From Bacteroides caecimuris (lineage in GTDB: Bacteria > Bacteroidota > Bacteroidia > Bacteroidales > Bacteroidaceae), in contig NZ_CP015401.2 of assembly GCF_001688725.2 (NCBI RefSeq), positions 4,596,001 through 4,660,000 on the forward strand: a stretch of DNA of 64,000 bases, written 5' to 3'. Shown here piece after piece: positions 1-64,000 of this stretch. Below the pieces are notes generated by a model. It saw only the letters and a program-made list of their open reading frames with translations, did no database searches and was not told the DNA's origin. Made by a program: the position numbers and the translations under genes. Within the stretch, counting starts at the first letter, position 1; every line of letters starts with the position of its first letter.

Positions 1-718
1 TGTTAATATTGAATTGTGCCCGTGAATTGTCCTGATGATACAGATGAAAGACAATTCCTGCATTTTTGATAATACGTTTACGGATACCGGCATTAATAAG
101 CCGACAGGCAATTTCGCTATCTTCACGTCCCCAGCCGATCATGCTCTCATCATATCCGTTGACCATTAACAAGTCGCTTTTCCAGAATCCCATATTACAG
201 CCGCGTACATACAGTAGGTCTGTCCGGTGATAGTTTTGTAGAAGCCATGTTAGCAATCCCCAGCGTATTCCGTTGAGTCGGTTATGCACTCCTTTGTTAC
301 GGATTGAAACTTGTATGCTTCGTTCTGCTATTAATTTTTCCGAGAGTTCCGGTTGTATGTTAAGTCTGCTGCCACTCACAAAACTATTTTTGCGTGCAAA
401 GCGTTTGTGGTCTTTGACAAAATGACGATTTAAAATAATATCTCCGTCAATCTGAATGATGTAGTCCATACTAGCTTTTGCAATGGCTTTATTTCTGATG
501 GCAGTCAGTCTGAAACCATTATCCTCATGCCAGACGTGTATCACTGGCACGGGAGATTCCTTCTGAAACTCCTTTACCACTTTTATGGTTTCTTCTCCGG
601 AACCGTCGTCTGCTATCAGCACCTCGTCGGGGAGTGTTGACTGCTGAAGTACACTTTTCAGACAAAGCTCTAATGCTTTGGGTGAATTGTATGTTGATAT
701 AATTAGCGAAACTGTCAT
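1..718 (-). CDS. Glycosyltransferase family 2 (3' part cut by window edge)
   Basis: The gene starts at ATG 716-718 and runs off the left end, leaving 239 codons. The N-terminus (MTVSLIISTYNSPKALELCL) is a GT-A nucleotide-sugar fold; the DGD of IIQIDGDII is the metal-binding DxD-like site, and GCNMGFWKSDL plus GWGREDSE match the C-terminal galactosyltransferase-like (Glyco_transf_7C) segment. It closely resembles the next gene upstream (731-1531), 12 bp away, so the two look like a tandem duplication in one transcript. Expected role: cytoplasmic transfer of a sugar onto a lipid-linked surface-glycan precursor. The sugar cannot be told. Confidence 0.9.
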   Translation of the reverse strand, partial: MTVSLIISTYNSPKALELCLKSVLQQSTLPDEVLIADDGSGEETIKVVKEFQKESPVPVIHVWHEDNGFRLTAIRNKAIAKASMDYIIQIDGDIILNRHFVKDHKRFARKNSFVSGSRLNIQPELSEKLIAERSIQVSIRNKGVHNRLNGIRWGLLTWLLQNYHRTDLLYVRGCNMGFWKSDLLMVNGYDESMIGWGREDSEIACRLINAGIRKRIIKNAGIVFHLYHQDNSRAQFNIN

Positions 719-730
719 AGGTTTAGTACG

Positions 731-1531
731 TTAGATTTCTTCAAGTCCGTTATTCGTTCTGGTTATTTTTTCCTCTTTAATTTTCTGCATAAACTCCCGG
801 TGGTGAGGTTCCTCTTTTCGGGAAAGCTGTTTGTGATATAAATGATAGGCGATAGCAGAGAATTTAATGATTTTTTTCTGTCTGCCTAGATTTACTAACC
901 TCCAGCTTAGTTCTTCGTCTTCATGTCCCCATCCTTGCAAGTTGTTGTCGTATCCATTAATAGCAACAAGATCTTTTTTCCAGAAAGACATATTGCAACC
1001 CTTCACTCTTCTTCCTGATAGTTCTTTGCGGGTTGCAAACTGCGCGATCCTAGGATGAAACCGTAAGGCATTTGTCGGTTGCTTCATTATTAACCGGAGT
1101 TTATTAGTTATTGATAATTTCTCTTTATCAAGTATAGATACAGTTGTTTGGGCATTAAGGTTCGCTCGAGTCCCTCTGATAAAACACCCTTCTTCAGCCA
1201 TACGTATATGATCCTCAATGAAATGAGGAGTGGCTATAATATCTCCGTCGATTTGAATGATGTAAGGGGCGGAAGCCTTTCGTATAGCTCTATTCAACAC
1301 AATCGTTTTACGGAATCCTTTATCTTCGTGCCATTCATGAAATATTGGAAAAGAAACTTTTTGTGCAAAATCATGTATGAGTTTTGCAGTTCTTTCGTCA
1401 GAACCATCATCCGCGATGATAATTTCAGTAGGCAATATCGTCTGTTTTAAAATGCTCTTCAGGCAGAGTCTCAAAGCCTCCGGCCAATTGTATGTAGCAA
1501 TGATTAGCGATATTGTGACTTCTTTTTTCAT
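731..1531 (-). CDS. Glycosyltransferase family 2 with Glyco_transf_7C-like C-terminus
   Basis: A 266-aa protein starting MKKEVTISLIIATYNWPEAL. An in-frame ATG eleven codons upstream lies upstream of the likely transcription start set by the promoter at 1562-1592, so 1531 is preferred. Visible motifs are ADDGSDE near the N-terminus, IIQIDGDIIA (DxD-like), GCNMSFWKKDL and GWGHEDEELSWRL. This is the GT-A/galactosyltransferase-C layout also seen in the downstream gene. It has its own promoter and probably co-transcribes the partial gene at 1-718. Likely role: addition of one sugar in LPS or capsule glycan assembly; substrate unknown. Confidence 0.9.
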   Translation of the reverse strand: MKKEVTISLIIATYNWPEALRLCLKSILKQTILPTEIIIADDGSDERTAKLIHDFAQKVSFPIFHEWHEDKGFRKTIVLNRAIRKASAPYIIQIDGDIIATPHFIEDHIRMAEEGCFIRGTRANLNAQTTVSILDKEKLSITNKLRLIMKQPTNALRFHPRIAQFATRKELSGRRVKGCNMSFWKKDLVAINGYDNNLQGWGHEDEELSWRLVNLGRQKKIIKFSAIAYHLYHKQLSRKEEPHHREFMQKIKEEKITRTNNGLEEI

Positions 1532-1561
1532 ATTCCGAATATCTAACGAAGAATAAATGTG

Positions 1562-1592
1562 CAAATATACATTACTATCCTCAGAATAGCAA
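1562..1592 (-). promoter_or_regulatory. Bacteroides-type promoter for the 1531 gene
   Basis: On the minus strand TTGC (core at 1590-1592) is followed after 20 nt by TATATTTG (1562-1569), matching the Bacteroides primary-sigma consensus TTTG-N19/21-TAnnTTTG. Transcription would start near 1555, about 25 nt upstream of the ATG at 1531. Confidence 0.7.
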
Positions 1593-1604
1593 TTATTTAG
1601 GGAT

Positions 1605-2441
1605 TTAATTTCTTGTATGTTTGTGTTTATATGAGAATAGATTGTTTATTTTATATAAAAATAGAATGAGGGCTTTCATTCGTTTTTTAAACTTGTGTGT
1701 ATTTGCTAAAATATGAATGATATCTCTAAATCCAGAGCGGTCTAGAGCGGCACAGTCTATGAATGTTTTGCTCTGTGTTGCTGGGAAAGTGTTTTGAAAC
1801 CATAATGTGCGTTCTTGATTAAGTGCTTTCCCATTGGAACTTATGCCTCTTCCATCGCATTCAGATATAATATATGGTAAGTGACGATAAGTGTGGTTCT
1901 CAATTATGAGGCATTGGAAGCAATGTGCCCAATCAGATATGATTTTGTAATTAATGTCATATCTTTTGTCTTTAAATAGGGTGTGATGTATAAAACATGA
2001 TTGGTGGTGTAGTGAATTGTCTGATAGATATATGAGGTCAAGTGTATCTGGATATGTCCTTTTTTTAGTTTTCCTTTTATAGAATAAAATGGTGTCTCCG
2101 TATAGGTATTCTGTACCATCAAAGTGTATTTTAGAAAGGACGTCTTGGCTTAAGCAATCACCGGAATTAAGGAAATATAGATATTGTCCTTTTGCATGTT
2201 CAATGCCTTTATTCATACCGTCATATATTCCTTTGTCAGGTTCTGAAGACCAATAACTTAGATGAGGGTTTGCTTTTTTGTATTGTACGATTATTTCTAT
2301 ACTGCCGTCAGTAGAACCAGCATCAATAATAATGTGTTCATATGATGAAAATGATTGTGAATTTACACTCTCTAATGTTTTGAGTAAACCATGGCTGTTG
2401 TTAAAGTTTACAGTGATTATGCTAAGTATTGGTCCGTTCAT
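1605..2441 (-). CDS. Glycosyltransferase family 2 (paralogue 1 of 3)
   Basis: A 278-aa GT2 starting MNGPILSIITVNFNNSHGL. Characteristic motifs are YEHIIIDAGSTDGS, SEPDKGIYDGMNKGI and YLYFLNSGDCL, which line up with the genes at 3566-4411 and 6778-7647, so these are three paralogues of one subfamily. It is the last gene of a minus-strand unit with 2463-3566 and 3566-4411 (21-bp gap). The C-terminal basic stretch with FLYKINNLF may lie against the membrane. Role: glycan assembly at the inner face of the inner membrane; donor and acceptor unknown. Confidence 0.9.
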   Translation of the reverse strand: MNGPILSIITVNFNNSHGLLKTLESVNSQSFSSYEHIIIDAGSTDGSIEIIVQYKKANPHLSYWSSEPDKGIYDGMNKGIEHAKGQYLYFLNSGDCLSQDVLSKIHFDGTEYLYGDTILFYKRKTKKRTYPDTLDLIYLSDNSLHHQSCFIHHTLFKDKRYDINYKIISDWAHCFQCLIIENHTYRHLPYIISECDGRGISSNGKALNQERTLWFQNTFPATQSKTFIDCAALDRSGFRDIIHILANTHKFKKRMKALILFLYKINNLFSYKHKHTRN

Positions 2442-2462
2442 ATATGTAGGGCTGTAGATTGG

Positions 2463-3566
2463 TTATGAATGTATGGCCTTTAGGTAAGCCTCTTCTGTTT
2501 TTTGGGCTGCTTTTTCCCATGAATATCGTTTTAAACGTTCATCGCCTAAACGGATTAATTGAGAACGTAGGTCTTCATTATATATTATTTTTGTGATAGC
2601 TTCAAACATAGAGTTAATAGAGTATGGATCAAAATATATAGCAGCTTCGCCTGCTATTTCAGGAAAGCAACTAGTGTTGCTAAGTGCTACTGGACAGTGG
2701 CATGCGTAGGCTTCTAAAATAGGAATTCCAAAACCTTCATAAAGAGATGGATATACGAATAATAGAGCCCTAGAATATAATTCACTAAGGGCCTGGTCGG
2801 AAGCCTTTATATGAATTGTATATTCGAGTATACCCATATTAGTAAGCGTTTCTTGCTCGTCTTTTTTTAATTTACTTCCTGTGTAAATTGCAAATAGCGT
2901 TTTGTCTTTTTCATGAATTTGGGCGAATGTTTCCATAAAGCGTTTGAAGTTTTTATAAGGGGTGCGATCGCCCACAAATAATAGAAATCTTTTTGGTATC
3001 TGTAATTTATGTTTTCCTGAAAAGTGTTTCATACTTGTGCTATGGTAGATAACGTCTATCTTTTGAGGATTAATATTGAAAATTTCAATAATATCTTTTT
3101 TTGTGTTTTCACTAATAGCTATAATTCGATTTGCACGTGTTATAACCTCTTTCTTATGATTTATTGTGATGTTTGCATCTGTTACATATTGTGGAAATTT
3201 TTCGTGAATCATGTCGTGTACGGTAATGATGTATGGGTTTTCTCCAATATAATCTAAGAAATATGGATCATAGTATGTAGGGTGTAGTAAATATGGTCCA
3301 CTTGTTTTTAGAAGTTTTTTTGTTATGTTGTGATTCTTTTTTTGAAAAAAAGAACGATATCGCTTGTAGATGAATCTGGGTAATAATATTAAACTTCTTT
3401 CCAGCATCCAACTAGTAAGGTAATAATTGATGGAATATCGTACGGTGATTTTATGTTTTGCTGAGATTCTTTTAATTATCTCACAGAAATAACGTGAAAT
3501 TCCGCCAAAGCGTTGCATTTCGAATATTTGGTAGTCATATATAATAAAAGGAGATTTCATAGTCAT
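2463..3566 (-). CDS. Glycosyltransferase family 4 (GT-B fold)
   Basis: A 367-aa protein. The N-terminal YQIFEMQRFGGISRYFCEI is the glycine-rich acceptor-side loop seen in many GT4 mannosyl- and rhamnosyl-transferases. The C-terminal half carries RFLLFVGDRTPYKNF and YEGFGIPILEAYA, the EX7E donor-phosphate motif. The start overlaps the stop of the upstream gene as TAATG at 3564-3568, which implies translational coupling. It is the only GT-B enzyme among GT-A enzymes in this cluster. The sugar specificity cannot be read from the sequence. Confidence 0.92.
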   Translation of the reverse strand: MTMKSPFIIYDYQIFEMQRFGGISRYFCEIIKRISAKHKITVRYSINYYLTSWMLERSLILLPRFIYKRYRSFFQKKNHNITKKLLKTSGPYLLHPTYYDPYFLDYIGENPYIITVHDMIHEKFPQYVTDANITINHKKEVITRANRIIAISENTKKDIIEIFNINPQKIDVIYHSTSMKHFSGKHKLQIPKRFLLFVGDRTPYKNFKRFMETFAQIHEKDKTLFAIYTGSKLKKDEQETLTNMGILEYTIHIKASDQALSELYSRALLFVYPSLYEGFGIPILEAYACHCPVALSNTSCFPEIAGEAAIYFDPYSINSMFEAITKIIYNEDLRSQLIRLGDERLKRYSWEKAAQKTEEAYLKAIHS

Positions 3567-4411
3567 TATTGTTTTGGTTTATGAAATGAAAAAAAAGAAT
3601 TTATGTAATATAAAAATAGGATGATTCTTCTTATACGTTTTTTGAACTTGTGAGTTTTATTTAATAATGGAACTAAATCGCTGAGTCCGGTTTCTCTGAA
3701 AGCTTCAAGTTCTAAGAATGATTTGAAGAAGATTTTATTTATGTTTTGTTCTATCCATTTGTTGCGTTCTGCCCACGTTTTCTCATAATTTGAACTTGCA
3801 CCTCCACCATCGTATTCAACAATAGTTAATGGTATGTGTTTATAACTACATTTTTTTAAGATAATAGAGTCGATTGCATGTATCCAGTCTGATATAATTT
3901 TATAGTTAGTATCGTATTTTTGTTCTATGAATAGTGAATGGTGGATAAAACAAGCTTGTTGTGAAATCCATCCTTTTGAGTTTGCAAGAAAGAATGTGTC
4001 GAAAACGTCAGGATATTTCCATATCCAAGGTGCTTCGTTAGTTGGTATGATTTTTATATTGCCATATATATATTGAGTTCCATCAAAAGGAATACATGTT
4101 AAAACATCTTTTATAAGGCAGTCTCCAGAGTTGAGAAAATATAAATATTTTCCAGAAGCATGTGCTATACCTTTATTCATTCCATCGTATATTCCATTAT
4201 CTTTTTCTGATACCCAATAGGTCAAATGAGAAGTCTCTTTACTGTATTTTATAATTGTTTCTTTACTTCCATCTGTTGAACCCGCATCAATAATGATATG
4301 TTCATAAGATTTAAACGACTGATTCCTTATACTATTCAGAGTTGTTATTAGTCCTTTGTTATTGTTGAAATTTACAGTTATTATACTTAATGTAGGTTGA
4401 GGCATAATCAT
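3566..4411 (-). CDS. Glycosyltransferase family 2 (paralogue 2 of 3)
   Basis: A 281-aa GT2 starting MIMPQPTLSIITVNFNN; a second ATG two codons in (4405) is equally possible. It shares YEHIIIDAGSTDGS, GIYDGMNKGI and YLYFLNSGDCL with the genes at 1605 and 6778. It is the first gene of the three-gene minus-strand unit and overlaps the GT4 gene by one base. The -7-like element TATATTTG (RC of 4429-4436) lies upstream. Likely adds one sugar of a surface glycan; the presence of several paralogues suggests successive or alternative linkages. Confidence 0.9.
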   Translation of the reverse strand: MIMPQPTLSIITVNFNNNKGLITTLNSIRNQSFKSYEHIIIDAGSTDGSKETIIKYSKETSHLTYWVSEKDNGIYDGMNKGIAHASGKYLYFLNSGDCLIKDVLTCIPFDGTQYIYGNIKIIPTNEAPWIWKYPDVFDTFFLANSKGWISQQACFIHHSLFIEQKYDTNYKIISDWIHAIDSIILKKCSYKHIPLTIVEYDGGGASSNYEKTWAERNKWIEQNINKIFFKSFLELEAFRETGLSDLVPLLNKTHKFKKRIRRIILFLYYINSFFSFHKPKQ

Positions 4412-4428
4412 TTATTTAAATGTGTCTG

Positions 4429-4436
4429 CAAATATA
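4429..4436 (-). promoter_or_regulatory. Putative -7 element of the minus-strand GT operon
   Basis: The reverse complement reads TATATTTG, matching TAnnTTTG, about 18 nt upstream of the ATG at 4411. No clear TTTG -33 element is found at the right distance, so support is partial. Confidence 0.45.
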
Positions 4437-4558
4437 ATAATAATGAATTGAATTTGTAGATTTGTTATATGATAAAATTGCTAAGAGTGCTTTAGTTATT
4501 TTTAATAGGGAAAGATGCTTTTTATTGCTTTTGTTATGTAGTGTAGTGGGGATTTATG

Positions 4559-4566
4559 TATATTTG
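4559..4566 (+). promoter_or_regulatory. Putative -7 element for the 4596 glycosyltransferase
   Basis: TATATTTG, matching TAnnTTTG, lies 29 nt before the ATG. No convincing -33 TTTG at 19-21 nt. Confidence 0.45.
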
Positions 4567-4595
4567 CTGAATATAATGTTTTATATAATAAATGA

Positions 4596-5558
4596 ATGGA
4601 TTGTTTAGTAAGTGTAATTGTTCCTGTTCATAACACAGTTGAGTATCTACCTAGGTGTGTTGATTCAATTCGTAATCAATCTTTGAAAGATATAGAAATT
4701 ATTCTAGTAGAAAATCAATCAAGTGATGGTTCTGCTGCGTTGTGTGATAGGTATATGTCTTTAGACCCTCGTGTAAAAGTTCTTCATCTACCAGTTGCCA
4801 ATGCATCTGTAGCTCGTAATGCAGGGCTGGATATTGCTTCAGCTCCCTATGTTGGTTTTGTCGATAGTGATGATTATATCGAATGCAATATGTATGAGGA
4901 GTTATTGGAGGTGATAAAATGTAATGATGTTGATATTGTCTATTCTAATTTTCAGACTGAATATTTGGATGGGCGAATTGATAGGTGTGGTAAGAATACT
5001 GGACGAATATATGTACGTTCATCGTTAGATGTATTAAAAGACATGATGTGGGATAAATTGAATTGTTCGTCTTGTACAAAGCTTTTTAAAAGAACAGTCT
5101 TTTCAGAGTTTAAATTTCCGGAAAATAATATTTATGAAGATAGAATTGTGATGCATATGTGGATATTACAATGTAAGCAAGTGGTTTGGGTTGATAAAGT
5201 GTTTTATCATTATGTAGAGCGTAATAGCAGTATTTGTCATTTAATTACCCCTCTGAATCGATATCATTATTTTATGGCGGAATTTTCTCGGATAGAGTTT
5301 ATAGAGAAATATTTGTTGTTTGAAGGAGAGGAATTATTGGAAGCAAGGAATAGGCTTATTCGTATATGTTTTTCAGCTTTTGAAGAGTTTGTTCTTTTGA
5401 CGAAGCCAAGATGTTTTCAGAAGCCAATAAGACATATGAGAGCTAAATTTAAAACAATATTGAAATTACCTTCTCAAGAGTTAGAAACTTTTTATCGTAA
5501 ACGAATAAGAAAAATTGTTTATTTTTGGCCAATATATTATTGGCGGCATTTTTCCTGA
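4596..5558 (+). CDS. Glycosyltransferase family 2
   Basis: A 320-aa GT2 starting MDCLVSVIVPVHNTVEYLPRCVDSIRNQ. It has ENQSSDGS (nucleotide-binding aspartate region), NASVARNAGLDIA and GFVDSDDYIE, where DSDD is the metal/UDP-binding DxD motif. The C-terminal third is rich in Phe, Arg and Lys and may contact the membrane. It is read away from the minus-strand GT operon, with its own -7 element. It is similar to the gene at 5683, so the two plus-strand genes form a second paralogous set. Sugar unknown. Confidence 0.92.
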   Translation: MDCLVSVIVPVHNTVEYLPRCVDSIRNQSLKDIEIILVENQSSDGSAALCDRYMSLDPRVKVLHLPVANASVARNAGLDIASAPYVGFVDSDDYIECNMYEELLEVIKCNDVDIVYSNFQTEYLDGRIDRCGKNTGRIYVRSSLDVLKDMMWDKLNCSSCTKLFKRTVFSEFKFPENNIYEDRIVMHMWILQCKQVVWVDKVFYHYVERNSSICHLITPLNRYHYFMAEFSRIEFIEKYLLFEGEELLEARNRLIRICFSAFEEFVLLTKPRCFQKPIRHMRAKFKTILKLPSQELETFYRKRIRKIVYFWPIYYWRHFS

Positions 5559-5682
5559 TTAAGATAGGCAGATGGTCGAATTTGGTGTTTAGGTGTTGAT
5601 AATGTGTGTAAATTGAGATGGGGGATGCAGTTAGAATAGAGCTGCCATATTGTGTGTTTTAAATGTTGATAATATAAGTAAT

Positions 5683-6666
5683 ATGGATAGATTACTACCA
5701 CTTGTGTCTATTGTTGTTCCGGTTTACAATGGGGAAACTTTTTTGGAGAAATGTCTTCAAAGTATAATACGGCAAAGTTATACAAATATAGAAATTATTA
5801 TTGTAAATGATGGAAGTACTGATAATACATCATTGATAATAGATAGATATGTGGATTTGGATAAGCGTATAATTGGTTTGAAACAAAAAAATGAAGGTCC
5901 TGCTTTGGCAAGGAAGAAAGGTTTGGAAATAGCTAAGGGAAAATATGTACAATATTTGGATAGTGATGATTGTCTACATGAAAAAGCAATAGAATATTTG
6001 TTGGATAAAGCGGAAGCTACTAATGCGGATATTGTAGTTGCTCCTTTTCGGTTTTGTTATTTAGACGGTACCTTTTGTATGTCTTCATCTTTTGATTTTT
6101 CAAGTATGTCTGGGATAGACTATCTTAAACAGATATTAAATAATAAAGCTTATTGGAGTGTTTGGTCTAAATTTCATAAACGTGAATTGTTGTTGGGCAT
6201 TCCTATGGAGGTCTATCCTGATATCTGTTTTGGGGAAGATGTGATTTGGAGTGCGCAATTGCTTATACGTTCAAAGAAAGTTGTTTCTATAAAATATGTT
6301 GTTTTGGATTACAATATTCGGGATTTTTCACTTTCTCATTCTTGTAGTTTTGATGATGGTAAATTTGCAAATTTTGAATTTTATAGAAATTGGTTAGAAC
6401 TCTATCTTACTCAAAAGGGGGTAATTGACTTCATGAAAAAAGATTTGGCATTTTTTCATATCAGAAATACTTTTCAGAAAATAGCTTGGCGGAAGATGCA
6501 CAATTTGAAAGAAGATATGAATAGAATAATACACGATTTGAAATGTTTTCCAGATTTGAGGCAGACAATGTCTAAGCGTGAATTAAGAGTTGTGTTTACT
6601 TATCGGTTTTCTATTTTGTGGGGAAATTTGAGGCTAAGATACTATATACGAAAAGGTAAGATATAG
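5683..6666 (+). CDS. Glycosyltransferase family 2
   Basis: The ATG at 5683 (MDRLLPLVSIVVPVYNGETF) gives 327 aa; an earlier in-frame TTG is rejected because the GT2 domain begins immediately after this ATG. Motifs: IIVNDGSTDNT, EGPALARKKGLEIAKGKYV and YLDSDDCLHE (DxD). The domain order matches the upstream neighbour at 4596, 124 bp away on the same strand, so they are probably co-transcribed. Likely a surface-glycan transferase; substrate not determinable. Confidence 0.9.
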   Translation: MDRLLPLVSIVVPVYNGETFLEKCLQSIIRQSYTNIEIIIVNDGSTDNTSLIIDRYVDLDKRIIGLKQKNEGPALARKKGLEIAKGKYVQYLDSDDCLHEKAIEYLLDKAEATNADIVVAPFRFCYLDGTFCMSSSFDFSSMSGIDYLKQILNNKAYWSVWSKFHKRELLLGIPMEVYPDICFGEDVIWSAQLLIRSKKVVSIKYVVLDYNIRDFSLSHSCSFDDGKFANFEFYRNWLELYLTQKGVIDFMKKDLAFFHIRNTFQKIAWRKMHNLKEDMNRIIHDLKCFPDLRQTMSKRELRVVFTYRFSILWGNLRLRYYIRKGKI

Positions 6667-6777
6667 ATATGCTAAAGTGTTGATATTTTGGGAATAAACA
6701 GTGCTCTTTGAGTTATTATAAATGTTAGTGTATTTGAAAGTTCTATTAACTATATTTAAGGAGAGGAATTAGGAACC

Positions 6778-7647
6778 TTAGTTGAAGGGAGTCCATATTT
6801 CTTTTCTGTTTTGTTCTCTTCTTTTTTTGTGAGAAACAAGATTGTTGATTTTTAGAAGGAATGATAATAATTTCCCAATTCTTTTTTTGAATTTTTTTGT
6901 TTGCGATATTGGTTGTATGAAAGGAGCAAGTTCGGAAATACGATACTCATATAGTTCAGATAATGCGTCTAATATGGCTTTAGGAAACTTGTTTTTGATC
7001 CATCTTATTCGTTCTTCCATTAATTTTTCTTGATTGGCACTAACTCCATTCCCGTCTACTTCCGCTATTGTAATATCTATATATTTGTAGCTGCATTCGG
7101 CAAAAATGACACTCTCTATTGTATGTATCCAGTCTGATATAATTTTGTATTCGGTATTATATAGTTGTTTCTGAAATAAAGAATGGTGAATGAAACAGGC
7201 TTGATGTGGTAATGCTGTTTTAAGAAGGTAAACGATATCTAATGTTTTAGATGGAGTAATATATCTGTGGTCTTTTTCGGATAATATATATAGTATTTTA
7301 CCATATATATATTTATTACCGTCTAGATCTATCTTTTGTAATATGGTGTTGTTTGCTAGAATATCTCCGGAATTTAAAAAAAATAGATACTCTCCATGAG
7401 CTTGTTTTATTCCTTTGTTCATTCCGTCATAAATGCCGTTATCAGGCTCTGATATCCAATATAACGGATATGTAACTTCTTTTTCATATAGTTGTATTTC
7501 GTCTGTACTGCCATCTGTAGAATTTGCATCAATAATGATATGTTCAAAAAAGGCGTTTTCTTGATTTTTGATGCTATTTAAAGTTTTGATAAGCCCACTT
7601 TTGTTGTTGTAGTTTACGGTAATTATGCTTAATAATGGAGCAGTCAT
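6778..7647 (-). CDS. Glycosyltransferase family 2 (paralogue 3 of 3)
   Basis: A 289-aa GT2 starting MTAPLLSIITVNYNNKSGL. FEHIIIDANSTDGS, SEPDNGIYDGMNKGI and YLFFLNSGDIL align with the proteins at 1605 and 3566; the C-terminus is longer and strongly basic (KKRREQNRKE). It converges with the GT gene at 5683 and diverges from the fucosyltransferase-like gene at 7745, with which it shares a palindromic promoter region. Probably adds one residue of the same glycan; specificity unknown. Confidence 0.9.
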   Translation of the reverse strand: MTAPLLSIITVNYNNKSGLIKTLNSIKNQENAFFEHIIIDANSTDGSTDEIQLYEKEVTYPLYWISEPDNGIYDGMNKGIKQAHGEYLFFLNSGDILANNTILQKIDLDGNKYIYGKILYILSEKDHRYITPSKTLDIVYLLKTALPHQACFIHHSLFQKQLYNTEYKIISDWIHTIESVIFAECSYKYIDITIAEVDGNGVSANQEKLMEERIRWIKNKFPKAILDALSELYEYRISELAPFIQPISQTKKFKKRIGKLLSFLLKINNLVSHKKRREQNRKEIWTPFN

Positions 7648-7683
7648 GTTCTAATCCTATAAAATTATATATTATGTTGATTG

Positions 7684-7709
7684 TATATTTGCAAATATAC
7701 ATATATTTG
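7684..7709. promoter_or_regulatory. Divergent overlapping -7 elements between GT2 and GT11 genes
   Basis: TATATTTGCAAATATA (7684-7699) is a perfect 16-bp palindrome, so TAnnTTTG is present on both strands: one copy faces the gene ending at 6778, the other faces 7745. A second plus-strand TATATTTG follows at 7702-7709, 36 nt before the ATG at 7745. Transcription in both directions from this site is inferred. Confidence 0.55.
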
Positions 7710-7744
7710 TCATTCATACGAATTAAAGTTAATGCTTTTAAAAT

Positions 7745-8647
7745 ATGTTTGGTGATTTAAAAAGGAATATTTATAGATGTCTGCTAAATAGAGGGCTGTT
7801 GCGATCTAAAGTCGTAGTTTTGATGGACGGTGGTGTTTGCTCGCAGATGCATCAATATCTATTAGGATATTTATATCGTAAGGCAGGTTTTTCAGTGTGT
7901 TATGATTTGACTTTCTATAAAGAATGGGGATTGGATATAAATAATGAGTTTGTTAGGAACTTTGACCTATTGAAGGCTTTCCCATATTTGAAGTTTGAAG
8001 AAGCGTCAGAAGTGGAAGTGGATATATATAAAAAGGAATATTTTTATGCAGGTAATGATGGGGATATTCGTACCAATGATATGTCTTTCCTTAGGTTGGT
8101 TCCGCCTATATATTTAGGAGGATATTATCATTTCCCGTCAAAGCAATGGCTTGAAACTTTTCAATCTTTATATAGAATGGTTGATGGTGTCCTTGATGCA
8201 GCTAGTCAGATAAAATGTATAGAAATAGAGGAGCGCATAGATTCTGTTGGAGTTCATGTCAGAAGAGGAGATTTAAAGGAAGAAGTTTCTTCTTATGGAG
8301 CGCCGGCTTCACTTGATTATTTTATAAGTGCTACGGCTTTCTTTAAAGAGAAATTGCATAAACCTTATTTTTATTTCTTTTCGGATGAGCCAGAATGGGT
8401 TAAAATGGATTTATTGCCAAGGCTTCCTGTGAAAAATTGCGCGGAAGTGGTTGACATAAATGGTTCTGATAAAGGTTATATGGATTTGTATTTGTTAGCT
8501 CATTGTAAACATCAAATAACAACGAAGGGTACTTTAGGGAAATTTGGAGCTTTATTAGTAGACGCTCCTGATAAGTATGTAGTTTTATATAATGATGAAA
8601 CACAACAATATTGGAAAATATTATTTCAGAATCCGGTTTTTATATAG
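7745..8647 (+). CDS. GT11-family glycosyltransferase (alpha-1,2-fucosyltransferase-like)
   Basis: A 300-aa protein. GVHVRRGDL at about residue 170 matches the HxRRGDY/L motif that binds GDP-fucose in GT11 enzymes. The N-terminal MDGGVCSQMHQYLLGYLYRKA resembles the GGLGNQMFQYA loop of the family, with Ser and Cys replacing the usual Asn. YFFSDEPEWV and the C-terminal HQITTKGTLGKFGALL fit the second and third conserved blocks. Known family activity is transfer of L-fucose to terminal galactose. Here it would cap the glycan made by the neighbouring transferases. It lies directly upstream of the MACPF gene on the same strand. Confidence 0.85.
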   Translation: MFGDLKRNIYRCLLNRGLLRSKVVVLMDGGVCSQMHQYLLGYLYRKAGFSVCYDLTFYKEWGLDINNEFVRNFDLLKAFPYLKFEEASEVEVDIYKKEYFYAGNDGDIRTNDMSFLRLVPPIYLGGYYHFPSKQWLETFQSLYRMVDGVLDAASQIKCIEIEERIDSVGVHVRRGDLKEEVSSYGAPASLDYFISATAFFKEKLHKPYFYFFSDEPEWVKMDLLPRLPVKNCAEVVDINGSDKGYMDLYLLAHCKHQITTKGTLGKFGALLVDAPDKYVVLYNDETQQYWKILFQNPVFI

Positions 8648-8724
8648 GTTAATGAATGGATAAAAGGTTTTGCTAAATCTTGTATTTTTTTTATGAAGAT
8701 AAGTGCTTTTCTGCTTGAAAAACT

Positions 8725-8732
8725 TATCTTTG
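8725..8732 (+). promoter_or_regulatory. Putative -7 element of the MACPF gene
   Basis: TATCTTTG, matching TAnnTTTG, lies in the 208-bp gap after the GT11 gene. Transcription would start near 8740, giving a leader of about 115 nt before the ATG at 8856. No good -33 element is visible. Confidence 0.5.
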
Positions 8733-8855
8733 TATTCGAGTTGCGACTACTCTATAAGTAATCAGTAAGAACTGTTGTTTAAAACGAATGATGGATTGTT
8801 TGGTGTTGATTATTATTTATGATGCTTGTGTAATTAATTGTTGATACTATATATA

Positions 8856-10850
8856 ATGAAAAAAAAGATTTCGGGTGGTTTGTTTTTCGTGTTGTTGAGT
8901 TTGATAGCTTGTCAAGGGGATTCTTCTTTGATTTCCTGTGATAATAATGATGGAACTTCGTTGATAAATGCAACTACAAGAGGTGAGGCTGGAGATGGAA
9001 AATATGATGTTTTAGGACATGGTTATGATATTACGAACCAATATTTGGACCCAAATGCTAGTCGGGCAATTGTTCTCGATATAAGTAAACTTGAGGTAGA
9101 TAATCTTATTCAACCTTATAATTTGGGAAAGGCTGATGCTCGTTATGTCTCTGGTAAAGATGTTTATGAATTTACGTCTAATATGTCTACATCAATAAAA
9201 ATAGATGAACCAGGCTTTGTGAAAGCAATAGCGGGAGGCTCTTTAAATGTTGCGTTTGGTGGAAATAATTCTTATAGTTCAGATTATTCTTTTGCATACT
9301 TTAATCAAAAGTATGTTGATAGTAGATATAGAATTACAGAAGTGGATTTAGAGGTTTTACGTGGGTATCTTACTCCACAGTTTATAAATAGAGTCTCGAC
9401 GTATACTCCTGCTCAAATTGTTGAAATGTATGGTACTCACGTTTTGAAAGATATATATGTCGGAGCAAAACTCGAGGTTTATTTGATGGCTAAGTCTACT
9501 AATACTTCAAAGAAACAAAATGTTGATGCAAGTATGGGAGTTTCTTTAGCAAAGATATTCAACATAGAAGCTAAATTTCATTATGATAGCTCTTTAGCTA
9601 CGAATAATAGAGAACAGTCGTTATATTATTCTACAGTTGGTGGAGATCCTTTTGTGGGTTTGCTAGGAACTTTGGATCCAGAGAAGGCACCAACTGTAGA
9701 TCTTTCTAAATGGAGTGCAACAATCAAAAATACTACTCCTAAGTTTATTGATGTTGATAATAGTATTCAATCCTTTATTCCGATATATGAATTAGTTGCC
9801 GATCCTGTAAAAAGTCAAGCTTTAAAAACATATATCAATAGTTATGTAAGAAGTAAGGAGTTGAAATCGGTTACCTTGTATCCTACAAGTTCCGGTTTAC
9901 GCACAATATCTGGATTAGGTCATGTAAATGCAGGTGGAGGAGTTGCTATTGGGGATATTGATGGTAATGGTAAACCGGATATGGTGCTTATGGGGGTAGA
10001 TGATCCTGCTGGGGTAAATTCTTTCTGGTATAGAATATTATTCGATTTAGATGAAAATGGATTTTCGTCAAGACAGTCTGGCGTTTATTCCATTCCGGCA
10101 GTAGGGCACGATAACTCTGGTGGAGGTGTGGCTATTTCTGATTTAAATAAAAATGGAAAGCCTGATCTAATATTATTGTGTGCTGATAAACCTGCAAAGG
10201 GACCTGCGGGACTTTGTTATAGAGTGGTGTATGATTTGAATATCGATGGAAGTTATACTTCTGTCTCTTCAATAAAATCGACTCCGGCTATGGGAGATTG
10301 CTATGATGGAGCAGACATTGATATTTGTGATATTAATGGAAATGGAATCCTTGATTTGTTATTAATGACTTATGACGATCCGGAAGAAATGAATAATTTT
10401 AGGTACCAGATTGCTTATGATTTAAGTTCTTTTGGTAATTATCAAAGTCTTTCTCCTTTGTATGGAATATCAGGAGTGGGACATATGGGAGAAGGTGCGG
10501 GTGTTGCTGTTGGTGACATTGATAGGAATGGAACATTAGATATTATATTTATGGCTCTTGATGCTCCAGAAGGAAGCGCCAATCGATTTGTTTATAGAGT
10601 GCTCCCCGATATAGATAAATATGGAGCTTCTTACTCTCCATTGTCTGATGCATTTTGGCTACCGACAAGTCTATCTCCTTGCCAAAGGGGTGGGGGAGCA
10701 GGTTGTTGCTTGTATGATATTGATAATAATGGTTTTCTTGATGTTGTCTTTGTGGCTATAAATAATGACGTACTTGGACGTAATAATACTTGGAAATATG
10801 TAACAGGGTATAATTTGAATAAGCAATATATTCCTATGCAATGGAGGTAG
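8856..10850 (+). CDS. MACPF-domain lipoprotein with five C-terminal FG-GAP/VCBS-like repeats (BSAP-like)
   Basis: The ATG at 8856 gives 664 aa with a lipoprotein signal peptide (MKKKISGGLFFVLLSLIAC, lipid-modified Cys at 19). MYGTHVLKDIYVGAKLEVY near residue 192 matches the MACPF signature (aromatic-G-T/S-H-x6-GG-like, here VGA), so residues about 60-340 are the membrane-attack/perforin fold. Residues about 350-660 hold five repeats of 62-66 aa with a D-x-D/N-x-N-G calcium-loop core (GDIDGNGKPD, SDLNKNGKPD, CDINGNGILD, GDIDRNGTLD, YDIDNNGFLD), each followed by an aromatic YR strand. Bacteroidales MACPF proteins of the BSAP group are secreted pore-forming toxins that kill related strains; toxin activity here is inferred. 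It sits beside the glycan genes and is followed by transposase debris. Confidence 0.85.
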   Translation: MKKKISGGLFFVLLSLIACQGDSSLISCDNNDGTSLINATTRGEAGDGKYDVLGHGYDITNQYLDPNASRAIVLDISKLEVDNLIQPYNLGKADARYVSGKDVYEFTSNMSTSIKIDEPGFVKAIAGGSLNVAFGGNNSYSSDYSFAYFNQKYVDSRYRITEVDLEVLRGYLTPQFINRVSTYTPAQIVEMYGTHVLKDIYVGAKLEVYLMAKSTNTSKKQNVDASMGVSLAKIFNIEAKFHYDSSLATNNREQSLYYSTVGGDPFVGLLGTLDPEKAPTVDLSKWSATIKNTTPKFIDVDNSIQSFIPIYELVADPVKSQALKTYINSYVRSKELKSVTLYPTSSGLRTISGLGHVNAGGGVAIGDIDGNGKPDMVLMGVDDPAGVNSFWYRILFDLDENGFSSRQSGVYSIPAVGHDNSGGGVAISDLNKNGKPDLILLCADKPAKGPAGLCYRVVYDLNIDGSYTSVSSIKSTPAMGDCYDGADIDICDINGNGILDLLLMTYDDPEEMNNFRYQIAYDLSSFGNYQSLSPLYGISGVGHMGEGAGVAVGDIDRNGTLDIIFMALDAPEGSANRFVYRVLPDIDKYGASYSPLSDAFWLPTSLSPCQRGGGAGCCLYDIDNNGFLDVVFVAINNDVLGRNNTWKYVTGYNLNKQYIPMQWR

Positions 10851-10942
10851 TTTATAATTACTTCATGTTGATGGAATAAAAAGTTATGCTCCAGTCTTGT
10901 TTTGTATAAATATAATAGTCCGCTAAAAATTCAACATATCAG

Positions 10943-11400
10943 CTAAACGGCTTCTGCCACTATGCCAAATAGTTCTTTGATAAGCTTAGCATTAAAATTT
11001 CTGTTCGGTTTCATACCGGACTTGCTAAAAAATCTTTTGAGCATATAAATATTACTCAGATAGGTCTTTAGCAGTCCGATGGAAACCGGCGGATAGTATT
11101 GTTTCTGCATGACCTTTGCGATGCTTACCGATGCCGGTGAAGCATTGAAAGCGAAGTCGAGTTTTCTCAAGTCCCTTGCCTGGCAATTATTGAGTCCGGT
11201 AAACTGCTTGGAATCCCGAAAACAAAACTCAATCTGGAATCGTGTATGTTAGTATTCGATGATGTCTTTGGCCGACATGTCAAGATCGGTGGAGAAATAG
11301 ATTTTATGTCCTCCTGATTTTGGATAATGAACCACGACTTTGATGTTGCGTTTAATGTGCTATATCTTAATTTTATAATTCTTTCCCTGTATAAATTGCT
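10943..11400 (-). pseudogene. Decayed DDE-type transposase fragment
   Basis: Reading the minus strand, NIKVVVHYPKSGG, IYFSTDLDMSAKDIIEY, then after a TAA stop RFQIEFCFRDSKQFTGL and NCQARDLRKLDFAFNAS form one continuous transposase-like frame to the end near 10943. A second in-frame TAG lies near 11360. The F-R-D-x-K-Q-F-T-G-L block resembles the C-terminal catalytic region of IS4-like transposases. The N-terminal part is missing and the upstream boundary near 11400 is approximate. It marks past insertion between the MACPF gene and the ATPase gene. Confidence 0.7.
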
Positions 11401-11420
11401 ACAATATAGATATTTCTGTA

Positions 11421-11428
11421 TATATTTG
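11421..11428 (+). promoter_or_regulatory. Putative -7 element of the AAA-ATPase gene
   Basis: TATATTTG lies 28 nt before the ATG at 11456. TTG at 11396-11398 would be a -33 with a 22-nt spacer, slightly long. Confidence 0.5.
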
Positions 11429-11455
11429 TGTTATGTAAACTAAATCCAATGAAAT

Positions 11456-13009
11456 ATGAGCAGCAAGATTTACCCTATTGGTGTGCAAAACTTTGAAAAA
11501 ATTCGTAAAGGTGGCTATTTTTATATTGATAAAACAGCATTGGTTTATCAATTGGTGAAAACCGGAAGCTATTATTTTTTGAGTCGTCCGCGCCGTTTTG
11601 GCAAAAGTCTGCTCATTTCTACGCTTGAAGCCTACTTTCAAGGAAAGCGGGAGCTCTTTGAAGGGCTGGCTATGGAGAAACTGGAAAAAGATTGGGTAAA
11701 ATATCCCGTTTTACATCTTGATCTTAATACGGAAAAATACGATACTCCGGAAAGTTTGGAGAACAAGCTCAACGGGGCATTGGTGGAATGGGAGAAGATA
11801 TATGGTGCGGAGCCCTCGGAGAGATCCTTAGCGATGCGTTTTGAAGGGATTATTAAACGTGCCTGCCGACAGGAAGGACAGCGTGTGGCTATTCTTGTGG
11901 ATGAGTATGACAAGCCGATGTTGCAGGCTATTGGTGATGATGTTTTGCAAAAGAGTTTCCGCAATACATTGAAAGCTTTCTATGGTGCATTAAAAAGTCA
12001 GGACGGCTGTATTAAGTTTGCTATGTTGACGGGAGTTACCAAGTTCGGTAAGGTTAGCGTGTTCAGTGACTTGAATAACCTGAATGACATTTCAATGTGG
12101 AATAAGTATGTGGATATTTGTGGCGTGAGCGAACAGGAATTATATGATAACCTAGGTGCTGAGCTCCATGAATTTGCAGATGCGCGGGGAATGACGTATG
12201 AAGAGGTATGTGCCCGGTTGAAAGAAATGTATGATGGTTATCATTTTACGCACAATTCCAAAGGAATGTACAACCCCTTCAGTCTGCTTTTGGCTTTTGA
12301 TAGGAATGAGTTTAAAAGCTACTGGTTTGAAACGGGTACTCCCACTTATTTGGTGGAGTTGCTGAAGAAACATAATTACGACCTTCATCGGATGGCTCAT
12401 GAAGAAACCGATGAACAGGTACTGAACAGTATAGATTCTGAATCTACCAATCCTATTCCGGTAATCTATCAGAGCGGGTACCTTACTATTAAAGGGTATA
12501 ATGAGGAGTTTGATATTTATCGTTTAGGTTTTCCCAATCGTGAGGTGGAGGAAGGTTTTGTTCGTTTTCTGCTCCCTTATTACGCGAATGTGGATAAAGT
12601 GGAAGCTCCTTTTGAGATTCGGAATTTTGTTCGTGAGGTACGTGCCGGCGATTACGAATCTTTTTTCCGTCGCCTGCAAAGTTTCTTTTCCGATATTCCA
12701 TACGAACTTGCACGCGAATTGGAGTTGCATTATCAGAATGTACTTTATATTGTATATAAGTTGTTAGGTTTTTATGTAAAAGCAGAATATCATACAAGTG
12801 AAGGCCGTGTGGATATGATATTACAGACCGACAAGTTCATCTACATCATGGAATTTAAATTGAATGGTACGGCGGAAGAAGCTCTGCAGCAGATCAATGA
12901 CAAACACTATGCCCGACCATTTGAAACGGATTCACGAAAACTTTTTAAGATTGGTATAAACTTTAGTACTGAAACGAGAAATATTGAGAAGTGGTTGGTG
13001 GAAAATTGA
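11456..13009 (+). CDS. AAA-ATPase-like / PD-(D/E)XK nuclease family protein (AAA-ATPase_like + DUF1703)
   Basis: A 517-aa protein starting MSSKIYPIGVQNFEKIRKGG. SRPRRFGKSLLIST (residues about 42-55) is the P-loop form of this family, and VAILVDEYDKPML (about 143-155) is Walker B. The C-terminal GRVDMILQTDKFIYIMEFK (about 445-465) supplies the D and ExK of a PD-(D/E)XK nuclease fold. The family is highly copied in Bacteroides genomes; its function is not established, and a role in DNA processing or defence is only guessed. GC content and codon use look closer to the chromosome average than to the AT-rich glycan genes. Confidence 0.9.
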   Translation: MSSKIYPIGVQNFEKIRKGGYFYIDKTALVYQLVKTGSYYFLSRPRRFGKSLLISTLEAYFQGKRELFEGLAMEKLEKDWVKYPVLHLDLNTEKYDTPESLENKLNGALVEWEKIYGAEPSERSLAMRFEGIIKRACRQEGQRVAILVDEYDKPMLQAIGDDVLQKSFRNTLKAFYGALKSQDGCIKFAMLTGVTKFGKVSVFSDLNNLNDISMWNKYVDICGVSEQELYDNLGAELHEFADARGMTYEEVCARLKEMYDGYHFTHNSKGMYNPFSLLLAFDRNEFKSYWFETGTPTYLVELLKKHNYDLHRMAHEETDEQVLNSIDSESTNPIPVIYQSGYLTIKGYNEEFDIYRLGFPNREVEEGFVRFLLPYYANVDKVEAPFEIRNFVREVRAGDYESFFRRLQSFFSDIPYELARELELHYQNVLYIVYKLLGFYVKAEYHTSEGRVDMILQTDKFIYIMEFKLNGTAEEALQQINDKHYARPFETDSRKLFKIGINFSTETRNIEKWLVEN

Positions 13010-13022
13010 CGCCTCTGACGCG

Positions 13023-13192
13023 TATTTTTTATTTTCATTTCTCATATTCTCATAGATTTCATACAAAATCAAGACAATCAAGCGGATAGGCTATGAGAAA
13101 TACTTTTCTAGAATGGCATTTCTCATAGTTTTTCCGCAAAATGACGCTGATTTTGCTTATTTCTCATACTCGCCGGAGTTTATTTCTCATAG
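13023..13192 (-). repeat. ATGAGAAAT-rich intergenic repeat, copy A
   Basis: On the minus strand this reads TATGAGAAATAA, a spacer, TATGAGAAATAA, a spacer, then TATGAGAAATGCCATTC facing GAAAAGTATTTCTCATA (a stem-loop), then ATGAGAATATGAGAAATGAA. The same order occurs at 14107-14279 and 56921-57100. It is inverted relative to copy B, so A and B flank the HU-like gene. Its outer end overlaps the last codons of that gene (Tyr-Glu-Lys-stop encoded by TATGAGAAATAA). Confidence 0.8.
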
Positions 13193-13791
13193 TGTCCCGG
13201 CCCTGCTACATAAATAGGCTGTGTAGGTTTTCCGATATTCTGCAACTTGCCTTCTGCTTTCAGTCTGCGTATTTGGCGGCTGGCCATGCTTTGGGTGAAG
13301 CAACAAAGTGATTGCATGTTGCTGCGGGTCAGTACGGGATGCGTTGCAAAATATTCCGTGAGTTTCCGGTCGATTTCTTCTTCTGTGAGAGAGGCGGAAT
13401 GCGGTTTGTATTTCGAACGTCGCAGGTGTGTGGCCATGCATGAACTTTTTAAATCCCTGTCAGCCTGGAAACTGATGGATTTCAGTTTTACTTTGTCCGC
13501 GCGGGTGGTAAGCGAGTGTATGGGTTCGGTAGCTTGCAGCGTGATTTGAAAATAGCCGATTCCATCCAAGTGTACTCTTTCTCCTTCGCGCAGATGGTTG
13601 CTCATGCATCTGCTTAGCTCCATTAACATAGCTTCCACTTCTGATTTCCCGAAAGTAGTTGCCATGTGGATTTCTCTTGCCAGTCTCTGGGTGGTGACAT
13701 GCTGGAAATTTACCACACGGGGGTGGTAACTTGGTTCTTCCCCTTCTTTTACCGGTTGGGGATTCTTATAAAACTCGAATTGTATTGCCAT
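13180..13791 (-). CDS. HU-like DNA-binding protein with C-terminal winged-helix-like region
   Basis: A 203-aa protein of the Bacteroidales HU-related family. Residues about 1-125 (MAIQFEFYKNPQPVKEGEEP, VVNFQHVTTQRLAREIHMAT, EGERVHLDGIGYFQITLQ) match the HU/IHF core with long arms. Residues about 135-200 (HPVLTRSNMQSLCCFTQSMASRQIRRL) look like a helix-turn-helix. DNA binding is expected from the family. It lies divergent from the VirE-like gene with a palindromic array and repeat B between them. The final codons lie inside repeat A, so the repeat contributes to the coding end. Related Bacteroides copies usually sit near capsule loci or mobile elements. Confidence 0.85.
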   Translation of the reverse strand: MAIQFEFYKNPQPVKEGEEPSYHPRVVNFQHVTTQRLAREIHMATTFGKSEVEAMLMELSRCMSNHLREGERVHLDGIGYFQITLQATEPIHSLTTRADKVKLKSISFQADRDLKSSCMATHLRRSKYKPHSASLTEEEIDRKLTEYFATHPVLTRSNMQSLCCFTQSMASRQIRRLKAEGKLQNIGKPTQPIYVAGPGHYEK

Positions 13792-13886
13792 TGCTGTTCT
13801 AATTTAATGGTGGTTTATATGTTATGTTACTGATGTTGGCGTTTTATCTTGCCTTCATTATTTTATTTTCTTACCGACATCTCTAT

Positions 13887-13972
13887 CGTTCCACTCCAGT
13901 AGATAGAACCTTGCACTCTAGTAGACAGAACTTTTTACTGTAGTGGACGGTTTTGTGCACTGGAGTGGAACG
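13887..13972. repeat. Four-unit palindromic tandem array (core ACTnnAGT)
   Basis: CGTTCCACTCCAGT at 13887-13900 and ACTGGAGTGGAACG at 13959-13972 are a perfect 14-bp inverted repeat closing the array. Inside are about four units of 21-23 bp carrying ACTCCAGT, ACTCTAGT, ACTGTAGT and ACTGGAGT, each followed by a GA-AA/GG-TT tail. The spacing of about two helical turns suggests a binding array for a DNA-binding protein or an iteron-like region. A similar array with a different core is found at 56733-56868, also beside an ATGAGAAAT repeat. Confidence 0.75.
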
Positions 13973-14106
13973 GTTGGGATGTTTCTTCAAAGATACGACA
14001 ATATCAGGTGTAAAACAAGTAAATGCTTAATTGTTTTCATATAAATGATAGTTAGGCTTTATATAAGGTAAGGTTGGCTGGCAAATGAGAAAAGGATGAT
14101 GGCAGG

Positions 14107-14279
14107 CTATGAGAAATGCATTGAAATACAATGAGAAATAGGCGGATATTGAGGAGTAAAGTGGAAAAAAGTATGAGAAATGCCATTCCGGAAAAGTATT
14201 TCTCATAATCTATCTGTTTGATAGACTATGCTTTATCTGAAATCTATGAGAAATGAAAACAAAAAATCTTTTCTAGTGG
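14107..14279 (+). repeat. ATGAGAAAT-rich intergenic repeat, copy B
   Basis: CTATGAGAAATGCATTGAAA opens the copy, followed by ATGAGAAATAGGCGGAT, then the stem-loop TATGAGAAATGCCATTCC / GGAAAAGTATTTCTCATA at 14172-14207, and finally CTATGAGAAATGAAAAC and ATCTTTTCTAGTGG. Order and spacing match copy C on the plus strand and copy A in reverse. The rest of the 597-bp gap between the HU-like and VirE-like genes holds the palindromic array and the promoter at 14305-14336; I see no gene in it. Confidence 0.8.
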
Positions 14280-14304
14280 CAAAGATGGAATAAGTGGTTT
14301 TGAA

Positions 14305-14336
14305 TTTGTTTGTATGGAATAATTACAGTATATTTG
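14305..14336 (+). promoter_or_regulatory. Promoter of the VirE-like operon
   Basis: TTTG at 14305-14308, 20 nt, then TATATTTG at 14329-14336: a full Bacteroides consensus. Transcription would start near 14343, about 46 nt before the ATG. Confidence 0.7.
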
Positions 14337-14388
14337 TGTCATAATAACCGCCCTACACAAAAACATGCAGGACAAATTAAAATAAATA

Positions 14389-16467
14389 ATGAGAATAACA
14401 CAAATCAGAGACGACGGCAAAGTAAATACTCTGCGGACGTTAAAAATCGAACAGCTCGTAGAGCAGATGAAAGTGGAAACTAAAGCGCGACTCGTCTCCG
14501 CAATGCGGGAAGTCCTGCCTTATATACTTCCGGGTGACAAGAATGACTATGTACAGAAAGTGCCGAAGCTGCTTCCTGCAGCCGCCTTTATCCGCAAGAA
14601 CGGGATAATGACAATGAGTGAGTACAACGGGATTGTGATGCTCCAGGTGAATAATCTGTCCGGGCTTATGGAAGCGGATGCGGTGAAAGAGCGTGTGAAG
14701 GAGTTGCCACAGACTTATCTTGCCTTTACCGGTTCTTCCGGAAAGTCGGTGAAGATATGGGTGCGGTTCACTTATCCCGACGACCTTCTGCCGGTTGGCC
14801 GTGAACAAGCGGAGCTTTTTCATGCGCATGCTTACCGGCTTGCCGTGAAGTTCTACCAACCTCAACTTCCTTTCGACATTGATCTGAAAGAACCTTCGTT
14901 GGAACAATATTGCCGTCTGACCTATGATCCGGACTTGTATTTCAATCCTGAAGCAATGCCTATTTATATGAAACAGCCGATGGCTATGCCGACAGAAATG
15001 ACTTATCGCGAACAGGTGCAGACGGAAGCTTCACCCTTGCAACGGCTTGCGCCGGGATATGAGAGCCATCATGCGCTTTCCGTACTTTTTGAGGCTGCTT
15101 TTGCGCGTGCATTGGATGAACAACAGGACGGATATTCTCTAGGTGATGACATACATTCTTTGTTGGTTTGTCTGGCCGGGCATTGTTTTCGTGCCGGTAT
15201 TCCCGAAGAGGATACGGTGCGGTGGACGCGTGCCCATTATCGCTTGCCGGAAGATGATTTCCTGATTCGCGAGACGGTGCGGAATGTGTATCGCACCAGC
15301 AAGGGATTTGCCGATAAGAGCAGTTTGCTGCCGGAACAGCTATTTGTGATGCAGATGGATGAGTTTATGAAGCGGCGTTATGAGTTCCGCTTCAACCAGT
15401 TGACTTCACAGGTAGAGTGCCGGCAACGGAATAGTTTTGATTTTTATTTTCGTCCGGTAGACAGACGGTTGATGGCAAGCATTACGATGAATGCGCAATA
15501 CGAAGGGCTTAAACTGTGGGACAAAGATGTGGTACGTTATCTGAACTCGGATCGTGTGCCGCTCTATCAGCCTGTTGAGGAGTTTCTTTATGGACTTCCT
15601 CATTGGGATGGAAAGGATCATATCGGTGATCTGGCTAAACGGGTTCCTTGTGATAATCCTCATTGGGCGCAATTGTTTCGCCGTTGGTTTCTTAGCATGG
15701 TGGCTCATTGGCGCGGGATGGGTAAAAGTCATGCAAATAGCACTTCGCCTATATTGGTCGGTCCGCAGGCTTACAGGAAATCTACGTTTTGCCGTTTGAT
15801 TCTTCCACCGTGTTTGCAGGCGTACTATACGGATAGTATTGATTTTAGCCGGAAACGGGATGCGGAGTTGTATTTGAACCGGTTTTTGCTGATTAATATG
15901 GATGAGTTTGACCAGATTGGTATTACTCAGCAGCCTTTTCTAAAACATATTCTGCAAAAGCCTGTTGTAAATACGAGGCGTCCGAATGCTTCGGCGGTGG
16001 AAGAGCTTCGCCGATATGCTTCTTTTATCGGAACAAGTAATCATAAGGATTTGCTGACGGATACTTCCGGTAGTCGTCGTTATCTTGGAGTTGAGGTGAC
16101 GGGGGTGATTGATGTGGTCCGCCCTGTCGACTACGAACAACTTTATGCGCAGGCAATGGCGGCGCTATATCATAATGAACGTTATTGGTTTGATGAGAAG
16201 GAAGAAGCTATTATGATGGAAGCCAATCAGGAGTTCGAGCAATCACCGGTCATAGAGCAGTTGTTTCTTGTATATTATCGGGTTGCGGAAGATGACGAAG
16301 AAGGGGAATGGATGCTTGCAGCAGATATATTGCAACGGATACAAAAGGCGAGTAAAATGAAGTTCTCACCCGGACAGGTTAATTACTTCGGGCGTATCCT
16401 GCAAAGATTGGGGGTACAGTCGTACAGGAAGACGCGTGGGGTTTATTATCATGTGGTGGCTGTTTGA
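14389..16467 (+). CDS. VirE-like protein (BT4734-type N-terminal domain plus VapE/VirE helicase-like domain)
   Basis: A 692-aa protein. Residues about 1-210 match the N-terminal domain common in Bacteroides VirE_N proteins (primase-like, AFTGSSGKSVKIWVRF). The C-terminal half has SPILVGPQAYRKSTFCRLI (about 453-471, P-loop variant GPQAYRKST), FLLINMDEFDQI (Walker B) and ASFIGTSNHKDLLTDTSGSR (sensor-like). VapE relatives are superfamily 3-like helicases found in satellites and plasmids. It is the first gene of a unit with 16508 and 19246 (40-bp gap) and lies next to a palindromic array, consistent with an old replication module. Enzyme activity is not shown by the sequence alone. Confidence 0.85.
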   Translation: MRITQIRDDGKVNTLRTLKIEQLVEQMKVETKARLVSAMREVLPYILPGDKNDYVQKVPKLLPAAAFIRKNGIMTMSEYNGIVMLQVNNLSGLMEADAVKERVKELPQTYLAFTGSSGKSVKIWVRFTYPDDLLPVGREQAELFHAHAYRLAVKFYQPQLPFDIDLKEPSLEQYCRLTYDPDLYFNPEAMPIYMKQPMAMPTEMTYREQVQTEASPLQRLAPGYESHHALSVLFEAAFARALDEQQDGYSLGDDIHSLLVCLAGHCFRAGIPEEDTVRWTRAHYRLPEDDFLIRETVRNVYRTSKGFADKSSLLPEQLFVMQMDEFMKRRYEFRFNQLTSQVECRQRNSFDFYFRPVDRRLMASITMNAQYEGLKLWDKDVVRYLNSDRVPLYQPVEEFLYGLPHWDGKDHIGDLAKRVPCDNPHWAQLFRRWFLSMVAHWRGMGKSHANSTSPILVGPQAYRKSTFCRLILPPCLQAYYTDSIDFSRKRDAELYLNRFLLINMDEFDQIGITQQPFLKHILQKPVVNTRRPNASAVEELRRYASFIGTSNHKDLLTDTSGSRRYLGVEVTGVIDVVRPVDYEQLYAQAMAALYHNERYWFDEKEEAIMMEANQEFEQSPVIEQLFLVYYRVAEDDEEGEWMLAADILQRIQKASKMKFSPGQVNYFGRILQRLGVQSYRKTRGVYYHVVAV

Positions 16468-16507
16468 GTTGTATAACGCCCTAATATGAATTTAATATAA
16501 AAATACT

Positions 16508-19249
16508 ATGGAAAATAATTTTTATGCTGATGATTGCGGAGTGCTGATAGGGCTAGTCTCTGCTCCGCCGGCTTTGGGAGAAGACGATTTTTTCAAAATG
16601 GAAATAGAGGAAGAGCTATCCAGCCACTATAAAGCGGATAGAAGGAGGTATATGCTCAAAGGAGAGTTTGATGTTTCCAATATCCTTTACACTCCAATTG
16701 GTTATAAGTCATTCGGAGAGAATAGTTTAATGTTTTTTTCTCTCTTTGATGACTTCTCTTATCCTAACCGTGTATTTCACCCTTTTCATGGAAATCGTGA
16801 AGCTAAGGATCCTAAAAAGCAATATCAAAATTATGATTATCAACTGGTGGTGGGGCTTAATACTATGTTGAGAGAAGTAGGGTGGTCCGATTCGTTGGAA
16901 AAACAATCATTGGCTTCTGTTTTTAAGCCAAAGGAGCTTTTGCAGTATCCTTTTACCTGTGTGACACGCTTCAAAGTGAACGGATGCTTTTTGTGTGGCA
17001 ACGGACTGGATTTTACGGAACTAGTAAAGAAGAAAATTCACCTGCTTCATCGGACTGATGGGATGCATGTTGTTGTATTAAATGGTTTGGGCGGAGATGA
17101 ACTTATCTTGATAAATTTTGCAAATACGATTAGTAAACTTTCTGAGTTTGTATATAAATGTCGAAATTTGCAAATTAGGGATTTGAATTTGCCGGGATAT
17201 GGTGAGTGGTATGAGACTATATTAAAGCAGCGTGTGTCGGTTGAGAAAGATAAACGATATGTTTGGGAGGAGGCACACGTGTTTACTTCTGCATATTCTT
17301 TACCTGGATATGCGATAGGCTGTAATGAATCGACTTGTTATGATATGCAACAAGAGAAGTTTGATGTCTTGTTCTCATTTTCATGGGATATCAAGCCGGG
17401 GCATATAAAAAGTTTCTTGTCAAAATTTGGATTACTGCTCAAGGACTTAAATCTGCCGGATGGCGGCAATATATACCAGATGAGTAGTTCCGCATGGAGA
17501 TATTCGATTCATTTGAAGGAGCTTGGCGAATGTGGCGTTAACCTATTTGAAATAATGAATGCGTTGCGAAATTTTGACTTGGAGAGAAGTAATACACGCA
17601 AACTGCATACGTCTATATCTGTGAATGATACAACTGCCACCATCTTGGAAGAAGTATCAAAAGAGATAAAGATTGAAGATCATCCGAATAGTCGGGTTTT
17701 GGTTGAGGAATATTTTTATGATGGTGATTTCTTGAGAAACTTAAGACGTGGTTTGGATAAGTCTAAGATTTCCAAGGTGCTGAAAGAACGGATTATGAAG
17801 ATGTATCATAACTACAATGATTGTATCCAAGATCCGGTATTTTTTGTAAGTTTTATAGAGTTGAGACATTTCCTGGATTCGTTTAGTTCTGTCGTACTCA
17901 GTTATGCAAACCGTCTCACGAGCTATGCTTCGAAAGAAATGCACGAGTGGATGGATAATAGTGTGAGGGATTTTGAACATGCATACTTAAACCGTTTTCA
18001 TCAAAGTAGCAGAATGCGAACGCTCTCGGATTTTAATTTAGAGTGGAACGGTGGTATTCAGCAATTGATATCTTCGATGGACTTTACCTATAAAACCTTT
18101 ATGCATGTCTGTGGAATGGGGAAACTCAACAAGTTTATGTATGTATCAGGATATGAGAGGGTGCACGTGACGGATCACTCTTATCGGATTAATATGCAGC
18201 ATATCACTTATCCGGAGTTGTTTGTTTCCACCATTTGGAAGGAATTGTTTAATTTTCTACTGACAGAAGGTACGAAGAAAGATAAGAAAGACTCTGTGCC
18301 GCTGAAAGAACTGTGTTCTGATAATTTTGTTTATGGCCTGAAAAATCGTGTTTCGTTACATTATGGGTTTAATAAGGAAAATGCGGTATGCAAGACATTT
18401 CTGGATTTGATAGATAATGAATATATTGTGAGTGTCATTGCCGATACATTATCTTTCTATTATGGTTATAATCAGAATTATGATAATTTTTCATATTGGT
18501 ATTGGCGTCATTTAATGCAATCGTCATTATATCACGAACTTGACGGGAAATTGAATAAAGAACGTTTTATTATGTTTTTGGGACGTGTCTTGTTTATTTA
18601 TGTTTTATCGGGAAAGAATGGCGATGATTTACGTTTGAAGCCATTTGATTCCTGTTTGTCGGAGTATTGGATGTTGTATTTTGAGGATGTGTATTCTGTA
18701 GTACGGATATTAGATGAAATATTGGATAAAAAGGATTTTAAACGTACAATGATTGGGTTTTCCAATAAGTTGTTTTTCACTTCCTATCCGCAAATTGTGG
18801 AGTTTATGAATGAGAAGACGGGCGGAGATAAGCAGGTGGTTATGGCAAAGATGCCGGTCCTTGTAAAGGATATTCGTGAGAAATATGTTGAAAAATTCAT
18901 GGATGATTTCTCATCTAACAGGTTGCCGTTAGATAAATGTGAATTCCCCTGTAACTTTATAGGCTCTTTCCTGCCTTCGTTTTTGTGTTATTTGAAGGCT
19001 TTAAACGGGCAGGGGTGTAATACGGATGTTGCCCAAATGCTGCAGCGTGATGAAAATGGAAAACCGGATTTGGCGGCAGATGAGGCGGATTGTTATAGTA
19101 ATATTCTGGTGGATTCTTTTGGGGGTACTTTTTGCATTCATGGAGAGGTGCAGAGAAAGTATTTTGCAGCGCGTTCGGTGTTTTATATGACTATCTTCCA
19201 TTTTTGTGAGAAAAACATTATATCAACTATAAAAGTGGGAAAATCATGA
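16508..19249 (+). CDS. Large protein of unknown function paired with a phosphoesterase
   Basis: I do not recognise this 913-aa protein. It has no signal peptide and no obvious membrane segment. The N-terminal third contains alternating strand/helix blocks (FTCVTRFKVNGCFLCGNG, MHVVVLNGLGGDELILINFA, SKLSEFVYKCRNLQI, then FDVLFSFSWDIKPGHIKSFL), suggesting one or two ferredoxin-like alpha/beta domains. From about residue 400 on it is mostly helical and aromatic-rich. The GGDEL is not a convincing diguanylate cyclase site, since the flanking signature is missing. The stop overlaps the start of the phosphoesterase gene (ATGA, 19246-19249), so the two are translated together and probably act as a pair. 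Confidence 0.8.
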   Translation: MENNFYADDCGVLIGLVSAPPALGEDDFFKMEIEEELSSHYKADRRRYMLKGEFDVSNILYTPIGYKSFGENSLMFFSLFDDFSYPNRVFHPFHGNREAKDPKKQYQNYDYQLVVGLNTMLREVGWSDSLEKQSLASVFKPKELLQYPFTCVTRFKVNGCFLCGNGLDFTELVKKKIHLLHRTDGMHVVVLNGLGGDELILINFANTISKLSEFVYKCRNLQIRDLNLPGYGEWYETILKQRVSVEKDKRYVWEEAHVFTSAYSLPGYAIGCNESTCYDMQQEKFDVLFSFSWDIKPGHIKSFLSKFGLLLKDLNLPDGGNIYQMSSSAWRYSIHLKELGECGVNLFEIMNALRNFDLERSNTRKLHTSISVNDTTATILEEVSKEIKIEDHPNSRVLVEEYFYDGDFLRNLRRGLDKSKISKVLKERIMKMYHNYNDCIQDPVFFVSFIELRHFLDSFSSVVLSYANRLTSYASKEMHEWMDNSVRDFEHAYLNRFHQSSRMRTLSDFNLEWNGGIQQLISSMDFTYKTFMHVCGMGKLNKFMYVSGYERVHVTDHSYRINMQHITYPELFVSTIWKELFNFLLTEGTKKDKKDSVPLKELCSDNFVYGLKNRVSLHYGFNKENAVCKTFLDLIDNEYIVSVIADTLSFYYGYNQNYDNFSYWYWRHLMQSSLYHELDGKLNKERFIMFLGRVLFIYVLSGKNGDDLRLKPFDSCLSEYWMLYFEDVYSVVRILDEILDKKDFKRTMIGFSNKLFFTSYPQIVEFMNEKTGGDKQVVMAKMPVLVKDIREKYVEKFMDDFSSNRLPLDKCEFPCNFIGSFLPSFLCYLKALNGQGCNTDVAQMLQRDENGKPDLAADEADCYSNILVDSFGGTFCIHGEVQRKYFAARSVFYMTIFHFCEKNIISTIKVGKS

Positions 19250-20715
19250 TTATCTTAAGTATAGCGGATTTACATACTCCGGCTGTTTATAAGGAAACGG
19301 TAAAAGAATGTACGCAAAGTGTTGAACTTCAAAGTACGGTTCGGTATTTTAATCGGTTTATGTCCGAGTTGATGGCAAAGGAGCCCGAATGGATTCCCGA
19401 TTATTTATGTATTTGCGGAGATATTGCATCAAAAGCGAAAGGTGAGGAATATCAATTGGCTAAAGAGTTGATAAAACAGTTGGCCAAAACTTGCTGTTTG
19501 TCTGATGATTATATATTAATGGTTCCTGGGAATCATGATATGAATGTTTCCGGTATGCTTGAACAGAAAGAGCATGGTGGTTATAAACTGAAAGAAAAGG
19601 ATAAGGATGCCTATCTCAGTGCCATAAATAATTTATTAGAAACGAAAAGCAAGAAACGAAAAGAGGATGATGTGAAATATATTTCGTCCATTTTTGGGGC
19701 GTATTCTGATTTTAGAAAAGAATTTATTAATGAGTCTATTCCTTATTTTACGTTTCCGCCAGAGTATATTCCCCCTGCTGTAGCTTATACTTGTGGTTAC
19801 AAAGTTTTTGAGAAAAACAAGACGGTATTTGTGGAACTGAACAGCTCTTGGTTTGATTTGCCTAAACTCTCGGCTAGAAATGCTGTGCGTTTTGGGGATT
19901 TACACATTCAATGGTTGTATAATGAAATTAAAGAGATGAAGCAGCGTGGATATTATGTAGTGACGATGTTTCATCACTCTTTGAGGTATCTGGATTTAGC
20001 AGAATATCAGACTCGTGATCCGCAGTTTCCTGTGTATGATAATATTATTGATATGTCCGACTTATGCTTGTCGGGGCATGAGCATGGTTCTAAATCGAAG
20101 GAACCGGACATGTTAGGAAATACATGCCAGTATATATTGAATGGGGGATTTTACTCGCCGGACGCGCATAACAGGGTGATGGAATCATGTGCTTCATTGA
20201 TTAAAATAGATCCTTATAAAGAGCAGTTGACGATTCGTAGGTTTGCTAAAGGTACTGACGGGCAATGGCATGAAGGCCGGGAAGCGAAAACTTACTCTAC
20301 GCTTTCTCACTTAAAAAATGAAATCATACTTCCTTCGGCTGTTAGCCCCCAGTTGTCCAATATGCTTTTTTTCGATTCGACGGATAAGATAAAATTGTAC
20401 CAGCGGATTGTATTGAGGTATTTGGGAAGTGATTATAAAATTTTAGAGACGGAAAGGGCAGGTAAGTTTAAGCTGCAAAGTACGCTTGAAGACAATATTA
20501 TCCCATTGCGTTATGTTATTTTTCTTGAGATGGAACGAGCCATTCCAAATGATATTTTAAATCGTGAACCTAACGAGCAATTGATTGTTATATGTATGTG
20601 CAGGTATGAGAAGGAAACGGATAAACAGAACTATTTAAAACTGATGCGTGAATATAAGAAAGATGTCTTGAAGCAAAAAATGATATTCTTTTCTTTGTTA
20701 AGTGCTGATTTTTAG
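19246..20715 (+). CDS. Calcineurin-like metallophosphoesterase
   Basis: A 489-aa protein with the full set of metallophosphoesterase metal ligands: ILSIADLHTP (D-x-H), YLCICGDIASKA (GDxxS/A), MVPGNHDMNV (GNHD), TMFHHSLRYL (H) and LSGHEHGSKS (GHxH). The last 120 residues or so, from about 365, are an extra domain without a family I recognise. The family hydrolyses phosphodiesters or phosphomonoesters, including cyclic nucleotides and nucleic acids; the substrate here is unknown. It is translationally coupled to the 913-aa protein and is the last gene of the VirE-like unit. Confidence 0.88.
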   Translation: MIILSIADLHTPAVYKETVKECTQSVELQSTVRYFNRFMSELMAKEPEWIPDYLCICGDIASKAKGEEYQLAKELIKQLAKTCCLSDDYILMVPGNHDMNVSGMLEQKEHGGYKLKEKDKDAYLSAINNLLETKSKKRKEDDVKYISSIFGAYSDFRKEFINESIPYFTFPPEYIPPAVAYTCGYKVFEKNKTVFVELNSSWFDLPKLSARNAVRFGDLHIQWLYNEIKEMKQRGYYVVTMFHHSLRYLDLAEYQTRDPQFPVYDNIIDMSDLCLSGHEHGSKSKEPDMLGNTCQYILNGGFYSPDAHNRVMESCASLIKIDPYKEQLTIRRFAKGTDGQWHEGREAKTYSTLSHLKNEIILPSAVSPQLSNMLFFDSTDKIKLYQRIVLRYLGSDYKILETERAGKFKLQSTLEDNIIPLRYVIFLEMERAIPNDILNREPNEQLIVICMCRYEKETDKQNYLKLMREYKKDVLKQKMIFFSLLSADF

Positions 20716-20724
20716 CCGTTTTGT

Positions 20725-20754
20725 TTTGCGTTAATGAATTTATTCATATCTTTG
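20725..20754 (+). promoter_or_regulatory. Promoter of the small protein gene at 20770
   Basis: TTTG at 20725-20728 and TATCTTTG at 20747-20754, spacer 18 nt. Transcription would begin near 20761, which rules out a start at 20734 inside the promoter. Confidence 0.65.
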
Positions 20755-20769
20755 CACCGTGTTTTCACA

Positions 20770-20976
20770 ATGAATATGCCTATGAAAGAAGAACTTGAAA
20801 AGGCTTTTGCCAAATTATTCCCGGACTACGAGGCTGGTCAGGAATATGCTTTTTCACATGATGAATTATCTTCTGCAGATTTTGAGCGTTATGAAGAAAT
20901 TGGAGAGGTAATAGAAGCTTCGCTTAATGATACTACTGTGGTGGAAATATCAAACAAGGTATATCATTTCTTGTAA
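20770..20976 (+). CDS. Small acidic protein, unknown function
   Basis: 68 aa from ATG 20770 (MNMPMKEELEKAFAKLFPDY). ATGs at 20776 and 20782 are also possible, and 20782 gives a more usual leader length given the promoter at 20725-20754. The protein is acidic and probably helix-rich at the start (EELEKAFAKLFPDYE) with a short strand at the end (TVVEISNKVYHFL). It has its own promoter and a hairpin downstream, so it is a single-gene unit. I do not recognise the family. Confidence 0.6.
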   Translation: MNMPMKEELEKAFAKLFPDYEAGQEYAFSHDELSSADFERYEEIGEVIEASLNDTTVVEISNKVYHFL

Positions 20977-20996
20977 TTTTATACTTACTCCATGTA

Positions 20997-21051
20997 AGTA
21001 AAAGCGGGGGGATGTATTCTTTATAGAAAATTACTTCTCCCCGCTTTTACT
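20997..21051 (+). terminator. Hairpin after the small protein gene
   Basis: AGTAAAAGCGGGG (20997-21009) pairs perfectly with CCCCGCTTTTACT (21039-21051), a 13-bp stem with a 29-nt loop, followed by TATAATTTTGG. The loop is long for a textbook terminator. Confidence 0.55.
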
Positions 21052-21159
21052 ATAATTTTGGATTCTGGTGGTTATATGTTTTTCATTTCTTGAAACGTGC
21101 TTTTCAATAAATCGCGTTAATAATTAACTGAAACTACTATCTGTTAATCAGTTTTATTG

Positions 21160-21167
21160 TATCTTTG
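21160..21167 (+). promoter_or_regulatory. -7 element of the ABC exporter gene
   Basis: TATCTTTG followed by CGG, 27 nt before the ATG at 21194. No clear -33 match. Confidence 0.5.
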
Positions 21168-21193
21168 CGGTCTTAACTTTTTAATGGTAAATA

Positions 21194-23029
21194 ATGAAGG
21201 AATTTCTACAACTAATGCGACGTTTCGTGTCGCCTTATAAAAAGTATATCGGCTGGGCTATTTTGCTGAATATTTTGTCTGCTGTATTTAATGTGTTTTC
21301 GTTCACTTTCTTGATTCCGATTCTGAGTATTCTGTTTAAAACAGAAGGAGCGGATAAAGTATACCATTATATGGAATGGGGCAGTGGTGATTTAGCGGAG
21401 GTTGCCAAAAATAACTTCTATTATTACATATCTCAAATGATAGTGGATAATGGACCGACTGTAGCCCTTATCTTTTTGGGATTGTTCCTGATGATAATGA
21501 CATTATTCAAAACAGGTTGTTACTTCGCTTCTTCGGCAGTGATGATTCCGTTGCGTACGGGAGTTGTGCGGGATATCCGTATCATGGTGTATGCCAAGGT
21601 GATGCGTCTGCCGATGTCTTTCTTTTCGGAAGAGAGAAAGGGAGATATTATAGCTCGTATGAGTGGTGACGTGGGAGAGGTTGAAAACTCCATTACCAGT
21701 TCGTTGGACATGCTGATGAAGAGCCCGATTATGATTATCTTGTATTTCGCGACGTTGGTTGTGACCAGTTGGCAGTTGACTCTTTTTACTATCGTTGTAT
21801 TGCCGGGAATGGGTTGGCTGATGGGAGTAGTCGGAAGAAAACTGAAACGCCAGTCATTGGAGGCACAGTCAAAATGGAGTGATACGATGTCGCAACTGGA
21901 AGAGACATTGGGAGGGTTGCGCATTATCAAAGCTTTCATCGCGGAAGATAAAATGATTAACCGCTTCACCAAATGCAGTAACGAGCTTCGTGATGCAACC
22001 AACAGAGTTGCTATACGTCAGGCTATGGCACATCCGATGAGCGAGTTCTTGGGAACCATTCTGATTGTAGCCGTACTGTGGTTTGGGGGTACATTGATTT
22101 TGGGACAGAATGCAACTATCGATGCTCCTACATTCATTTTCTATATGGTGATTCTGTATAGTGTAATCAATCCGCTGAAAGACTTTGCTAAAGCGGGATA
22201 CAACATTCCGAAAGGTTTGGCTTCTATGGAACGCGTGGATAAAATCCTGAAAGCAGAAAATAAGATTAAGGAAATTCCGAATCCGAAACCGCTGAAAGGC
22301 TTGAACGATAGAATAGAATTTAAAGATATTTCTTTCAGCTATGATGGTAAGAGAGAGGTACTGAAACATGTAAATCTGACAGTTCCCAAAGGAAAAACGA
22401 TTGCACTGGTTGGACAGTCAGGTTCCGGTAAATCTACCTTAGTCGATTTGTTGCCACGTTACCACGATGTACAGGAAGGAGATATTACCATTGACGGAAC
22501 GAGCATCCGCGACGTGCGTATTGCCGATTTACGCAGTCTGATTGGTAATGTAAACCAGGAAGCTATTCTGTTCAATGATACATTCTTCAATAACATTGCT
22601 TTCGGTGTGGAGAATGCGACAATGGAACAAGTGATAGAAGCAGCGAAGATTGCCAATGCACATGATTTCATCATGGAGAAACCGGAAGGATATAATATGA
22701 ATATCGGCGACCGTGGTGGTAAATTGTCCGGTGGTCAGCGCCAGCGTATCAGTATCGCCCGTGCCATTTTGAAGAATCCTCCGATTCTGATTCTCGATGA
22801 GGCTACTTCTGCATTGGATACCGAATCAGAACGCCTCGTGCAGGAAGCGTTGGAACGTTTGATGAAAACACGTACGACGATTGCTATTGCCCACCGCCTT
22901 TCTACTATCAAGAATGCGGATGAAATCTGCGTCCTGTACGAAGGAGAGATTGTAGAACGTGGTAAGCATGAGGATCTTATAGAATTAAACGGCTATTACA
23001 AACGCCTGCATGATATGCAACAGCTGTAA
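21194..23029 (+). CDS. ABC exporter, fused permease and ATPase (MsbA-like)
   Basis: A 611-aa half-transporter. Residues about 1-330 form six membrane segments (WAILLNILSAVFNVFSFTFL, VALIFLGLFLMIMTLF, MIILYFATLVVTSWQLTLFT and others). The ATPase follows: VGQSGSGKST (Walker A, about 407), LSGGQRQRISIARAI (ABC signature, about 512) and PILILDEATSALD (Walker B), then the H-loop IAIAHRLSTI. The family exports lipids, including lipid A precursors (MsbA), or peptides. A lipid A or LPS-core role is plausible but not shown by sequence. It is a single-gene unit converging on the RNase H gene. Confidence 0.93.
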   Translation: MKEFLQLMRRFVSPYKKYIGWAILLNILSAVFNVFSFTFLIPILSILFKTEGADKVYHYMEWGSGDLAEVAKNNFYYYISQMIVDNGPTVALIFLGLFLMIMTLFKTGCYFASSAVMIPLRTGVVRDIRIMVYAKVMRLPMSFFSEERKGDIIARMSGDVGEVENSITSSLDMLMKSPIMIILYFATLVVTSWQLTLFTIVVLPGMGWLMGVVGRKLKRQSLEAQSKWSDTMSQLEETLGGLRIIKAFIAEDKMINRFTKCSNELRDATNRVAIRQAMAHPMSEFLGTILIVAVLWFGGTLILGQNATIDAPTFIFYMVILYSVINPLKDFAKAGYNIPKGLASMERVDKILKAENKIKEIPNPKPLKGLNDRIEFKDISFSYDGKREVLKHVNLTVPKGKTIALVGQSGSGKSTLVDLLPRYHDVQEGDITIDGTSIRDVRIADLRSLIGNVNQEAILFNDTFFNNIAFGVENATMEQVIEAAKIANAHDFIMEKPEGYNMNIGDRGGKLSGGQRQRISIARAILKNPPILILDEATSALDTESERLVQEALERLMKTRTTIAIAHRLSTIKNADEICVLYEGEIVERGKHEDLIELNGYYKRLHDMQQL

Positions 23030-23068
23030 TGCGGCAATTGTAATCTTATGATTGAAATGTATGTTCTT

Positions 23069-23704
23069 CTATTTTCTGCCGAAGTCGGCCGGAATTTCTC
23101 CCCATTCTTTCGTTTCCCATTTCAGGATGCGAGTGGTATACGTATTTCCCTGCAACCATTTTTCTGCCCGTTCGATCAATAAAAACAGTTCTTCCGTTTC
23201 CGGAGTGCGGGGGAGCTTGGTTTTGCACTTCTTTTGCCGTACCCAGCTGATTGCATTGGCGCTGTCGCTGTAAATAGGCATGTCGAAACCTTTGTTCTTC
23301 AACAACGCTAATCCGTGTACGATGGCTAGAAACTCGCCGATATTGTTCGTGCCTTTCATCGGGCCGAAATGAAAAATTTCCTGCCGGCTGGCAATGTGTA
23401 CTCCACGATACTCCATCGGTCCCGGATTGCCGCTGCAGGCTGCGTCGACTGCCAGGCTGTTGTCGATCACGCAAGAGGGTAAAGTATCTGACGAAGGTTT
23501 GGAACCTCCTGACTTAGACTTTGCATTTTTACCGATATAAGCATAAGGAGACATTGCCAACGCGCGTTCCGCTTCTTCGCGCGTATCGAATGATTTGTAT
23601 TTGGCAGCTTCGTATCCTTTTATTTGAAGCTGGCAGTCTGTCCAGGAAGTGTAAATCCCAGGTGTGACACCTTCCCATACGACATAAAATTTTTGTTTTG
23701 CCAT
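23069..23704 (-). CDS. Ribonuclease HI with N-terminal viroplasmin domain
   Basis: A 211-aa protein. Residues 1-50 (KFYVVWEGVTPGIYTSW, AAKYKSFDTREEAERAL) are the caulimovirus viroplasmin/RNase H N-terminal domain that binds RNA-DNA hybrids. After a Ser/Lys/Gly linker (about 58-70) comes RNase H: AVDAACSGNPGPMEY (first Asp), NIGEFLAIVHGLALL (Glu) and PIYSDSANAISWV (second Asp). It degrades the RNA strand of hybrids in the cytoplasm. A -7-like TATATTTG lies upstream on the minus strand (RC of 23754-23761). Confidence 0.93.
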   Translation of the reverse strand: MAKQKFYVVWEGVTPGIYTSWTDCQLQIKGYEAAKYKSFDTREEAERALAMSPYAYIGKNAKSKSGGSKPSSDTLPSCVIDNSLAVDAACSGNPGPMEYRGVHIASRQEIFHFGPMKGTNNIGEFLAIVHGLALLKNKGFDMPIYSDSANAISWVRQKKCKTKLPRTPETEELFLLIERAEKWLQGNTYTTRILKWETKEWGEIPADFGRK

Positions 23705-23866
23705 TTTTCTGACGATAAATTTAAATAGTCAATGAATTGACGCTGCGAAGGTACAAATATATTCTCTAACTGAACAAGAAAGGTAGGGACTACTTATGGT
23801 AAAATAGAGAAATTCATAATTGATAACTAATAATTATCCGTTATCCATTATCTATTATCTATTAAA

Positions 23867-23894
23867 TGACTAATTTTGTGAGCAAAATTAGTCA
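23867..23894 (+). promoter_or_regulatory. Palindrome containing the aroK -7 element
   Basis: TGACTAATTTTG (23867-23878), a 4-nt loop TGAG, and CAAAATTAGTCA (23883-23894) are a perfect 12-bp inverted repeat ending 3 nt before the aroK ATG. TAATTTTG (23871-23878) inside the left arm matches the -7 consensus TAnnTTTG. The element could be an operator, or a hairpin at the 5' end of the transcript. Confidence 0.55.
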
Positions 23895-23897
23895 TTT

Positions 23898-24425
23898 ATG
23901 GTTCGTATTTTCCTTACCGGCTATATGGGTGCCGGAAAAACGACGCTGGGTAAAGCATTTGCCCGGCGGATGGATATATCGTTCATTGATCTGGACTGGT
24001 ATATCGAAGAGCGTTTTCACAAAACTGTTGGAGAATTATTCACTGAACGAGGCGAAACAGGATTCAGGGAACTGGAGCGGAATATGCTTCATGAAGTAGC
24101 CGAGTTTGAGAATGTGGTTATCTCGACGGGAGGTGGAACGCCTTGTTTTTTTGATAATATGGACTTTATGAACCAGACCGGAAAGACGGTTTTTCTTGAT
24201 GTGTATCCGGATGTGCTGTTCAGACGCTTGCGTGTGGCTAAACAGCAACGCCCTATTCTTCAGGGGAAAGAGGATGACGAACTGAAAGTGTTCATCGTTC
24301 AGGCGCTTGAGAAGCGTGCTCCTTTCTATCATCAGGCACAATATGTCTTTAATGCAGACGAATTGGAAGACCGTTGGCAGATTGAAACATCGGTACAACG
24401 CTTGCAACAACTTCTTGGATTATAA
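23898..24425 (+). CDS. aroK: Shikimate kinase
   Basis: A 175-aa protein of normal length for the family. GYMGAGKTTLGKAFA (residues 8-22) is the P-loop; FIDLDWYIEE carries the shikimate-binding Asp; GETGFRELERNML carries the catalytic/binding Arg; VVISTGGGTPC is the GGG substrate loop; RPILQGK is the LID Arg region. It phosphorylates shikimate at the 3-hydroxyl in aromatic amino-acid synthesis. It is a single-gene unit reading away from the RNase H gene. Confidence 0.95.
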   Translation: MVRIFLTGYMGAGKTTLGKAFARRMDISFIDLDWYIEERFHKTVGELFTERGETGFRELERNMLHEVAEFENVVISTGGGTPCFFDNMDFMNQTGKTVFLDVYPDVLFRRLRVAKQQRPILQGKEDDELKVFIVQALEKRAPFYHQAQYVFNADELEDRWQIETSVQRLQQLLGL

Positions 24426-24638
24426 AAATAGGTACAAATTACGCGGATTTTACGGCTTCTCTAAATGTTTGTATGATAGAGAACTAGTGTAATCTGCATC
24501 ATCTGTGCCTGAATCGTATATCAGACTTTATCTTTTTTGATTCTCTTTTTTTTGTTCATTCGGTCAATATTTGTACCTTGCACTCGTTATGAGATTTTTT
24601 ATTGACTAATAACACAAAATTAAGGTAAAGTCTATATC

Positions 24639-27137
24639 ATGAAAACTTTAAGAGAGAAATTTGGGGAGTTATCCGCTAGAATAAAAGCGTCGGGACAGCC
24701 AGCAAGGGTATGGTTTCCGCAGTATACACCAGCCTCATTATTAAATGCGGAAAATTGGTGGGAAGCATTGGCCGTGTGTGAATATGCTTTGGATACAAAA
24801 GAAGACGAAAAATTAACAGAAGATTTTTTCGAACTGATATTCAGTGCTTTTGATTGTAATGTAGAGGTCGATCTCGATGCGGAAGAATATGAATTCTGGT
24901 GGGAAAAGGTAATGCAGGTATGCGACCGTGTAGCTGTGTTTAGCGGTGCGGGATGGGCACAGAAGGGTGCGCAATATTCCGAGGCCCGTTATGGAAAGCG
25001 GGATATGAGTTATTTGTTTCCGTACTACGAGAAGGCTGCCGATATGGGTTGGGCTGAGGCGGAAGCAACTGTTGCCTATTGGCGATACATGGGATTCTAT
25101 TGCGAACAAGATAAAGAGGAGGGCGAACGACGTTTTGCCGCTCTGACTTCTCCCGAAGCTATTTTATGGGGAAAACATTATCGTGCTTTTGTCGAAGAAT
25201 TTACAGGCGATAAAGCGAAGGCGTTGCAGATACGGAATGAACTGCTTGCCGAACTGCCTGCCGGAGAACGTTTGCGCGCTCATGTATATGCAGCGCTGGG
25301 AGACGCACTCGACAGGGCGGAAGGCAGTGTGGCAGAGGAAGCTGCTTACTACGAAAAGTCTCTGGAGATAGTTTCCAATCTTTATACTCTTAAGAATCTG
25401 GCTACGCTTTATTTCCGTTATCCGGAACTGAATAAACCGAAAGAACTGGGCTTTGAACTTTGGGAAAAGGCTTGGCATGCCGGTGTGTGGTCTGCCGCCA
25501 ACTTCCTGGGATATAATTATCAGGAAGAAGAATGGCTGGATATGCCGAAAGCTATTGAATGGCTGGAAAAGGGGATGCTTTATTGTGAATCTTACAGTGC
25601 GTATGAACTGGCGCTGATCTACCTGTATAATGATGAATATAAGGACGTGGAACGTGGACTGATGTGTCTGAACCGTTGCGTGGAAGATGACTATATACAG
25701 GGTATCGAAGGATTGGCTAATGTCTATTTCAATGGTGAATTGGTGGAAGAGGACATGAATCGTGCGAAAGAATTGCTGGAGAAGGCTATTGAGCTGGGTT
25801 CGGGAAATGCTGCTTATCGTTTGGGTTGGATGTATGAACGTGGCTTCTTGTCTGAAGAACCGGATTATGTGAAGGCATTAGAGTGTTACGAAAAAGCAGC
25901 TTCGCTGAACAATGCCGACGGATATTGTCAAATGGCGATTTACCTGGCTAATGGATATAGCGGTGTGAAAGATGCCGAGAAGTCAAGAGAATGTTATGAA
26001 AAAGCAGCCGAAATGGGTTCCTGCTTTGCTCTTGTAGAACTGGCGTTCTTGTATGAGAATGGCGATGGAGTGGAGAAGAACTATGAAAAATCATTTGAAC
26101 TGATTAGTAAGGCTGCGGCACAAGGGTATCCTTATGCGATGTTCCGTTTGGGTCTTTACATGGAAAGGGGTGTTCTTGGCGAAGCACAACCGGAAGAGGC
26201 GTTCGCTTGGTATACAAAGGCGGCTGAAGCGGATGATAATGATGCGATCTTCGCCCTAGGACGCTGCTACAGAGAAGGAATCGGAACGGCAGAAGACTGG
26301 GATAAGGCGCTCGAATGGTTTGGCAAAGGGGCGGAGAAGGAAGAGCCCCATTGTTTGACAGAGCTGGGTCTGGCTTATGAGAATGGCAATGGCGTGGAAA
26401 AAAATCTGCAAAAGGCTGTGGAGTATATGATGAAAGCTGCAGAGCAAGGTTATGGTTATGCCCAGCTTAAGATGGGAGACTATTATTTCTTTGGTTGCGG
26501 TCCCTGTCTGGAAGACAATAAAAAGGCTGTGGAATGGTATGAGAAGGCTGTGGCCAACGGAGTTCCAATGGCTATGTTGCGTATGGGTGAGTATTACCTG
26601 TATGATTATGACAGTCTGAACGAATCGGAAAAGGCTTTTGCCTATTTCAAGAACGCTGCCGAATACAAGTGGTATAGCGAAGGATTAGGTATCTGTTATG
26701 AAATGGGTATCGGGGTGGAAGATAATGAAACGGAAGCTTTTAAATATTATACGCTGGCGGCGGATAGTGGAAATACGACGAGTATGTATCGTACCGGACT
26801 TTGCTATTACAACGGAGTAGGCGTGAAACAGAACTATGCCGAAGCTTACCGTTGGTTTACGGATGCGGCAGGGAATGAAAATATTGCTGCGACTTATTAT
26901 CTTGGTAAGATGATGATGTATGGCGAAGGTTGTACTCCTGATCCGGAAGCTGCGGTGCAATGGCTGTTGAAAGCTGCCGAAAAAAATAGCGACAAAGCGC
27001 AATTTGAACTTGGAAATGCCTATCTGATGGGAAAAGGCGTGGAAGAAAACGATGAAATTGCAATGGAGTGGTTCGAAAAGGCCGCAGAGAATGGCAATGA
27101 GAAAGCTCTTAAAATTACCGGAAGGAGGAGAAAGTAA
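24639..27137 (+). CDS. Sel1-repeat (TPR-like) protein
   Basis: An 832-aa cytoplasmic-looking protein without a signal peptide. From about residue 270 to the end it consists of back-to-back Sel1 repeats of about 36 residues, with the recurring pattern A-x-x-x-L-G-x-x-Y-x-x-G-x-G-V-E-x-N-x-x-K-A-x-x-W-x-x-K-A-A (for example GNGVEKNLQKAVEYMMKAAE and GVGVKQNYAEAYRWFTDAAG). The N-terminal 270 residues are diverged helical repeats. Sel1 proteins are scaffolds for protein partners. The HSP90-like gene starts only 9 bp downstream, suggesting a client or co-chaperone relation. Confidence 0.9.
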   Translation: MKTLREKFGELSARIKASGQPARVWFPQYTPASLLNAENWWEALAVCEYALDTKEDEKLTEDFFELIFSAFDCNVEVDLDAEEYEFWWEKVMQVCDRVAVFSGAGWAQKGAQYSEARYGKRDMSYLFPYYEKAADMGWAEAEATVAYWRYMGFYCEQDKEEGERRFAALTSPEAILWGKHYRAFVEEFTGDKAKALQIRNELLAELPAGERLRAHVYAALGDALDRAEGSVAEEAAYYEKSLEIVSNLYTLKNLATLYFRYPELNKPKELGFELWEKAWHAGVWSAANFLGYNYQEEEWLDMPKAIEWLEKGMLYCESYSAYELALIYLYNDEYKDVERGLMCLNRCVEDDYIQGIEGLANVYFNGELVEEDMNRAKELLEKAIELGSGNAAYRLGWMYERGFLSEEPDYVKALECYEKAASLNNADGYCQMAIYLANGYSGVKDAEKSRECYEKAAEMGSCFALVELAFLYENGDGVEKNYEKSFELISKAAAQGYPYAMFRLGLYMERGVLGEAQPEEAFAWYTKAAEADDNDAIFALGRCYREGIGTAEDWDKALEWFGKGAEKEEPHCLTELGLAYENGNGVEKNLQKAVEYMMKAAEQGYGYAQLKMGDYYFFGCGPCLEDNKKAVEWYEKAVANGVPMAMLRMGEYYLYDYDSLNESEKAFAYFKNAAEYKWYSEGLGICYEMGIGVEDNETEAFKYYTLAADSGNTTSMYRTGLCYYNGVGVKQNYAEAYRWFTDAAGNENIAATYYLGKMMMYGEGCTPDPEAAVQWLLKAAEKNSDKAQFELGNAYLMGKGVEENDEIAMEWFEKAAENGNEKALKITGRRRK

Positions 27138-27146
27138 AAGAGGAAC

Positions 27147-28913
27147 ATGGAAAAAGAAGGGAATAATCTGTTTCAGGTCAATCTTAAAGGTATGATTGCT
27201 CTGTTATCGGAGCATATTTATAGTAACCCGAATACTTTTGTTCGCGAACTGTTGCAGAATTGCGTAGATGCCATCACGGCACTACGCAATATCGACGAGA
27301 ATTATAAAGGACGGATTGATGTCTTTCTGAATGAGGACAAAACAGTGGTGTTCAGGGATAATGGAGTCGGACTGAAAGAGGAGGAAGTTTATCGTTTTCT
27401 GACGGTTATCGGAGAGAGTTCAAAACGGGATACGCCCGATGCGGACGATTTTATCGGAAGGTTCGGTATCGGATTGTTGTCTTGTTTTGTGGTGACTAAT
27501 GAAATCACCGTGGAGAGTCGTTCGGCAATGGGTGGACAGCCTGTTTGTTGGTGTGGCAAAGTGGATGGGACGTATCAGCTGACTCTATTGGATGAAGAGC
27601 GGCCTATCGGGTCGCAGGTGTTGTTGCATCCGAAAGGAGACTGGATGCATCTTTTTGAATATGAAACGTTTAAGAAGATGCTGGTTGGTTATGGAGAAGT
27701 GCTGCCATATCCTATCTATCTGCATTATCAGGGGGAAGAGGAGTTGGTAAATACGCCTTCGCCCGTATGGCTTGACCCGAAGGCGACTCGTAAGGAATTG
27801 CTGGATTATGGGGCGAAAGTATTTCAGTCGTCTGCTCTTGATGCTTTCCGGATTTATACTGAAAGTGGTAAGGTAGAAGGAGTGCTTTATGTTTTACCTT
27901 TCCGCACACAATTTTCAGTACGCAATTCTCATAAGGTATATCTCAAACGTATGCTGTTGAGTGAGGACGATTGTAATCTGTTGCCACCGTGGGCTTTCTT
28001 TATCCGTTGTCTGGTGAATGCGGACGGATTGCTGTCTACTGCTTCCCGCGAATCTTTGGTGAGCAATGACCAGTTGAAGGATGCACGGAAAGAGATCGGG
28101 ATAGCTATCAAGGATTATCTGCGGGGATTGGTGCAGGATGACCGAGCCATGTTCAACCGGATCTTGGAGGTTCACCACTTCCATATCAAGGCGATTGCTT
28201 CAGAAGACAATGAGCTGCTCCGTTTATTTATGGATTACCTTCCCTTTGAAACCAATAAGGGGCTTCGTGGTTTTGGAAGTATTCGTTCGGCAAGCAATGT
28301 GATATGCTATACCAAGAATCTGGAAGATTTCCGTCAGGTGCGCCGTATAGCCGGAGCGCAAGGATGGTTGGTGGTGAATGCTGCTTACACCTTTGATGAA
28401 ACGTTGTTGAAAAAGTATGTCCGTCTGAATCCGGAACTTACGTTGGATGAAATATCTCCTTCACGGTTGCTGGAACAGTTTGGCGAAGTGGAGGCGAATA
28501 AAGAGTTTCAGGCTTTTGAAATGAAAGCGAACGGGTTGTTGAAACGGTTTGGCTGTGTCTGCCGTCTGAAACATTTTACCCCGGTGGATATTCCGGTGAT
28601 CTTTGTGGCGGAGGAAAAGGAGAATGTAGCTAAAAGTGCCAATAATCCGTTGGCGGCTGTATTGGGGGCTGTGAATACTGCCAAGCAGATTCCACCGACA
28701 CTCACTTTTAATGCGGATAACGAAATGGTGCAGACTTTATTGCAGATACAGGGAGACAATAAACTGTTTCAGCAGGTGGTGCATATATTGTATGTACAGT
28801 CGCTTCTGCAAGGTAAATATCCGGTGAACAGTGAAGAAATGGAGCTTTTCAATCGTTCGCTTAGCGAACTGATGACTTCGAAAATGAATGATTTTATAAA
28901 TTTCCTGAATTAA
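27147..28913 (+). CDS. HSP90-family protein (divergent, HtpG-like)
   Basis: A 588-aa protein, shorter than HtpG. The GHKL ATP site is intact: ELLQNCVDAITALR (N-box, residues about 29-42), VVFRDNGVGLKEE (DxGxG), SSKRD, and GRFGIGLLSCFVV (G2 box). The middle segment (GVLYVLPFRTQFSVRNSHKVYLKRMLL) fits the HSP90 middle domain including its catalytic-loop Arg region. NADGLLSTASRESLV matches the family block with conserved SRE. The C-terminal dimer domain is diverged. It is tightly packed between the Sel1 and TPR genes (9-bp gaps). Confidence 0.9.
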   Translation: MEKEGNNLFQVNLKGMIALLSEHIYSNPNTFVRELLQNCVDAITALRNIDENYKGRIDVFLNEDKTVVFRDNGVGLKEEEVYRFLTVIGESSKRDTPDADDFIGRFGIGLLSCFVVTNEITVESRSAMGGQPVCWCGKVDGTYQLTLLDEERPIGSQVLLHPKGDWMHLFEYETFKKMLVGYGEVLPYPIYLHYQGEEELVNTPSPVWLDPKATRKELLDYGAKVFQSSALDAFRIYTESGKVEGVLYVLPFRTQFSVRNSHKVYLKRMLLSEDDCNLLPPWAFFIRCLVNADGLLSTASRESLVSNDQLKDARKEIGIAIKDYLRGLVQDDRAMFNRILEVHHFHIKAIASEDNELLRLFMDYLPFETNKGLRGFGSIRSASNVICYTKNLEDFRQVRRIAGAQGWLVVNAAYTFDETLLKKYVRLNPELTLDEISPSRLLEQFGEVEANKEFQAFEMKANGLLKRFGCVCRLKHFTPVDIPVIFVAEEKENVAKSANNPLAAVLGAVNTAKQIPPTLTFNADNEMVQTLLQIQGDNKLFQQVVHILYVQSLLQGKYPVNSEEMELFNRSLSELMTSKMNDFINFLN

Positions 28914-28922
28914 AAATAGAGT

Positions 28923-29993
28923 ATGAGATACACACTTGAAATCCAGAAACTGCTGTTGCAGACACAGAATGACAGTCTCCATCCGCGTGAAAAAGCGAAT
29001 CTATTGAAAGAAGCTATCCGCATTGCTGATGAGAACGAAGATGTGGAATGGGCTACGGAGTTGAGACTGGATCTTATCTATGAACTGAATCTTCTTTCGG
29101 CAGATGCGGAAGAGATTACCGTGTTCTCTAAAATCCTGGATGATTACGAGAATCACAAGGATGTAATCAAAGAAGATGACTTGTTGTGGAAATATAAATG
29201 GATCTGGGGTTGTACGTTCGATCTGCCGGAAATCCCGATGGAACAGGTGAAAGCGATCGGTGAGGATTATAAAACCCGTATTCTCCGGAATGGATATTCT
29301 TTGCGGAGTTATTATCACCGCTGGTCTGTGGAATGTGTTTGGATGCGCCAGTATAACAAGGCTAAAGAATACATTGATAAGATGCTGAATGAAAAGATAG
29401 ACGGTCAGTCGTGTGAGGCTTGCGAACTGAATTTTATGCTGGATTATTATTTGGAAACAGGGCAGTTTGATGAGGCTTACAGCCGGGCGCAGCCATTGAT
29501 TAATAAGCAGGTCACCTGTTATGAAGCCAATTTGCGGGCTTACTTGAAGCTCTCTTACTATGCACAGAAAGCTGGCAGACCGGAGGTTGCCGCCGATATG
29601 TGTGCACGTGCCGAAGAAGCATTGCAGGGAAGAGAAAAGGATGAATATCTTTTGCTCTACTTAGGATTATTCATTGCTTATTATATGATGACGAAGCCGG
29701 AAAGAGGCTGGGAGTATGCCGAGCGGTGTATCGGGTGGAGCTTGCGTACGAATACATTGAAAAAATATCGTTTCTCTTGCGATATGGTAGAGGCCTTGAA
29801 GTATGAGACCCGTCCGGAAGTCTCTTTGTCGTTGCCGGAGGAATTTCCTCTTTATCGTCCGAATGGAATTTATCAGATCAGCGAGCTTCGCAATTATTTC
29901 TATCAGCAGGCGGAAGAGCTGGCACTTCGCTATGACGCCCGCAACGGAAATCATGGTTATATGGACCGTTTGAAACAATTAATGTCCAATTAA
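28923..29993 (+). CDS. TPR-like helical repeat protein
   Basis: A 356-aa soluble helical protein starting MRYTLEIQKLLLQTQNDSLH. It has paired amphipathic helices of TPR size (for example CELNFMLDYYLETGQFDEAYSRAQPLI and ANLRAYLKLSYYAQKAGRPEVAADM in part). No enzyme motif is visible. It is the third gene of the Sel1/HSP90-like/TPR unit, 9 bp after the HSP90-like gene. TPR proteins are common HSP90 partners in eukaryotes, which makes a co-chaperone role attractive but unproven. Confidence 0.8.
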   Translation: MRYTLEIQKLLLQTQNDSLHPREKANLLKEAIRIADENEDVEWATELRLDLIYELNLLSADAEEITVFSKILDDYENHKDVIKEDDLLWKYKWIWGCTFDLPEIPMEQVKAIGEDYKTRILRNGYSLRSYYHRWSVECVWMRQYNKAKEYIDKMLNEKIDGQSCEACELNFMLDYYLETGQFDEAYSRAQPLINKQVTCYEANLRAYLKLSYYAQKAGRPEVAADMCARAEEALQGREKDEYLLLYLGLFIAYYMMTKPERGWEYAERCIGWSLRTNTLKKYRFSCDMVEALKYETRPEVSLSLPEEFPLYRPNGIYQISELRNYFYQQAEELALRYDARNGNHGYMDRLKQLMSN

Positions 29994-30024
29994 TTGCCAA
30001 CATGTAGATTAATCCGTATTTTTG
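29994..30024 (+). promoter_or_regulatory. Promoter of speA
   Basis: TTG (29994-29996), 20 nt, TATTTTTG (30017-30024) followed by CCG. Transcription would start near 30031, about 32 nt before the ATG. Confidence 0.6.
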
Positions 30025-30062
30025 CCGTCCAATTATTTACTAAAAATACTGAATAACAGAAA

Positions 30063-31955
30063 ATGAGAAAGTGGCGTATTGAAGATTCTGAGGAACTCTA
30101 CAACATCACAGGTTGGGGTACCTCGTACTTTGGTATTAATGACAAAGGTCATGTCGTTGTTACACCTCGTAAAGATGGAGTATCCGTTGATTTGAAAGAA
30201 CTGGTCGATGAGTTACAATTGCGTGATGTGGCATCTCCCATGCTGGTGCGTTTCCCGGATATTTTGGACAACCGTATTGAAAAGATGTCGTCCTGCTTTA
30301 AGCAGGCAGCCGAGGAGTATGGTTATAAAGCCCAGAATTTTATAATCTATCCGATTAAAGTCAACCAGATGCGCCCTGTGGTAGAAGAGATTATCAGCCA
30401 CGGAAAGAAGTTCAATCTCGGATTGGAAGCCGGATCTAAACCGGAACTCCATGCGGTGATTGCGGTCAATACGGATTCTGACTCATTGATTGTTTGCAAC
30501 GGATATAAGGACGAAAGTTATATTGAACTGGCTCTGCTTGCCCAAAAGATGGGTAAACGTATCTTTCTGGTTGTGGAGAAGTTGAATGAGCTAAAGCTGA
30601 TAGCAAAAATGGCAAAGCAGCTGAATGTGCAGCCTAACATCGGTATACGTATCAAGCTCGCTTCTTCCGGTAGCGGAAAGTGGGAAGAGTCGGGAGGAGA
30701 TGCCAGCAAGTTCGGCTTGACTTCCAGCGAACTTCTCGAAGCACTCGACTTCCTGGAGAGTAAAGGCTTGAAAGATTGTCTGAAGCTGATTCATTTCCAT
30801 ATCGGTAGTCAGGTGACGAAGATCCGTCGTATCAAAACGGCTTTGCGTGAGGCTTCACAATTCTACGTGCAGCTCCATTCAATGGGCTTTAAGGTGGAGT
30901 TTGTTGATATTGGCGGTGGATTGGGAGTGGATTATGACGGAACCCGTTCGTCCAATAGCGAAGGTAGCGTAAACTATTCCATTCAGGAATATGTAAACGA
31001 CTCTATCTCTACGCTGGTAGACGTGAGCGATAAAAATGGTATCCCGCACCCGAATATCATAACGGAAAGTGGACGTGCATTGACGGCTCACCATTCTGTT
31101 CTTATCTTTGAAGTTCTTGAAACCGCTACTTTACCCGAATGGGATGACGAGGAGGAAATTACTCCGGATGCACACGAATTGGTGCAGGAGTTATATGGAA
31201 TCTGGGATTCGTTGAATCAGAACAAGATGTTGGAAGCATGGCATGATGCGCAGCAGATCAGGGAGGAAGCGCTGGACTTGTTCAGTCATGGAATCGTGGA
31301 TCTGAAAACCCGTGCACAAATCGAACGCCTGTATTGGTCTATTACACGTGAGATTAATCAGATTGCCGGCGGTTTGAAGCATGCGCCCGATGAATTCCGC
31401 GGACTGTCCAAACTGCTTGCAGATAAATATTTCTGTAACTTCTCGCTCTTTCAGTCACTTCCTGACTCTTGGGCGATTGACCAGATATTCCCGATTATGC
31501 CTATTCAGCGATTGGATGAAAAACCGGAGCGTTCGGCTACTTTACAAGATATTACCTGCGACTCGGATGGTAAAATTGCCAACTTTATCTCTACCCGTAA
31601 CGTGGCTCATTATCTGCCTGTACATGCACTGAAGAAAACAGAACCTTATTATGTGGCTGTATTCCTGGTGGGAGCTTATCAGGAGATTTTAGGAGATATG
31701 CATAATTTGTTCGGTGATACGAATGCCGTGCATGTTGCGGTGAACGAGAAAGGATATAATATCGAACAGATTATCGACGGAGAAACGGTAGCGGAGGTAT
31801 TGGACTATGTGCAGTATAATCCGAAGAAGCTGGTACGTACGCTCGAAACTTGGGTGACGAAATCGGTGAAAGAAGGAAAGATTTCTTTGGAAGAAGGAAA
31901 AGAATTCCTTTCCAACTATCGTTCGGGGCTTTACGGATATACTTATTTGGAATAA
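30063..31955 (+). CDS. speA: Biosynthetic arginine decarboxylase
   Basis: A 630-aa fold-type III PLP enzyme. FIIYPIKVNQMRPVVEEI (about residue 95-112) contains the PLP lysine in IKVNQ. LIHFHIGSQ and VDIGGGLGVDYDG bind PLP phosphate, and NIITESGRALTAHHSVL is the conserved block of the SpeA group. It converts arginine to agmatine for polyamine synthesis. The Asp/Glu-rich insert (DEEEITPDAHE) is typical of the family. It is followed after 56 bp by argB, so the two may share a transcript. Confidence 0.96.
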   Translation: MRKWRIEDSEELYNITGWGTSYFGINDKGHVVVTPRKDGVSVDLKELVDELQLRDVASPMLVRFPDILDNRIEKMSSCFKQAAEEYGYKAQNFIIYPIKVNQMRPVVEEIISHGKKFNLGLEAGSKPELHAVIAVNTDSDSLIVCNGYKDESYIELALLAQKMGKRIFLVVEKLNELKLIAKMAKQLNVQPNIGIRIKLASSGSGKWEESGGDASKFGLTSSELLEALDFLESKGLKDCLKLIHFHIGSQVTKIRRIKTALREASQFYVQLHSMGFKVEFVDIGGGLGVDYDGTRSSNSEGSVNYSIQEYVNDSISTLVDVSDKNGIPHPNIITESGRALTAHHSVLIFEVLETATLPEWDDEEEITPDAHELVQELYGIWDSLNQNKMLEAWHDAQQIREEALDLFSHGIVDLKTRAQIERLYWSITREINQIAGGLKHAPDEFRGLSKLLADKYFCNFSLFQSLPDSWAIDQIFPIMPIQRLDEKPERSATLQDITCDSDGKIANFISTRNVAHYLPVHALKKTEPYYVAVFLVGAYQEILGDMHNLFGDTNAVHVAVNEKGYNIEQIIDGETVAEVLDYVQYNPKKLVRTLETWVTKSVKEGKISLEEGKEFLSNYRSGLYGYTYLE

Positions 31956-32011
31956 CCGGCAAGGTGCCGGAACCGGATTTTCTATTCGGTGAACTTATTA
32001 GAAATCAAGTA

Positions 32012-32785
32012 ATGAGAGAAAAACTAACAGTTATTAAGGTGGGTGGCAAAATCGTAGAAGAGGAAGCCACCCTTCTTCAGTTGTTAAATGACTTTGCCGC
32101 TATCGACGGACATAAAGTGTTGGTTCATGGCGGTGGTCGTTCGGCAACAAAAATTGCCGCACAGCTGGGTATTGAAAGCAAAATGGTAAATGGTCGTCGG
32201 ATTACTGATGCCGAAACATTGAAAGTCGTAACGATGGTGTACGGCGGATTGGTGAATAAAAACATTGTGGCAGGTCTGCAAGCACGCGGAATCAATGCGC
32301 TCGGATTGACCGGGGCGGATATGAATGTAATCCGTTCGGTGAAACGTCCGGTGAAAGACGTAGACTACGGTTTCGTGGGGGATGTGGAACAGGTGGATGC
32401 CACTTTGTTGTCGGATTTGATACATAAAGGCGTTGTTCCGGTGATGGCTCCATTGACGCACGACGGTCATGGCAATATGCTGAATACGAATGCAGATACC
32501 ATTGCCGGGGAAACAGCAAAGGCGTTGGCGGCTCTGTTTGATGTGACGTTGGTGTATTGCTTCGAGAAAAAAGGCGTGTTGCGTGACGAGAATGATGACG
32601 ACAGTGTGATTCCTCAAATCACTCGTGCCGAATTTGAACAATATGTAGCCGATGGCGTTATTCAAGGAGGTATGATTCCCAAATTGGAGAATTCTTTTGA
32701 AGCAATAAATGCAGGAGTTTCTGAAGTGGTAATCACCTTAGCGTCAGCAATTAACGACTCTGGAGGAACGAGAATAAGAAAATAA
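32012..32785 (+). CDS. argB: Acetylglutamate (N-acyl-glutamate) kinase
   Basis: The ATG at 32012 (MREKLTVIKVGGKIVEEEAT) gives 257 aa, the normal length; upstream in-frame codons are outside the family. VIKVGGKIV (Gly-rich ATP loop), VLVHGGGRSATKI (substrate-binding GGG) and NADTIAGETAKAL are conserved amino-acid-kinase blocks. It phosphorylates the N-acylated glutamate in arginine synthesis. In Bacteroides the pathway is known to use N-succinylated intermediates, so the natural substrate may be N-succinylglutamate. Confidence 0.95.
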   Translation: MREKLTVIKVGGKIVEEEATLLQLLNDFAAIDGHKVLVHGGGRSATKIAAQLGIESKMVNGRRITDAETLKVVTMVYGGLVNKNIVAGLQARGINALGLTGADMNVIRSVKRPVKDVDYGFVGDVEQVDATLLSDLIHKGVVPVMAPLTHDGHGNMLNTNADTIAGETAKALAALFDVTLVYCFEKKGVLRDENDDDSVIPQITRAEFEQYVADGVIQGGMIPKLENSFEAINAGVSEVVITLASAINDSGGTRIRK

Positions 32786-32809
32786 TTCAAAAAAAAGTAG
32801 TGGGCGACT

Positions 32810-32834
32810 GTAACTTTTCATGTCCTAGCCCGTC
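32810..32834 (+). promoter_or_regulatory. ECF-type promoter upstream of the sigma factor gene
   Basis: GTAAC at 32810-32814 and CGTC at 32831-32834, spacer 16 nt, sit 13 nt before the ATG at 32847. This is the usual -35/-10 pattern of extracytoplasmic-function sigma factors (TGTAAC / CGTC) and differs from the TAnnTTTG promoters elsewhere in this window. It suggests that the sigma factor activates its own gene. Confidence 0.55.
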
Positions 32835-32846
32835 ATTATTATAGAG

Positions 32847-33356
32847 ATGCAAGAAATCAGCTTCCGAAACGATATTTTGCCGTTGAAGGATAAACTCTTT
32901 CGATTGGCTCTCAGAATCACCTTGGATAGGGTAGAAGCCGAGGATGTCGTTCAGGACACCATGATAAGAGTGTGGAACAAGCGTGATGAGTGGTCTCAAT
33001 TTGAATCGGTTGAAGCCTATTGCCTGACAGTGGCAAAGAACTTGGCGATAGACCGGAGTCAAAAGAAAGAAGCTCAACATGTGGAACTCACTCCCGAAAT
33101 GGAGGAAGCACCTGATGCAAACAGTCCGTATGACCAGATGATTCATGATGAAAGAATGAACATCATTAATAGACTGGTAAACGAACTTCCCGAAAAACAG
33201 CGGCTTATCATGCAACTGAGGGATATTGAAGGTGAAAGCTATAAAAAAATTGCAACTTTGCTGAATCTGACAGAGGAGCAAGTCAAAGTGAATCTCTTCA
33301 GAGCCAGGCAAAAAGTAAAACAAAGGTATCTAGAAATTGACGAATATGGATTATAA
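32847..33356 (+). CDS. ECF-family RNA polymerase sigma factor
   Basis: A 169-aa protein. Region 2: LKDKLFRLALRITLDRVEAEDVVQDTMIRVWNK (about 13-45) with AYCLTVAKNLAIDRSQKK. Region 4: LPEKQRLIMQLRDIEGESYKKIATLLNLTEEQVKVNLFRARQKVKQ (about 113-158), a helix-turn-helix that reads the -35 element. Regions 1 and 3 are absent, as in ECF factors. The next gene overlaps its 3' end by 11 bp and is a candidate anti-sigma factor, which would set the signal. A matching ECF promoter precedes it. Confidence 0.93.
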   Translation: MQEISFRNDILPLKDKLFRLALRITLDRVEAEDVVQDTMIRVWNKRDEWSQFESVEAYCLTVAKNLAIDRSQKKEAQHVELTPEMEEAPDANSPYDQMIHDERMNIINRLVNELPEKQRLIMQLRDIEGESYKKIATLLNLTEEQVKVNLFRARQKVKQRYLEIDEYGL

Positions 33357-33825
33357 GGATATAGAACAGCTCCTCGAGCGATACTGGCAATGCGAAACTT
33401 CCGTTGAGGAGGAAGCAACATTGCGCGACTTCTTCGTAAAGGAAGAAGTTCCGGCTCATTTGCTTCGCTATAAAAACCTGTTTGTTTATCAGCAGGTTCA
33501 GCAGGAAGTAGGACTGGGCGAAGACTTTGACGCACGTATTCTGGCAGAGGTGGAGCCTACGGTAGTAAAAGCGAAACGTTTGACACTGACCGGTCGTTTT
33601 ATTCCTTTGTTCAAGGCCGCTGCCGTAATTGCAATCATCCTTTCTTTGGGGAATGTGGCACAACATTCTTTCTCTGGAGATGATGGAAGTGTATTGGCAA
33701 CGGATACCATTGGTAAACAAGTAACTGCACCGTCGGTCGCTATCTCAAATGATGTGAAAGCGGAACAGGTCCTGGCGGATAGCCTGGCGAAGATCAACCA
33801 CAAGGTGCAAGTTATAAACGAATAG
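33346..33825 (+). CDS. Single-pass membrane protein, putative anti-sigma factor
   Basis: 159 aa from the ATG at 33346 (MDYKDIEQLLERYWQCETSV), overlapping the sigma gene by 11 bp. The N-terminal 70 or so residues are acidic and helical (EQLLERYWQCETSVEEEATLRDFF), like cytoplasmic sigma-binding regions. LTGRFIPLFKAAAVIAIILSLGNVAQ (about 78-103) is a membrane segment, and the rest would be periplasmic. There is no ZAS zinc motif. The overlap with an ECF sigma gene and its topology are the reasons for the call. Confidence 0.6.
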   Translation: MDYKDIEQLLERYWQCETSVEEEATLRDFFVKEEVPAHLLRYKNLFVYQQVQQEVGLGEDFDARILAEVEPTVVKAKRLTLTGRFIPLFKAAAVIAIILSLGNVAQHSFSGDDGSVLATDTIGKQVTAPSVAISNDVKAEQVLADSLAKINHKVQVINE

Positions 33826-33946
33826 ACATTTTCATTTGCTTTAAACATATAATATAGTTAGTGTGCTTAATTAAAACAACAATGAAAGCGAAACTGTGAA
33901 GTTTTCAATTCTCTCAAATTTTTATAATGAAACTAACTAAATAAAT

Positions 33947-33975
33947 GGGCTACCGCGCGATGCAGTAGCCCTTTT
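33947..33975 (+). terminator. Terminator of the sigma/anti-sigma operon
   Basis: GGGCTAC (33947-33953) pairs with GTAGCCC (33965-33971), 11-nt loop, followed by TTTT. Confidence 0.6.
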
Positions 33976-34028
33976 ATGTTTTTAGTTGCATCTTCGATGA
34001 AGTTTTTCATTAAAATCTTCTTTTTTAT

Positions 34029-34053
34029 TACTTTTGTGGCTGTTGATAGGAGG
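34029..34053 (+). promoter_or_regulatory. Promoter -7 and strong Shine-Dalgarno that fix the DUF45 gene start
   Basis: TACTTTTG (34029-34036) matches TAnnTTTG. AGGAGG at 34048-34053 lies 6 nt before ATG 34060. A strong Shine-Dalgarno is unusual in Bacteroides and argues against the upstream in-frame ATGs. Confidence 0.65.
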
Positions 34054-34059
34054 ATTATA

Positions 34060-34758
34060 ATGGATAAGACTATAGAAGATGATGAGTTAGGGCGTTTGGT
34101 GGTACGTGTCAATTCACGTGCGAGAAATCTTGTGTTTCGTACGAAGAGTGATGCTGTTTATGTTTCAGTTCCTCCCGGCACTACATTGAAAGAAGTGAAA
34201 CAGGCCATCGAGAACCTGCGTGGAAAACTTCTAGCTTCCCGGCAACAAATCACTCGCCCGTTGATTGATTTGAATTATAAGATTGATGCGGAACATTTTA
34301 AACTGTCCTTGGTGTCCGGCGAGAAAGATCAGTTTCTGGCTAATTCCCGTCTGGGGGTGATGGAGATTGTTTGTCCGCCTCGTGCCGATTTTACAGATGA
34401 GAAACTGCAAAGCTGGTTGCATAAGGTTATTGAAGAATCGTTGAGACGAAATGCCAAAAGTATTCTGCCTTCACGTTTGGCCTTCTTGTCCAAGCAATGC
34501 GGATTGCCTTATTCGAGTGTGAAAATAAACTCCAGCCAGGGCAGATGGGGGAGTTGTTCGGCACGAAAAGCTATTAATTTATCCTATTATCTGGTTTTAC
34601 TGCCTTCTCATTTGATAGACTACGTGTTGTTGCACGAATTATGTCATACCCGTGAGATGAATCATAGCGAACGGTTCTGGGCGTTGCTCAATCAATTTAC
34701 AGAAGGAAAAGCATTGGCCTTGCGGGGAGAATTGAGAAAGTACCGTACGGAAATCTAA
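34060..34758 (+). CDS. YgjP/DUF45-type (SprT-like) zinc metallopeptidase
   Basis: 232 aa starting MDKTIEDDELGRLVVRVNSRAR. The C-terminal half contains SSQGRWGSCSARKAINLSYYLVLLP and VLLHELCHTREMNHSERFWALL, where HELCH is the HExxH zinc motif and the later H-N-H-S-x-x-F-W block is typical of the M48-like YgjP/UPF0758-type DUF45 family. Proteins of this group are found beside restriction-modification genes elsewhere, but here it stands alone. No signal peptide, so cytoplasmic; the substrate is unknown. Confidence 0.88.
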   Translation: MDKTIEDDELGRLVVRVNSRARNLVFRTKSDAVYVSVPPGTTLKEVKQAIENLRGKLLASRQQITRPLIDLNYKIDAEHFKLSLVSGEKDQFLANSRLGVMEIVCPPRADFTDEKLQSWLHKVIEESLRRNAKSILPSRLAFLSKQCGLPYSSVKINSSQGRWGSCSARKAINLSYYLVLLPSHLIDYVLLHELCHTREMNHSERFWALLNQFTEGKALALRGELRKYRTEI

Positions 34759-34813
34759 ATCTTATACATTTCTGATGATGGTTCGTTATGATACGTAATA
34801 GGGGGATATGTCT

Positions 34814-35212
34814 TTATTGTTTGGCTAATTGTTTAATCCCGTCCGATTCTTTTTCAAACTGATAAGTTCCTCCTTTTTCGCTAAGGTCAAACGTAGAGAC
34901 TAATTCTGTGTTATTGTCTACGATCAATAAAGCGCTTTGTTCTGCAAAACGTCCTACTTCTACTGTGTAAGGCTCTTCTGATATGGCTTTATTCGAAATG
35001 AGACTATCGTTGACAAACAAAGAAATCGAATCTCCGGCAAAACCTTTTACCAGACTGATTGTGTAACTTTCAATGAAATGACGTTCTTCCTGCTTTTCCC
35101 GTTGTAGCCGCATACTCATGTATACGAAAATAACCACGACAAAAATGACGGCAAAAGCAAGAATGCCGTTACCTACCATAAACTGTTTATTAGTGTTGAG
35201 ACGATGTGCCAT
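34814..35212 (-). CDS. Small single-pass membrane protein, unknown function
   Basis: A 132-aa protein. NGILAFAVIFVVVIFVYMSM (about 15-34) is one membrane helix; the residues that follow are probably periplasmic (RLQREKQEERHFIESYTISL, VNDSLISNKAISEEPYTVEV). No family recognised. An imperfect -7 element TATCTTTA (RC of 35239-35246) lies upstream. It converges with the DUF45 peptidase gene and diverges from rimP. Confidence 0.75.
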   Translation of the reverse strand: MAHRLNTNKQFMVGNGILAFAVIFVVVIFVYMSMRLQREKQEERHFIESYTISLVKGFAGDSISLFVNDSLISNKAISEEPYTVEVGRFAEQSALLIVDNNTELVSTFDLSEKGGTYQFEKESDGIKQLAKQ

Positions 35213-35286
35213 AGTCGTTATTTTTTAAATTGCGGCGTAAAGATACGAATATAGCACTGTTAATTCATACTTTTTTTCTTTAATGT

Positions 35287-35317
35287 TTTGTAGTCGAACA
35301 GATTATTTATATCTTTG
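35287..35317 (+). promoter_or_regulatory. Promoter of the rimP-nusA-infB operon
   Basis: TTTG (35287-35290), 19 nt, TATCTTTG (35310-35317): exact Bacteroides consensus. The 60-nt leader contains GGAG...CTCC followed by seven T, which could be a weak attenuator hairpin (35340-35367). Confidence 0.75.
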
Positions 35318-35384
35318 CAACCGGAAACGGATGAAAGGTGGAGGGGCAATTAAGCTCCTTTTTTTGTTCTTATATAGCTAATAA

Positions 35385-35852
35385 ATGATAGAAAAGAAAA
35401 CTGTTTGTCAGATTGTAGAAGAATGGCTGGAAGGAAAAGACTACTTTTTAGTAGAGGTAACCGTCAGCCCGGATGACAAAATTGTGGTCGAAATAGACCA
35501 TGCAGAAGGTGTTTGGATTGAAGATTGTGTGGAGCTTAGCCGCTACATAGAGTCGAAACTGAACCGTGAAGAGGAAGATTATGAACTGGAAGTTGGGTCG
35601 GCCGGTATCGGACAACCCTTCAAAGTGCTGCAACAGTATTATATCCACATCGGACAAGAGGTGGAAGTATTGACTACGGACGGACGAAAACTGGCCGGTA
35701 TACTGAAAGATGCCGACGAAGAGAAGTTTACGGTAACCGTGCAAAAGAAAGTAAAACTAGAGGGAGCCAAACGTCCGAAACTGGTAGAAGAGGACGAACC
35801 CTTCACTTATGAGCAAATAAAATATACTAAATACTTAATTAGCTTTAAATAG
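35385..35852 (+). CDS. rimP: Ribosome maturation factor RimP
   Basis: 155 aa. VEVTVSPDDKIVVEIDHAEGVWIEDCVELSRYIESKL is the N-terminal alpha/beta domain; YELEVGSAGIGQPFKVLQQY matches the family YxLEVSSPGxxRPL block, with GIGQPF in place of the usual GLDRPL. The C-terminal SH3-like domain follows. It binds the 30S subunit during assembly. It starts the conserved rimP-nusA-infB order, with nusA 2 bp downstream. Confidence 0.93.
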   Translation: MIEKKTVCQIVEEWLEGKDYFLVEVTVSPDDKIVVEIDHAEGVWIEDCVELSRYIESKLNREEEDYELEVGSAGIGQPFKVLQQYYIHIGQEVEVLTTDGRKLAGILKDADEEKFTVTVQKKVKLEGAKRPKLVEEDEPFTYEQIKYTKYLISFK

Positions 35853-35854
35853 TT

Positions 35855-37138
35855 ATGGCCAAAAAAGAAGAAACAATCAGCTTGATTGATACATTTTCGG
35901 AATTTAAGGAACTGAAAAATATCGATAGAACGACGATGGTTAGCGTACTCGAAGAGTCGTTCCGTAGCGTAATCGCGAAAATGTTTGGCACCGATGAAAA
36001 TTACGATGTGATCGTGAACCCGGACAAGGGGGACTTCGAGATCTGGCGTAACCGTGAAGTTGTGGCCGATGAAGATTTGACTAACCCGAATATGCAGATT
36101 TCGTTGAGCGAAGCACAGAAGATCGATGCTTCCTACGAAGAAGGTGAAGAGGTGACTGACGAAGTGATCTTTGCCAAATTCGGACGTCGTGCTATCCTGA
36201 ATCTCCGCCAGACATTGGCTTCCAAAATTCTGGAACTTGAGAAAGACAGTATTTATAATAAATATATAGATAAGGTAGGTACAATCATCAACGCAGAAGT
36301 GTATCAGATCTGGAAGAAAGAAATGTTACTCTTAGATGATGAAGGAAACGAGTTGCTATTGCCTAAGACCGAACAGATCCCGAGTGATTTCTATCGCAAA
36401 GGTGAAACGGCCCGTGCAGTAGTTGCCCGCGTGGATAACAAGAATAATAATCCTAAGATTATCTTGTCACGTACTTCTCCCGTTTTCCTGCAACGTTTGT
36501 TCGAGATGGAAGTACCCGAAATTAATGATGGTTTGATTACCATCAAGAAGATTGCCCGTATCCCTGGCGAACGTGCCAAGATTGCGGTAGAATCTTACGA
36601 TGACAGAATCGACCCTGTAGGAGCCTGTGTAGGTGTAAAGGGAAGTCGTATTCATGGCATTGTTCGTGAACTTCGCAATGAGAACATCGATGTAATCAAT
36701 TACACATCGAACATCTCATTGTTTATACAGCGCGCTTTAAGCCCGGCCAAGATTTCTTCTATCCGTCTGAATGAGGAAGAGAAGAAAGCAGAGGTTTTCC
36801 TCAAACCGGAAGAAGTTTCGCTGGCTATCGGTAAAGGCGGTTTGAATATCAAACTGGCCAGTATGTTAACTGAGTACACTATCGACGTGTTCCGTGAGTT
36901 GGATGAGAGTGTAGCGGATGAAGATATCTATCTTGATGAGTTCAGAGACGAAATCGACGGATGGGTAATCGACGCCATCAAGGCTATCGGCATCGATACA
37001 GCGAAGGCTGTGTTGAATGCTCCTCGTGAGATGTTGATTGAAAAGACGGACTTGGAAGAAGAGACAGTGGACGAGGTAATACGCATTTTGAAATCGGAGT
37101 TTGAAGAAGAAGAACCTTCCATTGAGAATAAAGATTGA
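35855..37138 (+). CDS. nusA: Transcription termination/antitermination factor NusA
   Basis: 427 aa. The N-terminal RNA-polymerase-binding domain (about 1-125) is followed by S1 (about 130-200), then two KH domains: DPVGACVGVKGSRIHGIVRELRNENIDVI and EVSLAIGKGGLNIKLASMLTEYTIDV, both with GxxG loops. The C-terminal acidic repeats are reduced, ending in an acidic tail. NusA binds RNA polymerase and nascent RNA. It lies between rimP and infB, as in most bacteria. Confidence 0.95.
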   Translation: MAKKEETISLIDTFSEFKELKNIDRTTMVSVLEESFRSVIAKMFGTDENYDVIVNPDKGDFEIWRNREVVADEDLTNPNMQISLSEAQKIDASYEEGEEVTDEVIFAKFGRRAILNLRQTLASKILELEKDSIYNKYIDKVGTIINAEVYQIWKKEMLLLDDEGNELLLPKTEQIPSDFYRKGETARAVVARVDNKNNNPKIILSRTSPVFLQRLFEMEVPEINDGLITIKKIARIPGERAKIAVESYDDRIDPVGACVGVKGSRIHGIVRELRNENIDVINYTSNISLFIQRALSPAKISSIRLNEEEKKAEVFLKPEEVSLAIGKGGLNIKLASMLTEYTIDVFRELDESVADEDIYLDEFRDEIDGWVIDAIKAIGIDTAKAVLNAPREMLIEKTDLEEETVDEVIRILKSEFEEEEPSIENKD

Positions 37139-37148
37139 AATTGAAGAG

Positions 37149-37190
37149 TAAAAGTGGCGATGCAATATAATGCTGCAGACTTTTATTTTT
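37149..37190 (+). terminator. Weak hairpin between nusA and infB
   Basis: TAAAAGT (37149-37155) and ACTTTTA (37179-37185) pair around an inner region with complementary GC bases, followed by TTTTT. It may reduce read-through from nusA to infB or be a processing site. Confidence 0.3.
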
Positions 37191-37249
37191 TAGTTTTCAA
37201 TTCTCAATTTTCAATTTAACAAGCTCCATTTATTCATTAATTTTAAAAT

Positions 37250-40200
37250 ATGACGATAAGGTTAAACAAAGTTACAAGAGATTTGAACGTAGGAATCGCG
37301 ACGGTAGTTGAGTTCCTGCAAAAGAAAGGGCATACCGTAGAGGCTAATCCTAATACAAAAATTAGCGAGGAGCAATACGCTATACTCGTAAAAGAGTTTA
37401 GTACAGATAAGAACCTTAGACTTGAATCGGAGCGTTTCATACAGGAACGTCAGAATAAGGAACGTAATAAGGCGTCTGTTTCGATTGAAGGCTTCGAAAA
37501 GCAGCCGGAGAAACAGAAGTCGGAAGATGTGATTAAGACAGTCGTACCTGAGGATGCACGTCCGAAGTTTAAACCTGTCGGAAAAATTGATTTGGATAAA
37601 CTGAATGGTCGTAAAACTGAAAAGGTGGAGAAAGAGCCGGAACAGAAACAAGAAGTACCTGTTGTAGAACGGCCCGTCGTTAAACCCGAAGTAAAAAAGG
37701 AGCTCGAGAAGGGAGAATCCGAGGTGAAGAAAGAAGAGGTGGTGACACCTCCTGTTTCTGTAGTAGATCCTACTCCAGTGGTAGCTGAGCCCGTAGTAAT
37801 GCCGGAACCTGTAGTGGAGACGAAGCCGGTAGAAGTTGAAAAAGTAGTAGAAGAAGTGAAAAAAGAAGAGCCGAAGGTAGTAGAAACTGTACCTGTGAAG
37901 GCGGAAGAACATAAAGAAGAAAAAAAGGTGGAAACCGCACAGGCTGAAGTAACCCCGGTAGCCGAAAAAGCACCGGAGGATGATGGCGTTTTCAAAATCC
38001 GTCAACCGGAATTAGGCGCGAAGATCAATGTGATCGGTCAGATCGACTTGGCTGCATTGAACCAGTCTACTCGTCCGAAGAAGAAATCGAAGGAGGAGAA
38101 GCGTCGCGAACGTGAAGAGAAAGAGAAGATCCGTCAGGACCAGAAGAAATTGATGAAGGAAGCCATCATCAAAGAGATCCGTAAGGATGATTCTAAGTTG
38201 GTGAAGAACGGTTCAAAAGAGAACGCAGATGCTGCTAAGAAAAAACGTAACCGTATCAACAAAGAAAAGGTAGACGTTAATAATGTTGCGACTTCCAACT
38301 TTGCTGCACCGAGACCTAATATACAAGGTAAAGGCGGTAATGGCAATAACAACGGCCAGGGCGGACAAGGAAATAATAACAGAAGAAATAACAACAATAA
38401 TAAGGAGCGCTTCAAGAAGCCGGTTATCAAACAGGAAGTGAGCGAGGAAGACGTAGCAAAACAGGTAAAAGAAACTCTTGCGCGTCTGACAACCAAAGGT
38501 AAGAACAAGGCGTCCAAATACCGTAAAGAAAAACGTGAAATGGCTTCCAACCGTATGCAGGAACTGGAAGATCAGGAAATGGCAGACAGCAAGGTATTGA
38601 AGTTGACCGAGTTCGTTACGGCTAACGAATTGGCAACGATGATGGATATATCTGTTAATCAGGTTATCGGTACTTGTATGAGTATTGGTATCATGGTTTC
38701 CATCAACCAGCGTCTGGATGCGGAAACAATCAATCTGGTGGCAGAAGAGTTCGGATTCAAGACAGAATATGTAAGTGCAGAAGTGGCACAAGCTATCGTT
38801 GAAGAAGAAGATGCTCCGGAAGATTTGCAACCGCGCGCTCCGATTGTTACAGTGATGGGACACGTTGACCACGGTAAGACATCTTTGCTCGACTATATCC
38901 GTAAGGCGAATGTAATTGCCGGTGAGGCCGGAGGTATTACACAACATATTGGTGCATACAATGTGAAACTGGAAGACGGACGCCGCATTACGTTCCTTGA
39001 TACTCCGGGTCACGAAGCGTTTACCGCTATGCGTGCACGTGGTGCGAAAGTAACGGATATAGCCATCATTATCGTGGCTGCCGATGATAATGTGATGCCG
39101 CAGACGAAAGAAGCGATCAATCACGCGGTGGCTGCCGGTGTACCTATTGTGTTTGCAATCAATAAGGTAGATAAACCGACGGCAAATCCGGATAAAATTA
39201 AAGAAGAACTGGCTGCCATGAATTTCCTTGTTGAAGAATGGGGAGGTAAATATCAGTCGCAAGATATCTCTGCCAAGAAAGGTATAGGTGTGGAAGATTT
39301 GCTGGAAAAAGTATTGCTCGAAGCGGAAATGCTTGAACTGAAAGCAAACCCGAACCGGAATGCTACGGGGTCTATCATCGAATCTTCATTGGATAAGGGA
39401 CGTGGATATGTAGCTACTGTATTGGTATCTAACGGTACTCTGAAAGTGGGAGACATCATACTGGCAGGAACTAGTTACGGACGTGTGAAGGCTATGTTCA
39501 ACGAGCGTAACCAACGTATCAAGGAAGCAGGACCTTCCGAACCGGCTTTGGTATTGGGATTGAACGGTGCACCTGCTGCAGGTGATACATTCCACGTGGT
39601 TGAAACCGATCAGGAAGCTCGTGAAATCACCAACAAACGTGAGCAGTTGGCTCGTGAACAGGGCTTGCGTACACAGAAGATCCTTACGTTGGATGAGTTG
39701 GGCCGTCGTATTGCTTTGGGTAACTTCCAGGAATTGAATATCATCGTTAAGGGTGACGTGGACGGTTCTGTTGAGGCATTGAGCGACTCGTTGATCAAAT
39801 TGTCTACGGAACAAATCCAGGTAAATGTCATCCATAAGGGTGTGGGAGCAATTTCCGAATCGGATGTTTCTCTGGCTGCCGCTTCGGATGCGATTATCGT
39901 CGGATTCCAGGTACGTCCTTCAGGTGCTGCCGCTAAAATGGCTGAACAGGAAGGTGTCGACATCCGTAAGTACTCTGTCATCTACGATGCAATCGAAGAG
40001 GTGAAGTCTGCTATGGAAGGTATGTTGGCTCCGGAATTGAAGGAACAAATCACGGCAACTATCGAAATCCGCGAAGTATTCAACATCACGAAGGTGGGTT
40101 TGGTAGCCGGTGCAATGGTGAAGACCGGAAAGGTGAAACGAAGCGACAAGGCTCGTTTGATCCGCGATGGTATTGTAATCTTTACCGGAAACATCAACGC

Positions 40201-40339
40201 ATTGAAACGCTTCAAGGACGATGTGAAGGAAGTCGGTACAAACTTCGAGTGTGGTATCAGTCTGGTGAACTGCAACGACATGAAGGTAGGCGATATGATC
40301 GAGACATTCGAAGAAATAGAAGTGAAACAGACTTTATGA
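37250..40339 (+). CDS. infB: Translation initiation factor IF-2
   Basis: 1029 aa. Residues 1-60 are the IF2_N winged-helix-like domain. About 60-260 is a long Pro/Glu/Val/Lys-rich linker, then a basic region and an Asn/Gly-rich stretch (about 360-395). GTPase motifs start near residue 535: [10 protein letters not shown] (G1), [11 protein letters not shown] (G3), NKVDKP (G4). C-terminal domains II-IV bind fMet-tRNA. Position after nusA is conserved. The low-complexity linker produces long antisense reading frames that are not genes. Confidence 0.97.
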
Positions 40340-40411
40340 TTTATGAGTTATGATTTATGAATTATAAGGGTATAAGGCCATTCGTGAAGTAATGGTTGAA
40401 ACAATAGATGG

Positions 40412-40454
40412 GTGGTAATGTGGTACTATTTTATATGGGACACCACCTTACCAC
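40412..40454 (+). terminator. Hairpin after infB
   Basis: GTGGTAATGTGGT (40412-40424) pairs with ACCACCTTACCAC (40442-40454) with one mismatch; a T-rich stretch follows. It lies in the 211-bp gap before the CvpA-family gene, which also holds many copies of an AT-rich ATAAATCA motif and no gene. Confidence 0.55.
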
Positions 40455-40459
40455 TTTAT

Positions 40460-40548
40460 TGTTTTATCACCTGACAGAAATATAAATCATAGATCATAAA
40501 TCATAAATCACAGGAACATAAATTATAAATCACAAATCATAAATCACA
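40460..40548. repeat. Short AT-rich repeats of ATCATAAATCA type
   Basis: ATAAATCA or close variants occur about seven times between 40480 and 40548 (ATAAATCATAGATCATAAAT and similar). Simple low-complexity repeat before the CvpA-family start; no function can be assigned. Confidence 0.6.
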
Positions 40549-40550
40549 AC

Positions 40551-41081
40551 GTGGCAACGATTGATATCATTATCCTGATTGTAATAGGTGCCGGAGCGGT
40601 GGTAGGCTTTGTAAAAGGCTTTATCCGTCAGTTGGCTTCTATTTTGGGGTTAATAGTCGGGCTGCTGGCGGCGAAAGCTTTGTATGTCTCTTTGGCGGCG
40701 AAACTTTGCCCGACAGTGACGGATTCGATGACAGTTGCGCAGGTGTTGGCTTTTATCATGATCTGGATTGCCGTGCCGTTGATCTTTGTACTGATAGCTT
40801 CGTTATTGACAAAAGCAATGCAGGCGATCTCGCTGAACTGGCTGAACCGCTGGTTAGGAAGTGGACTGGGAGCACTTAAGTTTCTGTTGTTAACAAGTGT
40901 AGTGATCGGAGCGATAGAGTTTGTAGATAGCGATAATAAGTTAATTAGTGCAACAAAAAAGGAAGAATCTTTGTTATATTATCCGATGGAAACGTTTGCG
41001 GGGATTTTTTTTCCTGCTGCGAAGAATATGACGCAACAATATATATTAGAGAATAAAGATGCAACAAGAAGAACCCAATAA
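40551..41081 (+). CDS. CvpA-family membrane protein
   Basis: 176 aa from a GTG start. Four membrane segments: [58 protein letters not shown] and [36 protein letters not shown] is the signature of the CvpA family (named for colicin V production; linked to envelope integrity in proteobacteria). Its end overlaps sufB by 23 bp, so it may be co-transcribed with the suf genes. Confidence 0.88.
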
Positions 41082-42561
41082 AATGAAACCCAATCAGAAA
41101 GACGAACTCGAAAAGAAGACTGTTAATGAGTTTGTCCGGAAATTTGCGGAGGAGAAATATAAATACGGCTTCACCACAGAGGTGCATACAGACATCATTG
41201 AGCGTGGGCTTAATGAAGATGTCATTCGTCTGATTTCATCGAAGAAAGACGAACCGGAGTGGTTACTGGAGTTTCGCTTGAAAGCGTATCGCCACTGGCT
41301 GACGCTGGAGATGCCGACTTGGGCACATCTCCGTATCCCTGAAATTGACTATCAGGCGATTTCTTATTATGCCGATCCGACGAAGAAGAAAGAAGGACCG
41401 AAGAGCATGGAGGAAGTCGATCCTGAATTGATAAAGACGTTTAATAAGCTGGGTATTCCTTTGGAGGAACAGATGGCTCTTAGCGGAATGGCGGTGGATG
41501 CCGTTATGGACTCCGTTTCCGTAAAGACAACTTTCAAGGAAACGTTGATGGAGAAAGGGATTATCTTCTGCTCGTTCAGTGAAGCCGTGCGGGAACATCC
41601 CGATTTGGTGAAGAAATATATGGGCTCGGTGGTAGGTTACCGGGATAATTTCTTTGCCGCATTGAACTCCGCTGTCTTTTCCGACGGCTCTTTTGTGTAT
41701 ATTCCGAAAGGAGTACGTTGTCCGATGGAACTTTCCACTTATTTCCGTATCAATGCCCGTAACACGGGGCAGTTTGAACGTACGCTAATTGTGGCGGACG
41801 ACGATTCGTATGTTTCTTATCTGGAAGGATGTACGGCGCCGATGCGGGATGAAAATCAGTTGCATGCCGCTATCGTTGAGATAATCGTGCACGACCGTGC
41901 AGAGGTAAAATATAGCACTGTTCAGAACTGGTATCCGGGCGATGCAGAAGGTAAGGGCGGTGTATACAACTTTGTGACTAAACGCGGTAACTGCAAGGGA
42001 GTGGATAGTAAATTATCCTGGACACAAGTGGAAACCGGTTCGGCAATCACTTGGAAATACCCTTCCTGTATTCTGACGGGCGATAACTCGACCGCTGAAT
42101 TCTATTCCGTAGCTGTAACGAACAACTGTCAGCAGGCTGATACCGGAACGAAAATGATCCATCTGGGCAAGAACACCCGCAGTACGATTGTAAGTAAAGG
42201 AATTTCCGCCGGACATAGTGAGAACTCCTATCGTGGGTTGGTACGTGTGGCGGAGAAAGCGGATAATGCCCGTAATTATAGCCAGTGTGATTCTCTCTTG
42301 TTGGGAGATAAATGCGGTGCGCATACTTTCCCTTATATGGATATTCACAATGAAACGGCAGTGGTGGAACATGAAGCCACAACGAGCAAGATCAGTGAAG
42401 ACCAGATATTCTATTGCAACCAGCGCGGTATTCCGACAGAAGACGCTATCGGACTTATTGTGAACGGATATGCAAAAGAAGTATTGAATAAACTTCCGAT
42501 GGAATTTGCGGTAGAAGCACAGAAGCTGCTTACTATCTCGTTGGAAGGAAGTGTGGGGTGA
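41059..42561 (+). CDS. sufB: Fe-S cluster assembly protein SufB
   Basis: 500 aa from ATG 41059; ATG 41083 ([12 protein letters not shown]) is an alternative that would shorten the overlap with the CvpA-family gene from 23 bp to none. [64 protein letters not shown] and the His-rich C-terminal region are the SufB beta-helix core; the conserved Cys in EGCTAP is present. SufB with SufC and SufD forms the SufBC2D scaffold for Fe-S clusters. Confidence 0.96.
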
Positions 42562-42675
42562 TTTACTAGTTGGCAATTTACGATTTACTATTTGGCTGCG
42601 CGCTTATGGTGGTAAATTGTCGGTAGTATGGGGCTTTAATAGTAAATAGTAAATGGAAAAATAGTACATATAATC

Positions 42676-43428
42676 ATGTTAGAAATAAAAGACCTGCATG
42701 CCAGCATTAATGGCAAAGAGATATTGAAGGGTATTAACCTGACGGTGAATCCCGGTGAGGTGCACGCTATTATGGGGCCGAATGGCTCCGGTAAAAGTAC
42801 GCTTTCTTCCGTATTGGTGGGAAATCCGGCTTTTGAGGTAACAAAAGGTTCGGTCACGTTTTATGGAAAGAACCTGTTGGAGTTGAGTCCTGAAGATCGT
42901 AGCCATGAAGGAATCTTTCTTAGTTTCCAGTATCCGGTAGAGATTCCGGGTGTGAGCATGGTCAACTTTATGCGTGCTGCTGTGAATGAGCAACGCAAAT
43001 ATAAAGGTCTGCCTGCGCTGACAGCCAGTGAGTTTCTGAAACTGATGCGTGAGAAACGTGCGGTAGTAGAGCTGGATAATAAGTTGGCTAACCGCTCGGT
43101 GAATGAAGGCTTTTCGGGTGGTGAAAAGAAACGGAATGAGATCTTCCAGATGGCTATGTTGGAACCGCGGTTGAGCATCCTTGATGAGACAGACTCCGGT
43201 TTGGATATTGATGCGCTCCGTATTGTTGCGGAGGGAGTGAACAAACTGAAAACTCCTGAAACAAGCACGATCGTTATTACTCACTACCAACGTTTGCTCG
43301 ATTATATCAAACCTGATATTGTGCATGTCCTTTATAAAGGTCGTATCGTAAAAACAGCCGGACCGGAACTTGCGCTGGAACTGGAAGAAAAAGGATATGA
43401 TTGGATCAAGAAAGAAGTAGGAGAATAA
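42676..43428 (+). CDS. sufC: Fe-S cluster assembly ATPase SufC
   Basis: 250 aa. [10 protein letters not shown] (Walker A, about 36-45), [15 protein letters not shown] (ABC signature) and [16 protein letters not shown] (Walker B plus D-loop, with the SufC-typical DETDSGLD), then the H-loop in [10 protein letters not shown]. It hydrolyses ATP to drive the SufBC2D complex. It lies 114 bp after sufB and 13 bp before sufD. Confidence 0.97.
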
Positions 43429-43441
43429 CAAATAATAAGTT

Positions 43442-44785
43442 ATGATAGTTGAACAACAATATATAGACCTCTTCTCACAGACGGAAGCAATGATCTGCAA
43501 GCATAGCGTCGAAGTGCTAAATGTGCCTCGTGCAGCTGCATTTGCCGATTTTGAGCGGCTCGGATTTCCGACCCGTAAGATGGAGAAGTACAAATATACG
43601 GATGTGAGCAAGTATTTTGAACCGGATTATGGTTTAAACTTGAATCGTCTGGCTATTCCAGTCAATCCGTATGAAGTGTTTAAGTGCGATGTGCCGAATA
43701 TGAGTACCGCCCTCTATTTTGTGGTAAATGACGCATTTTATAATAGAGTACTTCCTAAAGTCAATCTGCCGGAGGGTGTGATTTTCGGCAGCCTGAAAGA
43801 AGTGGCGGGGCAGCATCCGGAATTGGTGAAGAAGTATTACGGTCAGTTGGCAGATACTTCCAAAGATGGGGTGACTGCTTTCAATACCGCTTTTGCGCAA
43901 GACGGTGTTGTATTTTATGTGCCGAAGAATGTAGTGGTAGAAAAACCGATCCAGCTGGTAAATATCCTACGTGCAGATGTCAACTTCATGGTGAACCGTC
44001 GTGTACTGATCATCTTGGAGGATGGCGCGCAAGCCCGTCTGCTGATTTGTGACCATGCAATGGATAACGTGAACTTCCTGGCAACACAAGTGATTGAAGT
44101 ATTTGCAGGTGAGAACACGGTATTCGATATGTATGAATTGGAAGAAACACATACAAGCACCGTTCGTATCAGCAACCTGTATGTAAAGCAGGAGGCAAAC
44201 AGCAATGTATTGTTGAATGGAATGACTTTGCATAATGGTACTACCCGCAACACCACTGAAGTATTGTTGGCAGGAGAAGGAGCCGAGATAAACCTCTGTG
44301 GCATGGCAATTGCCGATAAGAACCAGCATGTAGACAATCATACAAGCATTGACCATGCCGTACCGAACTGCACCAGCAATGAACTGTTCAAGTACGTACT
44401 CGACGATCAGTCGGTAGGTGCGTTTGCCGGACTGGTACTGGTGCGTCCCGATGCGCAACATACGAACTCCCAGCAGACTAACCGGAATCTTTGTGCTACG
44501 CGTGATGCAAGAATGTACACACAACCCCAATTGGAGATTTACGCGGATGATGTGAAATGTTCGCATGGAGCAACGGTAGGCCAGTTGGATGAGGGGGCAT
44601 TATTCTATATGCGTTCACGAGGTATTGCGGAGAAAGAAGCCCGTTTGTTATTGATGTTCGCATTTGTCAATGAAGTGATTGATACCATCCGTTTGGAGGC
44701 ACTGAAAGACCGCCTGCATCTATTGGTAGAGAAACGTTTCCGTGGCGAGCTGAACAGATGTCAGGGCTGTGCCATTTGTAAGTAA
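43442..44785 (+). CDS. sufD: Fe-S cluster assembly protein SufD
   Basis: 447 aa. FPTRKMEKYKYTDVSKYF is the N-terminal SufD block; the central beta-helix includes VFYVPKNVVVEKPIQLVNI and VLIILEDGAQARLLI; the end has YADDVKCSHGATVGQLDEGALFYMRSRGI, with the conserved CSHGATVG. It pairs with SufB in the scaffold complex. The gene lies between sufC and sufS. Confidence 0.96.
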   Translation: MIVEQQYIDLFSQTEAMICKHSVEVLNVPRAAAFADFERLGFPTRKMEKYKYTDVSKYFEPDYGLNLNRLAIPVNPYEVFKCDVPNMSTALYFVVNDAFYNRVLPKVNLPEGVIFGSLKEVAGQHPELVKKYYGQLADTSKDGVTAFNTAFAQDGVVFYVPKNVVVEKPIQLVNILRADVNFMVNRRVLIILEDGAQARLLICDHAMDNVNFLATQVIEVFAGENTVFDMYELEETHTSTVRISNLYVKQEANSNVLLNGMTLHNGTTRNTTEVLLAGEGAEINLCGMAIADKNQHVDNHTSIDHAVPNCTSNELFKYVLDDQSVGAFAGLVLVRPDAQHTNSQQTNRNLCATRDARMYTQPQLEIYADDVKCSHGATVGQLDEGALFYMRSRGIAEKEARLLLMFAFVNEVIDTIRLEALKDRLHLLVEKRFRGELNRCQGCAICK

Positions 44786-44804
44786 CCACTAATAATTAAT
44801 AAAC

Positions 44805-46016
44805 GTGGATATTCAAAAGATACGTGAGGATTTTCCGATATTGAACCGTACGGTTTACGGTAAACCTTTGGTTTATTTCGACAACGGTGCGACGACGCAG
44901 AAACCCCGTTTGGTAGTTGATGCGTTGGTGGATGAATATTACTCTGTCAATGCCAATGTGCATCGTGGTGTGCATTATCTTTCGCAACAAGCTACGGAAT
45001 TGCATGAGGCTTCCCGTGAAACGGTGCGTCAGTTTATCAATGCTCGTAGCACGAACGAAGTTGTCTTCACCCGCGGAACGACGGAAAGCATCAACCTGCT
45101 TGTTTCCAGTTTTGGCGACGAATTTATGGAAGAGGGGGATGAAGTGATTCTTTCCGTGATGGAACATCACAGTAACATCGTTCCCTGGCAACTGTTGGCT
45201 GCCCGCAAAGGAATTGCCATCAAAGTGATTCCAATGAATGACAAAGGTGAACTCTTGTTGGATGAATACGAAAAACTATTTTCCGAACGAACGAAAATAG
45301 TCAGTGTGGTTCATGTTTCGAATGTGCTGGGTACGGTAAATCCGGTGAAAGAAATGATTGCAACGGCTCATGCGCACGGCGTACCTTGTTTGATAGACGC
45401 TGCACAGTCTATCCCTCACATGAAAGTGGACGTACAGGAGTTGGATGCCGATTTTTTGGTGTTCTCTGCCCATAAAATATACGGTCCGACAGGTGTCGGA
45501 GTGCTTTATGGAAAAGAAGAGTGGTTAGACCGCCTTCCGCCTTATCAGGGAGGAGGGGAGATGATTCAGCATGTCTCTTTTGAGAAGACCACTTTCAACG
45601 AACTTCCTTTCAAGTTTGAAGCCGGTACGCCCGACTACGTTGGAACTACCGGACTGGCAAAAGCCCTTGATTACGTGAATGGATATGGACTTGAGCAGAT
45701 AGCCGCCCATGAGCATGAACTGACAACTTACGCTTTGCAACGGCTGAAAGAGATTCCCCGGATGCGTATATTCGGTGAAGCAGCCGAACGGGGGGCGGTC
45801 ATCTCCTTCCTGGTAGGAGATATTCATCATTTCGACCTCGGAACGTTGTTGGATCGTTTGGGTATTGCTGTGAGGACGGGACATCATTGTGCACAACCTC
45901 TCATGCAACGTCTCGGTATAGAAGGAACTGTACGGGCTTCGTTTGCCATGTACAATACGAAATCGGAAATAGATACATTGGTGGCGGGAATTGAACGCGT
46001 CAGCAAGATGTTCTAA
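44805..46016 (+). CDS. sufS: Cysteine desulfurase SufS
   Basis: 403 aa from a GTG start (protein MDIQKIREDFPILNRTVYGKPL). It is a class-V PLP enzyme: VILSVMEHHSNIVPWQ, CLIDAAQSIPHMKVDVQ, FLVFSAHKIYGPTGVGVLYG (PLP lysine in SAHKIYGP) and VRTGHHCAQPLM with the catalytic Cys. It takes sulfur from cysteine for the Suf scaffold. No sufE or sufU lies downstream in this window, so the sulfur acceptor is elsewhere or SufS is used directly. Confidence 0.97.
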   Translation: MDIQKIREDFPILNRTVYGKPLVYFDNGATTQKPRLVVDALVDEYYSVNANVHRGVHYLSQQATELHEASRETVRQFINARSTNEVVFTRGTTESINLLVSSFGDEFMEEGDEVILSVMEHHSNIVPWQLLAARKGIAIKVIPMNDKGELLLDEYEKLFSERTKIVSVVHVSNVLGTVNPVKEMIATAHAHGVPCLIDAAQSIPHMKVDVQELDADFLVFSAHKIYGPTGVGVLYGKEEWLDRLPPYQGGGEMIQHVSFEKTTFNELPFKFEAGTPDYVGTTGLAKALDYVNGYGLEQIAAHEHELTTYALQRLKEIPRMRIFGEAAERGAVISFLVGDIHHFDLGTLLDRLGIAVRTGHHCAQPLMQRLGIEGTVRASFAMYNTKSEIDTLVAGIERVSKMF

Positions 46017-46024
46017 CAATATAA

Positions 46025-46057
46025 GCTGCTATTCCTGTGGAATGGCGGCTTTTTTTA
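46025..46057 (+). terminator. Terminator of the suf operon
   Basis: GCTGCTATTCC (46025-46035) pairs with GGAATGGCGGC (46039-46049) through GC, AU and GU pairs with a 3-nt loop, followed by seven T. Confidence 0.8.
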
Positions 46058-46149
46058 TTCTTTAACTAAAAAAGATGCCTTTAAGTGCAGTGATTTGAGC
46101 TTTGGTGCGTCTAATAGGTAAAGTAACAAAATATTCATAGAATATTAGG

Positions 46150-46247
46150 AGGGTCGTGAGACCATGCTCATATTATATAAATTCTCTCTCTTTAACATCA
46201 ATCGCAGCTATATCGTAAGAAATTACGGTGTAGCTGCAACTTTTTTA
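46150..46247 (+). ncRNA. Candidate structured RNA or 5' leader ending in a tetraloop terminator
   Basis: GGTC-GTGA-GACC (46152-46163) is a small hairpin with a GNRA loop. GCAGCTATATCGTAA (46204-46218), GAAA loop, TTACGGTGTAGCTGC (46223-46237-region) form a 15-bp stem with two GU pairs, followed by AACTTTTTT: an intrinsic terminator on the plus strand. It ends about 50 nt before the ATG of the gene at 46296. Either a small RNA ends here or this is a conditional terminator in the leader of that gene. No convincing promoter was found, so the 5' end is unknown. Confidence 0.4.
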
Positions 46248-46295
46248 GGGGGACTTGCGTCTAACTAAATACATATAACTAATAAAGAAAAAACT

Positions 46296-46622
46296 ATGCT
46301 GATGACAACCACTCCCATCATTGAGGGAAAACGAATAGTGAAATATTATGGAATAGTTTCTGGAGAGACAATCATAGGTGCCAATGTATTCCGCGACTTG
46401 TTTGCAAGTATTCGGGATATTGTGGGTGGTCGTTCCGGTTCTTATGAAGAAGTGCTGCGTATGGCAAAAGATACAGCGTTGAAGGAAATGGAGGCACAAG
46501 CAGCTCAAATGGGAGCTAATGCCGTGATAGGTGTTGATTTGGATTATGAGACAGTTGGAGGTAGTGGCAGTATGCTGATGGTGACTGCTAACGGCACAGC
46601 CGTAAAGATTGAAGAGGATTAA
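46296..46622 (+). CDS. YbjQ/UPF0145-family protein
   Basis: 108 aa, the normal family length. [38 protein letters not shown] and [16 protein letters not shown] are the family signature blocks. The family forms pentameric rings, formerly called heavy-metal-binding domain; its function is uncertain. It is a single-gene unit after a terminator-like hairpin and converges with the GH36 gene. Confidence 0.93.
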
Positions 46623-46641
46623 TTGATTATTGTTTTTTTTA

Positions 46642-46725
46642 CTACAGAGAACACGGAAGACGCAGCGCATATACTTTGTTTAGTATCAATGGTATAAAAC
46701 GCTGTGTCCTCCGTACTTCTGTGGT
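46642..46725. terminator. Imperfect inverted repeat between convergent genes
   Basis: CTACAGAGAACACGGAAGAC (from 46642, continuing GCAGCG) faces CGCTGTGTCCTCCGTACTTC (from 46700, continuing TGTGG). The pairing is imperfect and the loop long. It sits between the ends of the UPF0145 and GH36 genes and could end both transcripts. Confidence 0.45.
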
Positions 46726-46730
46726 GAATA

Positions 46731-48920
46731 TTATTCGGCAGTCAGCTCAATCACACGGCTGAAAGCCTGATTGGTAGTGAAAGCATTGATTCCCACTTTC
46801 ATCAGATAATCTCCTGAATAAGTCTTCTCATTGGCAGCAAGATTCGATTTAGAGTTCGGCATCAAGTTGATTTCTTTCACCTTATACATTTTCCTCGCAT
46901 CCAGTCCCTGAAGTTTAATCGGGAGCAGCTTCTCGCTGAAACGTGGGTGGATATCGTAGGTATAAAGCACTGCTTTGTTCTTATCCGGTGCGGCGTACAT
47001 GACAGACATGTGATTACCATCGTATGGAGAAACCAGTCTGTACTGCTCACCATCCAGAATCACTTTCTTCAGACGTGTCCAGTTGGCAACTGCGTTTTGG
47101 CAAAAAGTCTGTTCGTCCGCATTCAGTTCTTTCAGTCCGAGGTCGAAGCCCAGTTTACACATACTTGCTACATCGGTACGGAATTTCACGCTTGTCTTTT
47201 TGTTCCAGCTGGTTACGTGGGCATCCATTGCTTTTGCAGGGAAAATCTGTGAGAATCCCCATTGGATAAACAGGCGCTCTATCGGGTCTGTATTATCGCT
47301 GCACCAGAATTCTGTGAAGTATTTCAATGCCTCGTAGTCGCAACGGGCGCCACCGCCGGAGCAAAGCATCATCGGTACGTTCGGATATTTGTCTTTGATA
47401 CGTTCCAATACATTATATATACCACGTATGTGGTCGATATAAAGTTGTCCTTGTTTATTCTTCAAATAGGGAGAATAAATATTGGTGATGGGAGAGTTAC
47501 AGTCCCATTTAAAGAAAGCCACTTCCGGGTTCGCTGTCAGGATGTTATCCACTACGCCAAACACAAAATCCTGTACTTTCGGATTGCTAAGGTCAAGCAC
47601 CAGTTGGTTACGGTAATAGTATGTTTCGCGGTTGGGCAGAGTGATAGCCCAGTCAGGATGCTTCTCGAACAATTCACTTTTGGGGTTTATCATCTCCGGT
47701 TCGATCCAGATACCGAATTTTACTCCGGCTTCTTTGGCAGACTTCACGAGTGCGGGAATACCGCCCGGCAGTTTGGATTTCATCACTTCCCAGTCACCCA
47801 GTCCGGCATTGTCGCTGTTGCGCGGATGCTTGTTGCCGAACCAGCCATCATCCAACAAGAACATGTCTACACCGAGATGTTTGGCTTCTTTCATCAGTTC
47901 GGCAAGCAGTTTCTCATCGAATTTGAAGTACGTATTTTCCCAGTTGTTCAATAAAGTCATGCGGTCGCCTTGTCCGTCTTTCAGTTGGTAGTTGCGTGCC
48001 CATGCGTGGAGGTTGCGGCTGGCTTCGCCCGTACCGTTGTTGCTGAAAGTAAAGATGAATTCGGGAGTGGTAAATACTTCGTTCGGTTTTAGCTCATAAT
48101 CAGATGCATACGGGTTGATGGCGGGGATAACGCGGAGATTGCCTACGTTGTCCACTTCAAAGGTAAACTGGAAGTTGCCTGTCCATCCGATCGTCCCTAG
48201 CATGGCACGTCCTTGTGTTTCCTGTGCCGGTTGTTCAAAACCAAGTTCGAAGAACGGGTGGGTATGCATGGCGGCACGGCTTCCCAGTTTGGTGTCGATC
48301 ACCTTTTTGCCGAACAATAGAGGTTGTGTGCTCATTTGTGCTTCTTTAGCCCAGTCGCTGCTGAATTCAGTCAGATAATACTCGTTTCCCGAGAAATAAA
48401 GCATGGTCGAAGCATAACGCCAGATGGTGACAGGCTTCTTTTCAGCATGTTTGATTTCACTCCACGTCTTGATGACGTTTTCTTTCGGATAAGCGATGTA
48501 ATGCAGCGTGACTTCCACCGGGTACTGATCGTCTTTTAGTTGGATAGTCGTTTTCGTGCCGCCTGCCACTGCTTTTTGCTCGGAAGATACATAACGGAGA
48601 ATCGTGCTTGGGTTTCCGTCATTGTGTGTGATTGCTACAGCCGGTTCAAAATAATCCTCGGCGCCGGAGCCCGGATATACTTCCCATCCACGGGTAGATA
48701 CGCTTCCGTCACTTCCACCTCTCACGTATGGAGAAAAGTTGTAGATGTCTTTCTCGTTCAGTAACTTATCGCCCAGATAAGCCTGATAAAGTCGTCCGTT
48801 GGGAGCTACTTGGAGAATTAAGTCGGTGTTGTCCGTTGCGATGCGGATGACGTTCTTTTCCTGGGCGTTCACTTGTGCCAGGGTAAACAATGCCGTAAGT
48901 AATACGAAAAGTTTCTTCAT
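46731..48920 (-). CDS. Alpha-galactosidase, GH36
   Basis: 729 aa with a signal peptide (MKKLFVLLTALFTLAQVNAQ), so periplasmic or exported. The N-terminal supersandwich domain covers about 20-320; the (beta/alpha)8 barrel follows with MFLLDDGWFG, GIWIEPEMIN, FFKWDCNSPITN (nucleophile Asp, about residue 473) and FWCSDNTDP (acid/base Asp, about 542). A short C-terminal beta domain ends the protein. It would cleave terminal alpha-galactose from melibiose- or raffinose-type sugars. A -7 element TATCTTTG lies at RC of 48973-48980. Together with the TonB receptor and the regulator nearby, it suggests a small carbohydrate-uptake locus without a SusD. Confidence 0.93.
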   Translation of the reverse strand: MKKLFVLLTALFTLAQVNAQEKNVIRIATDNTDLILQVAPNGRLYQAYLGDKLLNEKDIYNFSPYVRGGSDGSVSTRGWEVYPGSGAEDYFEPAVAITHNDGNPSTILRYVSSEQKAVAGGTKTTIQLKDDQYPVEVTLHYIAYPKENVIKTWSEIKHAEKKPVTIWRYASTMLYFSGNEYYLTEFSSDWAKEAQMSTQPLLFGKKVIDTKLGSRAAMHTHPFFELGFEQPAQETQGRAMLGTIGWTGNFQFTFEVDNVGNLRVIPAINPYASDYELKPNEVFTTPEFIFTFSNNGTGEASRNLHAWARNYQLKDGQGDRMTLLNNWENTYFKFDEKLLAELMKEAKHLGVDMFLLDDGWFGNKHPRNSDNAGLGDWEVMKSKLPGGIPALVKSAKEAGVKFGIWIEPEMINPKSELFEKHPDWAITLPNRETYYYRNQLVLDLSNPKVQDFVFGVVDNILTANPEVAFFKWDCNSPITNIYSPYLKNKQGQLYIDHIRGIYNVLERIKDKYPNVPMMLCSGGGARCDYEALKYFTEFWCSDNTDPIERLFIQWGFSQIFPAKAMDAHVTSWNKKTSVKFRTDVASMCKLGFDLGLKELNADEQTFCQNAVANWTRLKKVILDGEQYRLVSPYDGNHMSVMYAAPDKNKAVLYTYDIHPRFSEKLLPIKLQGLDARKMYKVKEINLMPNSKSNLAANEKTYSGDYLMKVGINAFTTNQAFSRVIELTAE

Positions 48921-48972
48921 GTTTTTTTTAAAATTAATTAGGTATTAGTTAGTTTGTGGGCATATAATGCCA

Positions 48973-48980
48973 CAAAGATA
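48973..48980 (-). promoter_or_regulatory. -7 element of the alpha-galactosidase gene
   Basis: Reverse complement TATCTTTG, 53 nt upstream of the ATG at 48920. It lies between the two minus-strand genes, so GH36 can be transcribed separately from the TonB receptor. Confidence 0.5.
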
Positions 48981-49002
48981 ATTATAATTCGTTTGGTATG
49001 AA

Positions 49003-51393
49003 CTAGAATTTGATGCTTGCGCTAAATTCTACGGTGAATGGGCGTAAATAATTTCCACTCATATAATTTCCGGCGTACTGAGCAGCTTCTTCTTTCGTAA
49101 TCAGTTCCGAACCGTTGATGGTTCCGCTGGCTCCTTTCTGATTCAGGAAGTTGATGACTGTTGCCCCCAGAGACAGGTGTTTGTTTACGTTCCAGTTGAT
49201 TCCTCCGAACGTTTCCCAGCGGCCGTTGAAGTAGAGCGCTTCCTGAAGATTGGCGTACGTCTTGCCGAAATAGCGGAAACTAAGCCAGAGGCGTAAGTCT
49301 TTTGTGATGTTGTAGCTTGGGTCGAGTTCGACAAGGATCTGCGGGATCTCTTTTACAATCATTCCGTTGGCATTGACAGACATTTCCGAGCCATCGTTGA
49401 AAGTGACACTTGCGTTATAGTTCTTGTAAACAGGCTTCTGATACGTGAACAGAGCATGCAGATGGAAACTTTTGAACGGGTCGATCTCGGCAGAGGTGGT
49501 CCATCCCAGTGTTTTGATATTATAGATAAGCAATACGGTCTTTCCTTCTTCTGTTCCCGGTTTCGTGAGGTTTTGCTGGTCGATGTTATTGGATTTAGAG
49601 ATATAGGTCACCATAGAGGTGAGGTTCATCCAATGGTTCTTGTAGAACAGACCGCCACGGATCAACGGTATGGTGACCCGTTTGTATTGTTCTTCCGTAG
49701 GACCTGTTCCAGCGTATTCGTTGATACGGGGGAAGCGGGTGGCTACTGTTCCGTCGGTAGTCAGTCCGAATTGCCGGGTTACGCTGTAAGTGGCGCGGAG
49801 CGTGGCGGCATAGTTCAGTTTGTCTTTTACCACTTTGGCAGGATGAACACTGTGCGGGGTGGCGATGATATTTCCTGTTTCTTTTTCTTTATGATAAGTG
49901 GTAAAGTCGCCGATGTGGAAGTTCGGGAAACGGGAAGTGGATATCTGGTCGGCGCTCATCCGGTAATATTCGAGGCGTCCGCCATAGTAGATATTAAATT
50001 GGGGAGTTACCTGCCAGTTGTCTGTAAGGTAGAGGGCGAGTTTGTTTTCATATCCCATTGTATATTCGGGGCTAAGCTCGTTGTAGCCGTATGTCTGCAC
50101 GCGTTGACCGGTCAGTGTGGGGTCCAGGGAACTTGCTGCGGTGGAAGTGAGCAGTTGCGGATAGTTCTCTACGGTAGCCATCCATTGCAGAGAAGAGGAG
50201 TGGTAGTCAAGATGATAATACCATTCGTTCAATCCCAAGCGCAAATCATGGTTGCCGAAAGTCTTGTTTAGTTCCGAAGTAATCAGGAAGTTTTTCACTT
50301 TACCTACGTGCAGCCAGGTGCGGCGGCCTTCTGCCAGTCCTTCATACGGATGGCCGTTGGATAATGTAAAACCAGCGTCGGCAGTTACTTCGCTGATGGT
50401 GCTGCCTCCGAAATCCACATAGTTGGCACGTGGGGCATCCATATATTTCAGGTTGAATTTCCACAGCAGGTCGTTTTGGAAACGATAATCGGCAATCAGT
50501 GCTATTTCATTGGCACGGTTTTCCGAGCCATCGCCTAAATTCCATGTTTTCATTTTCCCGTCTTTCACATCCATGTATTCAAAAGAACCGCTTTGCGGGA
50601 CATACGAATTCGTTCCCAGTTTGAAGCCTTCTATCTCTTTCACCGAGCCGTCGCCGACATAGATAAAGGGAGCCGCGTTGGCATAACTGCCCGGGTTCTC
50701 ACTGCGAGAATGTTTGTAGAGCAGGGATATTTTTCCCCGTCCGTTGTTGAAGAGGCGGGTCAGGCCGGCATGATAGATCTCGGTGCGGTCTGTGTAGTTT
50801 GTAAATTTGAGGTCGAAGCTTCCCGGATCGAAGTTCTGGTAGATGCTTGCGGTGTAGAGCCAATGGTCGTTGATAGCTCCTGAAACATTGAAATCGAAGT
50901 TCTGCATCCCGAAATGGTTGGTCCGGTAGTTGAAGATACCTTGGAAATCTTTTTGTCCCAGTTTGCTGAAGGAGTTGACGGAGTAAGCGATGTTACCGGT
51001 GGTGATGGCGGACTCGGAAGGAGATAAAAGTCCCACTTCTCCCAGACTGCTGTCGCTGCGCCAATGGGCGGCTAGCTTGTGAACGGCCGAGGAATATACG
51101 GCAGGAAGCCCATTCTCATATACATTAACGTCCTCGCTGGGAAGCCCGATTTGAATCTCGCGGGGTTTGTTGGCGTCGGAAGCATTCAGCATTACATTGC
51201 GTTCGCCTTCTTCCGCTTCTTTTTTAGCGGAGGTGGCAGGTGCTTTTGAGGGATTGGCAGGAATCGTATCCTGCTTCATTGCGGTGCGGTTTGTCTTTTT
51301 CTTTTGATCCTGAATGTTCGCTGCATTCCCGTTGGAGGGAATCAGTTGCAAGAGGATTGCTAGAGCAAGGCAACTAAAGGTTACTTTTTTCAT
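49003..51393 (-). CDS. TonB-dependent outer-membrane receptor
   Basis: 796 aa from the ATG at 51393; the codon before it is GTG and less likely. A signal peptide (MKKVTFSCLALAILLQLIP...NAA) is followed by a charged linker, then a plug domain (about 70-190: EIQIGLPSEDVNVYENGLPAV) and a beta-barrel rich in aromatic strands, ending in RPFTVEFSASIKF with the C-terminal Phe typical of outer-membrane barrels. The N-terminal carboxypeptidase-like repeat of SusC proteins is missing, and no SusD gene follows. The ligand is unknown; the GH36 gene next to it hints at an alpha-galactoside. Its promoter abuts an IS1182-family element. Confidence 0.9.
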   Translation of the reverse strand: MKKVTFSCLALAILLQLIPSNGNAANIQDQKKKTNRTAMKQDTIPANPSKAPATSAKKEAEEGERNVMLNASDANKPREIQIGLPSEDVNVYENGLPAVYSSAVHKLAAHWRSDSSLGEVGLLSPSESAITTGNIAYSVNSFSKLGQKDFQGIFNYRTNHFGMQNFDFNVSGAINDHWLYTASIYQNFDPGSFDLKFTNYTDRTEIYHAGLTRLFNNGRGKISLLYKHSRSENPGSYANAAPFIYVGDGSVKEIEGFKLGTNSYVPQSGSFEYMDVKDGKMKTWNLGDGSENRANEIALIADYRFQNDLLWKFNLKYMDAPRANYVDFGGSTISEVTADAGFTLSNGHPYEGLAEGRRTWLHVGKVKNFLITSELNKTFGNHDLRLGLNEWYYHLDYHSSSLQWMATVENYPQLLTSTAASSLDPTLTGQRVQTYGYNELSPEYTMGYENKLALYLTDNWQVTPQFNIYYGGRLEYYRMSADQISTSRFPNFHIGDFTTYHKEKETGNIIATPHSVHPAKVVKDKLNYAATLRATYSVTRQFGLTTDGTVATRFPRINEYAGTGPTEEQYKRVTIPLIRGGLFYKNHWMNLTSMVTYISKSNNIDQQNLTKPGTEEGKTVLLIYNIKTLGWTTSAEIDPFKSFHLHALFTYQKPVYKNYNASVTFNDGSEMSVNANGMIVKEIPQILVELDPSYNITKDLRLWLSFRYFGKTYANLQEALYFNGRWETFGGINWNVNKHLSLGATVINFLNQKGASGTINGSELITKEEAAQYAGNYMSGNYLRPFTVEFSASIKF

Positions 51394-51452
51394 CACTTGT
51401 ATTTATTTTAAGATTTTGGAAGTTCACGTCGATTGTGTCTTTTTGACGAAGG

Positions 51453-51460
51453 CAAAGATA
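51453..51460 (-). promoter_or_regulatory. -7 element of the TonB receptor, at the IS junction
   Basis: Reverse complement TATCTTTG then CC. The IS end begins at about 51461-51466, so anything upstream of this -7, including the -33 region, is now IS sequence with no TTTG at 19-21 nt. Confidence 0.55.
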
Positions 51461-51465
51461 GGGGG

Positions 51466-53497
51466 AGACTGTCCGAGAACTCCTCTTTAAACAGAGGTTT
51501 GTCGTTGTCCCTCCGCAATAGCCCCTGTTTGTAGCATGGTTTAACATTAGATATTCATGCTTCTCATTCATTTTTCTTATCTTTACCTAAGCTAAGAAAC
51601 AGAGTTATGGCATATAAGAAAGGTGAAGAACGACAACAGAAAGTACTTTTCCCCGATTGCATAGACGACTATGTTGAGGAGGATGCTCCGGTTCGTTTGT
51701 TTGATGCATTCGTTGATAGTTTGGATATGGGCAAGTTAGAGTTTATACGGAACATTCCCAAAGCCACGGGAAGTCCCGGGTACGACCCTCGTGACCTGTT
51801 AAAACTGTATATTTATGGTTACTTTTACCAAGTGCGTTCATCGCGCAAGTTGGCCCGTGAGTGCAAATGCAACGTGGAGGTGATGTGGCTACTGGGCAAA
51901 TTATATCCTGATTTTCGCACCATTTCCGATTTTCGCAAGGATAATAAGGATAGCATAACTAAAGTATTCAAGGAGTTCAATAAGTTCTGCATGGGGTTGA
52001 AGCTCTTCTCCAAGTCATACATATCTATTGACGGAAGCAAGTTCAAGGCTGTAAATGCCAAGGATAACAATTTTACGCTCAACAAACTTGACGACCGTAT
52101 CAAACGTTTGGATGAACATATCACTTTATACATGGAAGAGCTTGACTCATGCGATCGGGAAGAAGGTCGCAAACTTTCCAGAGAAGAACTTGAGCACAAA
52201 CTGAATGTCTGTAAAGAACGCAAAGCCCGTTACGAAGCATACCGCACTACATTAGAGGAGTCTAATGAAAAACAGATATCGCTTACTGACCCGGATGCAA
52301 GACTGATGAAAGCGAATGAAGGTTTCTGCGTAGGCTATAACATGCAGACGGCTGTTGACGCGGACAGCCACATGATTGCCGGCTTCCGGGTCACTAACAG
52401 TCCTACTGACCATGGCCAAATAACAAACGTAGCTACAGATGTGAAAAAAGACTATGGGATTGACATCCTTGAGACTACAGCAGACAAGGGCTATGAATGC
52501 CCCGAAGACCATACCGACGCACTTGCATCGGGCATTGTACCCAATGTCATCCGGCGTGACGGTGGCTGCACCGAGCAGGTTGAGTTTGAGTACATTGGAA
52601 ACACCATAACCGATGAACAGAAAGTTAGTACCAACCCCGAGGACTTGAAGGCATGTCTTCAAGCCGGAGTAATTCCCGATGTCTACAACGGAATCTTAAC
52701 TGATATGGAAATTGTTGAGGTAAAAAAGCGTACATTGCCGACATCCGATTCAGCAGTGCTGGACATGACTTCCGAACAAATGCGTGCCAAAGCTCTTGAA
52801 GGCTTCTTCGTTAGGGATGCCGAACGTAACCTTGTCTATTGTCCGCAAGGTGAGATTCTTAGACAGAAATCCATTAAACGAAACGGCAATATACGTTACT
52901 GCAACAAGTTGGCCTGCAAGAAATGCAAATGCAAGTGTACCATATCCAAGTTCAAGGAAGCGGACTTTAGTAAGGATGATCTAATAAAGGTTGCTGATAC
53001 CCGAAGGAAACAAGATGCAGCAAATGACGGCAATGCGAATCTGAAACCAACAAGAATAACCGTTATGAAAAAGGTGGTACGCTATGTGCTACATCTTGAC
53101 CAAAAGAAAATGGATAATCGCAAATGTTTGTCGGAACATCCGTTCGGGACAATTAAAAGAACGCTCGGATACTACTATTTTTTACTAAAAGGTTTTGCAA
53201 AAGTAGGTGCAGAGATGGGATTGCTCTGTCTATCCTATAACCTACGTCGTGCTATAAGTCTCAAAGGTGTACCCGCACTGCTTGCCGCACTCCGATAAAA
53301 GACTTGCCGAGGTGCACATCCTTACGAATATAGGTAATAACCACATTTTAAAGTGCATTTTAAGCTTCTAAAACCGATTATCATGAGAGAATTTATTCTT
53401 TCAATTGAAAAACAAATTCCACCAGATAGTCTCTACGACCTCAAATCCGCTGCAAGAATGCCATCCTACAGCGAAAATCAGAGTTCTCGGACGGTCT
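51466..53497 (+). mobile_element. IS1182-family insertion sequence
   Basis: Terminal inverted repeats AGACTGTCCGAGAACTC (51466-51482) and GAGTTCTCGGACGGTCT (53481-53497) match at 16 of 17 positions. They enclose one intact transposase gene. Outside the repeats lie GGGGG (51461-51465) and GGGGGG (53498-53503), either a short target duplication or part of the ends. Total about 2.03 kb. It separates the TonB receptor from its divergent regulator. Confidence 0.85.
51607..53298 (+). CDS. IS1182-family transposase
   Basis: 563 aa, intact. The N-terminal block YDPRDLLKLYIYGYFYQVRSSRKLARECKCNVEVMWLLG is the InsH/IS1182 N-terminal domain. YISIDGSKFKAVNAKDNN carries the first catalytic Asp, ETTADKGYECPED the second, and the C-terminal HPFGTIKRTLGYYYFLLKGFAKVGAEMGLLCLSYNLRR carries the final acidic region of this family (DDE group). 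A Cys-rich cluster (CNKLACKKCKCKC) lies before the C-terminal domain, as is usual. Intact length suggests recent insertion or activity. Confidence 0.93.
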   Translation: MAYKKGEERQQKVLFPDCIDDYVEEDAPVRLFDAFVDSLDMGKLEFIRNIPKATGSPGYDPRDLLKLYIYGYFYQVRSSRKLARECKCNVEVMWLLGKLYPDFRTISDFRKDNKDSITKVFKEFNKFCMGLKLFSKSYISIDGSKFKAVNAKDNNFTLNKLDDRIKRLDEHITLYMEELDSCDREEGRKLSREELEHKLNVCKERKARYEAYRTTLEESNEKQISLTDPDARLMKANEGFCVGYNMQTAVDADSHMIAGFRVTNSPTDHGQITNVATDVKKDYGIDILETTADKGYECPEDHTDALASGIVPNVIRRDGGCTEQVEFEYIGNTITDEQKVSTNPEDLKACLQAGVIPDVYNGILTDMEIVEVKKRTLPTSDSAVLDMTSEQMRAKALEGFFVRDAERNLVYCPQGEILRQKSIKRNGNIRYCNKLACKKCKCKCTISKFKEADFSKDDLIKVADTRRKQDAANDGNANLKPTRITVMKKVVRYVLHLDQKKMDNRKCLSEHPFGTIKRTLGYYYFLLKGFAKVGAEMGLLCLSYNLRRAISLKGVPALLAALR

Positions 53498-53647
53498 GGG
53501 GGGAGGAGAAACAGGCGGCTATACTCTCTTTTGTCAAGATGTGCAAGAGATGTTTCAAATGTATGATAGCGCCCTTGTGGTGCGACATTTATTGCTATCC
53601 TTGCAACAAATGTTTCATCCTTCTTATGCATTTAGCGTAAAAAAAAC

Positions 53648-53655
53648 TATATTTG
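53648..53655 (+). promoter_or_regulatory. -7 element of the membrane regulator gene
   Basis: TATATTTG, 21 nt before the ATG at 53676. The stretch 53504-53647 between the IS and this point holds no gene that I can support. Confidence 0.5.
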
Positions 53656-53675
53656 TCGCTATCTAATATCTGTGT

Positions 53676-56657
53676 ATGAAAAGGAATCTGCTGCTTTTTC
53701 TTCTTTCTGTTTGTTTCTTCCTTCCGGACTTTGCCGCGACGGGGCAGTATAATTTTATCCGTGTAGATGGTGGAAGCGGTCTTTCGAACAGTCATGTCAA
53801 GTCTATTATTCAAGATAGTTACGGTTTTATTTGGTTGGGTACCCGCAATGGACTTAACCGTTACGACGGAGTGTCGATGAAACTGTATAATTGCTATGAC
53901 GAGACTTTGCAACATGGCAATCAGGTCATATCCGCTCTTTTTGAAGATAATCACCGGCAGTTGTGGGTAGGCACGGACGATGGTGTTTATATTCAAGACC
54001 TTGCCACCGGGAAGTTTTCTTTTTTTGATGCCCGTACAGAGAGCGGAGAACAAATCAGATACAACTGGATTGAGGATATACTGGCAGATCATTCGGGCAA
54101 TATATGGGTGAATGCGCCCAATCAGGGAGTTTTCCGCTATCAGGTGGAGACGGGGAAGCTGTTCCGCTACATTCCTTGTCCCGGCAAAGATAAAAGCAAG
54201 GACTTTCCACAATCCATTTGTGTGGATAAAGACGGTACGGTTTGGGTCGGTACGTACGGAGCGGGAATCTATCGTTATAGTCCGGAACAGGATAAGTTTG
54301 TGGCGTATGCCACAGAGGCGCTTAAAGGAGATTTCATATTTACTCTGTGTGATTATGGCGATGAACTGATCGTCGGCGTGCATGAAGAAGAACTGAAACG
54401 GTTCAATAAGAAGACAGGGGAGGTGAGCGTGTTCCCTGTGCCGCAAGTGCATCGGAAGATTATTCGTTATGCCGTTTGCTTCGGAGACGAATTATGGGTG
54501 GGAACTCAAAATGGTGTTTATGTGATTGATGAGAAACAGAATAGTGTGCAACATATCCCTGCCGATGCCGGAGGAAAGTATGGGCTTGGAGATGCTATCG
54601 TGGATAAGATTTATCGCGATCGTGAAGGAGGAACCTGGATTTGTACGCAATTTGGAGGAGCCAGTTACCTACCCGTACGCTCGCTCGACTTTTCTGTTTA
54701 TCTTCCGGGAGCACCCGGTACGGTCTGCGGACGTCGCATCAGTGAATTGGCGGAAGGAAAAGACGGGACAGTGTGGATTAGTACGCAGGATGGCGGGGTT
54801 TGTTATTGGAATCCGAAGGCGCAGACTTTCGTAAAAGTTCCCGAGTCGCCGGACCGTCAGAATGTGTTAAGCTTGTTTGCTTCGGATGATTTAGTCGGGG
54901 CGGGTTACTTTAAAGGAGGTATTGATCTGATCATTACGGAGGCAGGCTCTTCCGCTTCTCCTTCGGTTTCTTCTTTTCCTTCGACTTCTTCTTCCGCTTT
55001 TTCATCTTTGACTTCTTCTACTGTATCTCCTGTTTCTCCTGTATCTGTTGCCTCCTCTGCCATTTCTACCACAAATATTTTCCGAGGGCAAGTGCATACA
55101 TTCTATCCCGCACAACTCGGCATCAGTGAAGGTTCGGTGTTTGCCCTTTACCGTGACCGTGGGGGAATCATCTGGCTGGGCGATGGTTGGAACATCTTCC
55201 GTTCGGTCGACAAAGGGCGGACTTTTGAGAAGATGGAACAATTCGGTTACGCTTATATGCGTGACATCCTCGAAGATAAATCCGGCAATATATGGGTTGC
55301 AACAATGGGTAATGGCATACTCCGGTATAATCCGCAGACGGATCAGATGGTCAAGTATCAATGTGTACCGGGAGACAGTACCTCTATCGGAACGAATGAA
55401 GTGACAGGCATAACGGAGGATAGCAAAGGTCTGCTCTGGTTTTCTACGGATCGGGGAGGGTTATTGTGTTTTAACCCCGAGACGGGCAGATTCCGGACAT
55501 ACACTAAAGCGAATGGTCTGCCGGACAACGTGACCTATAAAGTGGTGGAAGACGCACAACATCGCATCTGGTTCGGAACAGACCGTGGACTGGTTTGCCT
55601 TCATCCGGAAACAGACTGCCTGCAAATCTTTACCCGAGACGATGGGCTGCCTGATAATCAGTTTAATTATAAATCGGCTTTGGCTGCCTCTGATGGGACT
55701 ATTTGGATGGGAACTATCAACGGACTTGTCTCTTTTAATCCGCAGATTGTCCGCCGGAACACGTTTGTCCCCCCGGTCTACATCACCGGAATGTATGTAC
55801 AAGGGCGTGAAACTCCTTTCCCGGCAGATGGCGTGCAATTGCCTTACCGTTCTAATGTCGGCTTTGATTTCGTTGCTTTAAGTTATACATCGCCGGGCGC
55901 AAACCGCTATGCTTATAAAATGGAAGGTATAGATAACGACTGGAACTATACGTCTGCTGCACATACTGCGTCTTATGCCCAGCTTCCGCCGGGAGACTAT
56001 CTGTTTCGTGTGCGTGGCAGTAATAATGATGGTGTCTGGAATCAGGAAGAAGCCACTTTATCGGTACGTATTCTTCCACCCTGGTGGCGTACAGTGTGGG
56101 CGTACCTTATCTATATCATTGTTGTATCCGGTAGTTTTGTACTGTCTCTTCGTGCCTATCGCCGCCGTGAAGTGCAGAAGATACGTGAACAGCAATTATT
56201 GGCGGAACTGGCGCGTGAGCGCGAATCCCACCGTACGCATGAGATGTTTATTAATCAGATTACATACGGCGCCTGCACTCCGCAAGGGGATGCTATGTCA
56301 CGGGCAGACGAACAACTGATGTCTCAATTGATTGCCAAAGTACGTGAGAATCTTTCCGATGCCAACTATAATGTGGAAGCATTGGCTGCGGCTATGAATA
56401 TGTCCCGTTCCAGCCTTCACCGTAAGATTAAGGCACTGACCGACCTTTCTTCACTCGACTTTATCCGTATCATCCGACTAAAACATGCTGCGGAATTGTT
56501 GCAGGAGGGAGAACTGCGCATCAATGAAATTTGTGACAGGGTAGGGTTTCAGTCACCTTCTTACTTCGCTAAAGTATTTCAGAAACAATTTGGAGTTACT
56601 CCTACAGAGTTTGTACAGCAGAATAAGCAGAGAATGGCAGATAGTTCTTTCTCATAG
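53676..56657 (+). CDS. Membrane regulator: propeller sensor, Y_Y_Y domain, AraC-type HTH, no kinase
   Basis: 993 aa with a signal peptide (MKRNLLLFLLSVCFFLPDFA). Residues about 25-720 form two-component-regulator propeller repeats (SYGFIWLGTRNGLNRYD, GNIWVATMGNGILRYNP and others). About 725-800 is the Y_Y_Y domain (RYAYKMEGIDNDWNYT, LPPGDYLFRVRGSNNDG), then one membrane helix (about 808-825) and directly an AraC-type HTH (about 895-985: NVEALAAAMNMSRSSLHRKI, INEICDRVGFQSPSYFAKVF). The histidine-kinase, ATPase and receiver parts of hybrid two-component systems are absent. A Ser/Pro/Thr-rich insert interrupts the propeller at about 424-466. It probably senses a periplasmic sugar and controls the TonB receptor/GH36 genes. 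Confidence 0.9.
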   Translation: MKRNLLLFLLSVCFFLPDFAATGQYNFIRVDGGSGLSNSHVKSIIQDSYGFIWLGTRNGLNRYDGVSMKLYNCYDETLQHGNQVISALFEDNHRQLWVGTDDGVYIQDLATGKFSFFDARTESGEQIRYNWIEDILADHSGNIWVNAPNQGVFRYQVETGKLFRYIPCPGKDKSKDFPQSICVDKDGTVWVGTYGAGIYRYSPEQDKFVAYATEALKGDFIFTLCDYGDELIVGVHEEELKRFNKKTGEVSVFPVPQVHRKIIRYAVCFGDELWVGTQNGVYVIDEKQNSVQHIPADAGGKYGLGDAIVDKIYRDREGGTWICTQFGGASYLPVRSLDFSVYLPGAPGTVCGRRISELAEGKDGTVWISTQDGGVCYWNPKAQTFVKVPESPDRQNVLSLFASDDLVGAGYFKGGIDLIITEAGSSASPSVSSFPSTSSSAFSSLTSSTVSPVSPVSVASSAISTTNIFRGQVHTFYPAQLGISEGSVFALYRDRGGIIWLGDGWNIFRSVDKGRTFEKMEQFGYAYMRDILEDKSGNIWVATMGNGILRYNPQTDQMVKYQCVPGDSTSIGTNEVTGITEDSKGLLWFSTDRGGLLCFNPETGRFRTYTKANGLPDNVTYKVVEDAQHRIWFGTDRGLVCLHPETDCLQIFTRDDGLPDNQFNYKSALAASDGTIWMGTINGLVSFNPQIVRRNTFVPPVYITGMYVQGRETPFPADGVQLPYRSNVGFDFVALSYTSPGANRYAYKMEGIDNDWNYTSAAHTASYAQLPPGDYLFRVRGSNNDGVWNQEEATLSVRILPPWWRTVWAYLIYIIVVSGSFVLSLRAYRRREVQKIREQQLLAELARERESHRTHEMFINQITYGACTPQGDAMSRADEQLMSQLIAKVRENLSDANYNVEALAAAMNMSRSSLHRKIKALTDLSSLDFIRIIRLKHAAELLQEGELRINEICDRVGFQSPSYFAKVFQKQFGVTPTEFVQQNKQRMADSSFS

Positions 56658-56732
56658 TGTCCTTGTCAGTCCATCTGTAACAAGAATAAAGAAACAACTA
56701 GTCAACAATTACCGGAGAAGTACAGATTCTCT

Positions 56733-56868
56733 TTGTCCCATATATTGTGGGAAAGTATTCCCTACTAATTGGGAAAATATTCCCTATTAACTGGGAAAAT
56801 ATTCCCTTATTTTGTGGGAACAAATTCCCATAATATGAGGGAATACTTTCCCGCATATTATGGGACAA
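56733..56868. repeat. Palindromic tandem array (core GGGAAnnnnTTCCC)
   Basis: TTGTCCCATA (56733-56742) and TATGGGACAA (56859-56868) close the array as a perfect 10-bp inverted repeat. Inside are five units of 22-24 bp, each with a palindromic core: GGGAAAGTATTCCC, GGGAAAATATTCCC twice, GGGAACAAATTCCC and GGGAATACTTTCCC. The first and fifth cores are inverted copies of each other. The layout is the same as the array at 13887-13972, but with a different core sequence. Confidence 0.75.
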
Positions 56869-56920
56869 TCGGAACTAGTTTATCTTCAACCGTGAAAAAG
56901 GGGAGAAAGATAGTAGTTGA

Positions 56921-57100
56921 CTATGAGAAATACCTTGAAATACTATGAGAATAAGGTGGATTTTAAGCTAAAATACGGGCAAACTTATGAGAAATGCCAT
57001 GTTTGAAAGTATTTCTCATAAGCTATTTGCTTGATTATTTGTTGTTTATCAGTCATCAATGAGAATATGAGAAATGAAATTTGAAATCTTCTCTAGTAGG
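56921..57100 (+). repeat. ATGAGAAAT-rich intergenic repeat, copy C
   Basis: CTATGAGAAATACCTTGAAA opens it, then ACTATGAGAATAAGGTGGAT, then TATGAGAAATGCCATGTTTG facing GAAAGTATTTCTCATA, then ATGAGAATATGAGAAATGAA and AATCTTCTCTAGTAGG. Order, spacing and most bases match copy B at 14107-14279. The rest of the 720-bp gap (56658-57377) holds the array at 56733-56868, a terminator-like hairpin and the rnhB promoter; no gene is seen. Confidence 0.8.
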
Positions 57101-57308
57101 AGGGAGGACAGTTTGAGATACTTTATCTGCAACGTATCTGCTACAGGTGTCTGCCACACTCCAACTGTTTATTAACTAGCGCATTACACGCGTTTCGTTG
57201 CAGGTGGCAGATGTTTTTATGTTTTTTCAACTTTATGGTAGGCATTGATTGTAATGGCAGGGCTTGCCGTTATTTGGAATTTATTCTAAAAAGCAGGAAA
57301 GAAGTAAG

Positions 57309-57338
57309 AAAAAGGAGACAAAACAGATCTCCTTTTTT
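57309..57338 (+). terminator. Terminator-like hairpin before rnhB
   Basis: AAAAGGAGA pairs with TCTCCTTTT around ACAAAACAGA-type loop, followed by further T. It would stop read-through from upstream before the rnhB promoter. Confidence 0.5.
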
Positions 57339-57347
57339 AATTTGAAT

Positions 57348-57355
57348 TACCTTTG
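57348..57355 (+). promoter_or_regulatory. -7 element of rnhB
   Basis: TACCTTTG followed by CG, 23 nt before the ATG at 57378. It sets the start at 57378 rather than at the in-frame ATG of 57264. Confidence 0.55.
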
Positions 57356-57377
57356 CGTCAAAATAGAATTGATAAAT

Positions 57378-57980
57378 ATGTTATTACCTTACTTAAATGA
57401 GAATCTGATTGAAGCCGGATGTGATGAAGCTGGCCGTGGATGTTTGGCGGGAGCGGTATACGCTGCTGCAGTTATTCTTCCGAAGGATTTTAAGAATGAA
57501 CTGTTGAATGATTCCAAGCAACTGACGGAAAAGCAACGTTATGCACTGCGTGAGGTAATAGAAAAGGAAGCCATAGCCTGGGCAGTCGGCATCGTGTCAC
57601 CGGAGGAAATTGATGAAATAAATATCCTGCGGGCTTCTTTCCTGGCCATGCATCGTGCAGTGGATCAACTGTCTACCCGCCCGCAACATTTACTAATCGA
57701 CGGAAACCGTTTCACTAAATATCCCGGCATCCCTCATACCACAGTAGTGAAAGGCGACGGGAAATATCTTTCAATAGCTGCGGCTTCTATTTTAGCCAAG
57801 ACATACAGAGACGATTATATGAACCGTCTTCACGATGAGTTCCCTTATTATGATTGGGATCGTAACAAAGGCTACCCAACTAAAAAACATCGCGCTGCCA
57901 TTGCTGAACGTGGAACCACCCCTTATCATCGAATGACGTTCAATCTATTAGGAGATGGACAGCTGACTTTAAACTTCTAA
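57378..57980 (+). CDS. rnhB: Ribonuclease HII
   Basis: 200 aa from ATG 57378 ([20 protein letters not shown]). [20 protein letters not shown] holds the DEAGRG catalytic motif; [20 protein letters not shown] (third Asp), [26 protein letters not shown] (fourth acidic residue) and [18 protein letters not shown] complete the family pattern. It removes ribonucleotides from DNA duplexes. Upstream in-frame codons lack family similarity and lie before the promoter. Confidence 0.96.
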
Positions 57981-58118
57981 AGTTGCTTTATTTCATTTAG
58001 TAAAACATTATACATTTTTTTGCATAATAAGCACGAATTTGTTAGGGATAACCTTGAATTTACTCTGTTTAGGCTAAAAAAGTGTTGCTTAGTGCTTTTA
58101 TTTGTTATTGGAATGCTA

Positions 58119-58126
58119 TATCTTTG
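58119..58126 (+). promoter_or_regulatory. -7 element of the DUF5723 gene
   Basis: TATCTTTG followed by C, 34 nt before the ATG at 58160. Confidence 0.55.
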
Positions 58127-58159
58127 CAAACAATAATAAGAATTAAAAAGTTTAAAATC

Positions 58160-59701
58160 ATGGCAACGAACAAACTATTATGGTCTTCTAAAATCATTGG
58201 GGTGTTTTTTATGATGTTGGTTTGCACTCTTTCTGCAAATGCACAGTTTTTACGTACTTCTTATTTCATGGAAGGTGCCCATTATCGTCAACAACTGAAT
58301 CCGGCTTTAACACCGACGAAGGGTTATTTCAACCTTCCGGTGATCGGTGCTGTCAATGCAACTGTCAGTTCTACTTCATTGGGTTATCAAGATATCATCG
58401 ATATCATTGATAATGGTGACGATTTCTATACTAAACCGGATTTTATGAACCGTCTGAAAGATAACAATAAGCTGAATGTGAATTTCAGTACGGAAATTCT
58501 CTCTGCAGGATGGTATAAAGGTAAAAACTTCTGGTCATTCAATATTGGTCTGCGTACAGATATCGGTGCTAACTTGACTAAGAATATGTTTACCTTCTTG
58601 AATGAGATGGAAACAATTGAAGAAAATTGGAGAAATAGCAACTATGATATTAGTGGTCAGCGATTGAACATTAATGCTTATACAGAAGTCGGTTTAGGAC
58701 TTTCACGCCAGATTAACAATCGTTTGACTGTTGGTGCTAGAGTGAAAGCATTATTGGGTATTGGCAACATGGAGTTGAAACTTAATAAAGTTGCGATGAA
58801 TGCTAATTTGCCTACTGACCAACAAATCAATCAATGGTCAAGTGAGAGTTATTGGAATTCTATGACTCCTTCACAAGCACTACAAGCAGCACAGGAATTA
58901 AAGGATAAGTTTAATAATTATCATGCAAACTTGACTGTTGGCGCTGAACTGAAAAGTTCTTTCAAAGGTTTGGAATTGAAAGAAGAAGAAGGTAAAGATT
59001 ATGTAACAGATTTCGACTTTGACAGTGGTAAATTGGGCATTGCAGGTTATGGCTTTGGTATTGACTTAGGAGCTTCTTATAAAATACTGGATAATCTGAC
59101 AGTGTCTGCCTCTGTTCTTGACTTAGGTTTTATTTCTTGGTCGAAATCAAGCACAAAAATTGCGTCTGCTAACCCGGATCCGATTGATATTAAAGGAAGT
59201 ACCTATGCAAGTATGGTTAATCCGAATAATCCGAATACTGTTATGAACGCTGTAAATCAGTTGCAGAATGACGCTCAAGGATATATGGACCGTGTAACAA
59301 ATGGTGATGTACTTGACTATGACATGTTGCAACTCGAAGTAAGCGATGCTAAAGAATCTCGTAAATCTCGTCTTGCTTCTACCCTAGTATTAGGTGCAGA
59401 ATATGGATTCTTCAATAACAAATTAGCAGTGGGTGTATTGTCAACCACTCGTTTTGTACAGCCTGATGCTCTTACAGAATTAACATTCTCTGCAAACTAC
59501 CGTCCGAAAAGCTGGTTCAATGTAGCACTTAGTTACTCAGCTATCCAGTCAGCCGGTAAATCTTTCGGTCTGGGTCTGAAATTAGGTCCTCTGTTTGTCG
59601 GAACTGACTATATGTTCTTAGGCAAGAACTCTAACTCTGTTAACGGATTCGTTGGAGTTTCTATTCCGTTGGGCGGAAGAAAAGCAAGTAAAGAAGGATA
59701 A
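58160..59701 (+). CDS. DUF5723-type outer-membrane barrel protein
   Basis: 513 aa from ATG 58160, with a signal peptide (MATNKLLWSSKIIGVFFMMLVCTLSANAQ). The mature part is made of repeated short amphipathic strands (RLNINAYTEVGLGLSRQIN, LGAEYGFFNNKLAVGVL, FVGTDYMFLGKNSNSVNGFVGVSIPLG), with family features YFMEGAHYRQQLNPALTP near the N-terminus and a Gly-rich C-terminal strand. Likely an outer-membrane barrel related to the PorV/FadL-like DUF5723 group; function unknown. It is a single-gene unit ended by a strong terminator. Confidence 0.82.
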   Translation: MATNKLLWSSKIIGVFFMMLVCTLSANAQFLRTSYFMEGAHYRQQLNPALTPTKGYFNLPVIGAVNATVSSTSLGYQDIIDIIDNGDDFYTKPDFMNRLKDNNKLNVNFSTEILSAGWYKGKNFWSFNIGLRTDIGANLTKNMFTFLNEMETIEENWRNSNYDISGQRLNINAYTEVGLGLSRQINNRLTVGARVKALLGIGNMELKLNKVAMNANLPTDQQINQWSSESYWNSMTPSQALQAAQELKDKFNNYHANLTVGAELKSSFKGLELKEEEGKDYVTDFDFDSGKLGIAGYGFGIDLGASYKILDNLTVSASVLDLGFISWSKSSTKIASANPDPIDIKGSTYASMVNPNNPNTVMNAVNQLQNDAQGYMDRVTNGDVLDYDMLQLEVSDAKESRKSRLASTLVLGAEYGFFNNKLAVGVLSTTRFVQPDALTELTFSANYRPKSWFNVALSYSAIQSAGKSFGLGLKLGPLFVGTDYMFLGKNSNSVNGFVGVSIPLGGRKASKEG

Positions 59702-59768
59702 GATATTTTAATTTCTCTCTAAACATTCTCTTTTAATTAACTCTCTATTGGGATAAAACGTATTATTC

Positions 59769-59804
59769 AAGAGGACGCCGAAAATCGGTGTCCTCTTATT
59801 TTTT
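59769..59804 (+). terminator. Terminator of the DUF5723 gene
   Basis: AAGAGGACGCCGA pairs with TCGGTGTCCTCTT (one GU pair) with a 3-nt loop, followed by ATTTTTT. Confidence 0.85.
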
Positions 59805-59911
59805 AGTAGATTCTGCATGAGACGGTTAATTAAACGATACCCAAGGCAAACAGTAGGAAGTGCCTTATCAAAAGTTTACTCATATCTATATGATTATGAG
59901 TCAATTTGAAA

Positions 59912-59955
59912 ATAGCAGCAAGCTACTTTGGTAAGTAAGAACGACCTGCTGCTAT
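59912..59955 (-). terminator. Inverted repeat after the Rpn-family gene
   Basis: ATAGCAGCA (59912-59920) and TGCTGCTAT (59947-59955) pair perfectly; read on the minus strand the stem is followed by TTTTC. It lies 41 bp beyond the stop of the minus-strand gene. Confidence 0.5.
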
Positions 59956-59995
59956 CTTTATAATGTTTGTATCTTTATCAAAAGAGAATAATATA

Positions 59996-61060
59996 TTAAT
60001 CGATATATTGTTTGATTTGTTCCACTGGTATTGATAATTGTTCGGATATCTCTTCAACCGATGTCCCATTGTTACAGAGCATTTTAACCATTGAACGAAT
60101 CACTTGCTCTTTCTGCTCAATTACCTGCTCTTTCTGCTCAATCACTTGTTCTTTCTGCTCAATCACTTGTTCTTTCTGCTCAATCACTTGTTCTTTCTGC
60201 TCAATCACTTGTTCTTTCTGCTCAATCACTTGTTCCTTCTGCTCAATCACTTGCTCTTTCTGCTCAATCACTTGCTCTTTCTGCTCAATTTCCTTATTCT
60301 TCATCATAATTGTCGTATCCCTGTCCTCTATTTCAGAAAGAATCTCATCTTCTATCTCCATGGCACGACGTACGTTGGGTGCGGCGGCAGCTTTCAGCAG
60401 GCGGTGGACAACACACTTCACCTCATCATCAAGATGCTCATCATTAATTTCCAGATAGTGTTCGCTATCAGCCTGACGATATTCCTGGTCGAATACACTC
60501 AACAGACGTTCGAGGCGGTTGCGGGTTCGTCCGGTGAGGAAAGGAATCTGTACGATGATACTGTCGTGAGTCAGGCTCTCGATGAAGGGGTCGGGAGCAG
60601 GAAGAGGATTGTCGTCATAATCCAGATAGCGGCGGCGTACGTAAACCACCGGTTCGGTAAGGTCACCCAAGGGATGTCCCAGGATGTAGATAGAGATAAT
60701 GGGCAAACCATACGTACGCCTTTGCCCATACTCGTTCTTTTTTTCGACAATGTTCTCCTTGTCGAGATACTGAGTGCCTAAATACTGGCGGAAGCGCAAG
60801 GTTTCGGTGATGAGCCAAGTCTTTTGCAGTTCGATAAGGACAAGGTGTTCGGATCCGTCGTCCTCACGAATCTTTGCTGAGAAGTCTATACGGAAGAGTG
60901 AGATGCGAGTCTGTTCCATGGAAGTATACTCGTGGCGGCGCATTTCAAGGTCTATGATTTCCTTTTTGAGCAATGCGGAAAGTAATATCTTGGCGACTTT
61001 CTTGTCTTCCATCAAGAACTTGAAGACAGCATCGTAAATGGGATTGGCGATGATAGTCAT
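59996..61060 (-). CDS. Rpn-family (PD-(D/E)XK) nuclease/putative transposase with heptad tandem repeat
   Basis: 354 aa. The N-terminal domain (about 1-240) starts MTIIANPIYDAVFKFLMEDK and holds RIDFSAKI and LVLIELQKTW, the Asp and ExQ/K residues of the PD-(D/E)XK fold, with FRQYLGTQYL and LPIISIYILGHPLGD as further family blocks. Residues about 253-316 are nine tandem copies of EQKEQVI, a perfect heptad that predicts a long coiled coil. The C-terminal EEISEQLSIPVEQIKQYI is a family tail. The group includes RpnA-like recombination-promoting nucleases and is much copied in Bacteroides. It has its own -7 element (RC of 61085-61092). Confidence 0.88.
   Translation of the reverse strand: MTIIANPIYDAVFKFLMEDKKVAKILLSALLKKEIIDLEMRRHEYTSMEQTRISLFRIDFSAKIREDDGSEHLVLIELQKTWLITETLRFRQYLGTQYLDKENIVEKKNEYGQRRTYGLPIISIYILGHPLGDLTEPVVYVRRRYLDYDDNPLPAPDPFIESLTHDSIIVQIPFLTGRTRNRLERLLSVFDQEYRQADSEHYLEINDEHLDDEVKCVVHRLLKAAAAPNVRRAMEIEDEILSEIEDRDTTIMMKNKEIEQKEQVIEQKEQVIEQKEQVIEQKEQVIEQKEQVIEQKEQVIEQKEQVIEQKEQVIEQKEQVIRSMVKMLCNNGTSVEEISEQLSIPVEQIKQYID
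60109..60297 (-). repeat. Nine-copy 21-bp tandem repeat inside the Rpn-family gene
   Basis: Plus-strand unit TTCTGCTCAATCACTTGTTC (plus one base) occurs nine times with only a few silent changes (TTGTTC/TTGCTC/CTGCTC). Being a multiple of three, gain or loss of units keeps the frame and changes coiled-coil length by one heptad. High identity suggests recent expansion by slippage or recombination. Confidence 0.9.
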
Positions 61061-61084
61061 ATTGCTTATAGTTTAATAATTAAG

Positions 61085-61092
61085 CAAATATA
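61085..61092 (-). promoter_or_regulatory. -7 element of the Rpn-family gene
   Basis: Reverse complement TATATTTG, 25 nt upstream of the ATG at 61060. The gene therefore does not need the invertible promoter at 61336-61365. Confidence 0.5.
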
Positions 61093-61304
61093 CTTCTTTT
61101 ATTTGATTAATGAGAGGGTGGAAAGGTTAAATTCTCCTATCAGAAAGGAATTAGGACATTCTAAGTTACAGCGATTGATTCCTTAATATTTTAGGATTAA
61201 AGAAGTATCAGCTTTGTTTAAAACTACTATTTGAACTCTGAACTCATCCATTTTAAGTACAGTCCTGAATAAACTTTTGGTGCGTTTGTTTTACATTTTT
61301 TATT

Positions 61305-61507
61305 CCTCTCTTGGTAAGAGAAGTAGTCTTTGCTGCAAATGTATACAAAATACGTATAAAAACAACTTTAAACAGAAATTAATTTGTCTTTATCGTTGTT
61401 TTTAACACTAAAATGCGCATTTTGTGATTATCTGTGCAGTTTTCTTTTCTCATTTTCATCTATTTAGAGATATACTCTTACCTCGATCTTTCTCTTACCA
61501 AGAGAGG
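61305..61507. promoter_or_regulatory. Putative invertible promoter segment (phase switch)
   Basis: CCTCTCTTGGTAAGAGAA (61305-61322) and TTCTCTTACCAAGAGAGG (61490-61507) are a perfect 18-bp inverted repeat enclosing 167 bp. Inside is one consensus Bacteroides promoter on the minus strand: GTTG (RC 61363-61366), 19 nt, TACATTTG (RC 61336-61343). It now points left, away from the fimbrial genes. Inversion would move the start point to about 61484, reading right into 61643. Invertible promoters of this size flanked by short inverted repeats are well known for Bacteroides capsule and fimbrial loci. No recombinase gene lies in the window. The remainder of the 582-bp gap 61061-61642 holds no gene that I can support. 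Confidence 0.65.
61336..61366 (-). promoter_or_regulatory. Promoter inside the invertible segment, OFF orientation
   Basis: On the minus strand GTTG-N19-TACATTTG. Transcription would start near 61328 and leave the segment through the left repeat, toward the Rpn-family gene. Confidence 0.6.
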
Positions 61508-61642
61508 TATTGAAAATGAGTAGAAATGACAGCCTAAAATCAAAAAAATATAGCCTATGTACATACTTATTGTAATATAAAACATCAATCGAAAGAATAC
61601 CGATTAACGACGAATAATCAAGAATAATAATGTAAATAAGAC

Positions 61643-62227
61643 ATGAAACGCAAGATTTTATTTCTGATGATAGCCTTGTCAGTTTCTTTGCATTTTAGAC
61701 TAAATGCACAAGAGGTGGCAATAAAGACGAATGTGCTATCCGATGCTTTTCTGAATGTGAATGCCGGAATCGAAGTTTCCGTAGCGCCCCGTTGGTCAAT
61801 AGACTTGAGTGGTGACTTCAACGGGTGGAACCTGTCACATGGGCGCCGTTGGAAACACTGGTTGGTGCAGCCCGAAGCCCGTTATTGGTTCTGTGAAGCC
61901 CTTGGCGGACATTTTGTCGGTCTGCATGCCTTCACCGGGCAGTATAACGTGGGACATCTCGACACTGACTTCAAGTTCCTTGGTACCAATTTCGCCAATT
62001 TCAAGACCCATCGCTACCAAGGATGGATAGGGGGGCTTGGATTAGCCTATGGATATAGCTGGTTGTTGGGAAAGCATTGGAATCTTGAAGCCGAAATCGG
62101 CTTAGGTTGGGCTTATACCCGCTTCGACCGTTTTGAATGTGTAGGCTGCGGACGCCGAGCTGGTAAGGGACATCACAACTATGTAGGTCCGACGAAAGCA
62201 GCTGTCAACCTCGTATATGTTTTCTGA
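61643..62227 (+). CDS. DUF3575 outer-membrane protein of the fimbrial operon
   Basis: 194 aa with a signal peptide (MKRKILFLMIALSVSLHFRLNAQ). The mature part fits DUF3575: VAIKTNVLSDAFLNVNAGIEVSVAPRWSIDL, WLVQPEARYWFCEALGGHFVGLHAF, and a C-terminal barrel-like strand ending KAAVNLVYVF. It is probably a small outer-membrane barrel. It opens the fimbrial operon; the DUF3868 gene follows 31 bp later. In Bacteroidetes this gene pair precedes Mfa1-type fimbrillins and probably serves assembly or anchoring. No promoter of consensus type facing it is seen outside the invertible segment. Confidence 0.88.
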   Translation: MKRKILFLMIALSVSLHFRLNAQEVAIKTNVLSDAFLNVNAGIEVSVAPRWSIDLSGDFNGWNLSHGRRWKHWLVQPEARYWFCEALGGHFVGLHAFTGQYNVGHLDTDFKFLGTNFANFKTHRYQGWIGGLGLAYGYSWLLGKHWNLEAEIGLGWAYTRFDRFECVGCGRRAGKGHHNYVGPTKAAVNLVYVF

Positions 62228-62258
62228 TTATTAACACGCTAATACAAGTGATACCGAT

Positions 62259-63707
62259 ATGAAATTACAAAAAATATGGATAGCCGCCCTTGCCGTAATG
62301 GCAACAATGGGGACGGCAACTGCCGGCATATCCGTTGCAAGTCCGGCAACCGGCACACTGCCGGAACAAGACCCGCGTGTGAGAGACCTGAAGGTGGAAC
62401 GCTCGGAAAATAACCTTTTCGTATCCATGCAGCTTGACCTGTCGGAACTTACCCTCAAGTCTAACCGCGAAATTACCTACCTGCCCGTGCTGACTTTCGG
62501 TGAGCGGCATTTGGAACTTCCGCGTGTCATCGTAGCAGGTCGTAACCGTTACATACAGAACCTTCGCCACGGTGACCTCTCGCACGGTGCCCGTTTGTGT
62601 CGCCCGGGAAAAGTGATAGACTACTCTGCCCTCATTCCTTACGAACAGTGGATGGAGACAGCCACGCTGTCTCTCTTCGAAGACGAATGTGGCTGCGGAT
62701 TCAACGTTGTTTCGCACGACCGTAAAGACTTGGCAGTGCTTGACTTTACGCCTAAAGTGTTCAAGCCCGCATACGCTTTCGTCACTCCTGTTGCAGAACT
62801 GGTGAAGACACGCGAAGCGCGCGGTTCCGCCTACATCGATTTTCCCGTCAACCGTACAGAGATCCGTCCCGATTATCGCCGCAACCCCGAAGAATTGCAA
62901 AAGATACGACATACGATTGATGTACTGCGCAGCGATGCCGACACACGCATTGTCTCCGTTTCTATCGAAGGCTTCGCTTCGCCCGAAGGCCCTTACGCCA
63001 ACAACGAACGTTTGGCGAAGGGACGCACCGAAGCACTGCTCGGCTACGTTCGCGGGCTTTATACGTTCGACGCTTCGATTATGAAATCCTCTTGGGTAGC
63101 GGAAGACTGGGCAGGGCTGCGCCGTTACGTCCAATCCTCTGACATTGCTCAGAAGGCAGACATACTTTCCATCCTCGACATGGAAAACCTTACACCGGAC
63201 GCCCGTGAGTGGAAACTCAAGTCCGCCTATCCGGAGCAATACCGGTTTTTGTTGGAAAATGTCTATCCAGGGCTTCGCCATTCGGACTATGCGGTAGAGT
63301 ACATCATTCGTTCTTACACCAATGTAGAGGAAATCAAGGCAGTGATGAAGAGTGCTCCGCAGAAACTGAGCCTTCATGAGATGAATGTCGTGGCACAGAG
63401 TCTCGAACCTGGTTCGGACGAATATTGCGAAGTGTTCGAAGTGGCGGTACGTATGTATCCGGACGATCCGGTAGCCAATCTCAATGCTGCTAACATTGCT
63501 CTTGGTCGCGATGAACTAGAACGCGCGGCAGGTTATCTTGCCAAGGCGGGCAATACTCCCGAAGCAACGTATGCCCGTGGCATTTATGCTGCCAAAGGTG
63601 GCGACTATGTAGAAGCCGTTCGTTTGTTCGACGATGCATCGAAAGCAGGAGTCCGTCAGGCTGCGGAAGCCGTAGCGCAGCTGCGTGAATTGGGATTGAT
63701 AGAATAA
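62259..63707 (+). CDS. DUF3868 / OmpA-like protein of the fimbrial operon
   Basis: 482 aa with a signal peptide (MKLQKIWIAALAVMATMGTATA). Residues about 35-130 are the DUF3868 domain (VRDLKVERSENNLFVSMQLDLSEL, ITYLPVLTFGERHLELPRVIVAGRNRY). About 190-290 is OmpA-like: SAYIDFPVNRTEIRPDYRRN and VSIEGFASPEGPYANNERLAKGRTEALLGYV, a peptidoglycan-binding pattern. The end (about 380-480) is TPR-like. It probably anchors or assembles the fimbria in the envelope. It lies between DUF3575 and the fimbrillin gene with short gaps. Confidence 0.88.
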   Translation: MKLQKIWIAALAVMATMGTATAGISVASPATGTLPEQDPRVRDLKVERSENNLFVSMQLDLSELTLKSNREITYLPVLTFGERHLELPRVIVAGRNRYIQNLRHGDLSHGARLCRPGKVIDYSALIPYEQWMETATLSLFEDECGCGFNVVSHDRKDLAVLDFTPKVFKPAYAFVTPVAELVKTREARGSAYIDFPVNRTEIRPDYRRNPEELQKIRHTIDVLRSDADTRIVSVSIEGFASPEGPYANNERLAKGRTEALLGYVRGLYTFDASIMKSSWVAEDWAGLRRYVQSSDIAQKADILSILDMENLTPDAREWKLKSAYPEQYRFLLENVYPGLRHSDYAVEYIIRSYTNVEEIKAVMKSAPQKLSLHEMNVVAQSLEPGSDEYCEVFEVAVRMYPDDPVANLNAANIALGRDELERAAGYLAKAGNTPEATYARGIYAAKGGDYVEAVRLFDDASKAGVRQAAEAVAQLRELGLIE

Positions 63708-63743
63708 AATGTATTTCATATAACTATTTTTAAATTCATTATT

Positions 63744-64000
63744 ATGAAGAAAAGTAATTTATTATTCAGTGCTGTCATGGCACTGGCAATGGGGTCGCTG
63801 GCAAGCTGTTCTTCCGACGACTTGGTGACCGAAGTTCAAGGTCAGGAAACAACGGTCGACCACGACCAGGTGCGTTATCTGAACGTTACGATTGCAAGTG
63901 CGGGAGGAGTAGGAACACGTGCTGAAACTACTGACAATGATTTTCTGCAAGGTGATGAGCCGAAAGAAAATTTTATAGAAAACATGACTTTTGTATTCTA
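63744..64000 (+). CDS. Mfa1-like fimbrillin lipoprotein (5' part, cut by window edge)
   Basis: The first 85 codons of a lipoprotein are present. MKKSNLLFSAVMALAMGSLASC has a lipobox (LASC, Cys at 22), followed by SSDD, like the surface-export signal of Bacteroidetes lipoproteins. The continuing sequence (YLNVTIASAGG, TRAET, PKENFIENMTFVF) fits the N-terminal strand of type V fimbrillins of the Mfa1/FimA kind. After export the lipidated precursor is cut by an Arg-specific protease (family knowledge); the TRAE Arg is a candidate site. It starts 36 bp after the DUF3868 gene. Confidence 0.8.
   Translation, partial: MKKSNLLFSAVMALAMGSLASCSSDDLVTEVQGQETTVDHDQVRYLNVTIASAGGVGTRAETTDNDFLQGDEPKENFIENMTFVF

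Follow-up and report, generated by a model that had tools for sequence, protein, structure and literature searches.

A short DNA segment upstream of a type V pilus operon is very probably an inversion switch: a tyrosine recombinase, most likely acting in trans, would flip it at two CTCTT-N3-AAGAG sites and thereby turn the pili ON or OFF. The segment lies near the end of the window, as we call the whole 64-kb stretch of DNA analyzed here. Its single consensus promoter points away from the operon. The segment is one of a family of promoter-bearing segments with a common site and a common layout. A clade of tyrosine recombinases co-occurs with this family.

A promoter between inverted repeats precedes a type V pilus operon

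The predicted invertible segment (positions 61305-61507, no strand assigned) is 203 bp long and consists of 18-bp perfect arms and a 167-bp spacer. The sequence CCTCTCTTGGTAAGAGAA is located at 61305-61322, and its exact reverse complement is found at 61490-61507. Among pairs up to 1 kb apart, this is the longest perfect inverted repeat of the window. In a repeat search, the arms extended to 29 nt at 90% (left arm, plus strand, 61294-61322; right arm, minus strand, 61490-61518). An earlier note on this DNA had described a perfect 18-bp inverted repeat enclosing 167 bp, with nearly palindromic halves. We recovered the same coordinates, and each arm contains the near-palindromic core CTCTT-GGT-AAGAG, at 61308-61320 and 61492-61504, respectively. 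The note had also suggested looking for further copies of the repeat in the genome. When this search was run with the pattern TCTCTT-N3-AAGAGA, it returned two places in the 4.84-Mb genome, and both were the arms; the reversed pattern was present at four places. At the DNA level, no other genome in a set of 61 (the window's own plus 60) was matched across the segment, and the matches of other genomes started in or close to the DUF3575 gene, downstream of the segment. The 18-mer of the arms had 0 matches in viral contigs. A second perfect inverted repeat of 15 bp, GGGAAAGTATTCCCT, with copies 74 bp apart, was detected at positions 56749-56852 of the window.

The segment contains one consensus promoter of the Bacteroides type, GTTG-N19-TACATTTG, at 61366-61336 on the minus strand. 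It points away from the operon, and the distance from the end of its -7 box to the outer edge of the core site is 28 bp. The -7 consensus used, TAnnTTTG, is in line with PMC12632263 (excerpt). Outside the segment, no TAnnTTTG facing the operon was found between 61061 and 61642, a search that covers the consensus promoter only, other sigma factors being possible; one weaker TAnnTTnG faces the operon at 61187 (plus strand). Thus, two further statements of the earlier note hold, namely that exactly one consensus promoter is present within the 167 bp, pointing away from the operon genes, and that no operon-facing consensus promoter is present outside the segment. With its short bounding repeats and one promoter that would face the operon once inverted, the window segment has the sequence features of an inverton.

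In the present orientation, the promoter faces a 354-amino-acid (aa) ORF (59996-61060, minus strand), which is located 276 bp downstream of the -7 box. The OFF orientation may therefore not be silent for neighboring genes. Profile searches against Pfam and NCBIfam revealed no family above cut-off for this ORF. It harbors a 21-bp tandem repeat (60098-60289, 9.1 copies, 95% match), which codes for a seven-residue repeat and could vary in copy number without a frameshift.

The first gene of the operon (61643-62227, plus strand) encodes a DUF3575 protein of 194 aa (PF12099, 239.6 bits). It is followed on the same strand by a gene for a DUF3868 protein of 482 aa (62259-63707; PF12984, 33.1 bits at a cut-off of 27) and by the start of a fimbrillin gene (63744-64000; Fimbrillin_C, PF15495). 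The latter continues past the window (L020:4744-6720) and encodes 658 aa in full. Farther downstream, genes for an Mfa2-type anchor (PF08842), a 451-aa ORF without a Pfam match, and a 1072-aa P_gingi_FimA protein (PF06321) were found. The combination of pilins with DUF3575 and DUF3868 genes, with Pfam scores above the cut-offs for all but the 451-aa ORF, identifies a type V pilus operon. The match to the NCBIfam Mfa1 model NF038041 reached 120.8 bits, which is below the cut-off of 130. The operon encodes stalk and anchor pilins and a putative tip pilin.

The same genome contains a paralogous pilus operon (G000:C1:2338449-2339033, L021). A consensus promoter faces this operon, and perfect inverted repeats of more than 10 bp are absent from the upstream stretch examined. 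Near it, at L021:18525-19001, the first 159 residues encoded by a transposase-like gene of the window (51607-53298) recur; by eye, this gene looks like one for a transposase.

The segment belongs to a family of paired sites in Bacteroidales

In simulated windows (first-order Markov), an 18-bp repeat with a spacer of 50-1000 bp occurred in 1 of 100. A repeat of this length alone is expected in about 1 in 100 windows, so that the weight of the evidence lies in how the site family recurs. Among 46 loci, mostly upstream stretches of DUF3575 genes, similar arms were present in two besides the window, in genomes G010 and G086. In one of these the promoter faces the gene, and in the other it faces away. 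We therefore searched for pairs of CTCTT-N3-AAGAG located 131-191 bp apart. At least one such pair was detected in 30 of 158 genomes of the genus, compared to 0 of 158 for the reversed control. When genomes were sampled evenly across the order, 13 of 393 had site pairs, with 0 for the reversed control among the matches listed. A scan of named genomes returned at least 117 loci; 80 of these are listed with titles, which include Phocaeicola, Paraprevotella, and Muribaculaceae.

When the genus set and the named-genome scan were pooled, at least 154 distinct segments were obtained, at least 128 of them with complementary centers. The 26 of 154 with unmatched centers were left out ahead of the promoter count, and the promoter played no role in the choice of the 128 segments. 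The unmatched pairs were distributed unevenly: 14 were found among the 80 listed loci, all without Bacteroidales titles, one more in the genus set (G109), and the remaining ones in the 37 loci without listed titles. The 65 of the 80 loci whose titles we classed as Bacteroidales contained 66 pairs, all 66 of which were center-matched, and 56 of these had a -7 box at 26-30 bp. The 13 loci with other titles had a single center-matched pair among 15, which is what chance matches should look like; 2 loci were unclassed.

An outward TAnnTTTG no more than 60 bp from a segment end was present in 114 of the 128 listed segments (shuffled mean, 11.7), and the full TTG-N17-22-TAnnTTTG was present in 49 (shuffled mean, 5.7). 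Outward boxes at both ends were present in 4. The boxes clustered in position: 93 of 121 outward -7 boxes in these segments ended 27-29 bp from the segment edge, suggesting a layout kept by selection. Furthermore, the center triplets, read inward, were identical in 40 of the 41 pairs of the genus set, which contained 18 different triplets; with shuffled partners, the mean was 3.3. Tyrosine recombinases need identity of the exchanged region between partner sites. Alike within pairs and varied between loci, the center triplet appears to behave like a crossover region. The window segment, with the matched arm centers GGT/ACC and its box at 28 bp, fits into this family.

At 15 of the 128 listed segments, the window included, the first regulatable gene was a DUF3575 or DUF3868 homolog. 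Thirteen DUF3575/DUF3868 loci had a scorable box, 5 in ON and 8 in OFF orientation, with the window among the latter; these counts, like those of adjacent recombinases below, come from automated ORF calls, and in several cases the contig ends close to the segment. The occurrence of both states at like loci supports the interpretation in the earlier note, which had regarded the segment as the invertible promoter of a type V fimbrial operon in the OFF state. In a Pfam scan of regulatable first genes (89 of 142 ORFs), the commonest families were DUF3575 (14), NusG-like (9), and AraC-type HTH (7). The family shares are indicative only, because the ORFs were picked by hand, and long, short, and doubtful ones were left out, including a 437-aa DUF3575 relative in L121. 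Between the segments of the window and G010, the best alignment in either orientation scored 74 (shuffled maximum, 76.5). At five loci (L128, L145, L153, L124, and L141), a third site or two nested pairs were found by the segment, as if repeats had been duplicated.

A segment of the family is inverted at one of four homologous pilus loci

Genomes G083, G086, G095, and G156 have in common the arrangement recombinase, segment, DUF3575 gene. Across the six pairs of these genomes, the flanks toward the recombinase were 71-92% identical and those toward the gene 74-96%. The segments of G083, G086, and G156 mutually aligned in the same orientation. In contrast, the G095 segment aligned in inverted orientation to those of G086, G083, and G156 (scores of 198, 172, and 169 vs 74, 76, and 77 for the direct orientation), while the flanks of G095 were 71-89% identical to those of the other three. 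As judged from these alignments, an inverted segment between conserved flanks indicates that inversion has occurred at homologous pilus loci of other species. The four loci share the operon genes with the window locus, but their adjacent recombinase is absent from it. One inverted segment among four homologous loci also argues for the invertible-promoter interpretation, which for the window strain, represented by one assembly in one orientation, is a prediction.

A recombinase clade accompanies the sites

A gene matching the clade profile was present at most 600 bp from the segment in 39 of the 128 listed segments; a clade gene beside the site is thus common but not defining. All 41 segment-adjacent clade genes are transcribed toward the segment, and 39 of the 41 scored above 300 bits. 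In this orientation, they resemble the "non-regulatable" invertases described in PMC11892184 (excerpt). In a tree of 44 recombinases, 20 of 21 site-adjacent ones grouped with two from the window's genome (support, 95/93). The 21st (L121) was placed just outside this group, with weak support (87/54). The next group comprised three further recombinases of the window's genome, whose neighboring repeats are of a different class.

One of the two clade members of this genome is an intact tyrosine recombinase of 402 aa (G000:C1:1955924-1957132; PF00589, 34 bits at a cut-off of 27.1), and the other is a copy with an in-frame stop (G000:C1:1126252-1127370), assigned to the clade by the tree. In the intact protein, residues R251, K277, and R350 are invariant, and H373 and Y382, which occur in at least 90% of 20 rows, are also present. 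We take these five residues to be the catalytic positions of a tyrosine recombinase. A PDB profile search gave one XerC-like match (4a8e, E 9e-8). Comparison of recombinases with NCBIfam gave matches below the cut-offs only, and one frame was without any match. Relatives of the candidate enzyme were found at 95-98%; the two that carry names come from Bacteroides ovatus and several Bacteroides, respectively. The candidate's locus may therefore move independently of the switch.

No clade recombinase lies beside the window segment, in which it departs from the adjacency seen elsewhere in the family. The distance between switch and candidate gene is 2.70 Mb in assembly coordinates, or approximately 2.14 Mb in the opposite direction should the contig be circular. 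The search for the recombinase that the earlier note had suggested yielded a candidate in the genome, its intact clade member, and none locally: the window has no listed match to the tyrosine or serine families. Within 19.5 kb examined near the candidate gene, we found no site of the family, strict or relaxed, and no perfect inverted repeat of at least 12 bp with a spacer of 60-600 bp; merely imperfect, far-apart repeat pairs and one palindrome were present.

Other recombinase loci were also inspected. Beside the OFF-oriented segment of G095, a recombinase frame (L131, 6321-7214) has a C-terminus that departs from its relatives and lacks the catalytic end; elsewhere, G095 has at least three full-length clade matches (595-650 bits). 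In the window's genome, a second class of inverted repeats, GTTACTTCTTAGGTAACGGA-like and 251-263 bp apart, is represented by three pairs, each by its own tyrosine recombinase of the neighboring clade (G000:C1:2168024-2168314, L296; 2606225-2606513, L295; 2997276-2997578, L294). Repeats like those of the second class were also present upstream at DUF3575-gene loci of two other genomes (L011, approximately 479-864; L013, approximately 346-857). This suggests that the operon type may be under two switch classes.

Recombinase and sites co-occur without adjacency

A clade match at E<=1e-135 was present in 27 of the 30 genomes with site pairs (the misses were G074, G109, and G122) and in 38 of the 128 genomes without them (Fisher 1e-9, with a threshold set after the scores were known). 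In 10 of the 30 genomes, no clade gene lay by any pattern-matching pair, and 9 of these 10 had one elsewhere (Fisher 3e-4), a count in which some contigs are short. Because the genomes are related, both Fisher values overstate independence. In G145, one of the nine, a clade gene was also located by two sites spaced just outside the pattern.

In a second tree, the stand-alone enzymes of G010, G163, G145, G002, G077, G085, and G020 were placed near that of the window's genome, with modest support (87/89). The same neighborhood contained rows of G030, G087, G119, and G061 and one site-adjacent row, G092. The enzyme of G147, also a genome without adjacency, was on a long branch outside this neighborhood. 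Closest to the candidate was the G010 enzyme, although this position was weakly supported (86/73). At five loci (L057 of G064, L060 of G161, L066 of G066, L073 of G067, and L081 of G022), a full-length clade recombinase is in line upstream of DUF3575, and no site of the family was found between them. A precedent for action in trans is BF2766 (tsr19), a tyrosine recombinase of B. fragilis that flips a local and a distant promoter (PMC4747536, excerpt). Action of the recombinase in trans is plausible, and, going by clade membership and co-occurrence, the 402-aa recombinase is most likely the invertase of the window segment.

Alternative explanations

The switch could be real and yet be flipped by another tyrosine or serine recombinase of the genome, which we regard as unlikely, though the strongest of the alternatives. 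In its favor, 58 tyrosine-recombinase family matches (56 over the cut-off) and 3 serine family matches were counted in the genome, and the candidate gene has no site of the switch family nearby. However, the tree contains 23 recombinases of this genome, and none but the candidate and the stop-interrupted copy fall into the site-adjacent clade, and three of the others adjoin the different repeat class. A serine invertase as the enzyme was considered and rejected.

It is quite improbable that the segment, invertible in ancestors, is now locked in the OFF orientation in this strain. A locked state would agree with the single known orientation, with the stop in the second clade copy, and with the other fimbrial operon of the genome, which has a facing promoter and no long repeat. 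Against this, the arms are still perfect and are the sole two such sites in the genome, which also retains an intact clade recombinase with conserved catalytic positions.

Still less likely, the promoter could be fixed and serve ORF 59996-61060, with the arms as regulatory hairpins or protein-binding palindromes on either side of it. The arms are near-palindromic, one of them formed a hairpin on folding, and the promoter indeed faces this ORF at 276 bp. Nevertheless, between conserved flanks homologous segments are found in either orientation, the center triplets vary across loci yet match within pairs, and recombinases adjoin many of the listed segments. Operator or hairpin palindromes were rejected on these three grounds. 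Finally, a chance inverted repeat, although one simulated window held a repeat as long, is refuted by the family evidence, namely the position, the 28-bp promoter spacing, and the genus-wide recurrence.

Proposed switch mechanism

We propose that the inversion switch works as follows. In the present orientation, the promoter would fire leftward toward ORF 59996-61060, leaving the pilus operon without a facing consensus promoter. A tyrosine recombinase, presumably the 402-aa enzyme encoded at G000:C1:1955924-1957132 and acting in trans, would then flip the segment at the two CTCTT-N3-AAGAG sites, so that the promoter faces the pilus operon. In silico inversion, with the start taken 4 nt past the -7 box, gave a leader of approximately 162 nt. 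The ON transcript is thus predicted to start about 162 nt upstream of the DUF3575 ATG and approximately 11 nt before the recombination site, so that the mRNA would have the site, as a hairpin, close to its 5' end. When the predicted leader was folded, its first 45 nt formed a hairpin consisting of the recombination site (-10.5 kcal/mol). In B. fragilis, transcription was lower when more repeats lay between promoter and genes (PMC4747536, excerpt).

More tentatively, and with somewhat less than even confidence, we suggest a Bacteroidales family of promoter switches with triplet-addressed sites, a promoter 28 +/- 1 bp from the edge, a 5' hairpin, and a dedicated, trans-capable recombinase clade able to act across megabases. 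The window switch would be a stand-alone member of this family, served wholly in trans.

Because the switch has a defined site, a fixed promoter geometry, and only one candidate enzyme, pilus phase variation is directly testable. By means of the site family, further Bacteroidales switches can be predicted from sequence. Matching of the central triplet may explain how several switches per cell could avoid cross-recombination. In gut Bacteroides, attachment to glycans, to cells, and to other bacteria is probably governed by type V pili, whose binding targets are little known (PMC12632263, excerpt).

Comparison with known systems

The fimS switch is flipped by FimB and FimE, which are locally encoded tyrosine recombinases, and type 1 fimbriae are of the chaperone-usher type. 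Like the window segment, fimS of Escherichia coli is a short promoter-bearing segment that serves fimbriae (PMC5903667, excerpt). The genes of the window operon, however, are of the fimbrillin type and unrelated to chaperone-usher fimbriae.

Mpi of B. fragilis is comparable to the trans model in that one enzyme serves many distant promoters, but it is a serine invertase that acts on capsule loci (PMC12632263 and PMC5903667, excerpts). Closer in enzyme type are IVp-I and IVp-II of B. fragilis, a local and a distant promoter both flipped by the tyrosine recombinase BF2766; unlike the window segment, which precedes a pilus operon, they control an exopolysaccharide operon and a cluster that includes a lipoprotein gene (PMC4747536, excerpt).

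Surface proteins, with reference 116 among them, are listed together with regions undergoing DNA inversion in PMC12632263 (excerpt). That reference concerns a fimbria-like locus of B. fragilis with phase-variable, pilus-type surface genes, as in the window. Our comparison with this locus is by description, and the window segment differs in having no adjoining recombinase. The enzyme of the B. fragilis locus is reportedly Tsr15.

The hCom2 invertons near fimbrillin genes (groups 137, 112, and 122) were detected by reads, and there the fimbrillin genes are in regulatable position (PMC11892184, excerpt). The site sequence CTCTT-N3-AAGAG was not found in the literature searched, which included parts of the main text of PMC11892184; the motifs of that study are in its supplements, and the site class may thus already be listed there. 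Phase variation of pilus-type loci is already known, as are invertons next to fimbrillin genes (PMC12632263 and PMC11892184, excerpts). To these, we add a further member, together with a site family, a promoter geometry, and a candidate enzyme for the pilus switch.
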